Shown here piece after piece: positions 1-64,000 of a stretch of 64,000 nucleotides of DNA. The notes beneath the pieces are model-generated. The model had not been told where the DNA came from. It ran no database searches and saw only the letters and a list, made by a program, of their open reading frames with translations. Positions within the stretch are counted from its first letter, which is position 1; each line of letters starts with the position of its first letter. Source of the stretch: Thermophilibacter immobilis (GTDB lineage Bacteria > Actinomycetota > Coriobacteriia > Coriobacteriales > Atopobiaceae); NCBI RefSeq assembly GCF_015277515.1, contig NZ_CP063767.1, forward strand, positions 1-64,000, read 5' to 3'. The translations under genes were made by a program, and so were the position numbers.

Positions 1-42
1 ACCACCATGGGCACCGCACTCGCCTAGTCGACGGAACCAAAG

Positions 43-87
43 TTATCAACAATCGCTATACTGGAGCGCGTTGTTTTCAACAATCGC
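43..87. promoter_or_regulatory. dnaA promoter with two DnaA-box-like repeats
   Basis: Two copies of the 11-mer TCAACAATCGC start at 46 and 77, 31 bp apart (about three helical turns). Each extends a 9-mer resembling a DnaA box: TTATCAACA at 43-51 and TTTTCAACA at 74-82. A TATACT -10 element sits between them at 57-62, with no good -35. The first box would lie in the promoter spacer and the second near +1, so DnaA binding would probably repress its own gene. The box and promoter functions are inferred; the repeats are seen directly. Confidence 0.6.
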
Positions 88-100
88 GAAAGCGGAGCGA

Positions 101-1648
101 ATGGACATCTCACTGGAATCGGAAGCTGACGCCCTGTGGCAAGACGCGATGGACCTTCTCGCCGGGAGAGGGCTGCCCGAGGCCGTCCTCGCGATGCTCA
201 AGAACTGCACACCCTGCCGGATTCAGGACGCGACACTCTATCTCGAGACCCCCATGCGGCTCGTACAAAAGACGGTGTCAAAAAACACGACTGTGGTGGA
301 GGAGTGCCTCTCGGCTGCGGCGTTCGAGCCCGTGCGCTTCGAAATCACCTTCGTTCCCAGCGCATCCATCCCCCTAAACCCACCGACGTCCTCCATGTCG
401 CGCGAGGAGGCCAGCAGGTGGGCCACCGAGACGCAGCGTCCGATGCCCACTACGAGGGCGAGGCGGGCCCTGGGTGACTCGTCCCTCGTGTGGGAGGAGG
501 CAGCGGGCGAGGAGGTGGCACCGCGGCGGCACAAGAAGAACCCCCTCGTGGAAGACATCCCCGAGGCGACCTCCAAGCTCACCTTCGAGCGCTTCGTCTG
601 CGGCGAGGAAAACGAGCTCGCCTACCAGGCCTCCCTCCAGGTGGCCAACGGCGTGAACAGCACCTACAACCCCCTCTTCATCTACGGAAAGAGCGGACTG
701 GGAAAAACCCACCTCCTGCGCGCGATCCAGAACTACATAGCCCAGAGCGACCCCTCGCGCCTATGCGCCTATCGCGACGCCTCCTCCTTCATAACCGACT
801 ATACCGAGGCCATGCGCCACAACGAGCGCTCGGCTGCATCGGTCCTGCGCCAGAACTACGAGGACATCGACGTCCTCATCATCGACGACATCCAGAAGAT
901 GGCGGGCAAGGCCGGGACGGTGGGCTTCTTCTTCGACACCTTCAACGCGCTCATCAGCAACGGCAAGCAGATCGTGCTCGCCGCCGACAGGACACCCGCC
1001 GAGCTCGGCATGGGCAAGGACGGGTTCGATGAGCGCGTCACGAGCCGCCTGAGCTCGGGGTTCATCACCCCCGTGCAGGTCCCCAGCTACGAGCTCAAGC
1101 TGCGCCTCATCGAGACCTTCTGCCGCCGTATGCGTGAGGACGCGCGGCGCGAGAACGTCCGAGGGCTCGACGGGGTCGTGCCCGATGAGGTGCGCGGCTA
1201 CATGGCCGAGCGGGCGGGGGCCAATATCCGCGTGATCGAGGGCTTCTGCCAGAGATGCCTCTACGCCGCCACGGAGACCGAGGAGCGCGGCGGCGCGCTC
1301 GGAAGAGACAAGGTAGATGCGCTCGCCAAGGAATGCTGGCCATCCAACAAGCGCAGCTTCTCCATCGAGGACGTGCAGAAGGCGGTCGAGGCCTACTACG
1401 ACATCGACCATGCGAGTCTCGTGAGCGGAAAGCGCAAGAAGGAGATCGTGGTGCCCCGTCACGTGGCCATCTGGCTCTCCCGCGAGCTCTGCGACCGCAC
1501 ACTCGCCGACATCGGGGACCACTTCGGAGGCAGGAGCCATGCGACTGTCAAACACAGTATAAAGGTCGTCGAGGACGCCAAGAAGGAGGATCGCGCATTC
1601 TACGACCAGGTCATGCAGCTCAAGGAGGCCATCATAGGAAACTCCTAG
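101..1648 (+). CDS. dnaA: chromosomal replication initiator DnaA
   Basis: Initiates replication by binding oriC boxes and opening the duplex. The protein is 515 aa from ATG 101. A TTG at 71 is in frame, but it would fall almost at the predicted transcription start from the TATACT at 57-62, so ATG is preferred. Domain order is normal: N-terminal helicase-loading region, a poorly conserved linker, AAA+ core with Walker A GKSGLGKT near residue 195 and Walker B LIIDDIQ, then a C-terminal box-binding domain. The DnaA signature, usually GGRDHTTV, reads GGRSHATV at residues 476-483, changing two positions that contact bases in E. coli DnaA. Genes downstream follow the standard origin order dnaA-dnaN-recF-gyrB-gyrA. 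Identification is secure. Confidence 0.97.
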   Translation: MDISLESEADALWQDAMDLLAGRGLPEAVLAMLKNCTPCRIQDATLYLETPMRLVQKTVSKNTTVVEECLSAAAFEPVRFEITFVPSASIPLNPPTSSMSREEASRWATETQRPMPTTRARRALGDSSLVWEEAAGEEVAPRRHKKNPLVEDIPEATSKLTFERFVCGEENELAYQASLQVANGVNSTYNPLFIYGKSGLGKTHLLRAIQNYIAQSDPSRLCAYRDASSFITDYTEAMRHNERSAASVLRQNYEDIDVLIIDDIQKMAGKAGTVGFFFDTFNALISNGKQIVLAADRTPAELGMGKDGFDERVTSRLSSGFITPVQVPSYELKLRLIETFCRRMREDARRENVRGLDGVVPDEVRGYMAERAGANIRVIEGFCQRCLYAATETEERGGALGRDKVDALAKECWPSNKRSFSIEDVQKAVEAYYDIDHASLVSGKRKKEIVVPRHVAIWLSRELCDRTLADIGDHFGGRSHATVKHSIKVVEDAKKEDRAFYDQVMQLKEAIIGNS

Positions 1649-1905
1649 AGTGCGCCCGCGCACGGGGCAAGCCTGTCGACAAGCGCGTAGAAAAGGCGTC
1701 GGAAGAAGGTCACAACCACCTCCGCCGTGTAGAGAAGCTTTTCAACAAGGAGCGCGATGTTGAGAGTGGATAAGAAAGGGACGTCATCGGAGGTACACCA
1801 GAAGGGATCCCCACCACGCGAATCGCTGACTTGTGACCTTATTGACAGACTCTATTATTACTACTGCTCTTATTTACTTACTAAGTACCTATAGAAAGGG
1901 CTCCC
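1649..1905. other. replication origin region (oriC), dnaA-dnaN intergenic
   Basis: This 257 bp gap holds several 9-mers close to known DnaA boxes: TGTCGACAA 1674-1682, TTTTCAACA 1739-1747 and AGTGGATAA 1765-1773. The TTTTCAACA word also occurs upstream of dnaA. An A+T-rich stretch follows at about 1836-1895 and is the likely unwinding element. Within it the minus strand reads TAG-TAA-TAA-TAG (1863-1852), resembling DnaA-trio repeats, although its orientation relative to the boxes is not the classical one. Position between dnaA and dnaN supports an origin; the exact melting site is inferred. Confidence 0.75.
1831..1858 (+). promoter_or_regulatory. candidate dnaN promoter
   Basis: TTGTGA (1831-1836) and TATTAT (1853-1858) are separated by 16 bp, a plausible sigma-70-type promoter about 48 bp before the dnaN start. 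A nearby TTGACA at 1842 has no -10 at proper spacing. If real, the promoter overlaps the A+T-rich melting region of oriC. Confidence 0.45.
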
Positions 1906-3006
1906 ATGAAGTTCACCGTAAGCCAGTCCTCACTCATGAAGGCCCTCACCGTGGTATCGAAGGGCATGGGAACCAACTCAACGCTCCCCATCCTCTCGGG
2001 CATCTACATCAGGGCCCAGGAGGGCACCCTCGAGTTCCAGACCAACAATCTCACCATCTCGATCCGCCACCTCATCCCCGCCAACGTCGAGGAGGAGGGC
2101 GAGACCGTGGTCTCTGGGAAGGTCGTCACCAACATCGTCAAGGCCCTCGCCGACGCGGCGGTCACCTTCGAGGGCACGGACAGGACTCTGCAGATTTCGT
2201 GCGAGAAGTCGACCTTCCGCCTCAACACTCTGAGTCCCACCGACTGGTCCGCCTTTCCCGAGCTTGAGCCTGACAAGACCATAGAGCTCCCGAGCGCTCT
2301 GCTCTCGCAGATGGTTGACATGGTCTATCGTGTGACCTCTCGGGAGACCTCGCGTCCCATCCTGCAGGGCATCCTCCTGACCGTCGAGGACAACACCATC
2401 CGCCTTGTGGCCACTGACTCCTTTCGCCTGGCGGTCTGTGACTCGTCCGTCGAGTCCGAGGCGGGGGAGAAGTTTCGCGCCATCGTGGGGGGCACCGTCT
2501 TCCACGACGTGCTCACCATGCCCTCCCTCACGGACACCATTCAGATAGGTACGGCAGACAGCCAGATCGTCTTCACCTTTGGCACCACCACGTTCGTGTC
2601 CCGCCGCATCGAGGGAAACTTCCCCGACTACAAGCAGCTGCTTCCCGCGAGCTGCGGCACGGCGGTGGGGATCGACGCGGCGGAGTTCTCCGCCGCGCTC
2701 AAACGCGTCTCGGTCATCGCCCTCGCCAACGCCTCCGTGCGCTTTGACGTGGACCCGGACGCCTCCTTCATGCGCCTCTCGGCGCGCTCTCCCGAGCAGG
2801 GGGAGTCCTCCGAGGCCCTCCCCGTCGAGGTCGAGGGGCAGGGACTCTCCATCGCCCTCAACTATCACTACGTCTTTGACTGCGTGAACGCAGTGGCGGG
2901 TTCCAACGAGCTCCGCCTCGAGCTCCAGGGGCCCACCCAGCCGGGCATCTTCAAGTGCAACGGGCCCGTCAACTACCTCTACCTGCTCATGCCCGTCCGC
3001 CTCTAG
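1906..3006 (+). CDS. dnaN: DNA polymerase III beta sliding clamp
   Basis: Ring-shaped processivity factor that tethers the replicative polymerase to DNA. At 366 aa it has the normal length for three repeated clamp folds. It begins with the typical MKFTVSQSSLMKAL motif and ends with the conserved clamp C-terminus, LLMPVRL. The ATG at 1906 is preceded by a purine-rich GAAAGGG site. It follows oriC and is only 10 bp from recF, so dnaN-recF-dciA probably form one transcript. No unusual features were seen. Confidence 0.97.
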   Translation: MKFTVSQSSLMKALTVVSKGMGTNSTLPILSGIYIRAQEGTLEFQTNNLTISIRHLIPANVEEEGETVVSGKVVTNIVKALADAAVTFEGTDRTLQISCEKSTFRLNTLSPTDWSAFPELEPDKTIELPSALLSQMVDMVYRVTSRETSRPILQGILLTVEDNTIRLVATDSFRLAVCDSSVESEAGEKFRAIVGGTVFHDVLTMPSLTDTIQIGTADSQIVFTFGTTTFVSRRIEGNFPDYKQLLPASCGTAVGIDAAEFSAALKRVSVIALANASVRFDVDPDASFMRLSARSPEQGESSEALPVEVEGQGLSIALNYHYVFDCVNAVAGSNELRLELQGPTQPGIFKCNGPVNYLYLLMPVRL

Positions 3007-3016
3007 GGACAATGTC

Positions 3017-4105
3017 GTGGGACTTTTCGTACAGGAGCTCTCGCTCGTGGACTTCAGGAGCTTCGGACACCGCGAGATGGCGCTCGGGCCCCTGACGACG
3101 GTCCTCGTGGGCCCCAATGCGACGGGCAAGACCAACACGGTCGAGGCCCTGCAGATGCTCACGGCCGGGTCGTCGTTTCGCCGTCCCACCCCGCGCCAGC
3201 TCGTGCGCGAGGGAGCCCCGGCGGCATGCATAGGCGCGCGGCTCGCGGGCGACGGCCGGGTCGTCGACGTGCGCTGCGACGTGACGCCTACGCGCCGCCA
3301 GTTCTCGCGCAACGGCAAGAAGTGCCAGGCTTCGGACGTCGCGGGCACGCTCATGAGCGTGCTCTTCTCGCCGGACGACCTCTCGCTCGTCAAGCGCGGG
3401 GCGTCGCATCGCCGCGACGAGGTGGACGACTTCGGCCGTCAGGCCAATCGGGGCTACGCCAACGTGCTCGTTGCCTACCAGCGTGCCGTCGAGCAGAGAA
3501 ACCGCCTACTCAAAGATGAGCACCCTGACCTCGACCTGCTCGACGCCTGGGACTCCTCGGTGGCGCTCGGGGGAGCCACGCTGCTCGCCGCCCGCCTCAG
3601 GCTCTTCTCGCGCCTCGCCCAGAAGACGACGCGCGTCTACGAGGAGATCTCCGCGGGAGAGCCGCTCGTGTGCGCCTACCTCTGCACCCTCGGCCCTGCG
3701 GTGAAGGGCCTCTCAAAAGACGAGCTGAGAGACCTGTTCGCCGAGAGGCTCGCCGCCGCGCGCGAAGAGGACCTGCGACGCGAGCAGACGACGGTGGGGC
3801 CGCATCGAGACGACGTTACTTTTCTCATTGACGGTCGAGACGCGCGGGCTTTTGGCTCCCAGGGCCAGCAGCGCTCGGTCGCGCTCGCGCTCAAGATGGC
3901 CCAGGTCGAGCTCTGCGCCGAGATCGTGGGGGAGCGGCCCCTCCTGCTTCTCGATGACGTGATGAGCGAGCTCGACCTGTCGCGGCGCGAGGCAGTGACT
4001 CGCTTCGTCCAGCGTGGCATACAGACCGTAATCACGACCACGAACCTCGGCTACTTTTCGCCCGATCTGCTCGAAGCGGCGGAGGTGGTGAGATTTGGTG
4101 AGTGA
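3017..4105 (+). CDS. recF: DNA recombination/repair ATPase RecF
   Basis: SMC/ABC-type ATPase that helps load RecA at gaps. The protein is 362 aa from a GTG start; an ATG five bases upstream is out of frame. Walker A GPNATGKT lies near residues 33-40, an ABC-like signature GSQGQQRSVALALK near 275, and Walker B PLLLLDDVMSEL near 310. It sits 10 bp after dnaN and overlaps the start of dciA by 8 bp, indicating translational coupling. Confidence 0.96.
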   Translation: MGLFVQELSLVDFRSFGHREMALGPLTTVLVGPNATGKTNTVEALQMLTAGSSFRRPTPRQLVREGAPAACIGARLAGDGRVVDVRCDVTPTRRQFSRNGKKCQASDVAGTLMSVLFSPDDLSLVKRGASHRRDEVDDFGRQANRGYANVLVAYQRAVEQRNRLLKDEHPDLDLLDAWDSSVALGGATLLAARLRLFSRLAQKTTRVYEEISAGEPLVCAYLCTLGPAVKGLSKDELRDLFAERLAAAREEDLRREQTTVGPHRDDVTFLIDGRDARAFGSQGQQRSVALALKMAQVELCAEIVGERPLLLLDDVMSELDLSRREAVTRFVQRGIQTVITTTNLGYFSPDLLEAAEVVRFGE

Positions 4106-4676
4106 GGACCACGCGGCGCGCCGACCCGCGCAAAGCGAGCTCGAGGCCGAGATCCTGCGGTGCCAGGCCAACGCCGGGCCGCTCGCCGACGTGCTCGCGA
4201 CGTATCTCTCCTCGCCCGCCACCACGGACAAGGTCGCGAGCTCCCATGCGGCCGCGCGCGCGTGGTACGCGGTAAACGGCGACATTGAGCGCGGTCACAC
4301 GGCAGGGCTCTTCGTGCGCGTCCCCAAGCGCGCGGGCGGCCTGCCCGTCCTGATTGTCTACGTGGACTCCAAGGCCCGCGCCACCGACTTCTCGGCCAAC
4401 AGGGAGATCTACCTCGCGCGTCTCTCCCGCGCGGGGCTCGAGTTCGAGGAGCTCGAGTTCAGGCTCTCCAAGCGGCCCGTGAGCCTGCGGCCCGGCACCG
4501 TGCATACAGCGCTATCCGAACCCGCCCCTGAGCCGCCTCCGCTCGACCCGCGCGACGACGAAAAGATTGAGCTCCTCTGCGCGTCTCTGCCCGAGTCTCT
4601 CCGCAAAAGCGTCTCTCGGGCCATGAGCGCGTCGTATCGTCTCGAGCGCGCCAGACAGAGCGGAAATGATGAATAA
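4098..4676 (+). CDS. dciA: DUF721/DciA-like protein
   Basis: Belongs by motif and position to the DUF721 family, whose member DciA helps operate or load the DnaB replicative helicase in bacteria lacking DnaC/DnaI. The protein is 192 aa. The recognisable core is the W-x(5)-G-x(3)-HT segment near residues 56-68, followed by a hydrophobic strand region (LPVLIVYVDS). The GTG at 4098 is chosen over a TTG one codon upstream. It overlaps the recF stop by 8 bp. The C-terminal third is Pro/Asp/Arg rich and less conserved. Family assignment is good; the helicase role is inferred from the family. Confidence 0.75.
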   Translation: MSEDHAARRPAQSELEAEILRCQANAGPLADVLATYLSSPATTDKVASSHAAARAWYAVNGDIERGHTAGLFVRVPKRAGGLPVLIVYVDSKARATDFSANREIYLARLSRAGLEFEELEFRLSKRPVSLRPGTVHTALSEPAPEPPPLDPRDDEKIELLCASLPESLRKSVSRAMSASYRLERARQSGNDE

Positions 4677-4812
4677 GGCCCGAGAGGCCTTCTCACAGCC
4701 TTACAAGCAGTATCATGAACACATTTGGGTCATTGTTTCCCTTGATCTAATAAAAAGAGAAGCGCGCGAGCGCATGTCTAAGGACGCCCATTCGGCGAGG
4801 AGAGGATAGCGC

Positions 4813-6843
4813 GTGGCGAAGAAGAACGATCACGAGTACGGCGCGAGCGAGATCAAGATTCTTGAGGGGCTCGAGGCCGTGCGCAAACGTCCCGGCATGT
4901 ACATCGGGACGACCTCCGCGTCGGGTCTGCACCACCTCGTGTGGGAGGTTGTGGACAACTCGGTGGACGAGGCCATGGCCGGTGCCTGCACCAAGATCAA
5001 GGTGAGCGTCCACCCGGACAACTCCGTCACCGTGGAGGATAACGGCCGCGGAATCCCCGTGGATAAGCACCCCGTCAAGAAGATTCCCACGCTCGAGGTC
5101 GTTCTCACGATTCTGCACGCGGGTGGCAAGTTCGACAACAATGCCTACAAGGTCTCGGGCGGCCTACACGGCGTGGGCGTCTCGGTGGTCAACGCCCTCT
5201 CCAAGAAGCTGGTCGCGCAGGTCAAGCGTGACGGCAAGATCTACGAGCTCACCTGCGAGCGCGGAAAGACCACCCAGAAGATGAAGCAGGTGGGGACCTC
5301 CAAGGCTACAGGAACGATCATCACTTTCTGGCCTGACGACGAGATCTTCGAGACGACCACCTACAACTACGACACCCTGCACGACCACCTGCAGGAGACT
5401 GCCTTCCTCAACAAGAACCTCAAGATAGTCCTCACCGACGAGCGCGAGCTCACGCCGCGCACCGACGAGTTCTGCTACGCGGGCGGCATCATCGACTTCG
5501 TCAAGTTCCTGAACGACGGCAAGGAGATCCTGCCGGGGCTCTCCAAGCCCATCTACTTCGAGGGCCACTCGGACTCGGGCGCGCCCGAGTCCCAGATCGG
5601 CGAGGTCGAGGTGGCTCTGCAGTGGAACACCGGCTATTCCGAGCACACGCTCTCGTTTGCCAATGACATCTACACCGAGGAGGGAGGTATGCACCTCGAG
5701 GGCTTCCGCACGGCTCTCACCAAGGTGGTCAACGACTATGGTCGCAAGACCAACGTCATCAAGGAGAAGGACGCCAACCTCACTGGCGACGACATTCGTG
5801 AGGGACTCACCACGGTCCTCTCCGTCAAGCTGCCTGACCCTCAGTTCGAGGGGCAGACCAAGGCCAAGCTCGGAAGCTCCTACATGCGCACGCTGACCAA
5901 TCGGGTCGTCGCGGCGGGGCTCGCCGAGTACCTTGAGGAGCACCCCAACCAGGCCAAGGAGATTCTCAAGAAGGCCTCGAGCGCCGCCAGGGGCCGCCTC
6001 GCCGCCCAGAAGGCGCGCCAGGCCACGCGCAGGAAGAGCCTGCTCGAGAGTGCCGCTCTTCCTGGAAAGCTTGCTGACTGCTCGGTGCGCGACGCCGAGA
6101 TGACCGAGCTTTTCATCGTCGAGGGCGACTCCGCCGGCGGCTCGGCCAAGGACGGGAGACGTCGCGATATCCAGGCGATACTTCCCCTGCGCGGCAAGAT
6201 TCTGAACGTGGAGCGCGTGGGTGACCACCGCGCCTTTTCGTCCGACACCATCCAGTCGCTCATCACCGCCATCGGGACGGGTGTTACCACGAGTGCCGGC
6301 GACACCACGGAGTTCGACCTCTCTAAGGCGCGCTACCACAAGATCATCATCATGACGGATGCCGACGTCGACGGCGCGCACATTCGCATCCTCTTGCTCA
6401 CGTTCTTCTACAAGTACATGCGACCGCTGCTTGACGCAGGCTATGTGTACGTGGCCTGCCCGCCCATCTTTGGTGTCAAGGTGCGCAACAAGATCCACTA
6501 CGTCTATCCCAACGGTCGCCAGGCAGAAGACGAGATCCTACGTGACACCATCGTGTCCTTGGGCCTCAACCCCGACGAGGGCGATGACGTTGCCGAGGCC
6601 GGCAAGGTGACCAAGAAGCGCAAGGGCTACACCGTGCAGCGCTACAAGGGCCTGGGCGAGATGGACCCCAAGCAGCTCTCGTCCACGACCATGGATCCCA
6701 AGACGCGCATCCTGCAGCGGGTAACCATAGAGGACGGGGCCGCCGCCGACCGCGCGGTGCGCGAGCTCATGGGCAGCCAGGTCGAGTACCGCCGCGCCTA
6801 CATCGAGAAGCACGCCCACGACGCCCGCTTCCTTGACGCCTAG
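4813..6843 (+). CDS. gyrB: DNA gyrase subunit B
   Basis: ATPase subunit of gyrase, which introduces negative supercoils. At 676 aa it is the short form without the gamma-proteobacterial insertion. The GHKL ATP site includes VVDNSVDEA near residues 42-50 and the GGLHGVGVSVVN lid. The TOPRIM domain has ELFIVEGDSAGGSAK, PLRGKILNVE and TDADVDGAHI. The C-terminus has the usual QRYKGLGEM. It starts with GTG after a GAGGAGAGG site and is 74 bp upstream of gyrA. Confidence 0.97.
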   Translation: MAKKNDHEYGASEIKILEGLEAVRKRPGMYIGTTSASGLHHLVWEVVDNSVDEAMAGACTKIKVSVHPDNSVTVEDNGRGIPVDKHPVKKIPTLEVVLTILHAGGKFDNNAYKVSGGLHGVGVSVVNALSKKLVAQVKRDGKIYELTCERGKTTQKMKQVGTSKATGTIITFWPDDEIFETTTYNYDTLHDHLQETAFLNKNLKIVLTDERELTPRTDEFCYAGGIIDFVKFLNDGKEILPGLSKPIYFEGHSDSGAPESQIGEVEVALQWNTGYSEHTLSFANDIYTEEGGMHLEGFRTALTKVVNDYGRKTNVIKEKDANLTGDDIREGLTTVLSVKLPDPQFEGQTKAKLGSSYMRTLTNRVVAAGLAEYLEEHPNQAKEILKKASSAARGRLAAQKARQATRRKSLLESAALPGKLADCSVRDAEMTELFIVEGDSAGGSAKDGRRRDIQAILPLRGKILNVERVGDHRAFSSDTIQSLITAIGTGVTTSAGDTTEFDLSKARYHKIIIMTDADVDGAHIRILLLTFFYKYMRPLLDAGYVYVACPPIFGVKVRNKIHYVYPNGRQAEDEILRDTIVSLGLNPDEGDDVAEAGKVTKKRKGYTVQRYKGLGEMDPKQLSSTTMDPKTRILQRVTIEDGAAADRAVRELMGSQVEYRRAYIEKHAHDARFLDA

Positions 6844-6917
6844 ACGCCTAGAGAACCACTAACACCCACAGATACGCAGAGGCGGCGTACGCGCCGCCCC
6901 AAGAAGAGAGGTCATGC

Positions 6918-9680
<2,763 letters not shown>

Positions 9681-9705
9681 GCTCACAAGTCCATGGTCCG
9701 AGCGT

Positions 9706-9734
9706 GCGGCGGCTCCCTATACGGGAGCCGCCGC
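9706..9734 (+). terminator. hairpin terminator after gyrA
   Basis: Perfect 12-bp G+C-rich stem (9706-9717 with 9723-9734) and a 5-nt loop, 25 bp after the gyrA stop. There is no strong U-tract, so termination strength is uncertain. Confidence 0.7.
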
Positions 9735-9790
9735 GTGGCCGTTGGGGCAGATTCCGTGCCAAGTACAACTCGCTCGGGCAGGGGCGTCTC

Positions 9791-9991
9791 ATGCATGGAA
9801 ACGGGTACGGCTATGGTTCCACGGAGCTCCTCATTGGGCTCCTGACGCTCGTTCCCATCCTCATCGGATTCGCCGTCCTCTACCTCGTGGTGAGGTGGGC
9901 CGCTCGTGACGGCGTCGGCGACGCCCTCAAGCGTCGTGACAAAGAGCGGGGGCAGCGTACGGGCGAAGGCGACGGTCCACGTCTGCCGTAG
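9791..9991 (+). CDS. small single-span membrane protein, unknown function
   Basis: Sixty-six residues. A short Gly/Tyr-rich N-terminus is followed by one clear transmembrane segment (about residues 12-34) and a basic cytoplasmic tail rich in Arg/Lys/Asp. ATG 9791 is preferred because AGGGG precedes it by six bases; a longer frame reaching upstream would run through the gyrA terminator stem. I recognise no family. It stands alone between the gyrA terminator and a strong hairpin at 10040-10074. Confidence 0.6.
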   Translation: MHGNGYGYGSTELLIGLLTLVPILIGFAVLYLVVRWAARDGVGDALKRRDKERGQRTGEGDGPRLP

Positions 9992-10039
9992 CGTCTTCCG
10001 GGGCGGCGCAACCGCTCAAGAATCGGAGTACAGGGCACA

Positions 10040-10074
10040 AATCGGGGGCCGTTGATGTGCCACGGCCCCCGATT
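10040..10074. terminator. bidirectional hairpin between convergent genes
   Basis: Perfect 13-bp stem (10040-10052 with 10062-10074) and a 9-nt loop, located between the + strand small membrane gene and the minus-strand gene ending at 10148. The A/T-rich ends of the arms fit an intrinsic terminator usable in both directions. Confidence 0.75.
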
Positions 10075-10147
10075 CATGTGCAAAGGCGAGGTTTCTCTGC
10101 CTTAGGTGGGAATTTCCGAGCACAAGAGGTACTACCACAAGAAGGGA

Positions 10148-10687
10148 CTACGAGGTCCCGTCGTGCTCCTCGTGGGTCGCGTTGAAGTCCTCGGGCGAGA
10201 GGTTCTCCACGAAGGCGTGGAACTCCTCGAGCTCGTGAGCCTCCTCGTCCTTCTCCACCCCCCGAAAGTCGGGCATCGCTGCGGTCGTGAGCACGGACTC
10301 GTCTGCGTAGATGGGGGCCTGGGTGCGCACCGCGAGCGCTATCGCGTCAGATGGGCGCGCGTCCACGTAGACGGTCTCGCCCGTCTCCGACATGAGCTCG
10401 AGCTGGGCGAAGAACGTGGTGCCCGCCACGGACATGATGCGGACGCTCAGGCATCGCGCCCCCAGCGCGGAGATGGTCGACTCGAGGAGGTCGTGCGTCA
10501 TGGGCCGACTCCCGGGCTGGGTCTCGACTCCCATGGAGATGGCGCTCGCCTCGACGGCCCCGATGCGAATGGGAAGATGGAGCGCGACCTCGTCGCCGTG
10601 CTGGTCGTGGGTGCGGAGAATCAGCAGAGAGGCCACGGGGCCCCCTCCCACGACGATGCTCTCTACGTCCATTTTCTTCAGCGGCAT
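10148..10687 (-). CDS. bifunctional nuclease (BFN, DUF151) domain protein
   Basis: Family originally named for RNase/DNase activity in plant homologues; the bacterial role is poorly known. The 179 aa protein has the BFN pattern: an N-terminal hydrophobic strand (SLLILRT), the H-x-P-I-x-I-G-x-x-E-A-x-A-I segment (near residues 37-50), the R-P-x-T-H-D-L motif (near 60-66), and the D-A-R-P-S-D-A-I-A-L-A-V motif (near 108-120). An acidic C-terminal extension follows. A good AGGGAGA site precedes the ATG. It is transcribed against the replication fork and converges on the hairpin at 10040. The family call is strong; biochemical activity is unproven. Confidence 0.85.
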   Translation of the reverse strand: MPLKKMDVESIVVGGGPVASLLILRTHDQHGDEVALHLPIRIGAVEASAISMGVETQPGSRPMTHDLLESTISALGARCLSVRIMSVAGTTFFAQLELMSETGETVYVDARPSDAIALAVRTQAPIYADESVLTTAAMPDFRGVEKDEEAHELEEFHAFVENLSPEDFNATHEEHDGTS

Positions 10688-10782
10688 GGCTGTATCTCCC
10701 TTCTCTCTGGTCGCCTATCCTACCCAAAAGGAGCCGGATGGCAACTTCGGGACAGCAATCCGAAAGAAAATGTAAAAAGGCG

Positions 10783-10811
10783 TTGACCGCCCGGGGTCAG
10801 GACGGTAGTAT
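10783..10811 (+). promoter_or_regulatory. promoter of tRNA-Ile
   Basis: TTGACC (10783-10788) and TAGTAT (10806-10811) with a 17-bp spacer. Transcription would begin about seven bases before the mature tRNA. Confidence 0.7.
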
Positions 10812-10824
10812 ATCTCCTTGCGTT

Positions 10825-10901
10825 GGGCCTGTAGCTCAGTTGGTTAGAGCGTCCGGCTGATAACCGGGAGGTCACAAGTTCGAACCTTGTCAGGCCCACC
10901 A
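10825..10901 (+). tRNA. tRNA-Ile (GAT)
   Basis: Complete cloverleaf with a seven-base acceptor stem (GGGCCTG with CAGGCCC), D-loop, GTTCGAA T-loop and encoded CCA. The anticodon GAT is at 10859-10861. It reads AUC/AUU codons. Confidence 0.97.
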
Positions 10902-10911
10902 CTTTCCTGAC

Positions 10912-10960
10912 AATAGTCGCCCCAGCGTTAGCCGAGTCGCCGCTGGGGCGATTATTATTT
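10912..10960 (+). terminator. strong terminator between tRNA-Ile and tRNA-Ala
   Basis: A 16-bp stem with one G-T wobble (10912-10927 with 10941-10956) followed by a T-rich tail. It ends only about 13 bp before tRNA-Ala, leaving no separate room for a full promoter, although TATTAT at 10953-10958 could act as a -10 element. Confidence 0.75.
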
Positions 10961-10973
10961 TGTCGCGCGACAC

Positions 10974-11049
10974 GGGGACGTAGCTCAGCTGGGAGAGCGC
11001 GGGCTTTGCAAGCCTGAGGTCGTGGGTTCGAACCCCATCGTCTCCACCA
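10974..11049 (+). tRNA. tRNA-Ala (TGC)
   Basis: Complete cloverleaf with encoded CCA. Anticodon TGC is at 11007-11009. The acceptor stem contains the G3-U70 pair, the classic alanine identity element. Confidence 0.97.
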
Positions 11050-11263
11050 TTTTTGGGTATCTCACGAATTAGGCCCTCGGGCACGATTAGCCGTCCCATG
11101 CTCATAATCTGATAGCTGCGGCAGAGGAAAACATCCCGTTCATTGCCACACCCCTTACTTTTAAGCACCATATCCGACAAGAACGCCTGACGATTCCACG
11201 AGGTTCGGACGCTGCTATAATAGTTAACAACTTCTAACTTTTAGTAGAGAAGGGAGCCAGCCT

Positions 11264-11875
11264 ATGGCAAACAGAATCTTCCAGAACACGAGAAAACCCG
11301 TGGGGACCCTGGGACGGATGATGCTCAAGGGCATGAACACGGGACACGCCCCTCTTGCGAGCTGGGGCTTCTCCTATCTGGACCTTCGTCCGGGCTCCCA
11401 CATCCTCGACGTGGGCTGCGGAGGCGGCGCCAACATCGCAAAGATGCTGGCAGACGTCCCTCAGAGCACCGCGGACGGCCTGGACTACTCCGACGAGAGC
11501 GTCGCCTACAGCAAGAAGACCAACGCGGCCCATCTTGGCCCGCGCTGCACCATCCGCCAGGGAGACGTCGCCTGTCTGCCCTATCCTGACCATGTCCTCG
11601 ACTACGTGACCGCCTTTGAGATCATCTACTTCTGGCCGGACCTGGACACCGCCTTCGCGGAGATCTCTCGCGCGCTCAAGCCCGAAGGGGAGCTCTTCAT
11701 CTGCTGTGAGGAGGATGACCCCTCCGACACCACCTGGACGGACCGCATCGAGGGGATGACGGTATACGCCGCCCATGACCTCGAGGGGCGGCTCCTGCGC
11801 CAGGGGTATCAGAGCGTTCAGATTCATCACCATGCCGAAAAGGGCTGGATGTGCCTGACGGCGGTGAACCCCTAG
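11264..11875 (+). CDS. class I SAM-dependent methyltransferase
   Basis: A 203 aa Rossmann-fold methyltransferase of the Methyltransf_11/UbiE-like type. Motif I reads ILDVGCGGG near residues 47-55, an acidic Asp follows in the next strand (DGLDYS), then motif II-like QGDVACLPYPD and motif III-like RALKPEGELF. Substrate cannot be inferred. It is preceded by a TATAAT at 11216-11221 without a clear -35 and an AGAAGGGAG ribosome site. It stands alone between the tRNAs and an unrelated small gene. Fold confidence is high; specificity is unknown. Confidence 0.85.
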   Translation: MANRIFQNTRKPVGTLGRMMLKGMNTGHAPLASWGFSYLDLRPGSHILDVGCGGGANIAKMLADVPQSTADGLDYSDESVAYSKKTNAAHLGPRCTIRQGDVACLPYPDHVLDYVTAFEIIYFWPDLDTAFAEISRALKPEGELFICCEEDDPSDTTWTDRIEGMTVYAAHDLEGRLLRQGYQSVQIHHHAEKGWMCLTAVNP

Positions 11876-11917
11876 CCGTCTTGCCCTGCGCTATCATGGC
11901 GGGAAGGGGCGATAAGG

Positions 11918-12403
11918 GTGATCGAGGGGAGCCACAAGGTGCCGCAGAGCAGTGATTCCGCACGTCAGACGGGTGTCTCGCGCAAGACCGACGAGCTTGC
12001 GAGCGCACTTCTGGGAGACGCGCTCGATCTTCTCGCCTCGGGCGAGGCGTTCGAGGCGCTTCTTGCCGTGCAGGACGCCGCCGGCGTCGCGGCGAGCTAC
12101 GAGTTCGTCGACGACGGCCCGGAAGCCTGCCTCGAGGGTGCCCGCGACCGCGTGCGCTCCCTCGCACGCGCCCAGGGCGACAAGGACGCCCACCTCGGCG
12201 CCCCCGTCCGCTACGCGCTCGTCTACGAGGGCGCCGTCGAGGACGAGGAGCAGGGGGCCTTCGTCGACGCCCTGCTCCTGGAGTTCGGCGAGCGCGGCTA
12301 TGCGGCGTACTCGGCCTTCTCCCTCATAGGGGGCCAAGGCATGGGTGACGGATTCTCCTGGACCGACCCCGCTCCCGCCGGAGAGATGGAGCCTCTGCTG
12401 TAG
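11918..12403 (+). CDS. conserved-type hypothetical protein
   Basis: A 161 aa acidic, soluble protein from a GTG start preceded by GATAAGG. It is rich in Ala, Glu and Asp with alternating helical segments and has no signal peptide or membrane span. I recognise no family or catalytic motif. Codon use matches its neighbours, so it appears to be a genuine gene. It ends 97 bp before typA, and a TATACT -10 for typA lies in between. Confidence 0.6.
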   Translation: MIEGSHKVPQSSDSARQTGVSRKTDELASALLGDALDLLASGEAFEALLAVQDAAGVAASYEFVDDGPEACLEGARDRVRSLARAQGDKDAHLGAPVRYALVYEGAVEDEEQGAFVDALLLEFGERGYAAYSAFSLIGGQGMGDGFSWTDPAPAGEMEPLL

Positions 12404-12500
12404 ATGCTGCGAGCGGAGGCGTTTCTTTCCTGCCCGTGCTCCGGCGCGGTATACTAGTCCGGTTATAGAAAAGAACGACCACCCGAACCGAGAGGGTCCT

Positions 12501-14339
<1,839 letters not shown>

Positions 14340-14361
14340 GAGACAGGACAACGGCCCGATG

Positions 14362-14397
14362 CGCCGCCGGTGAGAATTGCTCGTCGGCGGCGTTTTT
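14362..14397 (+). terminator. intrinsic terminator of typA
   Basis: Perfect 8-bp G+C stem (14362-14369 with 14385-14392) followed directly by five T residues. Confidence 0.85.
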
Positions 14398-14734
14398 ATC
14401 GTCCGCCGGCTCTCGTGTCTAAGGACCAAACAATGGTAAATTTTTTTATGTACGTTTTGATTCGACATAAAGATTCCATCCAGCTGAGAAACCCCTGCTG
14501 AGCCATCGGCGAGCATGGGTCTGATGGAAGGCTCGAGGCCAAGCGATTCGATCGGAGAAACCTCGTTTTCATTGATTCGATCAATCGTTGCCGAGACCCG
14601 TCTCGCAAGGCGGGTTGACCTCGCAAGCGCGTCGCCCGGTAAGCGAATGGGCCCATCCTGAACAAGCGGCTCCCGTTGCTGGATAAGAGCGTCGGGGAGC
14701 TGGGGAACGAACTCAAACCTAAAACTCTGACGAC
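14398..14734. other. gap without a recognised gene
   Basis: About 340 bp between the typA terminator and the stop of the minus-strand TRIC gene. Short protein-like stretches appear in different + strand frames (for example LEAKRFDRRNLVFIDSI near 14535 and LLDKSVGELGNELKPKTL near 14675), but stops interrupt all frames. This could be the remains of a decayed gene or chance. A minus-strand open frame (14396-14716) has unlikely composition and no ribosome site. Confidence 0.4.
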
Positions 14735-15457
14735 CTACTTGCTGCGACGGACGATGCGGGTGCCCTTGGTGAGGTGCCTCATGCGCCCCGCTACGCGTGG
14801 GCCCAAGTTAACGTCGGTGGGTGAGAGCACGTTGTAGCGAAGAGACCACCGCCGCAGCGTCACGGTCACGCACACGCACAGCGCGGCGCCCCAGAGCTTT
14901 TCGATTGAGGTTCCCACCACGGCCAGGTAATACGTTGCCGCCCCAGCGAGCGCGCACAGCGCGTAGTAGTTGCTCGGCCTGAAGATGCGGGGGACGTCGC
15001 CAAGAAAGACGTCGCGCAGCATGCCTCCGCCCACGCCGGTTATGGTGCCCATGAGGATGGCGGAGACGGGAAGAAGACCGTGGACCACGGCCTTGTCGGT
15101 GCCCATGAGGGCGAACAGGCCCACCGAGACTATGTCCACCCACTCGATCAGCGCGGGGAAGCGATCGAACGGCCCGGGAAAGAAGAACGCAAGAAGAGCC
15201 GTGGCTACGACGGCAACGATCGCGTAGGGCGAGTCGAGCATGTAGACCCCGCCCGTTTGCATCATCATGTCGCGTATGAGCCCTCCACCAAGGCCGCAGA
15301 GAATCGCGAGCCCCACGAAGCCTACCGGGTCGAGCCGGCGCTCCCGCGCAACGAACACGCCGGAGATGGCGCCGACCACTACGGAGGCGAGGTCAAGCCA
15401 TGCGGGCAGAGACATCGCAACGGCGTCGGGGGTGGTAGTCGAGAAGAGCTCAAGCAC
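14735..15457 (-). CDS. TRIC/UPF0126-family membrane channel protein
   Basis: Bacterial relative of trimeric intracellular cation channels (YadS/YvgT type). About 240 aa with seven hydrophobic segments. Two internal repeats each carry the family motif: GLGGGLIRDMM in the first half and GVGGGMLRDVF in the second. The GTG at 15457 is chosen because AGGGAG precedes it by five bases; a TTG 12 codons upstream is also in frame. Family members are probably potassium-permeable, but the physiological ion here is unknown. It is transcribed against the fork and has no operon partner. Confidence 0.85.
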   Translation of the reverse strand: MLELFSTTTPDAVAMSLPAWLDLASVVVGAISGVFVARERRLDPVGFVGLAILCGLGGGLIRDMMMQTGGVYMLDSPYAIVAVVATALLAFFFPGPFDRFPALIEWVDIVSVGLFALMGTDKAVVHGLLPVSAILMGTITGVGGGMLRDVFLGDVPRIFRPSNYYALCALAGAATYYLAVVGTSIEKLWGAALCVCVTVTLRRWSLRYNVLSPTDVNLGPRVAGRMRHLTKGTRIVRRSK

Positions 15458-15593
15458 GGCGTCTCCCTGGTTTCTTCTTAATTGAGGAATCAATCATCTG
15501 TGCATGGTAGCGCGTCGCGCACCAAGAAAAAGCGGGGATTGGCACTCCCCAAAAAGGTGGTCTTACGCTATACTGACCGCTGCGGTATTCCAT

Positions 15594-15684
15594 GGAGAGT
15601 TGTCCGAGCGGCCGAAGGAGCACGATTGGAAATCGTGTAGGCGCCTAAAGCGTCTCCAGGGTTCAAATCCCTGACTCTCCGCCA
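15594..15684 (+). tRNA. tRNA-Ser (GGA)
   Basis: Class II tRNA with a long variable arm, acceptor stem GGAGAGT with ACTCTCC, and encoded CCA. Anticodon GGA is at 15628-15630. A TATACT -10 lies at 15569-15574. Confidence 0.95.
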
Positions 15685-15693
15685 GAACTTATT

Positions 15694-15715
15694 CGTGGCG
15701 CCTTCGGGCGCCACG
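15694..15715 (+). terminator. UUCG-capped hairpin between two tRNA-Ser genes
   Basis: Perfect 9-bp stem (15694-15702 with 15707-15715) closed by a TTCG tetraloop, an exceptionally stable RNA fold. There is no T-tract, so it may mark RNA processing between the two tRNAs rather than termination. Confidence 0.6.
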
Positions 15716-15724
15716 TCACCCTTC

Positions 15725-15815
15725 GGAGGGGTGGCAGAGCGGTTGAATGCGGCGGTCTCGAAAACCGTTTACCCCTTTCAGGGGTACGAGGGTTCGAATC
15801 CCTCCTCCTCCGCCA
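15725..15815 (+). tRNA. tRNA-Ser (CGA)
   Basis: Class II tRNA with a long variable arm whose stem is ACCCC/GGGGT, and encoded CCA. Anticodon CGA is at 15759-15761. It lies 40 bp after tRNA-Ser(GGA), probably on one precursor. Confidence 0.95.
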
Positions 15816-15827
15816 TTGACTGAACAG

Positions 15828-15853
15828 GCCGGCCCCTCGGGGTCGGCTTTTTT
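15828..15853 (+). terminator. intrinsic terminator after tRNA-Ser pair
   Basis: Stem of nine pairs with one G-T wobble (15828-15836 with 15839-15847, inner pair probably open) followed by six T residues. Confidence 0.85.
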
Positions 15854-15988
15854 CTGAAGCTCGTGAAAGATTGGGGAGCTCCTGCCCCGAGGTAGGTCCT
15901 TGTAGCGCGATGGTAACAAACAAAGAGCAGAAAATCGGGGTACGCTATAGAAATCGCTAGATCCTCCCATTAGAAAGGGGATTTTTAG

Positions 15989-17299
15989 ATGGTGACAGAA
16001 AACGAGCTCGAGGGCTTCAGGAGAGACCGCTACTTTGCGCGCTCCTGGGCGCTTCTTACGAGGGACAAGGGCTGGATAAAGCCCGTACTGCTCCTGACCC
16101 TGGCTATGCTCGTCCCCTTTGTGGGATGGCTGGGGCTTCTTGGGTATGCTGCCGAGTGGGCACGTCTCACGGCATGGGGCGTCAACTCCGCTCCCAAGCA
16201 GAAGGGCGTGCGTGTCGGTGAGTGCATAGCGAGCGGCTGGCGCGTCTTTTTGGTCCTCCTCGTCTGGGGCATCGGCATGGGCGTCATCGGCTGGATCGTG
16301 GGCACGGTTCCCCTGCTGAACGATCTGCTCTCCTTCGCATGGTCGATCTTCTGCGTCTTTTTGGGGTTGGTGACTATCGTGGCCTCGCTGCGCGCCACCA
16401 TCTACCAGAAGTTCGGCGCGGGCATGCGCCTCAAGACCATCTGGGAGATGGCCTCCCATGACGCGGGTGGCCTCATCAGGATCATTGGGATGCAGATCAT
16501 CGGGGGCGCCATTGTGGGCGTGGTGACCTTCTTCATCCTCCTCACGGCGTTCATGAGCGTCATGCCGCACATCGTGTACGTGGTGGACATGTTCACCGAG
16601 TACGACTACCTGATGTCCTCTTCGATGCGGCAGTCGCTCATCATTGAGCTTGTCACCACGTTCCTCTCGTCCATGGGGCCTGCCATCCTCGTGATGGCGC
16701 TCCTTGAGAACTTCGCCGGCGTCCTGCTCAGCCTGCTCTCCTACACGGCGGTAGGCCTGTGGATGCGTCAGTTCAACGTGCCCCTCTGGGGCCGCGACGA
16801 GGACCCGCTCCCTCCGTTCCTAATGGACCCGCGGGAGCAGCAGGGCAGCTATCAGCAGCCGCCGCAGCCCGGGTACCAGCCAGCTGGCCCTGGCGACGGC
16901 AACGGCTCTCAACCTCCCGCGCAGCCCCAGCCTCAGGCACCCGCGGCCCCGGCTCCGGCCGCTCCGATGGCTCCCGCTCCGCTTGCTATGCCCGCTCCCG
17001 CACCCGATCCCGAGCCGCCCGTGAGCGGCGCGCCCGCGCCTGCGCCTCAGAGCGCTCCCGTCGAGAAACCTGCGCAGGACGAGGTTCCGGTTCCCGGCGA
17101 GGGCGAGCCTCTAGGCTCCTCCGATGAGATCATTGAGGTCACGCCCCTCGCGGTCGCTCCCACCTCGGAGCTGCCGACCCCCAGCGAGGAGCCGTCAGCC
17201 CCGGAGCCGCCCGCAGAGGGCGATAATCCCATCGAAGAGACGCCCGTACCTGACGGAGATGTTCCCGAGGGTGGCTCGAGCCGGCAGTCAACCAAGTAG
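15989..17299 (+). CDS. DUF4013-type membrane protein with Pro/Ala-rich tail
   Basis: A 436 aa protein. The first 270 residues form a membrane domain with about six hydrophobic segments (near 31-55, 84-107, 114-135, 162-192, 219-240 and 240-258), resembling the DUF4013 family of unknown function. Residues 271-436 are a low-complexity Pro/Ala/Glu/Gln tail, probably disordered. The N-terminus has no cleavable signal. The ATG follows a GAAAGGGG site. A strong terminator follows, so it is monocistronic. Confidence 0.65.
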   Translation: MVTENELEGFRRDRYFARSWALLTRDKGWIKPVLLLTLAMLVPFVGWLGLLGYAAEWARLTAWGVNSAPKQKGVRVGECIASGWRVFLVLLVWGIGMGVIGWIVGTVPLLNDLLSFAWSIFCVFLGLVTIVASLRATIYQKFGAGMRLKTIWEMASHDAGGLIRIIGMQIIGGAIVGVVTFFILLTAFMSVMPHIVYVVDMFTEYDYLMSSSMRQSLIIELVTTFLSSMGPAILVMALLENFAGVLLSLLSYTAVGLWMRQFNVPLWGRDEDPLPPFLMDPREQQGSYQQPPQPGYQPAGPGDGNGSQPPAQPQPQAPAAPAPAAPMAPAPLAMPAPAPDPEPPVSGAPAPAPQSAPVEKPAQDEVPVPGEGEPLGSSDEIIEVTPLAVAPTSELPTPSEEPSAPEPPAEGDNPIEETPVPDGDVPEGGSSRQSTK

Positions 17300-17325
17300 T
17301 CGGCGCACGCACGGTCTTTGAGGGG

Positions 17326-17354
17326 GGGGGCGGCGGATTTCCGCCGCCCCCTTT
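17326..17354 (+). terminator. terminator after DUF4013 gene
   Basis: Perfect 11-bp G+C stem (17326-17336 with 17341-17351), four-base loop, then TTT. Confidence 0.8.
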
Positions 17355-17655
17355 CCCTGTGGAACAGTTCCCCTCGCAGGGTAACTCATGGAGAAGTCGT
17401 GATGAATTTGTCTGCTGAGGAAACGTGACCAGGCTCCGGACGACCGCGCTTTCTTGGCCATTCCCTCGCTGGTGAAAGCTTGCGGTCATGCTCCGGGAAG
17501 ATTTCCGGCAGATGGGGTGGGTATGCTTGAGGCAAGGGGATTTGTGGGGAGGTCAGGGGAACTAAGCAGCTCTGTGGTATGATTCTCCATCGAACCTTTC
17601 CTGCTCCGGGCGCGCCTTCACCTCCCGGAGCCATGAGCCCAGAGGAGGTGACCAC
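17355..17655 (+). promoter_or_regulatory. leader and promoter of the rpsF operon
   Basis: No gene is seen in this 300 bp. An extended -10 element, TGGTATGAT (17575-17583), lies 73 bp before rpsF. In the predicted 5' UTR a perfect 8-bp hairpin (17603-17610 with 17624-17631, 13-nt loop) stands just before the GAGGAGG ribosome site. The leader of rpsF-rpsR operons often contains a structure bound by the S6:S18 complex, so this hairpin is a candidate autoregulatory site. That role is inferred from position; I could not verify the family's conserved CCG bulge. Confidence 0.5.
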
Positions 17656-17949
17656 ATGAAGGCCTATGAACTGCTGTTCTTTGTCGATCCCACCTGCAAC
17701 GAGGAGACGCGCGCCGGCGTTATGAAGCGCATTGACGTTGCTATCACCACCGAGGGCGGTGCCGTCGACAGCGTCGAGGACTGGGGCAAGCGCAAGCTCG
17801 CCTACGAGATTGACGACCTCACCGAGGGCGACTACACCCTTATCAACTTCCACGCAGATCCCACGCAGATCGCCGAGCTCGACCGAGTTCTGCGCATCAA
17901 CGACGCTGCGAAGCGTCACATGATCGTGCGCCGTCCGGACAAGGACTAG
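17656..17949 (+). CDS. rpsF: 30S ribosomal protein S6
   Basis: Small-subunit protein that pairs with S18. The 97 aa length is normal. Typical features are the MKAYELLFFVDP start and the RRP-containing end (MIVRRPDKD). An AGAGGAGGTG site precedes the ATG. First gene of the rpsF-ssb-rpsR-DUF2232-rplI operon, the order widely kept in bacteria. Confidence 0.97.
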   Translation: MKAYELLFFVDPTCNEETRAGVMKRIDVAITTEGGAVDSVEDWGKRKLAYEIDDLTEGDYTLINFHADPTQIAELDRVLRINDAAKRHMIVRRPDKD

Positions 17950-17995
17950 GCATGGAAAGCAGGACTCGTTCCTGCGCGTGAGAGGCAGTGAGAAC

Positions 17996-18475
17996 ATGAG
18001 CATCAACAGGGTTAACATTTCGGGCAACCTTACGAGGGATCCCGAGCTTCGCGCAACGGGAAGCGGCACGCAGATCCTTGCGTTCGGTGTCGCCGTGAAC
18101 GACCGGCGCCGTAACCAGCAGAGCGGCGAGTGGGAGGACGTTCCCAACTTCGTCGACTGCGTTGTCTTCGGCGCGCGCGCCGAACCGCTCTCCCGCTTCC
18201 TCTCTAAGGGATCGAAGGTTGCCATCGAGGGCAAGCTTCGCTACAGCTCCTGGGAGACCAAGGACGGTCAGCGACGCAGCAAGCTCGAGGTCGTCGTCGA
18301 CGAGGTCGAGTTCCTCTCATCGAGGAACCAGCAGCAGGGTGGGGGCGCCCCCGCCAGCCGTCAGGCCCCCTCGTACGCCGCTTCGGCGCCTTCGCCCGCC
18401 GCGTCGCAGGGACACGCGAGCCCCGTTCAGACCCCGCCGCCGACCGACGTCTACGACGAGGATATCCCGTTCTAA
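17996..18475 (+). CDS. ssb: single-stranded DNA-binding protein
   Basis: Binds and protects ssDNA during replication and repair. The protein is 159 aa with an OB fold in residues 1-110 (starts MSINRVNISGNLTRDPE), a Gln/Pro/Ala-rich linker and the partner-recruiting acidic tip ending DIPF. ATG 17996 is chosen over an in-frame GTG six codons upstream because SSB proteins normally start at this point. It lies between rpsF and rpsR. Confidence 0.96.
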   Translation: MSINRVNISGNLTRDPELRATGSGTQILAFGVAVNDRRRNQQSGEWEDVPNFVDCVVFGARAEPLSRFLSKGSKVAIEGKLRYSSWETKDGQRRSKLEVVVDEVEFLSSRNQQQGGGAPASRQAPSYAASAPSPAASQGHASPVQTPPPTDVYDEDIPF

Positions 18476-18517
18476 CCACGGGTGGCGTTTGTGCCACCAA
18501 CAGAAAGGCAACAAGAC

Positions 18518-18793
18518 ATGGCTAAGCAGCAGAAGCCGGACTTCCAGCGCCAGCTGCGTCGCAAGTACTGCCAGTTCTGCAAGGAGGACACGGAGTACAT
18601 CGACTACAAGGATGTGCAGCTCCTCCGCAAGTACATGACGGATCGCGGCAAGATCAAGCCGCGTCGCGTCACTGGCGCCTGCACGCAGCACCAGCACGAC
18701 ATCGCGCTTGCCATCAAGCGCGCTCGCGTGATGGCGCTCGTTCCCTACACCGTTTCCGTAGTATCCAGCCGCGGCGGCCGCAATCGCGGCTAG
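18518..18793 (+). CDS. rpsR: 30S ribosomal protein S18
   Basis: S6 partner in the small subunit. Ninety-one residues, with the basic core KPRRVTGACTQHQHDIALAIKRAR. A CxxC pair (CQFC, residues 18-21) suggests the zinc-binding form of S18. AGAAAGGC precedes the ATG. Lies 42 bp after ssb. Confidence 0.96.
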   Translation: MAKQQKPDFQRQLRRKYCQFCKEDTEYIDYKDVQLLRKYMTDRGKIKPRRVTGACTQHQHDIALAIKRARVMALVPYTVSVVSSRGGRNRG

Positions 18794-18826
18794 CGTTGCC
18801 CGATTCGAGAGAAGAGCGCGCACGCA

Positions 18827-19900
18827 ATGAGCGTCTGTCCCCATAAGGACTGTCCTCCCGTGCCCAACGGCGCCAAGGGAGTGCAGGATCAAGGCTCTCC
18901 GTCCAACACGGGCAACATCGTCCCGTTTGGCGCGCCCGTAAGAGAGAAGCGCCCCGCGCTTCCCTCCTTCGTGGGACTGCTGCTCTGCGCCCTTGGCGGC
19001 GCCGTGTCGTCCTCGACGTTTTCCGTCGTGTCCACGGCACTCGTGGGATACGGGTTCGCCGGGGCCTCCGCACGCGGTGGCCTTCGCGATAAGGGCGTGG
19101 CCGCTCTGGTCACCCTCGTTCCCGCGCTGGCGCTCAGCCTGCCGCAGGGTGTCGCATCCGCCGTGGGGGCCGTGATCGTGTGTCTCGCCGCCCTCGCGGT
19201 GGCCGGCCTGCTCATGGGCAAGAGGATGACGCCAGGCGTCGCCTGCCTCGCGGTGGCGATTCTTGCCGGCTGTCACCTTGGATTGGACGCCCTCGCGGCG
19301 CTCGCCCAGGCGACGACGCTCACCGACAGCGTGAAGGAGCTTCTCGACGCCTATGAGCAGCAGCTCGTTGCAGCGTCGTCAGACGTTGCGTTCCAGATAC
19401 GGGCGGTTCGCGCGCTGCTCGACCTTCTCTGGCCCACGACCTACGTCATAGCAGCCCTGGGGGAGTTCCTCTTTGCCCGCCTCGGCGTATGGCTTGCGGC
19501 CGAGCACGAGGAGGCGCTGGCACTCAAGATGCCACGGTTCGTCGACTATGACCTTCCCCTCTGGGTGGTGGCCCTGCTCGTCGCCGACGTCGCCGCGCTC
19601 GCCGTGGAGCTCTCCGCTCCCACGCTCCTGCCACAGGGTGTCCTCATGGTTGCGGCCAATCTGGTCATGGCACTGAGGTTCGCCTTCGCGGCGCAGGGAA
19701 TCGCCGTGCTCGTCTGGTTCATCCGAGACAAGCACCTGAGCAACTTGACCGCGCTTCTCCTGGGCGCGCTGGCGCTCTATCTGGAAATGCAGTTCGTTGT
19801 ACTGACCATCGCGGGGCTCGTGGACGTTTGGGCCAACTTCCGTCACCTGCAAAGGGGCAAGAAGGCGGACGACGTCCCGGGTACCGCGGAGCAAGACTAG
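18827..19900 (+). CDS. DUF2232 membrane protein
   Basis: A 357 aa polytopic membrane protein at the place normally held by YybS/DUF2232 proteins between rpsR and rplI. A hydrophilic N-terminus (about 45 residues with two Cys) is followed by about eight hydrophobic segments, one Glu/Asp-rich loop (residues 165-180), and a basic tail. The family has no established function. The frame continues directly to the rplI ribosome site, so it is probably cotranscribed. Confidence 0.75.
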   Translation: MSVCPHKDCPPVPNGAKGVQDQGSPSNTGNIVPFGAPVREKRPALPSFVGLLLCALGGAVSSSTFSVVSTALVGYGFAGASARGGLRDKGVAALVTLVPALALSLPQGVASAVGAVIVCLAALAVAGLLMGKRMTPGVACLAVAILAGCHLGLDALAALAQATTLTDSVKELLDAYEQQLVAASSDVAFQIRAVRALLDLLWPTTYVIAALGEFLFARLGVWLAAEHEEALALKMPRFVDYDLPLWVVALLVADVAALAVELSAPTLLPQGVLMVAANLVMALRFAFAAQGIAVLVWFIRDKHLSNLTALLLGALALYLEMQFVVLTIAGLVDVWANFRHLQRGKKADDVPGTAEQD

Positions 19901-19936
19901 GAGCCGGCGCAAACCGGCTGACCGAAGGAGTTTTCC

Positions 19937-20476
19937 ATGAAAGTCATCCTCTTGGGTGAGCTTCGGGGCAAGGGAGGCGAGGGAGACGTCGTGGACGTCG
20001 CCCAGGGCTACGCGGAGAACTTCCTGTTCCCCCACAAGATCGCCCAGCCTGCCACCCCGGGCAACGTCAAGCAGCTCGAGGAGCGCCGCCACAACATCGA
20101 GAAGCGCGAGGCCGAGCGCATCGGTGCCGCCGAGGCCACCAAAGCATCCCTTGCGGGCAAGTTTGTGAGCGTCGACGCCAAGATCGGCGAGGAGGGCCAG
20201 CTCTTTGGCTCCGTCACCCCCGCCCAGATCGCCGATGCCATCAAGGATCAGCTGGGCATCGAGGTCGACCGGAAGCGCATCGGCCGCGGCAAGGCCATCA
20301 AGACCTCCGGCAAGCACGACGTCGAGATCAACCTCTATCGTGAGATCACCGCCAGCGTCAGCGTCTTGGTGGGCGTGACCGAGGAGTCTCTCGCTGAGGC
20401 TGAGGAGTCCGCTGAGGCTGAGGTCGAGACAGAGCCTGAGACCCAGGCTGAGGTCACCGCCGAGGCCGCCGAGTAG
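19937..20476 (+). CDS. rplI: 50S ribosomal protein L9 with acidic tail
   Basis: Large-subunit protein; N-terminal domain begins MKVILLGELRGKGGEGDVV, followed by the long connecting helix and C-terminal domain. The protein is 179 aa, about 30 longer than usual. The excess is a C-terminal tail of Ala/Glu repeats from about residue 150. A GAAGGAG site precedes the ATG. Last gene of the ribosomal operon. Confidence 0.95.
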   Translation: MKVILLGELRGKGGEGDVVDVAQGYAENFLFPHKIAQPATPGNVKQLEERRHNIEKREAERIGAAEATKASLAGKFVSVDAKIGEEGQLFGSVTPAQIADAIKDQLGIEVDRKRIGRGKAIKTSGKHDVEINLYREITASVSVLVGVTEESLAEAEESAEAEVETEPETQAEVTAEAAE

Positions 20477-20943
20477 CCCCGTATCACTTTTCAACATGAC
20501 CGTATCTGAGCTGGGTTTTTCTACAATAAGCGCAGGTCAGAAAAGATGAGTCCGCGCCCCGGTCGGCCTTGCGCCAACTGGGGCGCAATCTTGAGCTCTT
20601 GTAGTGACATGGCTATTTACCTGCACTTTTATCAAGGAATGATGCCTTGGACCCCCTTCTTCTCTTGGGTAGGTACAGGCGTTCGAGGCACCCCCGCTCA
20701 TTTTGAGAATGTTGATAACTTTCTCGAAGAGGTCACAAAAAAGTTGTTGAAAACGTTGAAAAGTCAGGAAACCGCCGCTCAGGCGGAGCGCCAAATCAGC
20801 GTTCTTGTCGAAGACTAAAAGATGCCCGGAGGGCCCTCTTGACAGGGGCGTCCCAACGGGGGATGGTCGCTTCTACGGAGCCGCAGCGCTAAAACGGGCG
20901 CACCAATCCGTTGACCCAAACTCCACCGAACCAAGGAGAGAGC
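20477..20943. promoter_or_regulatory. dnaB upstream region with DnaA-box-like 9-mers
   Basis: This 467 bp gap has four 9-mers of the types found at oriC: TTTTCAACA 20488-20496, TGTTGATAA 20710-20718, TGTTGAAAA 20745-20753 and CGTTGAAAA 20754-20762. The last two abut, and the last three share orientation. A 7-bp G+C hairpin lies at 20554-20586. An open frame of 90 codons (20546-20818) overlaps the boxes but has no ribosome site and is probably not a gene. Binding by DnaA is inferred. Confidence 0.5.
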
Positions 20944-22332
20944 GTGGCCGCAGACGACTATGGCGTGAACCCCACCAGGATGACGTCCTCCGTGGATGCC
21001 GTCATGCCGCAGGACCCCGAGGCGGAGTCCTCGGTCCTCTCCGCGATGATGATCTCGGCGGAGGCGCTCCAGGAGTGCCTCATCGTGCTGGAGCCGGACG
21101 ACTTCTACTTTCCCTCCAACCGCACGGTCTTCATGGCCATGCGCGAGATGTTCGAGAAGAATGCGCCGATAGACACTATATCGCTGGCTGACCACCTCAA
21201 GAGCACGGGCGAGCTCGAGCGCGTCGGCGGGCGCAGCTTCCTTCTGGGCCTGGGCAACAACTCACTGGCTCTGGTCGGCTGGCGCCGCCACCTCGAGATG
21301 CTCCATCGTGACACGACCCTGCGCAAGATGATCAACGCCTCCGCGCAGATCACCGCCCTGGCCTACGACGCCCCGGAGGACACCAAGGAGGTCGTGGATC
21401 GCGCCGAGAAGATGCTTCTGGACGTCACCAACCGCGACGTGCACAAAAACGAGCAGTCTCTCGAGGAGATCATGGGCGAGCTCTACGAGGAGCTCGGGGA
21501 CTTGGCCTCCAACAACGATCAGCCGCTCGGAGTGCTCACGGGCTTTCCCAGAATCGACGAGTGCCTGCTCGGTCTGCGGCCCGGACAGATGGTCGTCATC
21601 GGCGCGCGCCCGGGCGTCGGCAAGACCTCGTTCGCGCTCAACCTGGCCACCAACGCGGCCGTCGCGGGCGCGTCCGTGGCGCTCTTCTCGCTTGAGATGT
21701 CCAAGGTGGAGATTGCGCAGCGCCTGCTCGCGGCGTGGTCGCGCGTGGGCCTCCAGGAGATTCGCTCGGCGCGCATCAGAAACGAGCAATGGCCCCAGAT
21801 TCTCGAGGCCACCAACGATCTCTCCCAGCTCGACATCATGATCGATGACACGCCCGGGACCACCGTCACCGAGATTCGCGCCAAGGCCCGCCGCATCCTG
21901 CGCGGCAAGGAGCGCGGGATCGTTATCGTGGACTACCTGCAGCTCATTTCGGCCCCATCGGGCGTCCGCCGCGCGGACTCGCGTGCCACCGAGGTCTCCG
22001 AGATGAGCCGCGGCATTAAGATCATGGCCAAGGACTTGGGCGTCCCGGTCGTGGCTCTCTCCCAGCTCAACCGCACGGTCGAGAACCGCACGGGCAAGCG
22101 TCCCCAGCTCTCCGACCTGCGCGAGTCTGGCTCCATCGAGCAGGACGCCGACATCGTGGCCCTTCTCGACCGGTCGATGAACGAGGATGAGGCCGCGCGC
22201 GAGGACCGGCCGGACATGAACGAGACCACCTTCATCATCGCCAAGAACCGCTCCGGAGCCCTGGCCGACGTGCCCCTCACCTTCCTGCCCGGCTCGACCA
22301 AGTTCGTCGAGGTGGACAGCTTCCACGATTAG
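20944..22332 (+). CDS. dnaB: replicative DNA helicase DnaB
   Basis: Hexameric 5'-3' helicase at the fork. About 462 aa from GTG 20944, preceded by AAGGAGAG; an in-frame TTG 11 codons earlier lacks a good site. The N-terminal primase-contact domain is followed by the RecA-like core with Walker A GARPGVGKTS near residue 220 and Walker B IVIVDYLQLI, then the sensor region with LSQLNRTVENR. No intein insertion. The DciA-like gene near oriC is a plausible partner. Confidence 0.96.
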   Translation: MAADDYGVNPTRMTSSVDAVMPQDPEAESSVLSAMMISAEALQECLIVLEPDDFYFPSNRTVFMAMREMFEKNAPIDTISLADHLKSTGELERVGGRSFLLGLGNNSLALVGWRRHLEMLHRDTTLRKMINASAQITALAYDAPEDTKEVVDRAEKMLLDVTNRDVHKNEQSLEEIMGELYEELGDLASNNDQPLGVLTGFPRIDECLLGLRPGQMVVIGARPGVGKTSFALNLATNAAVAGASVALFSLEMSKVEIAQRLLAAWSRVGLQEIRSARIRNEQWPQILEATNDLSQLDIMIDDTPGTTVTEIRAKARRILRGKERGIVIVDYLQLISAPSGVRRADSRATEVSEMSRGIKIMAKDLGVPVVALSQLNRTVENRTGKRPQLSDLRESGSIEQDADIVALLDRSMNEDEAAREDRPDMNETTFIIAKNRSGALADVPLTFLPGSTKFVEVDSFHD

Positions 22333-22348
22333 GTTCCCAGAGGGAACC
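22332..22348 (+). terminator. short hairpin after dnaB
   Basis: Perfect 7-bp stem overlapping the dnaB stop (22332-22338 with 22342-22348) and a 3-nt loop. No T-tract. A TATACT element for purA follows at 22367-22372. Confidence 0.45.
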
Positions 22349-22410
22349 CCGCCTCCTCGCATGCCGTATACTTAGACAAGTATGCGACTTCCACGATGAG
22401 AGGGACGGCT

Positions 22411-23691
22411 ATGTCGGCAACAGTGCTCGTGGGTACTCAGTGGGGCGACGAGGGCAAGGGAAAGGTCACGGATCTCATCTCGGGAGACTTCAACGTGGTC
22501 TGCCGCTACGCGGGTGGTGCCAACGCCGGGCACACCGTGGTGGCCAACGGCAAGAAGATCGCCCTGCACCAGGTCCCCTCCGGCGTCATGTACAAGGGCA
22601 CCTACCCCGTGATCGGCAACGGCTGCATCGTGGACCCCGAGGTTCTCCTGGAAGAGATAGACATGCTCGCCGAGCAGGGCATCTCCGCCAAGAACCTCAA
22701 GATCTCCGGCAACGCCCACATCGTCATGCCCTATCACAAGGACCTCGACGGCGCGCACGAGAAGAAGCTTGGGGCCAACCTCATCGGCACCACCAAGCGT
22801 GGCGTGGGACCCTGCTACATGGACAAGATGAACCGCACCGGCCTGCGCATCCAGGACATGCTTGACGAGAAGATCTTCCGCCAGAAGCTTGACGCCGCGC
22901 TCGCCTACACCAATCCCATCCTCGAGAAGGTCTACGGGATGCCCACCTACACCGTGGGGCAGATCTGCGAGACCTACCTGCCCTACGCGGAGCGCATCCG
23001 TCCCTACATCGTGGAGAGCTCGCTGTTCCTGAACGAGCAACTCGAGCAGGGAAGGCGCGTGCTGTTCGAGGGCGCCCAGGCCACGATGCTCGACATCGAC
23101 CACGGCACCTACCCGTTCGTGACCTCGTCAAACTGCACCGCCGGCGGGGCCGTGACCGGCTCGGGCGTGGGCCCCACCAACATCGGTCGCGTCCTGGGCA
23201 TCGCCAAGGCCTACCTCACGCGCGTGGGCTCGGGTCCGTTCCCCACGGAGCTCTTCGACGAGACCGGCGACCTGCTGGGCGAGGTCGGGCGCGAGTACGG
23301 CGTCACCACCGGGCGCAAGCGTCGCTGTGGCTGGTACGACTCCGTGGTGGTCAACTACGCCGCCCGCGTGAACGGCCTGACCGACCTGGCCATCACCAAG
23401 CTCGATGTCCTGGGCTGCCTGGACCAGATCAAGGTCTGCGTGGCCTACGAGTGCGACGGCATCCGCTATACCACGGTCCCCGAGCACCAGAGCGTCTTCT
23501 ACCACGCCGAGCCGGTCTACGAGACCCTTCCCGGCTGGAAGTCGGACATCTCCGGCGTGCGCAACTTCTACCAGCTCCCGCGCGAGGCCAAGGACTACAT
23601 CGACTTCCTCGAGCAGCTCGCCGGCGTGCGCGTCTCCATCATCACGGTGGGGCCGGACCGCGAGCAGACCATCGATCGCTCCTGGCACTAG
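22411..23691 (+). CDS. purA: adenylosuccinate synthetase
   Basis: Converts IMP, aspartate and GTP to adenylosuccinate, first step of AMP synthesis. About 426 aa. The N-terminal P-loop-like GTQWGDEGKGK and the NAGHTVV motif are intact, as is the catalytic Lys/Asp region. ATG 22411 is chosen over an ATG five codons upstream since AGAGGGA precedes it. The gene is followed 12 bp later by a DegV-like gene. Confidence 0.96.
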   Translation: MSATVLVGTQWGDEGKGKVTDLISGDFNVVCRYAGGANAGHTVVANGKKIALHQVPSGVMYKGTYPVIGNGCIVDPEVLLEEIDMLAEQGISAKNLKISGNAHIVMPYHKDLDGAHEKKLGANLIGTTKRGVGPCYMDKMNRTGLRIQDMLDEKIFRQKLDAALAYTNPILEKVYGMPTYTVGQICETYLPYAERIRPYIVESSLFLNEQLEQGRRVLFEGAQATMLDIDHGTYPFVTSSNCTAGGAVTGSGVGPTNIGRVLGIAKAYLTRVGSGPFPTELFDETGDLLGEVGREYGVTTGRKRRCGWYDSVVVNYAARVNGLTDLAITKLDVLGCLDQIKVCVAYECDGIRYTTVPEHQSVFYHAEPVYETLPGWKSDISGVRNFYQLPREAKDYIDFLEQLAGVRVSIITVGPDREQTIDRSWH

Positions 23692-23703
23692 GCCGGCAAA
23701 TCG

Positions 23704-24585
23704 GTGAGAAGCGGGGACTTTGCGATTGTCTGTGACAGCGGGTGCGATCTGCCCGCCGCCCTCTTGGAGGAGCTGGAAGTCGTGTCCGTCGCCGTGGGGC
23801 GCGAGGGCGACGACCGCATGGCACTGCGGCTGGCAGAGGCCTACCGCACTCTGGCGGAGCAGGGGTATGCGTGCGTCATCTCCGTGCACTCCTCTGCGGA
23901 GTTCTCCGGGTCCCTCGACGCCGCCCGCGTCGCTGCCGCTCAGGTGGCAGACGAGGTGGGCGTCGAGACGCTGGACTCCGGTGTGGCCTCGGTGGGGACG
24001 GGCATGCTCGTGGAGCGGCTTGCATCCTGGCGATCCCAGGGCGCGGACGGGCCTCGCGCGCTTGCGGCCGCCCATGCGCTTTCCAGGAGCGTGCGGCTGC
24101 TCGTGGTGCCCACCGCCACGGCTCGGCTCTCGCGCCGACGTACGCGCCACCATCACGCAAGCTCCCTGGGCCGCACCGCCTCCACCCTGCGCGTGAGGAT
24201 CTCGGGCGAGCGCGCCCTGTTTCTGCTCTCGCGGGCCGCGCTTACCCCCCTCGCCCGCGCGACGGACCTCGTCGAGCTCACGAGCCGTCTCGTCCACGCC
24301 ATGAGCGCGGTGGCTGCCACCGAGGGCGCGCTCGTCTACGCGCTACTCGAGACGGGCGACGCCCGCGCCGTGCGCGCCGTGGAGAAGCCGCTCGACACCA
24401 ACGAGTTCGTCTCGCGCTGCCTGGGCACGGCCCACGCTGACGAATCCGTGGTCGAAACGATAGGAGCCGGCGCCGTGGGCGTGGCCTTCATGCCCGCTCG
24501 CGTCTATACAGCACCCTTCTCCGAGCTCGCCCTTTTGGGTTTGGACTCGGCGGTCCAGCCAAATCAGGGTGCGGAGGGAAGCTAA
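23704..24585 (+). CDS. divergent DegV-family protein
   Basis: DegV proteins bind fatty acids and some act as FakB partners of the fatty-acid kinase FakA. The 293 aa protein keeps the N-terminal DSGCDLP motif (usual DSSxDLP), the HSSAEFSGSLDAA segment (usual SSxLSGTxQSA) and the TLDSGVASVGTGMLV segment. The usual TSQPS stretch appears to be missing: the region between these motifs is short. A basic run RRRTRHHH lies mid-protein. Start is GTG, 12 bp after purA. Ligand binding may be altered. Family call is moderate. Confidence 0.65.
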   Translation: MRSGDFAIVCDSGCDLPAALLEELEVVSVAVGREGDDRMALRLAEAYRTLAEQGYACVISVHSSAEFSGSLDAARVAAAQVADEVGVETLDSGVASVGTGMLVERLASWRSQGADGPRALAAAHALSRSVRLLVVPTATARLSRRRTRHHHASSLGRTASTLRVRISGERALFLLSRAALTPLARATDLVELTSRLVHAMSAVAATEGALVYALLETGDARAVRAVEKPLDTNEFVSRCLGTAHADESVVETIGAGAVGVAFMPARVYTAPFSELALLGLDSAVQPNQGAEGS

Positions 24586-24638
24586 CCTGTTCCGATGCCC
24601 GTTTCAGTTTCGATCGAGAACCAACCAAGGAGGAATTC

Positions 24639-25925
24639 ATGAGCACCACGAAGGTCAACATCCTGCTTCTCGGCTCTGGCGGCCGCGAGCACGCTCTTCT
24701 TGCCAAGCTCGTCGAGTCGCCCCGCGCGGGAGAACTCTACGTCGCCCCCGGCAACGGGGGCACGCATGCCCTCGCCTCCACGGTTGAACTCAACATAGAG
24801 TCGCCGGTCGCCGTGGCTGCCTGGGCTCGCTCGCACGACGTTGGCCTCGTGGTCATTGGACCGGAGGCCCCGCTCGTGGCCGGCGTCGCCGACGCCGTGC
24901 GCGCCGCGGGAATCGCCTGCTTTGGTCCCAACGGCAACGCGGCCCAGCTGGAGGGCTCAAAGAAGTTCGCCAAGCAGGTCATGAGCCGCGCGGGCGCCCC
25001 CACGGCCTCCTACCGTACCTTTGTTGACGAGAGCTCCTGCGCCGACTACGTCGCGCGCACGGGTGCGCCGCTCGTGGTCAAGGCAGACGGCTTGGCCGCG
25101 GGCAAGGGCGTCATCGTGGCCAGGACCACCGAGGAGGCCCTCGCCGGCGTGCGCGAGTGCTTCTCGGGCGCGTTCGGCGACGCGGGGACCACCGTGGTCG
25201 TCGAGGAGACCCTCGACGGTCCCGAGTGCTCGCTTCTCGCCCTCACGGACGGAAAGACCCTCGTGCCGCTGGCCACCTCGCAGGATCACAAGCGCGCGCT
25301 CGACGGCGACAGGGGCCCCAACACCGGCGGCATGGGCGTCTACTCCCCAGTTCCCCTGGTCACGGCAGACGAGCTCGCCCAGATGGTCGACGCCGAGAGG
25401 CGCGTGATCGACGAGCTGGCCTCAGAGGGCATCACCTACTCGGGCTGTCTCTACGGCGGCTTCATGCTCACCTCCGAGGGCCCCAAGGTCCTGGAGTTCA
25501 ACGCGCGCTTTGGCGACCCCGAGACCCAGGTGGTCCTGCCGCGCATGAAGGCCGACCTCGTAAACGTGTTTCTCGCCTGTGACGAGGGGACGCTCGACCC
25601 AAGCTCCGTCTCGTGGAACGACGACTGGGCTGTCTCGGTGGTCCTTACGAGTGCGGGCTACCCGGGTGCCTACGAGAAGGGCAAACCCATCACCGGCATC
25701 GCGTGCGCCGAGAAGCTTGAGGGCGTCACCGTCTATCACGCCGGCACCCTCCTCAACGAGAAAGGCGACCTCATCACCAACGGTGGCCGCGTGCTCGACG
25801 TCACGGCGGTGGCACCTACGTTCGAGGCCGCCCGCGCCCAGGCGTACGCCGCCTGCGGGCTGATTGACTTCGAGGGCAAGACCTATCGCACCGACATCGG
25901 CCTGCATGCCCTACAGGGTCGTTAA
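24639..25925 (+). CDS. purD: phosphoribosylamine-glycine ligase
   Basis: Second step of purine synthesis; ATP-grasp enzyme. The 428 aa protein has GSGGREHAL at residues 12-20, the ATP-grasp core with KADGLAAGKGV near residue 146, and the family signature RFGDPETQ near 290. AAGGAGG precedes the ATG. Lies 53 bp after the DegV-like gene; purA, degV-like and purD are probably coexpressed. Confidence 0.95.
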   Translation: MSTTKVNILLLGSGGREHALLAKLVESPRAGELYVAPGNGGTHALASTVELNIESPVAVAAWARSHDVGLVVIGPEAPLVAGVADAVRAAGIACFGPNGNAAQLEGSKKFAKQVMSRAGAPTASYRTFVDESSCADYVARTGAPLVVKADGLAAGKGVIVARTTEEALAGVRECFSGAFGDAGTTVVVEETLDGPECSLLALTDGKTLVPLATSQDHKRALDGDRGPNTGGMGVYSPVPLVTADELAQMVDAERRVIDELASEGITYSGCLYGGFMLTSEGPKVLEFNARFGDPETQVVLPRMKADLVNVFLACDEGTLDPSSVSWNDDWAVSVVLTSAGYPGAYEKGKPITGIACAEKLEGVTVYHAGTLLNEKGDLITNGGRVLDVTAVAPTFEAARAQAYAACGLIDFEGKTYRTDIGLHALQGR

Positions 25926-26055
25926 CCTCGCATTTATGGGACGTGCACCAAGGCGCTCCACCGTTTGCCAACAACGGCCCGCAGCACAAGGCGTACAGTG
26001 GGCGCAATGAGTTGCGGATTTGCATCCAGCACACGTCTCTGCAGGAGGAGAGCGC

Positions 26056-26793
26056 ATGTCCGAGAGCAAGAGTGTCAGCACTGACCCCTCGCGCGCCGAC
26101 TTTGGCGCGGCCGTGGACGACATGAGAGACTCGGTGGCAGCCTTCACCTATGACGGGGACCGCTCGACGCAGGATCACCTGTCGGGTGCCCCCGAGAGGC
26201 GCGGTCTCGTGCTTGGTGACCAGGACCCGCGCGACGCCGCCCTTGCCGAGAAGGTCCTCTCCGAGGACCTCGCCTGGACCGGTCGCATCTTCAACGTCGA
26301 TCGCCTGCGCGTGGAGCTGCCCGACGGTCGCAGCGCCACGCGTGACGTGGTCCGTCATCCCGGTGCCGTTGCCATCGTGGCGCTCACGGACGAGGGCCGC
26401 ATCTGCCTCGTGCGGCAGTACCGTACGGCGATTGGACGCGTGACCGTGGAGATTCCCGCGGGCAAGCTCGAGCCGGGGGAGGACCCGCTCGAGTGCGCGG
26501 GCCGCGAGCTCCTGGAGGAGACAGGCATGCGCGCCGAAAAAATCGCCTTTCTTACTACGATTGCCACCTCGGACGGGTTCTGTGACGAGCTCATCCACCT
26601 CTACATGGCTACGGGCCTCACATTCTCCCAGTCCAGCCCGGATGCCGATGAGTTCATCAACGTGGATCTGGTCAACGTGGGCGAGCTCATCGACGCCGTT
26701 TTGGACGGCCGCATCGAGGATGCCAAGACCGTGGTGGGCGCGCTTCTGTGCGACGCCATAGCGCGGCGCCTTGCTGACGAAAGTAGTAAGTAA
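26056..26793 (+). CDS. Nudix hydrolase, ADP-ribose pyrophosphatase type
   Basis: Probably cleaves ADP-ribose or a related nucleoside diphosphate sugar. The 245 aa protein has a full Nudix box, G-x5-E-x7-REUxEE-x-G, reading GKLEPGEDPLECAGRELLEETG. ARPP-type flanks are present (RQYRTAIGRVTVEIPAG before the box). About 70 residues precede the Nudix fold, longer than usual; that segment is acidic and I do not recognise it. ATG follows GGAGGAGAG. An A+T-rich gap follows. Confidence 0.8.
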   Translation: MSESKSVSTDPSRADFGAAVDDMRDSVAAFTYDGDRSTQDHLSGAPERRGLVLGDQDPRDAALAEKVLSEDLAWTGRIFNVDRLRVELPDGRSATRDVVRHPGAVAIVALTDEGRICLVRQYRTAIGRVTVEIPAGKLEPGEDPLECAGRELLEETGMRAEKIAFLTTIATSDGFCDELIHLYMATGLTFSQSSPDADEFINVDLVNVGELIDAVLDGRIEDAKTVVGALLCDAIARRLADESSK

Positions 26794-27237
26794 GGCGCAG
26801 AAGACCCCTTTGTTTATTATGCAAATAAGATGTGATACATACCTCCCCCTATATTTCTCGAATGGGTGACTGGTAGGGAGCTGTCTAGAAGTCAGGAGAT
26901 ATTGACTCTTTAGCCCGCTGGTTGTATCAAGACGGGTGGCACTTTCCTGACCAGTGCCTTATTTAGCCCTTGCATATTTCCTTCTGAACCATCAGCTTCA
27001 AATTACAATTTTTACTCTCATATTTTTCCGTAATGAGAGAGCTGCCTATCGTTTCGACAAGGGGATAGGTGTTGTTTTTTATCTCAAATCACCCATAGAC
27101 TTGGCCCAAACGAAGGATTATCACAGAGGGCCCTTCCGCCATTGCCGGTGCTTGGCAACTCGTACCTGGCAGCTCGTCGAATTTGGCCGGCGCCTGTGTG
27201 GTGCTGGCCGAAGACCCTCCAAGAAGAGGTCGAGATT
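26794..27237. other. A+T-rich gap before a winged-helix gene
   Basis: This 444 bp stretch is clearly poorer in G+C than its surroundings: I count about 43 percent over 26821-27060, falling to a third at 27001-27060. No gene, tRNA or inverted repeat end is recognised. A + strand open frame from 26954 overlaps the next gene in another frame and lacks a ribosome site. It may be foreign or degenerate DNA, or a long promoter region for the regulator at 27238. Confidence 0.5.
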
Positions 27238-27552
27238 ATGGTTATGGAGAATAATGCCGCTCACACGACGGGAGTCGCTCAGCCTGTCAGACTCACCCCC
27301 ACCGAGCGACAGATCCTTTCCTTTCTGGAGCTTCATAATGGAAGGTCTTGTACTAAGGCGCAAATCGCCGTCAGTTTGGGTCGCAATAAGAAGACCATAG
27401 ATCGCCTCATGTCTCATCTGCGTGCGATTGGCTTGGTGAGCTCCGAGCCCGCTTGGGGAGAGGATGGCGGTCAGTTGGCCAACTCCTACCGTCTGATATG
27501 CCTTCGGAGTTCGGCCGCGCCCGTTGGCGTTCATGAGCCAGCCATTCGCTGA
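27238..27552 (+). CDS. winged helix-turn-helix transcriptional regulator
   Basis: A 104 aa DNA-binding protein. The core LTPTERQILSFLELHNGRS followed by CTKAQIAVSLGRNKKTIDRLMSH is a standard winged-helix fold with a recognition helix near residues 52-65. There is no effector domain, so the ligand is unknown. ATG 27238 has AGAGGT before it, whereas the open frame extends 32 codons upstream. It is 185 bp before the ABC exporter, in the same direction, and may control it. Confidence 0.65.
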   Translation: MVMENNAAHTTGVAQPVRLTPTERQILSFLELHNGRSCTKAQIAVSLGRNKKTIDRLMSHLRAIGLVSSEPAWGEDGGQLANSYRLICLRSSAAPVGVHEPAIR

Positions 27553-27737
27553 GTGTTTATATCTATCTGAATCGATAAGAGTAAAACATAATTATAGAAA
27601 TCATTCAACGAATACTGCTGAGCGATGCCGGGTAACACGTGCCAGCTCCGAACGGTGTCCGTGCTTATGGGCGGACGACATGTCCCTTGCGCTAGACTGG
27701 TCTGCGGAAACCCCTCGCAGAAACAGAAAGTTGTGAC

Positions 27738-29531
27738 ATGGCCCGCCCCTCTTGTTCGCTCTTTGGCACCTTCCTCACCTACTATCGCGGCCAGCGCCAT
27801 CTCTTTGTGGCCGATCTTGTCTGCGCCTTCGTGGTCGCGAGCGTCGACCTCGCCTTCCCCCAAATCCTGCGCGCCCTGACCGCGGGCCTCTTCGCCCGGG
27901 GATCCGATGCCATCCTGGGTGTCCTCCTCTATCTTGGCGTGGGCCTCGTGTGCATGTACGCCCTGCGCTTCGTGGGGCGCTACTTCGTGATCTTCTGGGG
28001 CCACGTCATGGGGGCTCGTATGGAGAGCCGCATGCGCGAGGACCTCTTTGATGCCTATCAGCGCATGAGCTTCTCGTACTTCGACCGGCACAAGTCCGGC
28101 GACCTCATGAGCAGGCTGATAAGCGATCTCTTTGACATATCCGAGGCTGCCCATCACGGCCCCGAGTATCTGCTCATTGGCGTCGTGGAGATTGTGGGAT
28201 CCTTCGTGATCCTGGGCACCATCAACGCGCCGCTCACGGGTGTCCTCGTGCTTATCGCCTGCTTGCTCGTGGCCTACAACGTCTACGCCAACTGGCGCAT
28301 GCGTTCCGTCTACACCGAGAACCGCGAGCGCATCTCGCAGGTGAACTCACGTCTCGAGGATTCCCTGGCGGGGATTCGCGTGGTGAAGAGCTTTGCCGCC
28401 GAGGACGTCGAGCGCACCAAGTTTCGTCGCAGCAACACTGCCTACCTGGACTCCAAGACTAGGATGTACCGCGCCATGGGCCGCTACCAGGCTGCCATTG
28501 CCGCCATGATGGGTGGTCTCAACACGGTAGTGCTCGTCATGGGTGGCTGGCTCATTGCCCAGGGGCAGATGGTCCCCGCTGATCTCGCCACCTACGCACT
28601 CTACATCTCGCTCTTTACGACGCCCATCACGAGCATCCTCGACTTTACCGAGACGCTCCAGAAGGCCATTGCCGGATTCAAGCGCTTCTGCGAGGTGCTT
28701 GCCACCCAGCCGGACATTCAAGACAAGCCGGGAGCTCCCGCGCTCTTGGTGAGCAGGGGCGCCATCAGCTACCACAACGTGCACTTCTCCTACAACTTCG
28801 CAGCCACCGCGGCCGCGCCCAGCGCAGGCGGCGAGGAGGTCATCCGCGGGCTTGACCTGGACATAGAGGCGGGAAAGACCGTTGCGCTCGTGGGTCCCTC
28901 GGGTGGCGGAAAGTCCACTACCTGCGCGCTCCTGCCTCGCTTCTATGACGTCACCTCCGGCTCTCTTACGATTGACGGACAAGACGTCCGCGACGTCACC
29001 CAGAGGAGCCTGCGCGAGGCCATCGGGCTCGTGCAGCAAGACGTCTACCTCTTCGACGGCACCATCGCGGAGAACATCGCCTACGGGTGCCCCGAGGCGA
29101 CCCTCGAGGAGATTCACGCCGCCGCCCGCCGCGCGAACATCGCAGATTATGTGGAGAGCCTGCCTGACGGCTACGAGACCGAGGTGGGGGAGCGTGGCAG
29201 CCATCTCTCGGGCGGCCAGAAGCAGCGCGTGGCCATCGCACGCGTCTTTCTTAAGAACCCTCCCATCCTCATTTTCGACGAGGCGACCTCCGCCTTGGAC
29301 AACGAGTCCGAACAGGCCGTTCAGGAGTCGCTCTCCGAGCTCTCGCGCGGTCGCACCACCATCGTCATTGCCCACCGCCTCTCCACCATCAAGGGAGCGC
29401 AGGAGATTGTTACGATGGAGCACGGAAGGGTCGTGGAGCGCGGTACCCACGAGGAGCTGCTCTCTCGAGGCGGTACGTATGCGCGCTACTACCGGATGCA
29501 GTTCGCCGATGGAAGCGAGGATGTCGCCTAA
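27738..29531 (+). CDS. ABC exporter, permease-ATPase fusion
   Basis: Half-transporter of 597 aa (ABCB/MsbA-like) that would act as a homodimer because no partner gene is adjacent. Six transmembrane segments in residues 1-310 including the SFSYFDRHKSGDLMSR coupling helix, then an ATPase with Walker A GPSGGGKST near 390, Q-loop, signature LSGGQ, Walker B ILIFDEATSALD and the H-loop AHRLST. All catalytic residues are intact. The ATG follows a weak GAAAG site. Substrate (drug, lipid or peptide) is not predictable. Confidence 0.88.
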   Translation: MARPSCSLFGTFLTYYRGQRHLFVADLVCAFVVASVDLAFPQILRALTAGLFARGSDAILGVLLYLGVGLVCMYALRFVGRYFVIFWGHVMGARMESRMREDLFDAYQRMSFSYFDRHKSGDLMSRLISDLFDISEAAHHGPEYLLIGVVEIVGSFVILGTINAPLTGVLVLIACLLVAYNVYANWRMRSVYTENRERISQVNSRLEDSLAGIRVVKSFAAEDVERTKFRRSNTAYLDSKTRMYRAMGRYQAAIAAMMGGLNTVVLVMGGWLIAQGQMVPADLATYALYISLFTTPITSILDFTETLQKAIAGFKRFCEVLATQPDIQDKPGAPALLVSRGAISYHNVHFSYNFAATAAAPSAGGEEVIRGLDLDIEAGKTVALVGPSGGGKSTTCALLPRFYDVTSGSLTIDGQDVRDVTQRSLREAIGLVQQDVYLFDGTIAENIAYGCPEATLEEIHAAARRANIADYVESLPDGYETEVGERGSHLSGGQKQRVAIARVFLKNPPILIFDEATSALDNESEQAVQESLSELSRGRTTIVIAHRLSTIKGAQEIVTMEHGRVVERGTHEELLSRGGTYARYYRMQFADGSEDVA

Positions 29532-29631
29532 GCGTCTGAGCAGCCTCTTGCGTATACTGACTCCCGTATCGTGAGGAGCCTGACCGCGCGCGACAAGACG
29601 GCCTCAGGGCTTCGTGACGGGAAGAGAGCAC

Positions 29632-30429
29632 ATGGCTAAGAAACGCGAGGTCGCGCGTATCCAAAGGGGAGCTCTGTCCGCTGACGAGGCGGAGGAGCTC
29701 TTCTCGACAGTCGACCACACCGGCCACACCGACGAGGAGCGTGCGCGCCGGCAGCGCGTGAGCCGCAAGGAGCATGGCGTCTCGGTAGACATCGACCCGC
29801 TCTCCGAGGAGGACCCGTCCGGCTCCGAGGTGGGCAAGGTTATCGCCAGGACAGCGGTCGGCTTCGTCGTCGTGTTTCTGGTGCTTGTCATCGTGGGCCA
29901 GGTCGCCTTTGGCATCATCCGTCGCGCGAACACGGCCGACCTGGCCGAGAGCGCCACGGTGCGCACCGTGGCTTCGGCTCTTTCCGGCGGTGTCGAGTGG
30001 GGTAACGGCTTCACGCAGTTCCCCGAGGACTTCTCTGTCCAGGAGGCCGACGAGAACACCGGGCGTATCGAGGTTACCGTCACCGATACGAGTTCCGAGA
30101 ACGCCCTCGAGTGCTTTGCGGGCTCTGGGGTCCAGTCCCAGGCCTTTGCCGTGAACGCCCTACTCAACCCCAAGATCGACACGGTCGTCTACCATGTGAA
30201 CGTTCACATGGACACCGAGGGCAACCCCGAGCGCGCCGCCCTGTTTGGCTTCCTCAAGCCGACCGGTGACGTGACGTCCTACATCACGTACGTGTGGACC
30301 AAGACGCAGTCTTCGAACGCCATCCAGCTCTCGCTGCAGATCACGGGCCTCAATGATTCCATTCAGCAGGAGCTGCGCGACAAGATCACCACGAGCTTCA
30401 CGCCCGTCCAGATTCTCTCGAGCAACTAG
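29632..30429 (+). CDS. single-span membrane protein, unknown function
   Basis: A 265 aa protein. A 70-residue charged cytoplasmic N-terminus (rich in Arg, Glu) is followed by one transmembrane helix (residues 74-95) and an extracytoplasmic domain of about 165 residues with beta-strand character ending in VQILSSN. ATG 29632 follows GGAAGAGAG; a GTG 18 bp upstream is possible. A TATACT -10 lies at 29553. I recognise no named family; likely a lineage-specific envelope protein. Confidence 0.6.
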   Translation: MAKKREVARIQRGALSADEAEELFSTVDHTGHTDEERARRQRVSRKEHGVSVDIDPLSEEDPSGSEVGKVIARTAVGFVVVFLVLVIVGQVAFGIIRRANTADLAESATVRTVASALSGGVEWGNGFTQFPEDFSVQEADENTGRIEVTVTDTSSENALECFAGSGVQSQAFAVNALLNPKIDTVVYHVNVHMDTEGNPERAALFGFLKPTGDVTSYITYVWTKTQSSNAIQLSLQITGLNDSIQQELRDKITTSFTPVQILSSN

Positions 30430-30594
30430 CTTCTCGCCCGGCAAGATATTTATCGGCCTGCCTTATACAAGCTCTACGAACGCGACCCCATACAGTCTCT
30501 TCTGATATCGTGCAAGGTGACTTCCTGATATTTGGTGGTACTTTAGGTGCCTAAGGAGGCGCAGCGCGGTCGCGCACGACGCAAGGAGGCTGTC

Positions 30595-31959
30595 TTGAGG
30601 TGCATGAAGTGTGGCGAGGAGCTGCCCGTGGGGGCACGGTTCTGCCCCTCGTGCGGAGCCGCCGTGGAAGAGGACGTCCCTGCGCCCAAGAAACTCGAGG
30701 AGCCACTCTCACCCCTCGAGGCGGCGGCGGTGCCCCTGGTGCCCATAGCTCCGCCTCCGCGTGCCACGCGCATCACGCCGCGCAACCCGCGCGCGTATGT
30801 TCCCCGCGCGAACCATCCCGCCTCCAAGGTGAGCTGGGGCTCTGGGTCGGATTCGCCTCGCACGGAGCCTCATGAGGACGAGGGACACGAGGAGGGATCC
30901 GCTACGTTAAAGGCGGATGAGACGGCTCCGTCGTTGTCCGCGGCGCGCTCGCCCCTTCCGCGTGGCAGCCACAGGCTCAAGCTGATTCACCCCTCGCATG
31001 GCGTCATCGTGGGCATCTGCTCCGTGGTGGGGGTGGTTCTTTTCGTGGTGCTCGTGCGGGCGTCCCTGAGCTGGTTCGGGCCGTTCTCCGGCGGCTCCAA
31101 CAACGACAGCCCCTCAATCGTGGATGAGGATACAACGGCCGTGGACGAAGGGAATGAGAATGCCTCCGCGGGCGCATCCGAAGCCGCGACCGATGACGAG
31201 GGGCCCACGATTCGTGCTGCGGTAGCCGACTACACCTGGGACGAGCTCGCCCAGATCTCCACGCTCATAGAGGCGACCTCGACCGATGCCGCCGCCCTCG
31301 AGGTTGCTGAGCGCTATCACCTCTGCACGACCGCCGGCAAGCTCGACGGGACGCAGACCAAGGAGCTCGAGCTCGCGGACGGAACCTCCGTCACCATGCG
31401 CGTGGCGGGCTTTCTCCAGGACGAGAAGGCCGACGGCTCCGGTCGCGCGGGCATCAGCTTCATTGCCTCTACCAGCGTTGCGTCTGAGCCGATGAATGCC
31501 AATGCTCAGATGACGGGTGGCTGGTCGGGCTCGACGCTGCGGACCTGGCTCTCCGACACGCTCCTGACCGAGCTCCCCGACGAGGTCACGTCCCACGCGG
31601 TCGCCGTGAAAAAGCTTACCAGCCCGGTTCCCGGCTCGGGCTCGACGATGCAGGTCGCCACTGATGACCTGCTGTGGGTTCCCTCGTACTCCGAGGTCGT
31701 GGGTGCCCTGACCTCCGGCAACAAGCGCAACGGAATCTATGAGGCGGAGGGGGAGCAGTACCAGCTCTTCTCGGACGCCAACGTGAGCTGGAGCGAGTCG
31801 AACAAGCTCCTCGCGCTCGGAGACGACGCCTACTGGTGGCTGCGCAGCCCCGACCCGTCCAATGGCTCCTGGTTCATGTGCGTGACCCCGGACGGGCTGC
31901 CCACCTACGGTCACAAGCCTGCCACGAAAAACGCAGTGCTCATCGGATTTAGCTTCTAG
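30595..31959 (+). CDS. zinc-ribbon protein with DUF6273-like exported domain
   Basis: About 454 aa. A zinc ribbon (C3, C6, C17, C20) opens the protein, then a Pro/Arg/Glu-rich linker, one transmembrane helix (137-158), an acidic Ser/Asp stretch, and a C-terminal domain containing the YWWLRSPDPSNGSWFMCV segment typical of DUF6273. The TTG at 30595 is chosen because AAGGAGG precedes it by five bases and it sits directly before the zinc ribbon; a GTG 16 codons earlier is in frame. Function unknown; zinc-ribbon to exported-domain architecture suggests an envelope role. Confidence 0.7.
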   Translation: MRCMKCGEELPVGARFCPSCGAAVEEDVPAPKKLEEPLSPLEAAAVPLVPIAPPPRATRITPRNPRAYVPRANHPASKVSWGSGSDSPRTEPHEDEGHEEGSATLKADETAPSLSAARSPLPRGSHRLKLIHPSHGVIVGICSVVGVVLFVVLVRASLSWFGPFSGGSNNDSPSIVDEDTTAVDEGNENASAGASEAATDDEGPTIRAAVADYTWDELAQISTLIEATSTDAAALEVAERYHLCTTAGKLDGTQTKELELADGTSVTMRVAGFLQDEKADGSGRAGISFIASTSVASEPMNANAQMTGGWSGSTLRTWLSDTLLTELPDEVTSHAVAVKKLTSPVPGSGSTMQVATDDLLWVPSYSEVVGALTSGNKRNGIYEAEGEQYQLFSDANVSWSESNKLLALGDDAYWWLRSPDPSNGSWFMCVTPDGLPTYGHKPATKNAVLIGFSF

Positions 31960-31962
31960 ACG

Positions 31963-32009
31963 GCGAGAGGCCGGGATCGGCCTGGCTCCTGCCGACCTCG
32001 GCCTCTCGC
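31963..32009. terminator. long hairpin between convergent genes
   Basis: Perfect 11-bp outer stem (31963-31973 with 31999-32009), with further imperfect pairing inside. Lies between the zinc-ribbon gene (+) and the kinase gene (minus), fitting a bidirectional terminator. Confidence 0.7.
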
Positions 32010-32019
32010 TCCCGTGCCT

Positions 32020-32901
32020 TTAGGCCAGAAGCGCGGTGACGTCTCCCAGGACGCTCTCGAAGCTCACGCCGCGCACCTCGTAGTCGGGCTGGTCGCGCGT
32101 GATCTGCATGGCGTGGCGCACGAGGGTGCCCGCGAACTCCACGGCATCGTAGAGGCTGCGGCCTGCGTAGACGGCTCCCGTAAGGCCGGAGGCAAAGAGG
32201 TCGCCCGTGCCGTGGAGCATGTAGGGGAGCAGCTCACCGACCACCTCGGCCACGGGGCTCGCGGCCACGCCCACATAGTTGCGAATGGTCCTCTCGCCGT
32301 CGCGGACTATTCCCTTGAGGACCACCGCCTTGGCGCCCTTTTCCAGAAGTGCGTCCATGATGTGCTTTACCTGGTCTTCGTTGACGTCTTGCCCGGTGTA
32401 GGGAATTCCGGTGAGGAGGGAGGCCTCGGTGAGGTTGGGCGTGAGCACGTCGGCGCCCGCGACGAGCCCGCGCATGGCGTCGCACATCTCGTCGGTGTAG
32501 GTGGGGTACTTCTTGCCGCCGTCGCCCATCACGGGGTCGACGATGCGCAGCGCGCCGGGATACTCGCGATAGAGCCGCTGGATGATGCCGACCTGCTCGG
32601 CCGACCCAAGAAAGCCCGAGTAGATGCCGTCGAGCTCGATGTCCTCCTTCTGCCAGGCGTCGAGGTAGGCATCCAGGATGGGCGTGGTGTCATGCATGTA
32701 GAACTCGGGGAAGCGCGTGTGCGCCGAGAAGAGCGAGGTGGGTACCGGGCAGACGTCGATTCCGGCTGCCGAGAGTACCGGGATCGCCACGCCGAGTGAG
32801 CATTTTCCGTAGCCGCACAAATCGTGCACGGCCGCGACGCGGGGCAGATACGCGCCCCTTCGCTCGTAGAGGTACAGGTCTTTTGGTTCGTTCACGCTCA
32901 T
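32020..32901 (-). CDS. pdxY: pyridoxal/pyridoxamine kinase (PfkB superfamily)
   Basis: Phosphorylates B6 vitamers in salvage. The 293 aa protein has the ribokinase-fold motifs: VHDLCGYGKCS near residue 25, DPVMGDGG near 120 and the catalytic GTGD motif (HGTGDLFASGL) near 232. Its closest type is the PdxY/PdxK-like group found in Firmicutes and Actinobacteria, but hydroxymethylpyrimidine kinase is an alternative. Start ATG has a GAGAC site. Transcribed against the fork, alone. Confidence 0.8.
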   Translation of the reverse strand: MSVNEPKDLYLYERRGAYLPRVAAVHDLCGYGKCSLGVAIPVLSAAGIDVCPVPTSLFSAHTRFPEFYMHDTTPILDAYLDAWQKEDIELDGIYSGFLGSAEQVGIIQRLYREYPGALRIVDPVMGDGGKKYPTYTDEMCDAMRGLVAGADVLTPNLTEASLLTGIPYTGQDVNEDQVKHIMDALLEKGAKAVVLKGIVRDGERTIRNYVGVAASPVAEVVGELLPYMLHGTGDLFASGLTGAVYAGRSLYDAVEFAGTLVRHAMQITRDQPDYEVRGVSFESVLGDVTALLA

Positions 32902-33179
32902 GGGAGTCTCCTTGTCCGCGGACTGATGGACCAGCGTACGGTTGAACAGGATAGACCCTCTCTATGGCCGGGGCGTTACGCGGCGATGCCGCTTCCCGTG
33001 GACTTCCTGTGAACAAAGGCTCGCTCTGTTTTTTTTGAGGTCGTGACCCCCCGTGCCCTCTGTGCTGGCTACTCAATTTGAAGCGATGGTATGCGGGAAG
33101 AGACGGGAAGGCGACAGGTAAGAGATGGGGAAGCCTCCTCGTTTACCATGATGATGAGAAATCATAAAGAAGCATAGGC

Positions 33180-33377
33180 ATGATGCCGTCCGTGCATGTC
33201 AAGAAGGTCGACGTGGACATGTCCCAGAACGTGGTGGACGCGCTTGACGAACAAGCCAAGCACATGGGCGGGACCCGTCGGTCGCTCATCAAGATATGGC
33301 TCTGGGAGCCTCTGCGCGAGGAGCAGGAGCGAGACGGTCGTCTGATTTCCCCGCGTGAAGACGGTGACCGCGCGTAG
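33180..33377 (+). CDS. small ribbon-helix-helix (BrnA/CopG-like) protein
   Basis: Sixty-five residues. The pattern VHVKKVDVDMSQNVVDALDEQ then GGTRRSLIKIWL fits a ribbon-helix-helix DNA-binding domain, similar to antitoxins of the BrnA/CopG kind. No toxin gene (such as BrnT) is visible in the flanking 280 bp upstream or the 110 bp downstream, so it may be a solitary regulator. ATG 33180 or 33183 are both possible; the ribosome site is weak. Confidence 0.6.
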   Translation: MMPSVHVKKVDVDMSQNVVDALDEQAKHMGGTRRSLIKIWLWEPLREEQERDGRLISPREDGDRA

Positions 33378-33489
33378 CCTGCGCTACGGCCCGGGAGCTG
33401 CGGCAACGTCCGCAGGCTGCAGACAGGTTGCGTATACTGGGAACACGCTGAAATTATGCGCGCCGAGAAGGGCGCCGGGGAGGAGCACC

Positions 33490-33951
33490 ATGGCAGATCA
33501 GCCGCTCGTGGGAATCATCATCGGTTCGAAGTCCGACATGCCCACCATGGAGGCATGCACCAAGCAGCTCGACGAGCTGGGCGTCCCCTACGAGCTTGTG
33601 ATTGCCAGCGCGCACCGCGCTCCGGACAAGGTCCACGAGTGGGCCGCCACCGCGGCCGAGCGCGGGCTTAAGGTCATCATCGCCGCGGCCGGCAAGGCCG
33701 CGCACCTTGGCGGCGTCGTTGCGGCCTACACGCCCCTGCCGATCGTGGGCGTCCCCATGAAGACCTCTGACCTCGGCGGCATGGACTCGCTGCTCTCCAT
33801 GGTCCAGATGCCCTCGGGCGTCCCCGTGGCCTGCGTCGCCATCAACGGGGCCAAGAACGCGGCCATCTACGCGACGCAGATTCTTGGCGCCACCATGCCC
33901 GCGTATCACGAGAAGATCGTAGCCTTCAAGCGTCAGATGGCAGAGGCGTAG
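33490..33951 (+). CDS. purE: N5-carboxyaminoimidazole ribonucleotide mutase
   Basis: Class I PurE of purine synthesis, normally working with PurK. The 153 aa protein has IIIGSKSDMPTM near residues 8-19, the SAHRAPDK motif (residues 41-48) and AAGKAAHLGGV. ATG follows GGGAGGAG. A TATACT -10 is at 33433-33438, so this probably starts the purE-srtB-purF-purM-purN transcript. No purK is in the window. Confidence 0.95.
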   Translation: MADQPLVGIIIGSKSDMPTMEACTKQLDELGVPYELVIASAHRAPDKVHEWAATAAERGLKVIIAAAGKAAHLGGVVAAYTPLPIVGVPMKTSDLGGMDSLLSMVQMPSGVPVACVAINGAKNAAIYATQILGATMPAYHEKIVAFKRQMAEA

Positions 33952-33957
33952 CTACCC

Positions 33958-34926
33958 ATGGCCTCTCACTTCAAACATCCCGACAGCAACCAGTCCAACG
34001 AGAAGTCCCGCGCTGCTCAGAGCCAAGACGTGGGCTTTGTCCCCGTGGTCTCGAGCCCCTCGGGCGGACGCCGTGGACACGACCGCCTCCGTCGCGAGGA
34101 GAACTTCACGCAGACCGACCCCTATGACCTCTCCGGTCGTCGCAGCCGGGATCCCAAGAAGCGCGCTGGGCGCATCGTCTCCATCGTCCTGTTCGTGGTG
34201 GGCATCGGCCTTCTCCTCACGGCGGGGGGCCTGTGGGCCTACAACCAGTGGCAGTACCGCCAGCAGGACCAGATCAACCAGGAATTGGCCGCCTATGCCA
34301 CCGTCTCGGACGACGGCACCACGGCTCCCCAGGTTGACTGGGCGGCGCTCAAGGCCGTGAACGGCGAGGTCGTGAGCTGGGTTCAGATTCCCGGAACCGC
34401 CGTCAACTTCCCGGTCTACCAGGCCTCCGACAATGAGAAGTACCTGCACACCAATGCCGAGGGAGACTACTCGGTGGGTGGCCAGGTCTTTCTTGACTAC
34501 GAGAATACCGCTCCCGGTATGGTCGACGCGCAGACCATCGTCTACGGCCATCACCTGCGCAACGGGGCCATGTTCAAGGCCATCTCCGATATGGACAACC
34601 AGGAGATGTTTGATGGCGTCTCCACGGTCTGGTACGTGACCGAGGACGCCACCTACGAGCTCGAGCCGCTGCTGCTCTATCACACCAACGAGGACGATGC
34701 CAACGTGCGCCAGTTCGCCTTCTCCTCCGCAGACGACCTCCACGCCTACCTCACGGGGCTTCTCGGCACCTCCCTGACGAGTCGCTCCGACGCGGCGCAG
34801 GTCATCTCTACCACGACGCGCGTGCTCACGCTCTGCACCTGCAACTATGATAACGGGGACTCGGGCCGCACGCTGCTCGTCTGCGCGCTCAAGTCCGAGG
34901 CGGGAACCCCCGAGGCGACCGCATAG
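33958..34926 (+). CDS. srtB: class B sortase
   Basis: Cysteine transpeptidase that anchors exported proteins to the wall. The 322 aa protein has a 70-residue basic/disordered cytoplasmic tail, one membrane helix (72-95), and an exported sortase domain. Catalytic residues are visible: His in YGHHLRNGAMF (H198), Cys in LTLCTC (C295, matching the TLSTC of class B) and Arg R304. It lies 7 bp after purE and 18 bp before purF, inside a purine operon. No substrate protein with a sorting signal was seen nearby. Confidence 0.85.
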   Translation: MASHFKHPDSNQSNEKSRAAQSQDVGFVPVVSSPSGGRRGHDRLRREENFTQTDPYDLSGRRSRDPKKRAGRIVSIVLFVVGIGLLLTAGGLWAYNQWQYRQQDQINQELAAYATVSDDGTTAPQVDWAALKAVNGEVVSWVQIPGTAVNFPVYQASDNEKYLHTNAEGDYSVGGQVFLDYENTAPGMVDAQTIVYGHHLRNGAMFKAISDMDNQEMFDGVSTVWYVTEDATYELEPLLLYHTNEDDANVRQFAFSSADDLHAYLTGLLGTSLTSRSDAAQVISTTTRVLTLCTCNYDNGDSGRTLLVCALKSEAGTPEATA

Positions 34927-34944
34927 GCGAGAGGAACATACCCC

Positions 34945-36492
34945 TTGGCTGATTTTGTCGACCTGTCCGATCCGGCCGGCGTGGCACAGGACTCCGGCGC
35001 GCCCGAGCCCGACGATAAGCTGCACGACGAGTGCGGGGTCTTTGGCGTGTGGGCTCCGGGCAGGGACGTGGCCCGCATGACCTACTTCGCCCTGCGGGCC
35101 CTGCAGCACCGCGGCCAGGAGTCCGCGGGCATCGCCGTGGGTGACGGCAAGACCGTTCTTGTCCGCAAGGATCTCGGCCTGGTCACCCAGGTCTTCTCCG
35201 ACGCGGACCTTGCGGCCATGCCCGGACACGTGGCCTGCGGGCACTGCCGCTACGGCACGGCGGGCGCCAAGGGCTGGGAGGCCGCTCAGCCGCACCTCTC
35301 CACGATCAACAACGTCATCATCGCGCTCGCACACAATGGCACCCTCGTCAACTTCGACGACCTACGCCGCGAGCTCATCGACATGGCCATTCCCTTTCGC
35401 TCCAACACCGACTCCGAGGTTGCCGCCAAGCTCATTGGCTACTTTACGCAGCGCGGCCACCGCCTGCGCACGGGCATCGCGCACACGATGCGCATGATCG
35501 AGGGCGGCTACGCTATGGTCCTCGTGCGCGAGAACGCCCTCTACGCGTTTCGCGACCCCCACGGCATCCGCCCCCTGGTTCTGGGCCGACTTGGGGACGG
35601 GGGCTGGGTCGTGGCGAGCGAGACCTGCGCGCTCGACATCTCCGGCGCCACCTTTGTGCGCGAGATCGAGCCCGGCGAGATTATCCGCATCTCGGACGAC
35701 GGGCTGCGCTCCGAGCGCGGCTGCAGGCCCCTTACCCCGGCCAACTGCATCTTCGAGCACGTGTACTTCTCGCGGCCCGACTCCGTGAAGGACGGCAGCT
35801 CGTTCTACCTCATGCGCCACCGCATGGGCGCGCGGCTGGCCCAGGAGGCGCCCGTCGAGGCCGACCTGGTCATATCGGTGCCCGACTCGGGGACCCCGGC
35901 GGCCGAGGGCTTTGCCCAGGAGTCAGGGATTCCCTTTGGCACGGGTCTCATCAAGAACCGCTACGTGGCCCGCACGTTTATTCAGCCCACCCCGGAGCTG
36001 CGCCAGATGGGAGTGCGGCTCAAGCTCAATGCCCTGCCCGACGTCGTGCGTGGCAAGCGTCTAGTGATGGTGGATGACTCGGTCGTGCGTGGCACCACGA
36101 GCCTCCAGATCGTGCGCATGCTCAAGGAGGCCGGTGCCACCGAGGTCCATGTGCGCTCGGCTTCGCCGATGGTCACCTGGCCATGCTTCTATGGCATCGA
36201 CACGGCCAACCAGGACCAACTCATCGCTGCCAACATGGACCTCGAGCAGATTCGCAGCCGCCTGGAGGCGGACTCGGTGGCGTTTCTCTCCACCGAGGGC
36301 CTCTTCGCGTGCGTCCCGCCCAATGGGTACTGCACGGCGTGCTTCACGGGGGCCTATCCCGTCCAGATCCCTCGTTCGTTCTACGAGGAGAAGTTCCTGC
36401 CCGGCTACGAGCCCAACAACCTCGCTCCCGCTTCGAAGACCTCGCAGATGACTCTCGTGCAGGCCGAGGAGCTACTAGGACAGGAGGGATAG
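34945..36492 (+). CDS. purF: amidophosphoribosyltransferase
   Basis: First committed step of purine synthesis. The protein is 515 aa from TTG 34945. The glutaminase nucleophile is Cys30 (HDECGVFG), so the first 29 residues are probably a cleaved propeptide. The phosphoribosyltransferase part has the PRPP loop VMVDDSVVRGTT. Cys residues in TWPCFYGID and the C-terminal CVPPNGYCTACF fit the Fe-S-containing B. subtilis type. Cotranscribed with the sortase upstream. Confidence 0.95.
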   Translation: MADFVDLSDPAGVAQDSGAPEPDDKLHDECGVFGVWAPGRDVARMTYFALRALQHRGQESAGIAVGDGKTVLVRKDLGLVTQVFSDADLAAMPGHVACGHCRYGTAGAKGWEAAQPHLSTINNVIIALAHNGTLVNFDDLRRELIDMAIPFRSNTDSEVAAKLIGYFTQRGHRLRTGIAHTMRMIEGGYAMVLVRENALYAFRDPHGIRPLVLGRLGDGGWVVASETCALDISGATFVREIEPGEIIRISDDGLRSERGCRPLTPANCIFEHVYFSRPDSVKDGSSFYLMRHRMGARLAQEAPVEADLVISVPDSGTPAAEGFAQESGIPFGTGLIKNRYVARTFIQPTPELRQMGVRLKLNALPDVVRGKRLVMVDDSVVRGTTSLQIVRMLKEAGATEVHVRSASPMVTWPCFYGIDTANQDQLIAANMDLEQIRSRLEADSVAFLSTEGLFACVPPNGYCTACFTGAYPVQIPRSFYEEKFLPGYEPNNLAPASKTSQMTLVQAEELLGQEG

Positions 36493-36555
36493 GGTGACGG
36501 GCCCCCGCTCCACGGCACCATCCCTTGCGATCTAAATCACGGAGAAAGGCAGAAC

Positions 36556-37635
36556 ATGGCCAACCAGACCACGCACGTGAGCTACGCGGACGCCGGAGTC
36601 GACACCACCGAGGGGGCTCGTGCCGTCGACGCCATAAAGGCCGCCGTCGCCGCGACGAGCCGCCCCGAGGTCATCGGTGGTCTGGGCGGGTTTGGGTCGC
36701 TCTTCTCGATGAAGGCGTTCAAGGACATGGAGGACCCCGTCCTGGTCTCGGGCACTGACGGGGTGGGCACCAAGCTCGCCATCGCGCAGCTGCTCGACCG
36801 CCACGACACGGTGGGCGAGGACCTCGTGGCCATGTGCGTGGACGACGTGGTGCCCGTGGGCGCCGAGCCGCTGTTCTTCCTGGACTACGTGGCCGTGGGC
36901 AAGCTCAAGGCGCAGCAGGTGGCGCAGATCGTGGGCGGCATCGCCGAGGGCTGCCGCAAGAGCGGCTGCGCGCTCGTGGGCGGCGAGATGGCCGAGCATC
37001 CCGGGGTCATGGATCCCAGGGACTACGACCTCGCCGGCTTCGTGGTGGGCGTCGTGGACCGACCCAAGATGATCGGTCCCCACAAGGTCAAGGCCGGCGA
37101 CGTCATTCTGGGCCTGCCCAGCTCGGGCATCCACTCTAACGGCTACTCGCTCGTGCGCAAGGTCGCCATCGAGGGAAAGAGCGTGGCAGAGCTGAACGAG
37201 CCCCTGGAGGAGCTGGGTGGAGAGTCGCTCGCCGACGCCGTGCTGCGGCCGACCACGATCTACGCGGGAGGCCTCGTCCGGGCCCTGGCAGCAGGAGCTC
37301 CCCTTCACGCGATGGCCCACATCACCGGCGGCGGCGTCACCGAGAACCTCAACCGTGCCCTTCCCGCAGACGTGGACGCCGCGGTCGCGCGCGGGGGCGA
37401 TGTCGGCCCCGCCTGGGAGATGCCGCCCGTCATCCCCTACGTGGTTCGCGCTGCCGGTCTCACCCTCGACGAGGCGTACCGAACGTTCAACATGGGCGTG
37501 GGCATGAGCCTCATCTGCGACCCTGACGACGTGGACGAGGTGTGCGAGAAGCTCGTGGCCGAGGGCTTCTCGCCGTTCGAGATGGGCACGTGCACGCCCG
37601 GTTCCGGAAAGGTGGTCTATAACGATGAGCACTAA
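36556..37635 (+). CDS. purM: phosphoribosylformylglycinamidine cyclo-ligase
   Basis: AIR synthetase of purine synthesis. The 359 aa protein begins with the typical SYADAGVDTTEG and has the SGTDGVGTKL glycine-rich ATP motif and GGEMAEHPGV. The ATG follows AGAAAGG. It overlaps purN by 11 bp, implying translational coupling. Confidence 0.96.
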   Translation: MANQTTHVSYADAGVDTTEGARAVDAIKAAVAATSRPEVIGGLGGFGSLFSMKAFKDMEDPVLVSGTDGVGTKLAIAQLLDRHDTVGEDLVAMCVDDVVPVGAEPLFFLDYVAVGKLKAQQVAQIVGGIAEGCRKSGCALVGGEMAEHPGVMDPRDYDLAGFVVGVVDRPKMIGPHKVKAGDVILGLPSSGIHSNGYSLVRKVAIEGKSVAELNEPLEELGGESLADAVLRPTTIYAGGLVRALAAGAPLHAMAHITGGGVTENLNRALPADVDAAVARGGDVGPAWEMPPVIPYVVRAAGLTLDEAYRTFNMGVGMSLICDPDDVDEVCEKLVAEGFSPFEMGTCTPGSGKVVYNDEH

Positions 37636-38239
37636 GCTGGGAGTCCTCATCTCCGGCAGCGGCACCAACCTGCAGGCGATCATCGACCGCATCGCGGACG
37701 GGTCACTCGATGCCTCGATCGAGCTTGTGGTGGCCTCGCGGCCCGACGCCGCCGGGCTCAAGCGCGCGGAGGCTGCGGGGCTCCAGACGCTCACGCTCTC
37801 CAAGGAGATCTACGGCAACGTGCTCATGGCCGACGAGGTCATCGCCGCCGAGCTCGTCCGTCACGACGTCGAGTACGTCATCATGGCGGGCTACATGCGC
37901 AAGGTGCACGATCCGCTCCTGGCCACGTTTCCCAATCGCGTGGTCAACCTGCACCCGGCGCTCCTGCCGAGCTTCCCCGGCGCGCACGCCATTCAGGAGG
38001 CCTACGACCGCGGTGTCAAGGTCACGGGCGTGACCGTTCACCTTGCGAACGCCGCCTACGACGCCGGTCCCATCATCGCCCAGCGCGCGCTGACGGTCGA
38101 GGAGGGCTGGACGCTCGAGGAGCTCGAGGGACACATCCACCAGATCGAGCACGAGCTCTATCCCGAGGCCATAGGCCTTCTCTGTGCCGGACGCGTTCAC
38201 GTGCGTGAGGACGGTCGCGTGGGCGTGGGTCCCGCGTAG
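37625..38239 (+). CDS. purN: phosphoribosylglycinamide formyltransferase
   Basis: Transfers a formyl group from 10-formyl-THF to GAR. The 204 aa protein has the N-terminal LISGSGTNLQAI motif and the NLHPALLPSFPGAHA active-site region (usual HPSLLPxFxG). Overlaps the end of purM. Last gene of the purine run. Confidence 0.95.
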   Translation: MSTKLGVLISGSGTNLQAIIDRIADGSLDASIELVVASRPDAAGLKRAEAAGLQTLTLSKEIYGNVLMADEVIAAELVRHDVEYVIMAGYMRKVHDPLLATFPNRVVNLHPALLPSFPGAHAIQEAYDRGVKVTGVTVHLANAAYDAGPIIAQRALTVEEGWTLEELEGHIHQIEHELYPEAIGLLCAGRVHVREDGRVGVGPA

Positions 38240-38320
38240 CGGGCGCGCTTCTCGCCCGAGCTTGCGCGCGGCAGGCGTAGGATACAAAAACAACGCATGT
38301 ATGCAAGCGGAGGTGGTCAC

Positions 38321-41026
38321 ATGGTCCTGACGCCACGGCAAGCAAGATCGGAGACTCCTGCGACCGGTCCGGGGCACCCCGCGATTCAGCGTGCGGCCAG
38401 TGCGTCTCCCCAGGAGGTGCTCCGTCAGTGCTCCTCGCAGAAGGGCGGCCTCGCCGCCCAGGAGGCGGCCGCGCGTCTGCAGAAGAGCGGACCCAACGTG
38501 CTGCCTTCTCGCCGCGTTACCTGGCCGGTGGTGCTGTGGCGGCAGGTCAAGAACCCCCTGCTGATCCTTCTGGTCGCGGCGGCGGTGCTCTCGCTCGTGA
38601 CGGGAGACCAGGCCAACGCATCTATCATCCTCGTCATCCTCCTGGCCAGCGTGGGCCTTGGCTTTGGCAACGAGTGGCGCGCCGAGTGTCAGGCCAGCGC
38701 GCTACACGATCGGGTCTCGCACACGGTCGTGGTCCTGCGCGGCGGCGCTCCGGTCGAGGTGAGCGTTGCCGACCTGGTGGTCGGCGACGTCGTGCGTGTG
38801 GGCCTAGGCGTCGTGGTCCCGGCGGACCTGCGCCTTCTGTCTTCCGTCGATCTGAGCTGCGACGAGTCGGTCATCACCGGCGAGTCAGACGCTCGCGAGA
38901 AGTCCGTGGATCCGGTGAGCGCCGGCACCGCCCTGGAAGAGCTCTCCTGCGCCCTCATGATGGGTACCGTCGTGCACTCCGGCTCCGGTGAGGCGGTGGT
39001 GGTCGCGACGGGCTCGGACTGCGTGTTCGGACACATCGCGGCCTCGCTGGCGACCGAGCTTCCCCAGACCGGCTTCCAGAAGGGCCTGTCCAAGTTCTCG
39101 ATGTTTCTGCTCTACGTGGCCCTTGCGCTCACGGCGGCCATCTTCGTGGGCAACGCGATCTTGCAGCGTCCGCTTCTCGATGCGCTACTCTACGCCCTGG
39201 CCATAGCGGTTGGCATCACGCCGCAGCTCTTGCCCGCCGTGGTCAACACGTCCCAGGCGGCAGGCGCCGCGCAGCTGGCCAAGAAGGACGTGCTGGTCAA
39301 GCGCCTGGCGTGCGTCGAGGACCTGGGCAACGTCGACATCCTGGTCACGGACAAGACGGGCACCCTCACGCAGGGACACATCGACTACTGCCGGTCTGCC
39401 CCCGCGCGCGGACACGACCAAGAGAGCTTGGAGCTCCTGGGACTCTTGTGCTGCGAGACGGACTTCACACAGCCCGGGGCCACACCCGTCGGGCAAAACG
39501 AGATAGACCGCGCGCTCAGCGAGCACGTGGCACCTAGCGTTGACCTGGGCGGATGGCGGCGGCTGGACCTGCGCCCCTTCGACCACGTCTCGCGGACCAG
39601 CGCGGTCCTGAACGCGGACGGTGACGGCAGGCGCGTGCAGGTTATGAAGGGCGCCCCCGAGTCGGTCATCTCGCACTGCAAAGAGGTCGCCCAGGAGGAC
39701 CGTGACCAGTGCCACGCCCTGTTCGCCGAGGGCCTGCGTACCATCGCCGTGGCTGTGCGCGACGCGGGCAACGCAGACGAGCTGCCCGACTCCCCTCCGA
39801 GCGACTTTACCCTGGTGGGCTACCTCTCCTTCCTCGATCAGCCCAAGCCCGACGTCGAGGCGTCCCTGAGGCGCCTCGCGGAGCTCGGGGTCGCCGTGAA
39901 GGTCGCGACGGGGGATAGCCTCGTGGTCGCCCAGAAGGTCTGTCACGACCTTGGCCTGGAGGTTGGCACCCCCTTGACCGGCGAGGACATCGACGCGCTA
40001 AGCGACGACGAGCTCTATGACGCCGTGCACCATACGGCCCTTCTGGCGCGCGTCTCTCCCGAGCACAAGGCGCGGATCGTCCAGACGCTGCGCCGTCACC
40101 ACAACGTGGCGTTTCTCGGCGATGGCGTCAACGACGCTCCCGCCCTGCACCAGGCAGACGTGGGCATCTCGGTGGATACCGCCACGGACGTGGCCAAGGA
40201 CGCGGCCGACGTCGTCTTGCTGAAGAAGGATCTGAGCGTCATCGTGGACGGCATCACAGGAGGTCGCCGGACCTTTGCGAACACCATCAAGTACGTGATG
40301 ATGAGCACCTCCTCCAACTTTGGCAACATGTTCTCGGCGGCCATCGCCTCGGTGGTGCTGCCGTTTCTGCCGATGCTCTCCGGACAGCTGCTTCTGAACA
40401 ACCTGCTGTACGATATCTCGCAGCTCGCTATCCCCACTGACCGGGTGGACGAGGAGAGCCTGCGCAAGCCGGCGCACTGGGACCTGAAGGGGATTCGCAG
40501 GTTCATGATCATGTTCGGACCGGTCTCCTCGATCTTTGACTTTCTCACGTTTGCCCTCATGTTGTTTGTCTTCCATGCGGGAACGACCGAGTTTCGTGCG
40601 GGTTGGTTCGTGGAGTCCCTGGCCACCCAGACCCTGATCGTGCTGGCCATTCGCACGCGATGCATTCCCTTCTGGCGCAGCCGCCCCTCGCGTACGATGG
40701 TCGTCTCCGTCTCCTGCGTGGTCTGCGTGGGAGCTCTTATCCCGTACCTGCCCTTTGCCGCCGAGCTCGGCTTTGCCCCGTTGCCGCTGCCGTTCTTTGC
40801 CGCTCTGGTGGGCATCGTCGGTGTCTACCTGGTGCTGATTGAGATCGTAAAGTGGTTCTACTACCGGAATGCCGATCAGGCGGAAGGGCCCGTCGAGCAT
40901 CATGACACCAGCGCGCTGCCGCATTCCCGGGTGCCGAGCGACGTGCGCCATCAGAGGATCGTCGCGGGCACGGCCGTCCGGTTTTGGCCCAAGTCCCAGA
41001 AGGGACGTGGGGTGCGCTCCCGCTGA
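38321..41026 (+). CDS. mgtA: MgtA-type P-type magnesium ATPase
   Basis: Imports Mg ions using ATP (P3B ATPase). About 901 aa. All catalytic motifs are present: TGES near residue 187, the phosphorylated DKTGTLT near 348, MKGAPE in the nucleotide domain and GDGVNDAPAL near 605. The NLLYDISQLAIPTD segment matches the MgtA/MgtB membrane signature. ATG 38321 is chosen because GGAGGTGG lies just before it; another ATG eight codons upstream lacks one. Ends with a hydrophilic C-terminal extension of about 60 residues. No Mg riboswitch is visible in the 80-bp upstream gap. Confidence 0.88.
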   Translation: MVLTPRQARSETPATGPGHPAIQRAASASPQEVLRQCSSQKGGLAAQEAAARLQKSGPNVLPSRRVTWPVVLWRQVKNPLLILLVAAAVLSLVTGDQANASIILVILLASVGLGFGNEWRAECQASALHDRVSHTVVVLRGGAPVEVSVADLVVGDVVRVGLGVVVPADLRLLSSVDLSCDESVITGESDAREKSVDPVSAGTALEELSCALMMGTVVHSGSGEAVVVATGSDCVFGHIAASLATELPQTGFQKGLSKFSMFLLYVALALTAAIFVGNAILQRPLLDALLYALAIAVGITPQLLPAVVNTSQAAGAAQLAKKDVLVKRLACVEDLGNVDILVTDKTGTLTQGHIDYCRSAPARGHDQESLELLGLLCCETDFTQPGATPVGQNEIDRALSEHVAPSVDLGGWRRLDLRPFDHVSRTSAVLNADGDGRRVQVMKGAPESVISHCKEVAQEDRDQCHALFAEGLRTIAVAVRDAGNADELPDSPPSDFTLVGYLSFLDQPKPDVEASLRRLAELGVAVKVATGDSLVVAQKVCHDLGLEVGTPLTGEDIDALSDDELYDAVHHTALLARVSPEHKARIVQTLRRHHNVAFLGDGVNDAPALHQADVGISVDTATDVAKDAADVVLLKKDLSVIVDGITGGRRTFANTIKYVMMSTSSNFGNMFSAAIASVVLPFLPMLSGQLLLNNLLYDISQLAIPTDRVDEESLRKPAHWDLKGIRRFMIMFGPVSSIFDFLTFALMLFVFHAGTTEFRAGWFVESLATQTLIVLAIRTRCIPFWRSRPSRTMVVSVSCVVCVGALIPYLPFAAELGFAPLPLPFFAALVGIVGVYLVLIEIVKWFYYRNADQAEGPVEHHDTSALPHSRVPSDVRHQRIVAGTAVRFWPKSQKGRGVRSR

Positions 41027-41097
41027 CCGCGCGCCCCTCATGAACCAGATGGGCTGCTGCCTTGGTCCCATTCGGGCCCTTTCTCGCACTTCTCAGT

Positions 41098-41136
41098 ATT
41101 TAGGTATATAAGAGAAATATATTTAGGTACACCTAA
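41098..41136 (+). promoter_or_regulatory. operator for DtxR/MntR-family regulator
   Basis: TTAGGT-AC-ACCTAA, a perfect palindrome (41123-41136), resembles the half-sites bound by DtxR/IdeR repressors. ATTTAGGTA occurs twice, at 41098 and 41121, 23 bp apart. It lies 20 bp upstream of the regulator start, so metal-dependent autorepression and control of feoAB are likely. Confidence 0.75.
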
Positions 41137-41155
41137 TACCTGAGGAGCGAAGGGC

Positions 41156-41845
41156 ATGGGCAAGGCAGTGGGCATGACGCCCAACCGAGAGGACTACCTC
41201 AAGGCCCTCTACAAGCTCGGTGGCCTGGAAGGGCTGGTAAGCAACAAGCAGATTGCCGAGGAGCTGCAGGTCTCGCCCGCCTCCGTCACGGAGATACTGG
41301 GCAAGATGGAGCGCGAGGGGCTCATTCACTACGAGCCCTACAAGGGCTCCCGTCTCGCCGAGAAGGGAGTTCCGCTGGCTGTCTCCCTGGTGCGCGGGCA
41401 TCGCCTCTGGGAGGTGTTCCTGATGCGCTGCCTCGGATACTCGTGGAGCGAGGCCCACGAGGACGCGGAGCTTCTCGAGCACGCCACCTCTCCGCGACTG
41501 GAGGACCGCCTGGACCAGTTTCTTAACTATCCCGCTTACTGCCCCCATGGCAGCGCGATTCCCCGTGCCGACGGTCAGGTCGAGGATGCTCCCACGCAGC
41601 CCCTGAGCCAGCTTGGCGTGGGAGCGTTCTCCCATATCCGCCGCGTGACCGAGGAGCGGGAGCTCATGGACTACCTCCAGGAGAACGGAGTCCAGATAGG
41701 GAGCCCGGTCCTCGTCATAGACGCTGCGGCCTACGAGGGTCCGCTCACCCTCGACCTCGACGGTCGCCGCGTTCAGATCAGCTACAAGGCCGCCGGCAAG
41801 ATCTACGTGGACCAGGTGTCCGGCGGCGCGGATTCGACTCTATGA
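41156..41845 (+). CDS. DtxR/MntR-family metalloregulator
   Basis: Metal-dependent repressor of 229 aa. A winged HTH at residues 5-65 (SNKQIAEELQVSPASVTEIL) is followed by a dimerisation domain and a C-terminal SH3/FeoA-like domain. Metal ligands resemble MntR more than IdeR: Asp at position 13 (REDYLK), His in RGHRLWE, and ELLEH, which aligns with the E-x-x-E-H of MntR where IdeR has Cys. The second N-terminal Glu ligand of MntR is Lys here. It ends 11 bp before feoA and sits under a palindromic operator. Whether Fe or Mn is sensed is open. Confidence 0.8.
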   Translation: MGKAVGMTPNREDYLKALYKLGGLEGLVSNKQIAEELQVSPASVTEILGKMEREGLIHYEPYKGSRLAEKGVPLAVSLVRGHRLWEVFLMRCLGYSWSEAHEDAELLEHATSPRLEDRLDQFLNYPAYCPHGSAIPRADGQVEDAPTQPLSQLGVGAFSHIRRVTEERELMDYLQENGVQIGSPVLVIDAAAYEGPLTLDLDGRRVQISYKAAGKIYVDQVSGGADSTL

Positions 41846-41856
41846 AAGGAGGCGTC

Positions 41857-42108
41857 ATGCACGGCACGCAGATTTCGCTCGACCAGCTGCCCATGGGCCA
41901 AAGCGGCAGGGTCGCGTCCCTCAAGACGGGCGGATCCGTCAAAAGGCGCATGCTTGACCTCGGAATTGTCGAGGGAACCCCGATAGAGGCACTCTACCGA
42001 AGTCCCTCGGGCAACCCCGTCGCCTAACTCATTCGCGGAGCGGTTATTGCCCTGCGCTCCGATGACTCGGAGAAGATCTTGGTGGTTCCGGAAGGCGACT
42101 GGGCGTAG
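41857..42108 (+). pseudogene. feoA: feoA broken by an in-frame stop
   Basis: FeoA is a small SH3-fold partner of FeoB. The frame from ATG 41857 (AAAGGAGG before it) reads a normal FeoA until TAA at 42025-42027. It then continues in the same frame with LIRGAVIALRSDDSEKILVV to TAG at 42106-42108. Full length would be 83 codons. The stop falls within the conserved ...A-Y-LIRG... stretch, where most FeoA proteins have Tyr, so a single base change from TAC or TAT explains it. The truncated product is 56 aa. Sequencing error is possible. Confidence 0.8.
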
Positions 42109-42152
42109 CGAGCGTTTTTATTTTTTGGTTTAGTTTTTAGGAGGTTCCCCAC

Positions 42153-44306
42153 ATGGGGCTCACGAGCGCATCAACAGGAGCACAGGTCCTCCACCCCTCT
42201 GGCCTGCATATCGAGAAAGAAACCGAGAAAGACCGCGTCATCGCCCTTGCCGGCAACCCCAACGTGGGAAAGAGCACGGTCTTCAACGCCTTGACCGGCA
42301 TGAACCAGCACACGGGCAACTGGCCGGGCAAGACCGTCGTCAACGCGCAGGGGCGGTGCCGCCACAAGGACACCAACTTCATCCTCGTGGACATCCCGGG
42401 CACCTACTCGCTCATGGCGAACTCGGAGGAGGAAGAGGTCGCGCGCGACTTCATCTGCTTCGGCGGGGCCGACGCCGTGGTGGTCGTGGCCGATGCCACC
42501 TGCCTGGAGAGAAACCTCAACCTCGTCCTGCAGACCATGGAGATCACCGACCGCGTGGCGCTCTGCGTCAACCTGATGGACGAGGCTGCCAAGAAGGACA
42601 TCCTCATCAACCTCGACCTGCTCTCTTCTCGGCTGGGAATTCCGGTCGTGGGGACCGCCGCCCGCTCCGGCGAGGGACTGGACGCCGTGATGGACGCGGT
42701 CAAGGGGCTCGCGGACAAGACGGGGCCCGCCCATTCCCTTGTTATAGCGTACGGCGACCAGATTGAGGATGCCATTCACCAGGTGGAGCCCGCGGTGGTA
42801 GCCGCTCTGCCCGCAGGTGCCAACACCCGTTGGATCGCCCTCAAGCTGATCGACGGTGACAAGAGCCTCATGGACTCCCTCGATGCCTACTTCGGCTTTG
42901 ACCTTATGCAGAACGAGGGCGTTTCTCGTGCTGTTAAAGAGGCAAGGCGGACACTGGGGGAGTCCGGCATAGCCGAGGATCAGCTCAGAAGCAAAATAGT
43001 GACGAAGATCGTCAACACCGGTGAGGGAATCTGTAAGGGTGCAGTCATATTCAAGACCAAGGAGTATGCCGAGCGCGACCGCAAGATCGACAAGATCCTG
43101 ACCTCAAAGGCCACGGGCATCCCGATCATGATCTTGCTGCTGTTCGGAATCTTCTGGTTCACCATCACGGGGGCCAACGTTCCGTCAGATCTTCTCGCTG
43201 ACTCTCTGTTCTCCCTGGAAGCGCCCCTCTCGCAGCTCTTCGTAAACATCGGAGCACCGGAATGGCTGCGTGGCATGCTTGTTGACGGCCTCTACAAGAC
43301 GGCCGCATGGGTCATCTCCGTCATGCTGCCGCCCATGGCGATCTTCTTCCCGCTCTTCACGCTGATGGAGGACCTGGGCTACCTGCCGCGTGTCGCGTTC
43401 AACCTGGACAACTTCTTCCGTAAGGCCCAGGCGCATGGGAAGCAGGCCCTCACCATGTGCATGGGGTTTGGATGCAACGCCTGCGGCGTAATCGGCTGCC
43501 GCATCATCGACTCGCCGCGCGAGCGCCTGATCGCGATTCTCACCAACAACTTCGTTCCCTGCAACGGGCGCTTCCCCACGCTGATAGCCATCATCACGAT
43601 GTTCTTTGCCGGGGCCGTGGGCGGGGCGTTTCAGTCGGTCGTCTCCACGCTCATGCTCACCGGGACGATCGTCCTGGGTGTGTTCATGACGCTCATGGTC
43701 TCCAAGCTGCTCTCCAAGACGATTCTGAAGGGGATGCCCTCCTCGTTTCAGCTGGAGCTCCCGCCCTACCGACGCCCCCAGATTGGCAAAGTCATCGTAC
43801 GCTCCATCTTTGACCGCACCCTCTTCGTGCTGGGGAGGGCCGTATCCGTGGCCGCGCCGGCGGGCATCGTCATCTGGCTTCTGGCCAACATCCACGTGGG
43901 GAGCCTAAGCCTTCTGGCCTACTGTGCGGGGTTCCTGGATCCCTTCGGGCGCTTCATCGGCATGGACGGCTACATCCTTATGGCGTTCATCCTGGGCTTT
44001 CCCGCCAACGAGATCGTGGTCCCCATCCTCATCATGAGCTACATGGCGGCGGGCACCCTCGTTGACTTTGATAGCTTCGCCCAGCTGCACACCCTTCTGG
44101 TGGCCAACGGCTGGACATGGCTGACGGCCGTGTGCACCATGCTGTTCTGCCTGCTGCACTGGCCCTGCGGCACGACGGTCCTTACGGTTAAGAAGGAGAC
44201 GCAGAGCGTCAAGTGGGCGGCAATCTCGTTTGCCCTGCCCACGCTGACGGGCATTGTCATCTGCGCAATCGTGGCGAACGGCGTACGGTTTTTGGGACTG
44301 GCATAG
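42153..44306 (+). CDS. feoB: ferrous iron transporter FeoB
   Basis: GTP-dependent Fe(II) transporter. The 717 aa protein has a cytosolic G domain with G1 GNPNVGKST, G3 DIPGTYSL and G4 NLMD, then a GDI region and about ten membrane helices. The gate-type motifs GFGCNACG and VPCNGRFP carry the conserved Cys residues. AGGAGG precedes the ATG. It lies 44 bp after the broken feoA. Catalytic motifs look intact. Confidence 0.94.
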   Translation: MGLTSASTGAQVLHPSGLHIEKETEKDRVIALAGNPNVGKSTVFNALTGMNQHTGNWPGKTVVNAQGRCRHKDTNFILVDIPGTYSLMANSEEEEVARDFICFGGADAVVVVADATCLERNLNLVLQTMEITDRVALCVNLMDEAAKKDILINLDLLSSRLGIPVVGTAARSGEGLDAVMDAVKGLADKTGPAHSLVIAYGDQIEDAIHQVEPAVVAALPAGANTRWIALKLIDGDKSLMDSLDAYFGFDLMQNEGVSRAVKEARRTLGESGIAEDQLRSKIVTKIVNTGEGICKGAVIFKTKEYAERDRKIDKILTSKATGIPIMILLLFGIFWFTITGANVPSDLLADSLFSLEAPLSQLFVNIGAPEWLRGMLVDGLYKTAAWVISVMLPPMAIFFPLFTLMEDLGYLPRVAFNLDNFFRKAQAHGKQALTMCMGFGCNACGVIGCRIIDSPRERLIAILTNNFVPCNGRFPTLIAIITMFFAGAVGGAFQSVVSTLMLTGTIVLGVFMTLMVSKLLSKTILKGMPSSFQLELPPYRRPQIGKVIVRSIFDRTLFVLGRAVSVAAPAGIVIWLLANIHVGSLSLLAYCAGFLDPFGRFIGMDGYILMAFILGFPANEIVVPILIMSYMAAGTLVDFDSFAQLHTLLVANGWTWLTAVCTMLFCLLHWPCGTTVLTVKKETQSVKWAAISFALPTLTGIVICAIVANGVRFLGLA

Positions 44307-44340
44307 AGGCGGCGCTCCCGTGCTCGCAGTTTGTCCGTTT

Positions 44341-44387
44341 CCCCTCTTCATTTGAGGTCACAAACGGTGACCTCAAATGAAGAGGGG
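44341..44387. repeat. perfect 21-bp inverted repeat after feoB
   Basis: Arms 44341-44361 and 44367-44387 are exactly complementary around a 5-nt loop (AAACG). It starts 35 bp after feoB and has no T-tract. It may terminate feoB transcription or be a mobile/repeat unit. Its arm shares the word TCATTTGAG with the loop of the inverted repeat at 45940-46004. Confidence 0.85.
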
Positions 44388-44389
44388 GC

Positions 44390-44635
44390 GTGGCGGGGGA
44401 CTATGGCAGCGGTCACTTTCTTGGGAGGATTCGAGACATTCCCGAGAAGGAGATCCTGGGGTTTGAGGTCCCAAGGGGCAACAGGTTCGAACCCTATCTG
44501 GTTGAGCAGCGGCTCGCGGGCTCCTTTGCGCTGTTTTGTCCCTGGCTGCATCGGGGAAGGGAGCTCTCAATCGAGGAGCTGCTCTCCCTGGTGGCCAGAC
44601 CCTACGAGAGCGGCATGTCCTCGCAAACGTCGTAG
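44390..44635 (+). CDS. small open frame, possible gene remnant
   Basis: Eighty-one codons starting GTG immediately after the inverted repeat, with no usable ribosome site: AGAGGGG is only two bases away. The translation looks protein-like and codon use matches real genes (DIPEKEILGFEVPRGNRFEP..., then a helical end). I do not recognise it. It may be the C-terminal remnant of a gene whose front was lost at the repeat. It runs toward the minus-strand rlmD-like gene. Confidence 0.3.
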   Translation: MAGDYGSGHFLGRIRDIPEKEILGFEVPRGNRFEPYLVEQRLAGSFALFCPWLHRGRELSIEELLSLVARPYESGMSSQTS

Positions 44636-44698
44636 CTCAGTCGTGGCTGGGACCTGGCGCTTGCAGCTCGGTCGCGCGTTCTGCAACCCGCCCCTAGG

Positions 44699-45874
44699 CT
44701 ACGTGCGCACGAGCGTGGCGACGCACTCCACGTGCTTGGTGTGCGGGAACATGTCCACGGGCACCACACGCTCCAGACGATACCCCCGCGCGCGAAGAAT
44801 CTCGAGGTCACGGGCCTGCGTCTCCACGTTGCAGGAGACATAGACCACGCGCTCTGGGGCGAAACGGGCCACGCCGCCCAGAAACGCGGGTGTGCTGCCC
44901 GCCCGTGGCGGGTCCATGATGACAACGTCATAAGTCTCGTCGCGGGCCTTGGCCATCCACTTTGTTGCGTCCGCGCGCACGAACGAGCAGCGCTCCTCCA
45001 CCCCGTTGGCGTGGGCGTTGCGCTGGGCGCAGGAGATGGCCCCTGGCACCTGATCAACCCCTGTGACCAGCGCCTCGCTCGCGCGTGCGGCGGCACAGAT
45101 GCCGATGGTCCCCGTTCCGCAGTAGGCGTCAAGCAGGTGTGGCTCTCGACCCCCCGCGATGCCAGTCCCCTCGAGCGCCAGCCGGTAGAGGACCTCGGTC
45201 TGGGCGGGATTGGTCTGGTAAAAGCTCGTGGGGCCTATCTCGAAGGTGCATCCGAGCAGACGGTCGTGCATGACGCCCGGCCCAAAGAGGGTCTTGTTGC
45301 TCCGTCCTAGGATTGCGTTGGTGTGTCGGTCGTTCACGTTCTGCACGATGCTCGTGAGCTCGGGACACCCCGCGCGCAGCTCTGAGACGAGGCGCTCGGC
45401 ACCCCGGAGCTCATCCACGCGCGTCACCAGCACGAGGAGCACGTCATCGGTCTTCCATCCGCAGCGCACCACAGCGTGACGCAGGACGCCCACGCCGCGG
45501 TCCTCGTCGTAAGGAGGGATGCGGAGCTTTTCGGCGGCGCGGGCCGCGGCATTGAGGATGCGGCGGGCGCGCGGGTCCTCCACGAGGCAGTCGTCGCAGG
45601 GTACGATTCGATGGGTTCCTGCAGCGTAGAAGCCCGAGTGCACGCGCCCGTGAGGGCCGTGGGCAAAGGGCGTGGCCGCCTTGTGACGGTAGCGTACGGG
45701 CTCGTCCATGCCGCGGATGGGCTCCACAGTCGCGCCGTCCTTCTCGGCAGCTGTCCCTAGCAGCTCCTCCACTTGTTCCTGCTTGCGGCGCAGCTGGATG
45801 GAATAGGGAACGGCCAACCACTCGCAGCCCCCGCAGTCGCGCGCGATGGGGCAGGTGTAGGTGCGATAGCCCAT
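44699..45874 (-). CDS. rlmD: RlmD/RumA-type 23S rRNA uracil-C5 methyltransferase
   Basis: SAM-dependent enzyme that methylates uridine in 23S rRNA (TrmA/RlmCD superfamily). The 391 aa protein has N-terminal Cys residues C8, C14, C17 and C93/C96, fitting the 4Fe-4S site. The SAM motif is DAYCGTGTIGI, followed by DPPRAGS. The catalytic Cys is in YVSCNVET; the usual Pro after Asn is Val. The C-terminal DMFPHTKHVECV is typical. The N-terminal TRAM domain is absent. Which uridine is modified cannot be told. Confidence 0.82.
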   Translation of the reverse strand: MGYRTYTCPIARDCGGCEWLAVPYSIQLRRKQEQVEELLGTAAEKDGATVEPIRGMDEPVRYRHKAATPFAHGPHGRVHSGFYAAGTHRIVPCDDCLVEDPRARRILNAAARAAEKLRIPPYDEDRGVGVLRHAVVRCGWKTDDVLLVLVTRVDELRGAERLVSELRAGCPELTSIVQNVNDRHTNAILGRSNKTLFGPGVMHDRLLGCTFEIGPTSFYQTNPAQTEVLYRLALEGTGIAGGREPHLLDAYCGTGTIGICAAARASEALVTGVDQVPGAISCAQRNAHANGVEERCSFVRADATKWMAKARDETYDVVIMDPPRAGSTPAFLGGVARFAPERVVYVSCNVETQARDLEILRARGYRLERVVPVDMFPHTKHVECVATLVRT

Positions 45875-45939
45875 GGAATTCCTCTCGACGGCCTCCTAGG
45901 ATAGCCGAGCGAGTCCGTGCGAGCGGGGTCGTACACGAG

Positions 45940-46004
45940 CGACCATACCCGAACGCCGGATTCGGGCCTCATTTGAGCATGAATCCGGCGTTCGGGTATG
46001 GTCG
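45940..46004. repeat. perfect 24-bp inverted repeat between divergent genes
   Basis: Arms 45940-45963 and 45981-46004 match exactly around a 17-nt loop. It lies between the start of the rlmD-type gene (minus) and the dehydrogenase (+), upstream of both, where a terminator is not expected. It could be an operator, a repeat element or an insulator. Confidence 0.85.
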
Positions 46005-46060
46005 ACAAAGTAGACGATGCGTGCGGGAGCGCCTGCGTTGCGTCCACGCTCCGCCCGCCC

Positions 46061-46069
46061 TGCTACGAT
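46061..46069 (+). promoter_or_regulatory. extended -10 promoter of the dehydrogenase gene
   Basis: TGCTACGAT is an extended -10 element 25 bp upstream of ATG 46095. The weak TTGCGT at 46038 is 20 bp upstream, too far for a normal -35. Confidence 0.45.
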
Positions 46070-46094
46070 AAACAAAAACAACGAAAGGAGCGCC

Positions 46095-47036
46095 ATGGGT
46101 GCAAGAATCGGCATCATCGGGGCAAGTCACGTGGGGGCTCATGTGGCGGACGTGCTGCTCGCACGGGGCATTGCCGAGGAGGTGCGCCTCTGCGACCTTG
46201 ACGAGAAGCTCTCGCGCGCCCAGGCCAACGACCTGGTGGACGCCGCCTCGTACTACCAGCGCTCCGCTCGTGTGGTCGACTGCGGCACGCGCTACGAGGA
46301 GCTTGCCTCATGCGGCGTCATCGTGAACGCGGCGGGTCACGTCGCGGCCTCCGCCACCAGCCGCGACGGCGAGCTCAAGGTCACGCCGGCCGAGGTCCGC
46401 ACGTTCGCGCACCGCATCGCCGAGGCAGGCTTCGAGGGCGTCTGGGTCAGCGCCGCCAACCCCTGCGACGTCGTCGCCTACGCGCTCTGGCGCGAGCTCG
46501 ACTGCGATCCGCATCGCATCGTGGGCTCGGGCACCGCGCTCGACTCCGCGCGCCTGCATCATGCCCTGGCCGATGCCACGGGCTACGACCAGCACGTCAT
46601 TAACTCCTGGATGCTCGGCGAGCACGGCTTCAGCGAGTTCGCCTGCTGGTCGCACGTCTCGGTGGGCTGCCTCGCCCTGGACGAGGTCGAGGCCCAGGCG
46701 CATCTCACCCTTGACCGCGCGGCCATCGAGCAGGACGCATGCAAGGGCGGCTACATCACCATGGCCGGCAAGCTCTGCACCGAGTACTCGATCTCCAACG
46801 CCGTGGGTGACATCGTCGACGCCATCGTGCGCGATGCCAAGATCGTGACCCCCGTCTCCACGCTCGTCGAGGACGTCTACGGGGTGTCCGGGATCTTCTC
46901 GTCTTTGCCGTGCACGGTGGGTGCGGCCGGCGTGGAGCAGGTCTTTGTGCCCGAGTTCTCCGCGAGCGAGATCGAGGGATGGCACCGGAGCTGCGCGCAC
47001 ATCAAGGAGAATATCGGCCAGCTCGACTGGCTGTAG
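46095..47036 (+). CDS. L-2-hydroxyacid dehydrogenase (HicDH/LDH family)
   Basis: NAD-dependent reduction of a 2-oxoacid to the L-hydroxyacid. The 313 aa protein has the LDH/MDH Rossmann start GIIGASHVGAHVA, substrate Arg in SRDGELK, NPCDV (usual NPVDV), GSGTALDSARL, and the catalytic His in GEHGFSE. The string pattern resembles L-2-hydroxyisocaproate dehydrogenase more than lactate or malate dehydrogenase. AAAGGAG precedes the ATG. True substrate needs assay; branched-chain amino acid fermentation is plausible. Confidence 0.75.
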   Translation: MGARIGIIGASHVGAHVADVLLARGIAEEVRLCDLDEKLSRAQANDLVDAASYYQRSARVVDCGTRYEELASCGVIVNAAGHVAASATSRDGELKVTPAEVRTFAHRIAEAGFEGVWVSAANPCDVVAYALWRELDCDPHRIVGSGTALDSARLHHALADATGYDQHVINSWMLGEHGFSEFACWSHVSVGCLALDEVEAQAHLTLDRAAIEQDACKGGYITMAGKLCTEYSISNAVGDIVDAIVRDAKIVTPVSTLVEDVYGVSGIFSSLPCTVGAAGVEQVFVPEFSASEIEGWHRSCAHIKENIGQLDWL

Positions 47037-47073
47037 TCGGAGGGGCCGCCTGCCCCCGTGGTAGTTTTTCCTC

Positions 47074-47102
47074 TTGACACGGAATCAATATGATATCAAA
47101 CT
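47074..47102 (+). promoter_or_regulatory. candidate operator upstream of the SPFH gene
   Basis: The 8-bp palindrome TGATATCA (47091-47098) lies about 64 bp before the SPFH start, beside a TTGACA at 47074. Similar TGATATCA-like sites would suit a ribbon-helix-helix regulator such as the next gene product. The -10 spacing after TTGACA is poor. Confidence 0.35.
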
Positions 47103-47161
47103 GACCTCAGTGGATGAGGGCGGTCCCGGAGGCCGTGCCCGCCTTGAGGAAAGGAAACACA

Positions 47162-48193
47162 ATGACCGTAGAGAAGAAGGCTCGCGCCGCCAGCGGATGG
47201 CCCATGCTCGTCGTGACCATCGTCGGGTACATTGCCTCCGTCTGGCTGATGATCCAGTCCATCGTCGCCCTGGCTACGGCCGACGACGCCGGGCTGCCCG
47301 CCCCCGCGCTTGCCCTAGCGGGCCTTGTGACCGCGGCGGTGCTACTTATGGTAACCATCATCGTTAACTGCGGGTTCTTCTCTCTGCAGCCGGGGCAGGC
47401 GCGCGTCTGCATCCTGTTTGGCACCTACGTGGGGACGATTCGCGAGTCTGGCTTTTACTGGGCCAACCCCTTCTTTAGCCGGAGCCTGGGCAACCCCGAC
47501 GGCGAGCTCGCGGCCGAGCAGCTCACCGAGGCGATGGAGGGCTCCGGCAAGGCGGCCAAGGCAATCAAGGTCGCGGCGCGCGGCCTCTCCACCAAGGTCT
47601 CCGTGCGCGTTCGTACCCACAACGGTGAGCGCATCAAGGTGAACGACAAGATGGGCAACCCTATCGAGATCGCGACCGTGGTGGTCTGGCACGTGGCGGA
47701 CACGGCCAAGGCGCTCTTCGACGTGGACGACTACCCCTCCTTCGTGGGCATGCAGACCGAGACCGCTCTGCGCCATGTGGCCAGTATCTACGCCTACGAC
47801 CACATGGAGGACGACGACTCCAGCAACAAGACCATCACGCTGCGCTCCAACATCGAAGAGGTCTCCGAGAGCCTCAAGGCCGAGCTCGATCGGCGTCTGT
47901 CCGCGGCAGGCGTGGCCGTCGACGACGCCCGTCTCACGCACCTCGCCTACGCGCCGGAGATCGCCCCGGCGATGCTGCGCCGCCAGCAGGCCGAGGCCAT
48001 CATTGCCGCGCGCAAGAAGATCGTGGAGGGCGCGGTCTCCATGGTGGACATGGCGCTCAGTCAGCTCTCCGAGAACGGCGTCGTGGACTTCGACGAGGAC
48101 CGCAAGGCCGTCATGGCCTCCAACCTCATGGTGGTTCTCTGTGGCGAGGCCGATGCCCAGCCCGTGCTCAACACCGGCTCCCTGTACCAGTAG
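47162..48193 (+). CDS. SPFH/Band 7 domain membrane protein
   Basis: Scaffolding membrane protein of the stomatin/prohibitin type. The 343 aa protein has two N-terminal hydrophobic helices (14-38 and 47-69), then an SPFH domain with [18 protein letters not shown] and [18 protein letters not shown], and a helical end with the [16 protein letters not shown] segment. AGGAAAGG precedes the ATG. Paired 12 bp later with a ribbon-helix-helix gene, an arrangement I recall from other Actinobacteria. Exact function is unknown. Confidence 0.8.
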
Positions 48194-48205
48194 GGGGCTT
48201 TGGGC

Positions 48206-48415
48206 ATGGCTGCCAGAAAGCAATACCCGCTGCGCATAGACCCGGAGGTCTGGGCCGCCGTCGAGAGGTGGGCGGCGGACGAGATGCGCAGCGCCAATGG
48301 TCAGGTCGAGTGGATTCTGCGTGACTCTCTGCGTCGGGCGGGACGGTTGCCCGGGGGCAGGGGGCCCGCAGATGGCGCGTCGCCCGACTCCGCCCAGAAC
48401 GGCGGGGAATCCTAG
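48206..48415 (+). CDS. Arc-type ribbon-helix-helix protein
   Basis: Sixty-nine residues. The start [25 protein letters not shown] followed by [13 protein letters not shown] matches Arc-like ribbon-helix-helix DNA-binding proteins. The ATG follows AGGGGG. Directly downstream of the SPFH gene and probably translationally linked; likely autoregulates the pair. An in-frame TTG two codons upstream is an alternative start. Confidence 0.7.
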
Positions 48416-48648
48416 GCCTCGCCGCCGTGTGCCCCGGCCAGCGGGCGAACCCAACCTGAAAGGAAGTCGCAAGGAACTTCGAAACGACCCTTGCGCTCAG
48501 GGGAGGGGACGCTAAACTGGCTATTATTGAACAAGAGTCAAAAATATGGGTGAGGGCCCGGCAGACCAGTGTCCGCTGTCCTAGTGGACTGACGACCGGC
48601 GAATAAAGGGGCAAGCGCTCCCAAGGGGAACGGCGAGAGGGGCACACG
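48416..48648. other. gap before the radical SAM gene
   Basis: No gene is seen in these 233 bp. A short imperfect inverted sequence lies near 48570-48595 (around GTCC...GGAC), followed by a purine-rich ribosome site. A TAAACT/TATTAT-like stretch near 48512 may be a promoter. I cannot assign a known RNA element. Confidence 0.4.
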
Positions 48649-50118
48649 ATGCAGTCAAAGATCGCGCACGCAGCGGAGCGCAAGGCATTCGGTCTGGCGC
48701 TCGACCAGATCATCAGGGTGGGCTCCGGCCCCGACCGCGAGAAGAACCTCGGCAGGCTCATCGACATGGCTGGCAAGCTCCTCCAGGACACGGCGCCCGG
48801 CGCCACGCGCGGCCTGCGCAACGGTCTGTATCCCGGGTCCAAGTGGGAGCAGTTCCTCTGGAAGGTCATCGACGAGACCGACCGCCACGTGCTCAAGACC
48901 ACGGTCCTGAACGGCGGCTACGAGGCGGCCTTCCGCGGCCTGCGCAACACCACGGCCAACGCCGAGAAGAACCAGTGCAACGTCCCCTGGATCATCCTGT
49001 TCGACCCCACCTCGGCCTGCAACAAGCACTGCGTGGGCTGCTGGGCCGCCGACTACGGCAACATGCTCAACCTCACCTATGACGAGATGGACCGTCTGGT
49101 AACCGAGGGCTCTGAGCTGGGCTGTCATCTCTACATGCTCACGGGCGGCGAGCCCCTCGTCCGCAAGAAGGACATCCTGCGCCTCGCCGAGGCCCACAAT
49201 GACTGCCTCTTCAACATCTTCACCAACGCCTCCCTAATTGACCAGGCGTTCTGCGACGAGGTCAAACGCGTGGGCAACATCATCTTCTCGGTCTCGCTCG
49301 AGGGCACCCAGGAGTCCAACGACGGTCGCCGCGGAGAGGGATCCTACGACGAGGTCATGGCCGCCTTCGAGCTCATGCACAACAACGGCCTGCTCTTTGG
49401 TACTTCCACTGCCTATACACGCGTCAACACCGAGGAGGTCTCCTCGGACGCCTACTTCGACACCATCATCGAGAAGGGTGCCCGTTGGGCCTGGTACTTC
49501 CACTACATGCCCGTGGGCGAGGGCGCCAACGCCGACCTCATGCCCACCGTCGACCAGCGTGAGTACATGCTGCACCGCATCCGCGAGGTGCGCGCCGTGA
49601 CCGGGGGCAAGCCCATCTTTGCCATGGACTTCCAGAACGACGGCGAGTACGTGGGCGGCTGCATCGCCGGCGGTCGCGTCTTTTGCCACATCAACGCGCG
49701 CGGCGACGTGGAGCCCTGCGTCTTCATCCACTACTCCAACGCCAACATCAAGGAGAAGCCGCTGCTCGAGTGCCTGAAGCAGCCGCTCTTCCAGTCCTAT
49801 CGTGACCACTACCCCTGGAACGACAACATGCTGCGCCCCTGTCCCATGCTGGAGAACCCGGAGATCCTTCCCCGTATCGTTCACGCATCTGACGCCACGT
49901 CGACCGAATACGTCACTCCGGAGGACGTCGACCACCTCTGCGCCCGCACGACCCCCTACGCCCAGAGCTGGGAGAAGCGCGCCGAGGAGCTCTGGTTGGA
50001 GCAGCATCCCACGGGCAAGAAGGTCTACGAGGACGAGATGTCCAGCGAGGAGATCGCTCTCAAGGCCAAGCTCATTGCCGAGCACGATGCGGAGGAGGAA
50101 AAGGTCCTCGTCAAGTAG
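48649..50118 (+). CDS. radical SAM protein of unknown substrate
   Basis: Radical SAM enzyme of 489 aa. The 4Fe-4S motif CNKHCVGC is at residues 124-131, with the GGEP SAM motif about 43 residues later. A C-terminal Cys-rich stretch (CIAGGRVFCHINARGDVEPC) resembles a SPASM/twitch auxiliary cluster. About 110 residues precede the fold. ATG follows GCGAGAGG. No peptide substrate or partner gene is nearby. Family known; reaction unknown. Confidence 0.75.
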   Translation: MQSKIAHAAERKAFGLALDQIIRVGSGPDREKNLGRLIDMAGKLLQDTAPGATRGLRNGLYPGSKWEQFLWKVIDETDRHVLKTTVLNGGYEAAFRGLRNTTANAEKNQCNVPWIILFDPTSACNKHCVGCWAADYGNMLNLTYDEMDRLVTEGSELGCHLYMLTGGEPLVRKKDILRLAEAHNDCLFNIFTNASLIDQAFCDEVKRVGNIIFSVSLEGTQESNDGRRGEGSYDEVMAAFELMHNNGLLFGTSTAYTRVNTEEVSSDAYFDTIIEKGARWAWYFHYMPVGEGANADLMPTVDQREYMLHRIREVRAVTGGKPIFAMDFQNDGEYVGGCIAGGRVFCHINARGDVEPCVFIHYSNANIKEKPLLECLKQPLFQSYRDHYPWNDNMLRPCPMLENPEILPRIVHASDATSTEYVTPEDVDHLCARTTPYAQSWEKRAEELWLEQHPTGKKVYEDEMSSEEIALKAKLIAEHDAEEEKVLVK

Positions 50119-50142
50119 GTCGTTCGGAACAAAAATCCTCAC

Positions 50143-50184
50143 GGGGCGGACCCATCCGGCATTTAGAGCGGATGGGCCCGTCCC
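50143..50184 (+). terminator. hairpin after the radical SAM gene
   Basis: An 8-bp perfect upper stem (50151-50158 with 50169-50176) plus a seven-pair lower stem with one mismatch. No T-tract. Confidence 0.55.
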
Positions 50185-50315
50185 CCTCTCGGCACTCCTG
50201 TAGCGCGCCTACGGGAGCTCTTCTCGCCACTGCCCGATACGTGCTTCCCCTAGCCTGTCTACGTGGTTATGGTTGGCTGCATGACGGACAACTTTTGGCT
50301 CCGAGGAGGCGCACC

Positions 50316-52391
50316 ATGGCAGCAAAGGGTAGCGAGAAGGTCAAGAATGTGGTCCTTGTGGGCCAAGGCGGCGTGGGCAAGACCATGCTGGCCGAGGCCA
50401 TGCTCCACCTGACGGGTCGTACCACCCGCCTGGGCGGCCACGCCGGCACCAAGCCCACGCTGGACTACGACGGCGAGGAGGGGGAGCGCGGCTTCTCCAT
50501 CTCCACCTCGATCGCGCCGGTCATCTGGGAGGGTACGCGCCTGAATGTGCTCGACGCCCCCTGCTACCCCGACTTCGTGGGCGACGCCCACGCCGCCATG
50601 AGCGTCTGCGAGACGGCGCTGTTCATGGTCGACGCCGCGAACGGCCCTGGCACCGTCACCACCCGCCTGTGGTACGCGGCCGAGGACCTCTCGGTAGCCC
50701 GCGCGGTCTTTGTCAACCGCATCGACCGTCCGGATGCCGACTTCGACGTTGCTCTTGAAACGCTGCGGGAGCGTTTTGGCACCAACCTCGGTGCGGTGAC
50801 GATTCCCATGGGCTCGGGCGAGGACTTCGCGGGGGTCATCGACGTCATCCACCGGAAGGCCCGCCACCTCGTCGACGGCGAGCTTGTGGTCGAGAAGATC
50901 CCCGCCGCCTACGCAGACGAGGCGGCCCGTGCGCGCGCCCAGCTCACCGAGCTCGTGGTCGAGGCCGACGACGACCTGATGATGAAGTACCTCGAGGGTG
51001 AGGAAATCACGCAGGACGAGCTTGAGGGACTTCTCGGCAAGGCCCTCGTGGAGCGCATCTTCGTTCCCGTGTTCGTGGGCTCGTGCGTGCGCGAGGAGGG
51101 GGTCGTCTCCTTCATGGACGCCGCGGTGACGTGGTTTCCCTCCATGGCCGACTTCGGCCGCATCCCGCTCGTCAACGGAGAGCAGCTCGATATCTCCCCG
51201 GATGACGACCGCCCGGTCGCCTTTGCCTTCAAGTCGCTCAACGACCCGCAAAACGGGCGCCTCTCGTTTCTTAAGGTTCTGGCCGGCACCCTCACGACCG
51301 GCACGGAGCTCATCAACGCGCGCACCCGCAAGGCGGAGCGCCTGGGCCACCTCTACCTCATGTGCGGCAAGGACATGACCGAGGTCGCTTCCGCGGCCGC
51401 GGGCGACATCGTCGTGGTTCCCAAGCTCGAGGCCATGACCGGCGACACCCTCTCCGTCACGGGCAAGGTCGAGGCCGCGGAGTTCCGCTTCCCCAACTCC
51501 CTCTATCGCACCGCCATCGAGCCCGACAAGCGCGGCACCGAGGGCAAGCTCTACGCGTTTCTGGAGAAGTCTGCGGACGCCGACCCCACCCTGCGCGTCG
51601 AGCGTGACGAGGACACCGGCCAGACGGTCATCTCCGCCATCGGTGAGGCGCAGGTCAGCGTTCTGCTCGATCGTCTTGAGGACCGCGCGGGCATCACGGC
51701 GCGCACCGTGGCGCTGAGGATTCCGTATCGCGAGACCATCCGCCGCGTGGCCAGCGCCCAGGGACGCCACAAGAAGCAGACGGGCGGGGCCGGCCAGTAC
51801 GGCGACTGCTGGCTGCGCGTGGAGCCCAACCCCGGCGCCGGCTACGAGTTCGTGGACGAGGTCGTGGGCGGCCACATCCCACGCGGCTTCATCCCGGCCA
51901 TCGACAAGGGCGTCCAGGAGACCCTGCACGAGGGGGTCCTGGCGGGCTATCCCATGATAGACGTCAAGGTCGCCGTCTACGACGGCTCGTACCACCCCGT
52001 GGACTCCAACGAGATGGCCTTCAAGACGGCCGCGCGCATAGGCTTCCAGAAGGCCGTCGACCAGGCCGAGCCCGTGCTGCTCGAGCCCCTGGCGCACCTC
52101 AGCGTCACCGTGCCCGAGAGCTACGCCGGCTCCGTGATGGGCGACATCTCCGCGAGCCGCGGGCGCGTCGAGGGCATGGCTGCCGCCACCGGCACCGCCG
52201 TCGGACAGACCACGGTCGAGGCCACCGTGCCGTACGCCGAGGTCACGGACTATGCCACGCGCCTGCGCTCCCTCTCGCGCGGCACGGGCGAGTTCGAGCT
52301 CGAGCTCTCCGGCTACGAACAGGTCCCGCACGACATCCAGCAGGAGCTCGCGGAGGATTACGCCGCCCGACGCGCTGCCGGTGAGAAGTAG
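50316..52391 (+). CDS. EF-G-like GTPase (EF-G2 type) with altered G3 motif
   Basis: Paralogue of elongation factor G, 691 aa, with domains G, II, III, IV and V. G1 reads GQGGVGKT, G4 NRID. The G3 motif, normally DTPGH, is DAPCY: both the Gly of DxxG and the catalytic His are replaced. Domain IV carries GRHKKQTGGAGQYGD (usual RQSGGRGQYG). The gene stands apart from rpsL/rpsG and tuf, unlike fusA. Such EF-G2 proteins are common in Actinobacteria and of uncertain role. ATG has GAGGAGG before it. Confidence 0.8.
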   Translation: MAAKGSEKVKNVVLVGQGGVGKTMLAEAMLHLTGRTTRLGGHAGTKPTLDYDGEEGERGFSISTSIAPVIWEGTRLNVLDAPCYPDFVGDAHAAMSVCETALFMVDAANGPGTVTTRLWYAAEDLSVARAVFVNRIDRPDADFDVALETLRERFGTNLGAVTIPMGSGEDFAGVIDVIHRKARHLVDGELVVEKIPAAYADEAARARAQLTELVVEADDDLMMKYLEGEEITQDELEGLLGKALVERIFVPVFVGSCVREEGVVSFMDAAVTWFPSMADFGRIPLVNGEQLDISPDDDRPVAFAFKSLNDPQNGRLSFLKVLAGTLTTGTELINARTRKAERLGHLYLMCGKDMTEVASAAAGDIVVVPKLEAMTGDTLSVTGKVEAAEFRFPNSLYRTAIEPDKRGTEGKLYAFLEKSADADPTLRVERDEDTGQTVISAIGEAQVSVLLDRLEDRAGITARTVALRIPYRETIRRVASAQGRHKKQTGGAGQYGDCWLRVEPNPGAGYEFVDEVVGGHIPRGFIPAIDKGVQETLHEGVLAGYPMIDVKVAVYDGSYHPVDSNEMAFKTAARIGFQKAVDQAEPVLLEPLAHLSVTVPESYAGSVMGDISASRGRVEGMAAATGTAVGQTTVEATVPYAEVTDYATRLRSLSRGTGEFELELSGYEQVPHDIQQELAEDYAARRAAGEK

Positions 52392-52487
52392 GGTCGCTCG
52401 GGTCTGGGTCCTCGCTTCAAAATGTCTCACAGAAAGGGTACTCTCAAAAGTTTGCTATACGTTACTCTCGGCGTTGCACAGGGCACA

Positions 52488-52496
52488 TGCTAGAAT
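52488..52496 (+). promoter_or_regulatory. extended -10 promoter of the flavodiiron gene
   Basis: TGCTAGAAT forms an extended -10 element 41 bp before the flavodiiron ATG. A TTGCAC nearby is too close (11 bp) to act as a -35. Confidence 0.5.
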
Positions 52497-52536
52497 GCAG
52501 CAATATAACCGTCATTTCATCCGATAAGGAGAAATC

Positions 52537-53724
52537 ATGCTCAGTGCCGTTCAGATTAAGCCCGATATCTACTGGGTTGGTGCTCTCGACTGGAACGAGC
52601 GTGAGTTCCATGGCTACGCCACCGACGCCGGCATTACCTATAACGCCTACCTCATCCTCGACGAGAAGGTCACCCTCATCGACACGACCAAGGGAACCTT
52701 CAAAAACGAGCTTCTGGAGCGCATCTCGTCAGTCATTGACCCTTCTAAGATTGATATCGTTATCTCAAACCACGTCGAGGGCGATCATTCTGAGAGCATC
52801 CCAACTATTCGCGAGGTGGCCCCCAACTGCAAGATTTACTCGTCCGCTCCCTCGGGGGTCAAAGGCCTGACCGGCCACTACGGTGACCTTGGCTACGAGA
52901 GCGTCAAGACGGGCGACACCCTGAGCATCGGCAAGCGCACGTTTACCTTCGTCCAGACCCCCATGGTCCACTGGCCCGACAACATGGTCACTTACGACAT
53001 TCAGGACAAGATCCTCTTCTCCAACGACGCCTTCGGCCAGCACTACGCCACCTCCAAACGCTTTGACGACGAGAACGACATGTGTGAGGTCATGCATCAG
53101 GCTCGCAAGTACTACGCTAACATTGTGCAGCCGTATCGTGCGCAGGCGGCAGCTGCCGTCAAGGCGGTGCGCGGGCTTGGCCCCGATGCGCTGGACATGA
53201 TTGCCCCCGCCCACGGTGTCATCTGGCGCAGCCATGTGGCCGACATCCTCGATGCCTACGAACAGGTTTACTCCTCGGGCGTTGTTCAGGAGAAGGCCCT
53301 TGTCATCTATGACACCATGTACGACGCGACCGAGTCCATCGCCCGCGCGCTCACGGACGCCTTCCAGCAGCAGGGGATTTCCACGAAGCTCATGTCCGTC
53401 AAGAAGTCCCATGAGTCTGACATCATGGATGAGTTTCTGGACGCCAAGTACATCTGCGTGGGGTCTCCCACGATGAACAGCCAGATGCTATCCAGCGTGG
53501 CGGGATTCCTCACGTACATGAAGGGCCTCTCCCCCAAGAACGGCGATCGCATGGGGTTTGCCTTTGGCTCCTACGGCTGGGCGCCGCTCGGTCCCAACAA
53601 CGTGCAGAAGGAGCTTGAGTCCGCTGGCTTCCAGCTGCCCGAGAAGGCTCTTGCCATCAACTGGACTCCTAGCGAGGAGCAGCTCAGCGCCGCGCGCGAC
53701 AAGGTTGCCGCTTTGATTGCGTAA
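52537..53724 (+). CDS. fprA: flavodiiron protein (A-type, O2/NO reductase)
   Basis: Reduces oxygen to water, protecting anaerobes. The 395 aa protein has an N-terminal metallo-beta-lactamase fold with diiron ligands H79, E81, D83, H145, D164 and H226, all present, and a C-terminal flavodoxin domain beginning VIYDTMYDATESIA. AAGGAG precedes the ATG. No rubredoxin gene is adjacent, so the electron donor is encoded elsewhere. Confidence 0.92.
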   Translation: MLSAVQIKPDIYWVGALDWNEREFHGYATDAGITYNAYLILDEKVTLIDTTKGTFKNELLERISSVIDPSKIDIVISNHVEGDHSESIPTIREVAPNCKIYSSAPSGVKGLTGHYGDLGYESVKTGDTLSIGKRTFTFVQTPMVHWPDNMVTYDIQDKILFSNDAFGQHYATSKRFDDENDMCEVMHQARKYYANIVQPYRAQAAAAVKAVRGLGPDALDMIAPAHGVIWRSHVADILDAYEQVYSSGVVQEKALVIYDTMYDATESIARALTDAFQQQGISTKLMSVKKSHESDIMDEFLDAKYICVGSPTMNSQMLSSVAGFLTYMKGLSPKNGDRMGFAFGSYGWAPLGPNNVQKELESAGFQLPEKALAINWTPSEEQLSAARDKVAALIA

Positions 53725-53751
53725 GGCCCCTGCGATCCAGGTCCTGATTTG

Positions 53752-53791
53752 CGCCCGCCCCCAGGCAGCCGTCTTGGAGCGGGCGTTTCTT
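53752..53791 (+). terminator. terminator of the flavodiiron gene
   Basis: A 7-bp G+C stem (53752-53758 with 53779-53785), long loop, then TTTCTT. Confidence 0.65.
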
Positions 53792-54072
53792 ACGTCATCC
53801 TTCCGGCATTCTTATACTAGTATTTTAATTAAATTTAAGCAACTTGAGCTCCTCTAGGAACTATCTTCCTTTTAAAGCAAGCAGATGGGGGATACTCATG
53901 GGCAGTAGAGAACTCAAGGTCGGATACGAAACCGCGCAATTGCTCTTGTGAAGATGCCTTGTCGTCTTCTCGTTCGGCTGTCAGCTGCTAAACTTATCAG
54001 ACTATACCGACAACGCGGGTGCCCCTGTTGTCGGCTGACTGTCTGCCGATCAAGGAGGTTGCGCACTCGCGC
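53792..54072. other. A+T-rich promoter region of the CNNM gene
   Basis: No gene is seen. A very A+T-rich run at 53811-53840 includes the palindrome ATACTAGTAT and TATACT, both promoter-like. AAGGAGG at 54052-54058 precedes the next ATG by 14 bases, a long spacing. Confidence 0.4.
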
Positions 54073-55419
54073 ATGGACGTAGCCATTAGTATTGTCGTCA
54101 CGTTTCTCCTCACGCTTGCCAATGGGTTCTTTTCCGCCTCCGAGCTGGCTGTCGTCTCCGCAAAGCGAGCTCTGCTCGAGCCTGATGCCGATAACGGTGA
54201 CGCAAAGGCCCAGGCTGCCCTCGACCTCTCTGCTGATTCTGGCCAGTTTCTGGCCACCATTCAGGTTGCCATCACACTTGTGGGATTTGCGTCGTCGGCC
54301 TTTGCCGCGACCAGCCTCTCCGGTCCTCTTGGCGGATGGTTCACCTCCCTCGGGATGCCGGAGGGCGTCGCTGCCGGACTGGCGCCCGTGCTCATTACCC
54401 TGCTCGTCTCTTACCTCTCCATCGTCGTGGGCGAGCTTGTTCCCAAGCGTATCGCCCTGTCCAACTCGGAGGGGGTGGCCAAGGCCGTGGCGGGGACGAT
54501 TCGCGGGTTCATGCACGTCGCTCGTCCCCTTGTCTGGGTTACCTCCCGCTCCGCCAATGGCATAGCCAAGTTCCTGGGAGTCAAGCCCGACGGCGACCGT
54601 GGGGTCGCCTCTGAAGAGGAAATTAAGTACTTGGTGACCGACGCCGCCGAGCTCTCCGACGAGGAGAAGTCCATGATTCACGAGGTCATCGACTTGGGGG
54701 ACACCATCGCCCGCGAGGTCATGGTCCCCCGCGTGGACATGACGGCCCTGGAGGACTCCTCCACCCTGTCCGAGGTCCTCGCCGTCATGCGCCGCACCGG
54801 TTACTCGCGCATCCCCATCTACCACGGCTCCGTTGACCGTGTCGTGGGCGTGGCGCACATCAAGGACATCGTCAGCCTCATTCTTGACGAGGACCGTTCG
54901 TCCGAGTCCGTGGCCGCCTACGTGCGCACCGCCGACTACGTGCCTGACACCAAGGACATCATCCCCCTGCTCTCCGAGATGCAGTCGAGCCACGACCAGA
55001 TGGTCATCGTGGTAGACGAGTACGGCGGCACGGCGGGCGTCATCACGATCGAGGACATCGTCGAGGAGATCGTGGGCGAGATCGAGGACGAGTTCGACCC
55101 TGACAACAAGTTTCTCACCAAGCTCTCCGACCGCGAATGGCTCGTGGACGGGCGCTTCTCGCTCGATGATGCTATCGACCTGGGTTGGCCTGTCGAGGAC
55201 AACGAGGAGTACGAGACCATCGCCGGCTTTGTGACCGACCTCGCCGACAAGCTCCCGCGCCCTGGGGACGTCATCGAGAAGGACGGCTACCAGTTTCTTG
55301 TGCAGTCCATGCGTGGTCGTCGCCTTGCGATGTTGCGCGTCACCGCGCCCGAGCCGATCGTTGAGGAGCCTTCTGCCGACGCTGACGGTGACGGGGACGG
55401 AGAGTCTGCGAAGGAGTAA
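54073..55419 (+). CDS. CNNM/CorC-HlyC family membrane protein with CBS domains
   Basis: About 448 aa. Residues 1-190 form a DUF21/CNNM membrane domain with four hydrophobic segments. A paired CBS domain follows (VPRVDMTALEDSSTLSEVL and VPDTKDIIPLL), with the VVDEYGGTAGVITIEDIVEEIVGEI signature, then a CorC/HlyC C-terminal domain and an acidic tail. Family members are linked to Mg or Co export. ATG 54073 is chosen; a GTG 18 codons earlier is in frame. Another Mg-linked gene in this window. Confidence 0.85.
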   Translation: MDVAISIVVTFLLTLANGFFSASELAVVSAKRALLEPDADNGDAKAQAALDLSADSGQFLATIQVAITLVGFASSAFAATSLSGPLGGWFTSLGMPEGVAAGLAPVLITLLVSYLSIVVGELVPKRIALSNSEGVAKAVAGTIRGFMHVARPLVWVTSRSANGIAKFLGVKPDGDRGVASEEEIKYLVTDAAELSDEEKSMIHEVIDLGDTIAREVMVPRVDMTALEDSSTLSEVLAVMRRTGYSRIPIYHGSVDRVVGVAHIKDIVSLILDEDRSSESVAAYVRTADYVPDTKDIIPLLSEMQSSHDQMVIVVDEYGGTAGVITIEDIVEEIVGEIEDEFDPDNKFLTKLSDREWLVDGRFSLDDAIDLGWPVEDNEEYETIAGFVTDLADKLPRPGDVIEKDGYQFLVQSMRGRRLAMLRVTAPEPIVEEPSADADGDGDGESAKE

Positions 55420-55503
55420 GACCCCGCCCGCCACTTTAACTACAATGATGAGAATAGCTCGCCCATCACCTGTGGCGGACACTAAGAGAAGGGGAGCTGC
55501 CCG

Positions 55504-56208
55504 ATGGCCCAGCTCTTTGAAATCAGGAAGGTCACGATTGGCCCCAGAAACTTCGAGGTCGAGGTCGAGGCGTCGCCGTCTGCACCTCTTATGACCAGCG
55601 AGGACCCCGCGGGTACCGAGCTCGTGCTCGACCTCATGCCCGAGCTCAGAGACCATATCTGCATGGGCGACGCTGCCCCTCGCTTTGGGGAGGTCGTCGA
55701 GCAGACCGAGCTCGCGCACCTGCTGGAGCACGTGAGCGTGGAGCTTCTCGCCCGGACGAACGTGGCCGGAGACATCGCCAGTGGTCAGACTGTCGAGACG
55801 GGTGAGCGTCACTATCGGATTACCCTTGCGTGCCCCGATGACGTGCTCGTTGCCGGGGCGCTTTCGAGCGCCGTCTGGATTCTTCAGTGGGCGTATGCGG
55901 GCGGTGGGGATCCGCGCCCCGACGTCGACGCGATCGCAAGCGGGCTTGCCGACCTCGTGAGCAGCTTGGATGATGCGGAGGACGCGGATGCGAGCACGAG
56001 CGCGCCTGAGGCAGAGGAGCCATCCTCACGGGAAGACGATGGGCCCATTGCTGCATCGGAAGCTACATCCGAGGCCGAACCTGCGCCAGGGCCCGCCCCC
56101 GAGGAGGACCCCGGAGCCGAACCCGTACCTGCTGCCGAATCCAACCAGGATGAGGATCGTGACCGGTGGGACATGGATGACGTCCCTCGCCCGCATCTCG
56201 TTCGTTAG
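55504..56208 (+). CDS. free-standing cyanophycin-synthetase N-domain-like protein
   Basis: A 234 aa protein. Residues 35-130 align by eye with the N-terminal domain of cyanophycin synthetases: LMPELRDHIC, then TELAHLLEHVSVEL (usual GTxxGHxxEHVALEL), GQTVETG and a Y-containing strand. The ATP-grasp and Mur-ligase domains are absent. The C-terminal 85 residues are a low-complexity Glu/Ala/Pro tail. AAGGGGAG precedes the ATG. Lies between the CNNM gene and ytxH; no cyanophycin gene in the window. Function unknown. Confidence 0.6.
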   Translation: MAQLFEIRKVTIGPRNFEVEVEASPSAPLMTSEDPAGTELVLDLMPELRDHICMGDAAPRFGEVVEQTELAHLLEHVSVELLARTNVAGDIASGQTVETGERHYRITLACPDDVLVAGALSSAVWILQWAYAGGGDPRPDVDAIASGLADLVSSLDDAEDADASTSAPEAEEPSSREDDGPIAASEATSEAEPAPGPAPEEDPGAEPVPAAESNQDEDRDRWDMDDVPRPHLVR

Positions 56209-56257
56209 TCGGCGCGGTTCTCGCGCCTCGTACAGTCCGCACTGACAGGAGGAACTC

Positions 56258-56707
56258 ATGAACAAGAAGACGGTCGGTTTTATTCTTGGAAGCATCTTTG
56301 GGGCCGCAACGGGCGTGGCCGCTGGCATGATGCTCGCCCCGCGCTCCGGCGCCGAGAGCCGCGCCATGGCCGCCGACGCCATGAACGATGCGTGGGACTC
56401 CGCAGTGGACACCTATGAGCGCGGGAGTGGCGTCGTCTCGGACAAGATCGACGACGTTCGTCCCACCGTTGACGCCAAGACCGACGAGCTGCGCGCCAAG
56501 GTGGACCTCGCTCGCGAGCGCATGGATCAGCTCCGCGACTCCCTCTCCGACGCCGTCTCGGACGCCTCCGAGCAGGTCCAGGACGCAGTGACCTCCGTGA
56601 CCGACAGGGTCGCGGCCATGACTGACGTTCCTGCAGAGAATGGTGCAAAGGCCGCCGAGGCCGTCCACGTCGAGGTCGTCGACGAGGACGATGCGTACGA
56701 GGCGTAG
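56258..56707 (+). CDS. YtxH-like membrane-anchored helical protein
   Basis: A 149 aa protein of the YtxH type: one N-terminal hydrophobic helix (residues 6-27, GFILGSIFGAATGVAAGMML), the family motif APRSG, then a long amphipathic helix with frequent Asp/Val/Ala. Family members are general-stress proteins of unclear function. AGGAGG precedes the ATG. Stop is 4 bp before the PRC-barrel gene. Confidence 0.75.
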   Translation: MNKKTVGFILGSIFGAATGVAAGMMLAPRSGAESRAMAADAMNDAWDSAVDTYERGSGVVSDKIDDVRPTVDAKTDELRAKVDLARERMDQLRDSLSDAVSDASEQVQDAVTSVTDRVAAMTDVPAENGAKAAEAVHVEVVDEDDAYEA

Positions 56708-56711
56708 GCCT

Positions 56712-57758
56712 ATGCTCAAGGTGAGTGATCTGGTGGGGCTTCGAGTCCGCGTTCCCAAGAAGCCCAAGAAGGCCAAGGACGGGACCACGACCGAGCGCAC
56801 CTCAAAGCTCGGCAAGATTCACATGGCCGTCTTCTCGCCGGACGGCGCGCAGGTCGTGGGGTTCATGGTGAGGCGTCCTGACGTGGTGGGCATGGTCAAG
56901 CGCGAGGACGCGTTTCTTGCGTGGGACGCCTTTGGGCCGTCTGACGGCAAGGTCGTTGTGGTGACTCGTCCCACTGACGGGCTCGACGCCGAGGCCAGAA
57001 AGCGTCTCCTGCTGGACTGGGACGCCTGTATCATGTGGGCGGGCATGGACGCCAAGACGGTCGAGGGCAAGCCTCTGGGCTACGTCTCGGATGCCGAGTT
57101 TGACGAGAGGACCGGGCGCGTGACGCGCTTCTTCACCACCGACGGTGGCGTTTCCCATGCGCTCGTGGGCTCGTTTCAGATCACGCCCGACATGGTACGC
57201 GGCTATGCGCACGGTCGCATGGTCGTGGACACGGGCGGTAAGGCCCTCGAGCCTGACGGGGGGCTGGCGGGCGCAGCCGGAGAGGGCTATGCGCGCGCCA
57301 AGGTCAAGGGTGCCGAGGTAGGCAAGAAGGCCGGTGCCGCCGCCGGCGAGGCTGTGGAGAAGGGCTCGTTTGCGCTCGGCAAGGTAATTGGCAAAGCTCA
57401 GAAGGCTATCTCCGAGGCCACGAAGGAGGAGCCTGAGCCCCAGCCTTCTCAGTCGGCCCCGCAGGCTCCCGCAATGGCGGCTGCGGATGTGCGCGTGGAG
57501 GAGCCGGTCGAGAAGCTCCCGGAGAGCGCGGCGCAGCGGGCCGAGCGGCCCGCGCCCAAGACCTACGCTCCGGCGTCGGAGGGGAAACCGGAGCGAAGGA
57601 AGACGGCTTCGGCAGAATCCAAGACGGCGCAGCCAAAGTCTAAACCTGAGCCCAAACCGGCTGCCGACAAGGCCGCGAAGGCCGTTGGCAAGCAGCTCGG
57701 AGCCATGGGCAAGATGTTCGGCTCCTTCAAGGACGAGTTCGACAAGGCGAATAAGTAG
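56712..57758 (+). CDS. PRC-barrel domain protein with charged tail
   Basis: A 348 aa protein. Two PRC-barrel-like repeats occupy residues 1-170 (MLKVSDLVGLRV and GKPLGYVSDAEFDERTG). Residues 195-240 form an Ala/Gly/Lys helix, then a Pro/Glu/Lys-rich tail ends with a short basic helix. Start ATG has a weak site, but translational coupling from ytxH (4 bp away) is likely. Function not known. Confidence 0.65.
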   Translation: MLKVSDLVGLRVRVPKKPKKAKDGTTTERTSKLGKIHMAVFSPDGAQVVGFMVRRPDVVGMVKREDAFLAWDAFGPSDGKVVVVTRPTDGLDAEARKRLLLDWDACIMWAGMDAKTVEGKPLGYVSDAEFDERTGRVTRFFTTDGGVSHALVGSFQITPDMVRGYAHGRMVVDTGGKALEPDGGLAGAAGEGYARAKVKGAEVGKKAGAAAGEAVEKGSFALGKVIGKAQKAISEATKEEPEPQPSQSAPQAPAMAAADVRVEEPVEKLPESAAQRAERPAPKTYAPASEGKPERRKTASAESKTAQPKSKPEPKPAADKAAKAVGKQLGAMGKMFGSFKDEFDKANK

Positions 57759-57794
57759 CGCGATCGGGGTTTGGCGGCGGCGTGCCCCGCCGGC

Positions 57795-59165
57795 CTACCG
57801 CACCTCGAGCGTGCCGAGAAGTGCTTGGTGGTCGGAGCCCGTGACCTTGACGGTCTCAAGGTCGCTCACCACGACGTTGGCGTCCTTGGCGTACACGATG
57901 TGGTCTATCTCTATGAGCGAGGGGAAGGCTCCGTACGAGGGATAGGTCATGTGGAATCCCTCTCCGCTCTGCTCCCCCGCGTCCACGAAGGACGTTCCCA
58001 GGAGCTCGCGAAAGCGCGCGTGGTCCCACGTGGAGTTGAAGTCACCCATGATGAGGTAGGCGTGATCATAGTCAGAGAGGGACCCGATGACCGAGAGCCC
58101 CTCATCCCACAGGTCCTGCGCGCCACGTACCGGGGAGTTGGGGTGCACGCTAACAACGCGCAGCGTGCGGCCACCCACCGAGATGCTTGCCGCGGGCATG
58201 GAGCTCGTGTCGATGCTGAGCAGGTTGCCGGACGTGTCGCTCATGGGCGCGAGGGTCCAGATTCCGTTGCGACCGCCGTTGTTTACCGTGGAGGCAGCGT
58301 CGGAGATCACGTAGTAGGGCAGGACCTCGCTCAAGCCGGCGTCCTGGAGCTGGGCGATGAAGTCGGCTGAGAGCTCCTGGAGGCAGAGGACCTCGACGTT
58401 CTGAGAGCGTACGAGCGAGACGACCTCCTCGGCCGAGGCAGACCCGTTCCTGGTGTTGAGCGTCATGATGCGCATGGTGTCATCGTCGGTCGAGGCCGCC
58501 GTCTGGACTGTCGCCGTGGCGGAGTTCGAGACGCGTGCGGTGGGCAGGAAGTAGCCTCTGTGCCACCAGAGCGTGACGGCCAGCGTGATGGCGCATGCCA
58601 CGAGCAAGACGCGCCGATGCCAGAGCGCCGCCAGAATCAGGCAAAGCAAAAGCGGAATGAGCATGAGCGGCACGAACGAGACGAGCTCCGGCACTGCGCG
58701 TCCGGTGGCCAGCTCAGAGGGCAAATAGCGCAGGGAGAGAAGTGCCACGGCACCTGCCACAACGATCCAGAGTACGAACGAGAGACAGCCGTGTCGTGCG
58801 CGGCTGCGCGGACGAGAAGGGCGGGGGGGACGTTTGCGTGGCGGCTCCTCGAAAGGCTCGGGGGCGTCCTCGGTGACTGATGCGCGCTGCGTCACGGGGC
58901 GCTGACGGTGCAGCACGCGCGCTCGGGGAGCTGTGTCGCCCATGTTCTCCCGTGCTCGATCGACCACGTGCGGCCGCACGACGGTGCGCTCGGGCGTGCC
59001 CCAGTCGTCGGAATCTGTGGGGGCAGTGTGCGCAGCGCTCCCTGTCGCGATGCCCCCAGCAGACGCTCCCTCGCTGACCGCCCAGTCGTCGTCGGAGATG
59101 GGCTCCCACTGGCGCGCGGTGTCGTCTGAGGGCCTGCGTGCATTGTCAGAGGGCTGCTGGGCCAT
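57795..59165 (-). CDS. membrane-anchored endonuclease/exonuclease/phosphatase protein
   Basis: A 456 aa protein. The first 120 residues are disordered and rich in Arg/Pro/Asp; three membrane helices follow (128-147, 161-181, 186-201); the EEP domain occupies 231-456. Catalytic motifs are visible: MTLNTRNG, CLQE, VHPNSP, GDFNSTW and the terminal SDHQALL. It would face outside the cell. Substrate may be phospholipid, nucleic acid or other phosphoester. Transcribed against the fork. A TAGGAT-like -10 lies just upstream. Confidence 0.78.
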   Translation of the reverse strand: MAQQPSDNARRPSDDTARQWEPISDDDWAVSEGASAGGIATGSAAHTAPTDSDDWGTPERTVVRPHVVDRARENMGDTAPRARVLHRQRPVTQRASVTEDAPEPFEEPPRKRPPRPSRPRSRARHGCLSFVLWIVVAGAVALLSLRYLPSELATGRAVPELVSFVPLMLIPLLLCLILAALWHRRVLLVACAITLAVTLWWHRGYFLPTARVSNSATATVQTAASTDDDTMRIMTLNTRNGSASAEEVVSLVRSQNVEVLCLQELSADFIAQLQDAGLSEVLPYYVISDAASTVNNGGRNGIWTLAPMSDTSGNLLSIDTSSMPAASISVGGRTLRVVSVHPNSPVRGAQDLWDEGLSVIGSLSDYDHAYLIMGDFNSTWDHARFRELLGTSFVDAGEQSGEGFHMTYPSYGAFPSLIEIDHIVYAKDANVVVSDLETVKVTGSDHQALLGTLEVR

Positions 59166-59272
59166 GGGATCCTCTCGCGTAAAAGGGCATAGAGTTTATC
59201 CTAGCGAAGCCATGGGCACCTTGGTCGGCTCTGACGAAAACGTCGCAAATGACGTTAGTGGCTTGGTCTCTC

Positions 59273-60538
59273 TTACGCTCCCGTGACCTGCATCACGAGC
59301 ATCACCACGGTCAGCACTACAACGGCGATGATGGTGAACCACGTGAGCACGTTCCATACGCGGCCGTTCGCGTGGTTGCCCATTACGTGTCGGTCGCTGG
59401 CAATGCGGACCATGAACACCAGAAGGACCGGCAGGAGCACGCCGTTTATGACCTGCGCGACCATCATGATGCCAAAGAGATTCACATTGGGGACAAGCAC
59501 CACGGTCGCCGAGATGACGATCACGGCAGTGATGACGCCGCGGTAGACGGGGGCCTCTGACCAGCCGTGATCAGCTCCGTGCTCCCAGCCAAAGGCCTCG
59601 CAGACGGCGCTCGAGGTGATGCCCGGCAAGACGCATGAGGCCAAGAAGGACGCGCCCACGAGTCCCGCGCCAAAAAGCACCTCCGCATAGTCGCCTACCA
59701 GGGGCGCTAGCGCGCTGGCGGCATCCTGGGCACCGTTGACGACCACGCCCGCCGGGTGCAGCACGGCGCCCGTGGTCAGGATGATGAACCAGGAGATCGC
59801 GCTCGCCACCACGGCACCCGTCACGGTGTCGATTCGCTGGTAGGGAAGACTCTGCGCCGTGGCGTTCTTCTCGACCACGTTGCTCTGGGCCAAAAAGACC
59901 ATCCACGGCGCAATGGTGGTGCCCACGTTGGCCACGAGCAGCGAGAAGTACTGCGGATTGCTGTCAAATTGCGGCACGAGGGTGGCAAAGAGCGCGTCTC
60001 CCCAGTTGGGCCCCACCATGATGCCAGCCACTACGTAGGTCACAAAGACGCAGCTTACGGCCAGGAGGACCTTCTCGATGCGTCGATACGAGCCGCTCAT
60101 GGTGAGCAGCCAGATTATCACGGCGGCAACGGGCACGGACACGTAGATGGGCACGTCGAACAGGGCCATGCCCGAGGCGATACCCGCGAACTCGGAGAGC
60201 GTGACCGTGGTGTTAGAGATCAGAAGAGCCAGCATAGCCAGGGCGCTCATGCGCACACCAAACTGCTCGCGGATAAGCGAGGCAAAGCCCTTGCCCGTGA
60301 CGCAGCCCATGCGCGCGGCCGTCTCCTGTGCCACGATGAGGAGAAAGCACATGACGGGGACGGTCCAGAGCTGGCCAAAGCCAAAGAGAGCGCCCGCGTT
60401 GGAGTAGGTGGCAACGCCGCCGGCATCCGCGCCGGCGAGGGCTGCGACCATGCCGGGCCCCATGGCGGCGAGGATGAGCCTTGGCTTCAGCCTTGTCCGC
60501 TGGTGCTGAGGTGGGTCCGTCTTACCGATACCTGACAT
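59273..60538 (-). CDS. Nramp-related magnesium-type transporter (NRMT-like)
   Basis: A 421 aa membrane protein with about 11 hydrophobic segments and the Nramp fold. The TM1 metal motif, DPGN in Nramp, is DAGG (residues 38-41). The TM6 motif, MPH in Nramp, is APW (210-212). The Asp is kept, the Asn is Gly and the Met is Ala, the pattern described for Nramp-related Mg transporters such as that of Eggerthella lenta. Its ATG shares the A of the preceding gene's TGA stop (60538). Mg/Mn transport is inferred. Confidence 0.8.
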   Translation of the reverse strand: MSGIGKTDPPQHQRTRLKPRLILAAMGPGMVAALAGADAGGVATYSNAGALFGFGQLWTVPVMCFLLIVAQETAARMGCVTGKGFASLIREQFGVRMSALAMLALLISNTTVTLSEFAGIASGMALFDVPIYVSVPVAAVIIWLLTMSGSYRRIEKVLLAVSCVFVTYVVAGIMVGPNWGDALFATLVPQFDSNPQYFSLLVANVGTTIAPWMVFLAQSNVVEKNATAQSLPYQRIDTVTGAVVASAISWFIILTTGAVLHPAGVVVNGAQDAASALAPLVGDYAEVLFGAGLVGASFLASCVLPGITSSAVCEAFGWEHGADHGWSEAPVYRGVITAVIVISATVVLVPNVNLFGIMMVAQVINGVLLPVLLVFMVRIASDRHVMGNHANGRVWNVLTWFTIIAVVVLTVVMLVMQVTGA

Positions 60539-62409
60539 CAGCTAGCCCACCACAGCCCGCAAGGTCCTGACAGGAGCGCCGAGGCGACGACGAAGGTCAC
60601 CACCGCGACGATCATGGCTAAGATGGAGAGCGCAAATCCCGAAGTCTCGCGGTTCTTGTCGTCACGATGGCGCAGCACGACGAGGTAGGTCGGCGCGAGC
60701 GCAAACGAGACAAAGGTCGAGACGGCGGCTCCGATTCCACCAGTGGTCAGCGCTGGCCCCAGAAGGCCGTCAAGGCCGTGCGCGGGCATCACGGGAGAGG
60801 CGAGCAGGTTCACCAGGGCCACCGAGATAAGCGCCACAAGCATGCCAGACGCAACCCCGACGCCCAGGCTCTTGAACGCAAAGCCCACCAGGGAGGGGGA
60901 GTCCTCGTCGTCAGGGTCATTTTCCAGGAAGAAGTTGGTCACATAGCTGATAGAGTCGCCGGCGAGCACGAGCGCTACGGCGAGGGGAAGGCAGCAGACA
61001 AGCGTCTCCTGCGGCCGGAGCCGCTCACCGGACACGAACGTGAGCGCAAGGATGCCGAGCGCCCACAAGAAGACCCACACGTTGCGACGAAGCAGCCACG
61101 CGAGGGCGCCCGCACGCTCGGAGCCCTCGCTGCCGTCGGAGCCCGCGCCGGCAATCTGCAGATCCTCCGCGTGCTCCTCTTCGAGGACGTCGAGAGCGTC
61201 GTCGACGGTGACGATGCCCAGAATGTGCCCATCGTCAGCCACGACGGGCATGGCCAGGAGGTTGTACTTGGCGATGCCCTCGGCCACGTCCTCCTGGTCG
61301 TCTTCGGGATTCGCGGTGACCAGCTCTTCGGTGCTTATCTCGATAAGGGGGTCGTCGGGGTTGGCAGTTATCAGGTGGTTAAGTGTCACCACGCCGCACA
61401 GTCGGCCGTCGTCATCCGTCAGATAGAGGTAGCGCACGGTCTCGAAGTCCTCGTCGAGTCCCTTAAGCAGCGCAATCGCGTCTGCGGCGGTGCCGTCGTG
61501 GGAGATGGCGGCAAACTCGGAGGTCATGATGCGGCCCGCCGTGTCCTCGCGGTAACCCAGCAGCTGACGTACGGCGTTCTGCTCCTTGACGCCCATGAGG
61601 CGCAGGAGCTTCTCGGCCTTGTCGTAGTCCAGCTCGCTGACGAGCTCGGCGGCGTCGTCGGGGTCCATCTCGGACAGCGTACGCGAGGCGTCCGACTCGT
61701 TCATGCCGCCCATGAGCTCGGCGGCCATGGCGTCGTCGTCGAACTCGGCGAGGGCACCGGCGCGCTGCTCGTCGTCGAGCTGAGCAAAGACTTGGCCGCG
61801 CAGGCGCGGATCGAGCCGCTCGATGATGTCGGCGATGTCGGCAGGGTGCAGCTCGTCGAGGGTTTTGTGCGAGACGGAGAGCTTGACGTTGGAAAGGTCG
61901 CGCTCCACGAGGTCCATGTAGCTCCACGCGATGATGCGCTCGGGCAGAGGGTGGCCAAAGGTGTGCGCGAGCTTCAGGGCCAGACGCTCCAGGGCGGGGT
62001 GCAGGGTGCGCAGAATGCCGCGCATGCCTACCTCCGCACCAAGCAGGCGCAGCTGGGTCGAGCTGGTGTCGGAGAGCTTGAGGTCGTTCACGCGCACGAC
62101 GCGCATGCCGTGGGTATCCACGATCTGCTTGTTCAAGATGTCGCGAGCGAGAAGAACCTCGTCAGGCTGCAGATAGGAGAAGCGCAGGTCGGTCGAAGTT
62201 GCCTTGAGGCGCACTTCCTTCTCGTCATAGGTGTTCACATACTTGCGCCAGCTGATCATGAGAGGCGTACGGCCGGTGCCCGTAAAGGCCAGACTCGTCA
62301 CACGGGGGAAGACCTCGCCGGTGGCGATTCCTAGGTCGGAAACGGTGCCAACCTTCTCACCATCGGAGTCAAGAACGGGATTTCCCAGAAGTTGGGAGAG
62401 ATAGATCAT
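60538..62409 (-). CDS. MgtE-like sensor with PRC, CBS and degenerate pore domains
   Basis: A 623 aa protein. Two PRC-barrel-like segments (1-70 and 85-165) precede an MgtE N-domain (180-290, with ELHPADIADIIERL), two CBS domains (292-352 and 355-412) and five membrane helices (443-612). The membrane part aligns in layout with MgtE but lacks its GGNxGTQ signature after TM2, and the conserved TM5 pore Asp region is FALSILAMI. It probably senses Mg rather than conducting it. ATG 62409 follows AAGGAG; a TTG one codon upstream is possible. Confidence 0.75.
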   Translation of the reverse strand: MIYLSQLLGNPVLDSDGEKVGTVSDLGIATGEVFPRVTSLAFTGTGRTPLMISWRKYVNTYDEKEVRLKATSTDLRFSYLQPDEVLLARDILNKQIVDTHGMRVVRVNDLKLSDTSSTQLRLLGAEVGMRGILRTLHPALERLALKLAHTFGHPLPERIIAWSYMDLVERDLSNVKLSVSHKTLDELHPADIADIIERLDPRLRGQVFAQLDDEQRAGALAEFDDDAMAAELMGGMNESDASRTLSEMDPDDAAELVSELDYDKAEKLLRLMGVKEQNAVRQLLGYREDTAGRIMTSEFAAISHDGTAADAIALLKGLDEDFETVRYLYLTDDDGRLCGVVTLNHLITANPDDPLIEISTEELVTANPEDDQEDVAEGIAKYNLLAMPVVADDGHILGIVTVDDALDVLEEEHAEDLQIAGAGSDGSEGSERAGALAWLLRRNVWVFLWALGILALTFVSGERLRPQETLVCCLPLAVALVLAGDSISYVTNFFLENDPDDEDSPSLVGFAFKSLGVGVASGMLVALISVALVNLLASPVMPAHGLDGLLGPALTTGGIGAAVSTFVSFALAPTYLVVLRHRDDKNRETSGFALSILAMIVAVVTFVVASALLSGPCGLWWAS

Positions 62410-62756
62410 CAATGCTCCTTACGTTTGCGCTGCTCGCCTGCAAAGGCGGACGGCTGTCACACCCCGTGCGGCGTGGCCAGGTGGGAGCACACCGTTGGGG
62501 CTATCGACTGTGAGGTCGAGGTTTCATACGGGCCCTTCTCTTCGGCGAATAGGCGGCCACACGCACGTGCTTGCGCAGCGCAACCGCATGTTATTGTACA
62601 CGACGCTTACGGCTACCGGACGGCGCATACAGCTTCCCATACCTTGCCTATGCTGGCTCTTATTGCCCAGGAGGGACGATCTGACCCCTGGCGAACAGAT
62701 ATCTGACGCGTTTGGCCGCTATCATGTAAGCGTTCGCAACGGGACCGGAGGAAGGC
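62410..62756. promoter_or_regulatory. divergent promoter region of the Mg pair and GH3 gene
   Basis: No gene is seen. A minus-strand -10-like TACAAT at 62598-62593 would give the MgtE-like gene a leader of about 175 nt, long enough for an RNA switch. I looked for the M-box and yybP-ykoY conserved cores and could not match them. On the + strand, GGAGGAAGG (62748-62755) is the ribosome site of the GH3 gene. Confidence 0.45.
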
Positions 62757-64000
62757 GTGACCAAGCGCGTTCGCAGTGAGAAGAGCCACGAGAAGCGCCG
62801 GCGCGTCGTACGTGCGGCGGCGGGCGTGGCCTGCGTCACGGCACTCGTCGGACTCGTGGCAGCCAATGTGGCAACGGTGCTCCTGGGCGATACCGTCGAG
62901 TCTTTTTTGAGCTCGGATGTCGTGGACGTTACCCCTGAGCAGAGCGCGGCCACCGCGCAGGCGGGCCGCGCGCTTGCTGAGCGCATCGAGGGCGAGGGGC
63001 TCGTTCTGGTGCGCAACGAGGACGCCACGCTCCCCCTGCCCGCAGACGTGAACCAGGTTAACGTCTTTGGCTGGGGCTCCACCCAGTGGGTGGCCTCGGG
63101 ATCGGGCTCCGGGCAGGTGGCCGGCGACACCGTGGGTCTTCTCGACGCCCTGAGCGAGCGGGGAATCTCATACAACACGCAGCTCACGGACATGTATCGT
63201 AGCTTCTGCGGAGCGCGTGCCTACCAGAGCGCGGGAGCCCTGAACAGCCGCGACTCCGAGTTCTGCCGCCTCTACGAGCCGAGCGTCTACGACAAGAGCT
63301 GCTACTCAGATGACCTTCTCTCACAGGTCCGACGCTACTCTGACACCGCGCTTGTCGTTATCTCTCGCGTCGCGGGCGAGTCGATTGACTGCCCCTCGGT
63401 CCAGTACAAGGTCAGCGCGCGCGACGGCTCAGTGGACACCGACGCCACCCGGGGCTACCTGGAGCTCTCGAGCGAGGAGGAGGCCCTGCTGCGCTACGTG
63501 GGGGCAAACTACGAGCACGTGGTGGTGCTTGTCAATTCGACGAACGTGATGGAGCTCGGTGAGCTGGAGACCATTCCCGGCATCGATGCGGCCCTTCTCG
63601 TGGGCACTACGGGAGAGGTGGGCGCTGCGGCTGTGGTCGGGGCCCTCTGGGGTGACGTTAACCCCTCCGGGCGCACGGCTGACACCTACGCCTACGACCT
63701 CTCCACGTCTGCGAGCTGGGCAAACGCAGGCACTGCGGGAGAGGGCCTCTACACCAACGCGGACGGCCTCTACCCGGCGGACGGCACGCTCAACGCGAAC
63801 GTCGGCGTGCCCGAGGCCTACGACGGCGTGCGCTTCGTGGACTACGTCGAGGGCATCTACGTGGGCTATCGCTGGTACGAGACGGCTGACGCGGAGGGCT
63901 TCTGGAACGACGTATCCAACGCGCATGGTGCGGGCTACGACGGCGTTGTCCAGTATCCGTTTGGCCATGGGCTTTCTTACACGAGTTTCTCGTGGAAGGT
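62757..64000 (+). CDS. glycoside hydrolase family 3 protein, C-domain first (partial)
   Basis: The open frame runs off the window end (414 codons seen). GTG 62757 follows GGAGGAAGG. A basic tail and one membrane helix (residues 20-45) come first, then the GH3 C-terminal domain: ALAERIEGEGLVLVRNEDA, a VFGWGS strand, VVISRVAGE, VLVNSTNVMEL and the typical QYPFGHGLSYTSF. In ordinary GH3 enzymes the nucleophile-bearing N-domain precedes this. Here it is absent before it, so this is either a reversed-order GH3 whose N-domain lies beyond 64000 or a C-domain-only protein. Beta-glucosidase-type activity is inferred. Confidence 0.8.
   Translation, partial: MTKRVRSEKSHEKRRRVVRAAAGVACVTALVGLVAANVATVLLGDTVESFLSSDVVDVTPEQSAATAQAGRALAERIEGEGLVLVRNEDATLPLPADVNQVNVFGWGSTQWVASGSGSGQVAGDTVGLLDALSERGISYNTQLTDMYRSFCGARAYQSAGALNSRDSEFCRLYEPSVYDKSCYSDDLLSQVRRYSDTALVVISRVAGESIDCPSVQYKVSARDGSVDTDATRGYLELSSEEEALLRYVGANYEHVVVLVNSTNVMELGELETIPGIDAALLVGTTGEVGAAAVVGALWGDVNPSGRTADTYAYDLSTSASWANAGTAGEGLYTNADGLYPADGTLNANVGVPEAYDGVRFVDYVEGIYVGYRWYETADAEGFWNDVSNAHGAGYDGVVQYPFGHGLSYTSFSWK

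Follow-up and report, generated by a model that had tools for sequence, protein, structure and literature searches.

The pairing of an Nramp-related Mg2+ transporter with an MgtE-like protein, and the idea that one gates the other, have been known since 2014, when Shin et al. (PLoS Genet; PMC4072509) reported that NrmT genes are neighbored by one whose product is homologous to the cytoplasmic domain of MgtE, and suggested gating by feedback. In that study, NrmTs from C. acetobutylicum gave full Mg2+ rescue without a companion, and the companion from A. capsulatum did not improve rescue (PMC4072509). The structural model for Mg2+ transport in the Nramp family is EleNRMT from Eggerthella lenta (7QIA; PMC8806188), which was solved, and found to transport, without a companion; it carries the published NRMT signature DxxG/TxxA, and the Asp, Glu and Gln positions of its metal site matter for function (PMC8806188). 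The sensor-like partner of its relatives was left out of the experiments. In MgtE, plug-helix residues that bind Mg2+ close the channel at high cytosolic Mg2+ (PMC5882242, PMC5529423). At the level of expression, the leader ORF mgtQ of Salmonella governs the exposure of the ribosome-binding site of a Mg2+ transporter and needs Asp2 and Glu5 (PMC8092293). In leaders of the mgtQ and mgtL type, acidic or consecutive proline codons serve to destabilize or stall the ribosome.

Here we describe a locus of this kind in Thermophilibacter immobilis, within the first 64,000 nt of contig NZ_CP063767.1 (hereafter the window), in which the companion keeps a complete, pore-dead membrane domain and the operon is preceded by a tiny ORF.

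Results

Locus organization

Both genes lie on the minus strand. The companion gene (60538-62409) starts with ATG at 62409 and encodes 623 aa, with a TTG one codon 5' of this ATG as an alternative start; the NRMT gene (59273-60538) was assigned by a Pfam Nramp match and by orthology to EleNRMT. The companion stop and the NRMT start overlap as TGATG (60536-60540, minus strand), with base 60538 common to both ORFs, and the positions of the ORFs agree with the one-base overlap described in a preceding sequence-only reading of this DNA. Scans for sigma-70 promoters and for intrinsic terminators returned no match.

Two further Mg genes are found on the opposite strand, 4-20 kb from the operon: a Mg-type P-ATPase gene (38297-41026, plus strand; TIGR01524, 745 bits versus a cut-off of 611) and a CNNM gene (54097-54651, plus strand; PF01595). 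The sequence-only reading had taken MgtA- and CNNM-type neighbors as strengthening a Mg theme; both are present, but the presence of the P-type ATPase 18 kb away is the only support for connecting it with the operon. The genome as a whole contains CorA, MgtA and CNNM, and a search of it found no canonical MgtE.

The transporter

The metal site of the NRMT consists of DAGG in TM1 (residues 38-41; 60416-60427, minus strand) and TTIA in TM6 (residues 207-210; 59909-59920, minus strand), the latter as part of TTIA-PW (207-212), in an alignment of 23 homologs of which nearly all have the motif. In NRMTs, DxxG in TM1 and TxxA/T in TM6 replace DxxN and A/CxxM, and the Nramp-fold protein with DAGG in TM1 and APW in TM6 that had been read from the letters matches the NRMT signature. 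D38, E116 and Q362 are conserved among the 23 aligned homologs. Searched against the EleNRMT structure 7QIA, the window NRMT gave an E-value of 1.8e-148, and a modelled homolog superimposes on 7QIA with a TM-score of 0.93. By sequence comparison, the NRMT is an ortholog of EleNRMT, and because of this orthology it probably moves Mg2+.

The companion

Pfam assigned a PRC domain (1-67), MgtE_N (187-289) and two CBS domains to the companion; a second PRC domain, for which Pfam made no call, is probable from a motif in common with PRC-only relatives. Matches to PDB entries agree with the assignment of MgtE N and CBS sensor domains. The resulting layout, PRC-PRC (~1-166), MgtE_N (187-289), CBS-CBS (to ~417) and a five-TM domain of MgtE fold (~432-619), is the one proposed in the sequence-only reading, the first PRC now resting on Pfam and the second on the motif of the relatives.

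The MgtE membrane domain PF01769 had no match in the window companion, and the NCBIfam MgtE model scored it at 194 bits, below the cut-off of 233. Companions of deeper families match PF01769 above cut-off, a profile of 23 companions could be aligned to TtMgtE, TM domain included (182-603 against 47-469, E 1.8e-69), and the modelled homolog L045 matched 2YVX, 2ZY9 and 5X9H with Foldseek TM-scores of 0.71-0.75. Because of this profile alignment, the PF01769 matches of the deeper families and the fold match of the homolog model, the membrane domain is, on comparative grounds, MgtE-derived.

Its pore is lost. At the positions of the TtMgtE motif GGNTGNQ the window companion reads AGDSISY, and at Asp432 it has Met, within FALSILAM; the alignment upholds the earlier remark that GGNxGTQ is missing and that the Asp position of TM5 falls in FALSILAMI. 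The pore Asp432 is kept in 0/56 five-TM companions, and none of those displayed has the GGN loop. The five-TM domain as a whole has almost no conserved residue, evolves fast and is devoid of conserved polar pore residues, and the PRC region is among the best-conserved parts of the protein.

The residues of the Mg2+ sensor are kept: D91, D247, E258 and D259 are present in all 56 five-TM companions, with Asp or Glu at D250. In MgtE, D91 and D247 form site Mg4, and E258 and D259 belong to Mg2 and Mg3 (PMC5882242, PMC5529423). Phe227, the CBS residue that stacks on ATP in MgtE (PMC5882242, PMC5529423), is Leu in 56/56. The window companion is without two sensor acids, having Gly at the position of E59 and Asn at that of D226. 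Companions form a size series, with a single TM in Eggerthellaceae and soluble forms elsewhere; the short forms have mostly lost E258/D259 and have kept D91/D247. In a tree of the N and CBS domains, all companions cluster as a single clade, separate from canonical MgtE (99%), and the five-TM forms group together (88%), with the one-TM forms nested inside.

Conservation of the gene pair

The survey of loci was confined to Actinomycetota. A companion lies directly 5' of the NRMT on the same strand in 159 of the 174 NRMT loci examined, with a median gap of 27 nt, and this adjacency spans about 20 family-level groups of Coriobacteriia and further actinobacterial families. An NRMT-like match was found in 325/398 Coriobacteriia genomes, a few weak ones being MntH-like. 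The companion TM domain occurs in 168 genomes, 166 of which also have an NRMT match, and the listed matches adjoin the NRMT; within the family of T. immobilis, all 14 genomes that lack an NRMT lack the TM domain too. The pair is thus kept as neighbors across Coriobacteriia, and the two-protein unit that the sequence-only reading had put forward, an NRMT with an MgtE relative whose pore is dead, is borne out as a conserved two-gene unit; the other part of that reading, in which the companion would gate or stabilize the NRMT, stays a proposal. One genome has an orphan companion (locus L085 of genome G171), whose first PRC domain is decayed. Beyond Coriobacteriia, five-TM, soluble and PRC-only companions occur; most NRMT neighbors, PRC-only proteins included, have in common a PRC region with the motif RDxLNKQxVD..G.

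Open frames of about 1044 aa were considered as natural companion-NRMT fusions and rejected, since a stop or frame shift always lies between the genes. Fusion would be hindered because the five TM helices would place the C-terminus of the companion outside, whereas the NRMT starts inside.

Predicted interface

For AF2 predictions, pairs that are in one frame apart from a stop were read through this stop and supplied with paired alignment rows. The Eggerthellaceae pair, as one chain of 913 aa, gave a pTM of 0.69; for independently placed halves, a value of ~0.49 was estimated, because the NRMT makes up 44% of the chain. The five-TM pair L045 gave a pTM of 0.66, but its alignment had misplaced TM domains of unpaired companions on NRMT columns. 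The interface was therefore judged on the Eggerthellaceae model, and the halves of the L045 model were still used for the fold search. The complex prediction that had been suggested as a check of the two-protein unit is favorable in that 0.69 exceeds the estimate for independent placement, with the qualification that the halves were joined in one chain and judged by pTM; read in this way, the model suggests a physical interface between companion and NRMT. Since the PRC region is common to most NRMT neighbors, it would be the likeliest part to dock on the transporter.

Leader ORF

The region 5' of the companion gene holds a leader ORF and an RNA element that the sequence-only reading had missed. 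The ORF (62501-62527, minus strand; ATG AAA CCT CGA CCT CAC AGT CGA TAG) encodes MKPRPHSR*, a basic peptide with single prolines and no acidic residues, 91 nt 5' of the companion start. It is preceded by a Shine-Dalgarno-like stretch, GAAGAGAAGGGCCCGT (62528-62543, minus strand), of which relatives conserve GAGAAGGGTC.

In Atopobiaceae, 54 distinct versions of the ORF were collected, which show synonymous variation; as the pattern behind this codon table had pre-fixed codons 1-5 up to synonyms, a pattern search of genomes served as the unbiased test. Of 24 genomes sampled from the family, 22 had a single occurrence of the pattern, and 125 other genomes had none; a reversed-pattern control gave 0, and deviations were at third codon positions or in the stop. 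The only exact copy in the T. immobilis genome is the one at this locus, with none before its other Mg2+ genes.

Throughout Coriobacteriales the leader takes the form P-H-S-x-stop, for instance MKSKPRPHSR* with a GTG start in Collinsella and MKVRKSKPHSK* with a TTG start in Eggerthellaceae. The ORF is present in 101/105 distinct Coriobacteriales leaders (82 with exact P-H-S, 19 with near variants), in none of 363 kb of control sequence, in 0/17 loci of sister-order families and in 0/22 loci outside the class. The frame is kept across three families despite ATG, GTG or TTG starts, an in-frame insertion of two codons (MKSKPRP) and TGA, TAG or TAA stops. Because of this conserved frame and the synonymous variation, the leader ORF is probably translated.

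RNA pairing and the place of the M-box

Within the post-leader RNA segment (62461-62500, minus strand), GTGCTCC (62490-62484) is complementary to GGAGCAT (62418-62412) at the companion ribosome-binding site, AAGGAGCAT (62412-62420, minus strand). On thinned sets of related sequences, where shared ancestry can inflate such statistics, matched segments formed stronger duplexes than permuted combinations did, with z -6.4 for Atopobiaceae and z -4.5 for Eggerthellaceae, and this held weakly in Coriobacteriaceae (p 0.06); the pairing was also stronger than with shuffled or upstream segments. The post-leader RNA co-varies with the ribosome-binding site and could mask it. In the best fold of the window sequence, a local hairpin that starts at the leader stop competes with this pairing, and most of the ribosome-binding site stays unpaired. 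The leader ORF itself contains a small CGAC/GUCG hairpin. Overall, the window leader folds no better than its shuffles (z -0.38).

In the sister orders of Coriobacteriia, an M-box (RF00380) lies 160-330 nt 5' of the companion in the loci checked; in one of 10 such loci, an over-extended first start codon overlaps it. No M-box was found in the window or its genome, and an Rfam scan of the window leader for an M-box or any other element was without match. In Coriobacteriales, the leader ORF and its RNA stand in the place of the M-box.

Discussion

In our reading, this operon for Mg2+ import is controlled in two layers, by the companion as a regulatory subunit and by the leader as an attenuator, and we give this a probability of about 0.5. 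Most likely, the companion serves as a regulatory subunit that senses Mg2+, and the leader attenuates expression. The NRMT would import Mg2+, and the companion would descend from an MgtE channel and have become a regulatory subunit, its sensor kept and its ion pathway lost, which probably docks on the NRMT via the strongly conserved PRC region; with Mg2+ bound to its sensor, it would slow or close the transporter. The leader ORF, together with the RNA that follows it, would set the amounts of both proteins by masking or unmasking the ribosome-binding site. The sequences themselves show the domain architecture, the loss of the pore, the conserved sensor and operon, the leader ORF and its pairing with the ribosome-binding site, whereas Mg2+ transport, the physical interface, the Mg2+-dependent inhibition of the NRMT and Mg2+ as the signal of the leader are parts that we infer. 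A more specific version, in which the MgtE pseudo-channel binds the NRMT within the membrane and closes it at high cytosolic Mg2+ and the leader peptide (P-H-S-x-stop) has replaced the riboswitch, with ribosomes reporting low Mg2+ by a route other than that of mgtL or mgtQ, is tentative and falls clearly short of even odds. Counted against the two-layer model were the companion-free rescue, the lack of benefit from the A. capsulatum companion, the activity of EleNRMT alone, the two missing sensor acids of the window companion, the absence from the leader peptide of the acidic and Pro features that act in mgtQ/mgtL, the window leader's failure to fold better than shuffles and its best fold with a mostly unpaired ribosome-binding site, the one-chain set-up of the AF2 pair with the flawed alignment of the L045 model, and the pairing in Coriobacteriaceae that is no more than suggestive.

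Alternatively, the companion might serve the structure or assembly of the NRMT, which its PRC region and membrane domain would stabilize or position, with Mg2+ sensing secondary. Such a role would suit the high conservation of the PRC region, the common denominator of NRMT neighbors down to PRC-only proteins, a five-TM domain that looks scaffold-like in having almost no conserved residue, and the 82 NRMT homologs that were tried for one that behaved well alone (PMC8806188); we consider it rather unlikely, as all 56 five-TM companions agree in the residues of the sensor's Mg2+ sites and the C. acetobutylicum NrmTs rescued growth companion-free (PMC4072509). That the five-TM companion still moves an ion, with altered selectivity or as an efflux system, and is merely co-regulated with the NRMT, seems very improbable: the whole MgtE fold is kept, as are E258 and D259, the acids of the plug helix in contact with the membrane domain, but the pore Asp is gone from 56/56 and the GGN loop from every companion displayed, the fast-evolving TM domain offers no conserved polar pore residues, and in sister lineages the companion shrinks to one or zero TM while the NRMT stays. 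We give equally little credence to an operon for manganese with the NRMT mainly a Mn2+ carrier. In its favor, Mn2+ uptake was rescued by the A. capsulatum NrmT, whose gene adjoins an MgtE-like one (PMC4072509); against this, the NRMT is close to EleNRMT with all metal-site residues present, the operon follows an M-box in sister orders, and a separate Nramp at 188161-189351 of the same genome is the better Mn2+ candidate.

The conserved letters of the leader might instead matter as a regulatory RNA rather than as a translated ORF, or its peptide might answer a signal other than Mg2+ (aminoacyl-tRNA, a polyamine or an antibiotic). Letters that are invariant beyond coding need (AAA for Lys2, CGA for Arg4 and, in most versions, AGT for Ser7) and the small hairpin inside the ORF speak for such an element; the confinement of deviations to third codon positions or the stop, the frame-preserving start, insertion and stop variants in three families, and the position of the leader in the place of the sister-order Mg2+ riboswitch speak against it. 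On balance we regard this explanation as somewhat unlikely, and retain the two-layer Mg2+-import operon as the preferred reading.

The bacteria concerned are gut and oral relatives of Olsenella. Subunit recruitment of this sort, with a pore-dead channel kept in the membrane as part of a transporter whose fold is different, would be rare if true. The leader ORF would provide a second, non-enterobacterial example of a Mg2+ importer apparently controlled via leader translation, in lineages without the riboswitch.

Comparison with known systems

Searches of open-access papers yielded no report of a membrane-embedded pore-dead companion, of its reduction series, of the split between sensor and pore residues, or of the leader ORF. 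What appears new is a companion that keeps the whole MgtE-type membrane domain, with the pore lost and the sensor kept, and a tiny, previously undescribed leader ORF before the operon that probably controls the amount of importer.

The NrmT unit of Shin et al. (2014) resembles this locus in having two genes, the MgtE-like one 5' of the NRMT, and an M-box in some members. The companions described there are homologous to the cytoplasmic domain alone, whereas the window companion combines PRC-PRC-N-CBS with a complete pore-dead five-TM domain, and the leader ORF replaces the M-box. EleNRMT shares the DxxG/TxxA site and the conserved Asp, Glu and Gln; it was studied alone, although the Eggerthellaceae loci examined, including that of Eggerthella sinensis, have a one-TM companion 5' of the transporter. 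TtMgtE (2YVX/2ZY9) is alike in its N and CBS domains, plug-helix sensor residues and overall fold including the five TM helices. It differs in the GGN loop, Asp432 and Phe227, all missing from the window companion, in the two N-terminal PRC domains of the latter and in that five-TM companions almost always stand beside an NRMT. The mgtQ and mgtL leaders (PMC8092293, PMC6460261) are likewise short ORFs that precede the gene of a Mg2+ transporter, and at mgtQ alternative RNA structures span the ribosome-binding site. In contrast to these, the window peptide, from a different phylum, is unrelated in sequence, basic, ends in P-H-S-x, and contains neither acidic destabilizing residues nor consecutive prolines.

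The companion, the MgtE-like protein encoded ahead of the NRMT gene in the operon, has its five-TM domain reduced to a single C-terminal TM anchor in Eggerthellaceae and in one further family (loci L054, L056, L057, L060, L062-L065, L069 and L199), with at least two such reductions to one TM on the N+CBS tree. An orphan five-TM companion without NRMT is encoded at locus L085 (1697-3538), followed by prmC, and conserved residues are missing from its first PRC domain.

Of 56 named Coriobacteriia loci, 14 have a CNNM homolog no more than 5 kb from the operon. The only CNNM-family gene in the genome of the window (54019-55419, plus strand) is located about 4 kb from the operon. The window further encodes a Mg2+-type P-ATPase (38297-41026, plus strand; TIGR01524 above cut-off), which is adjoined by a FeoB gene (42153-44306); the leader ORF that precedes the companion has no counterpart copy ahead of the P-ATPase gene. 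A second, distant Nramp homolog of the same genome (G000 C1:188161-189351, locus L257) is a candidate Mn2+ transporter.

Close to the operon, a 372-aa protein (56640-57758, plus strand) with a long tail rich in Ala, Pro and Lys carries a borderline PRC domain, scoring 21.1 bits at a cut-off of 21.2. In other Actinomycetota, NRMT is adjoined by PRC-only proteins of about 200 aa (L223 3254-3904, L227 5223-5828, L228 5283-5861, L232 5265-5855, L234 5262-5837 and L235 886-1470), sometimes with the five-TM companion also present; these proteins have the motif RDxLNKQxVD in common with the second PRC domain of the companion.
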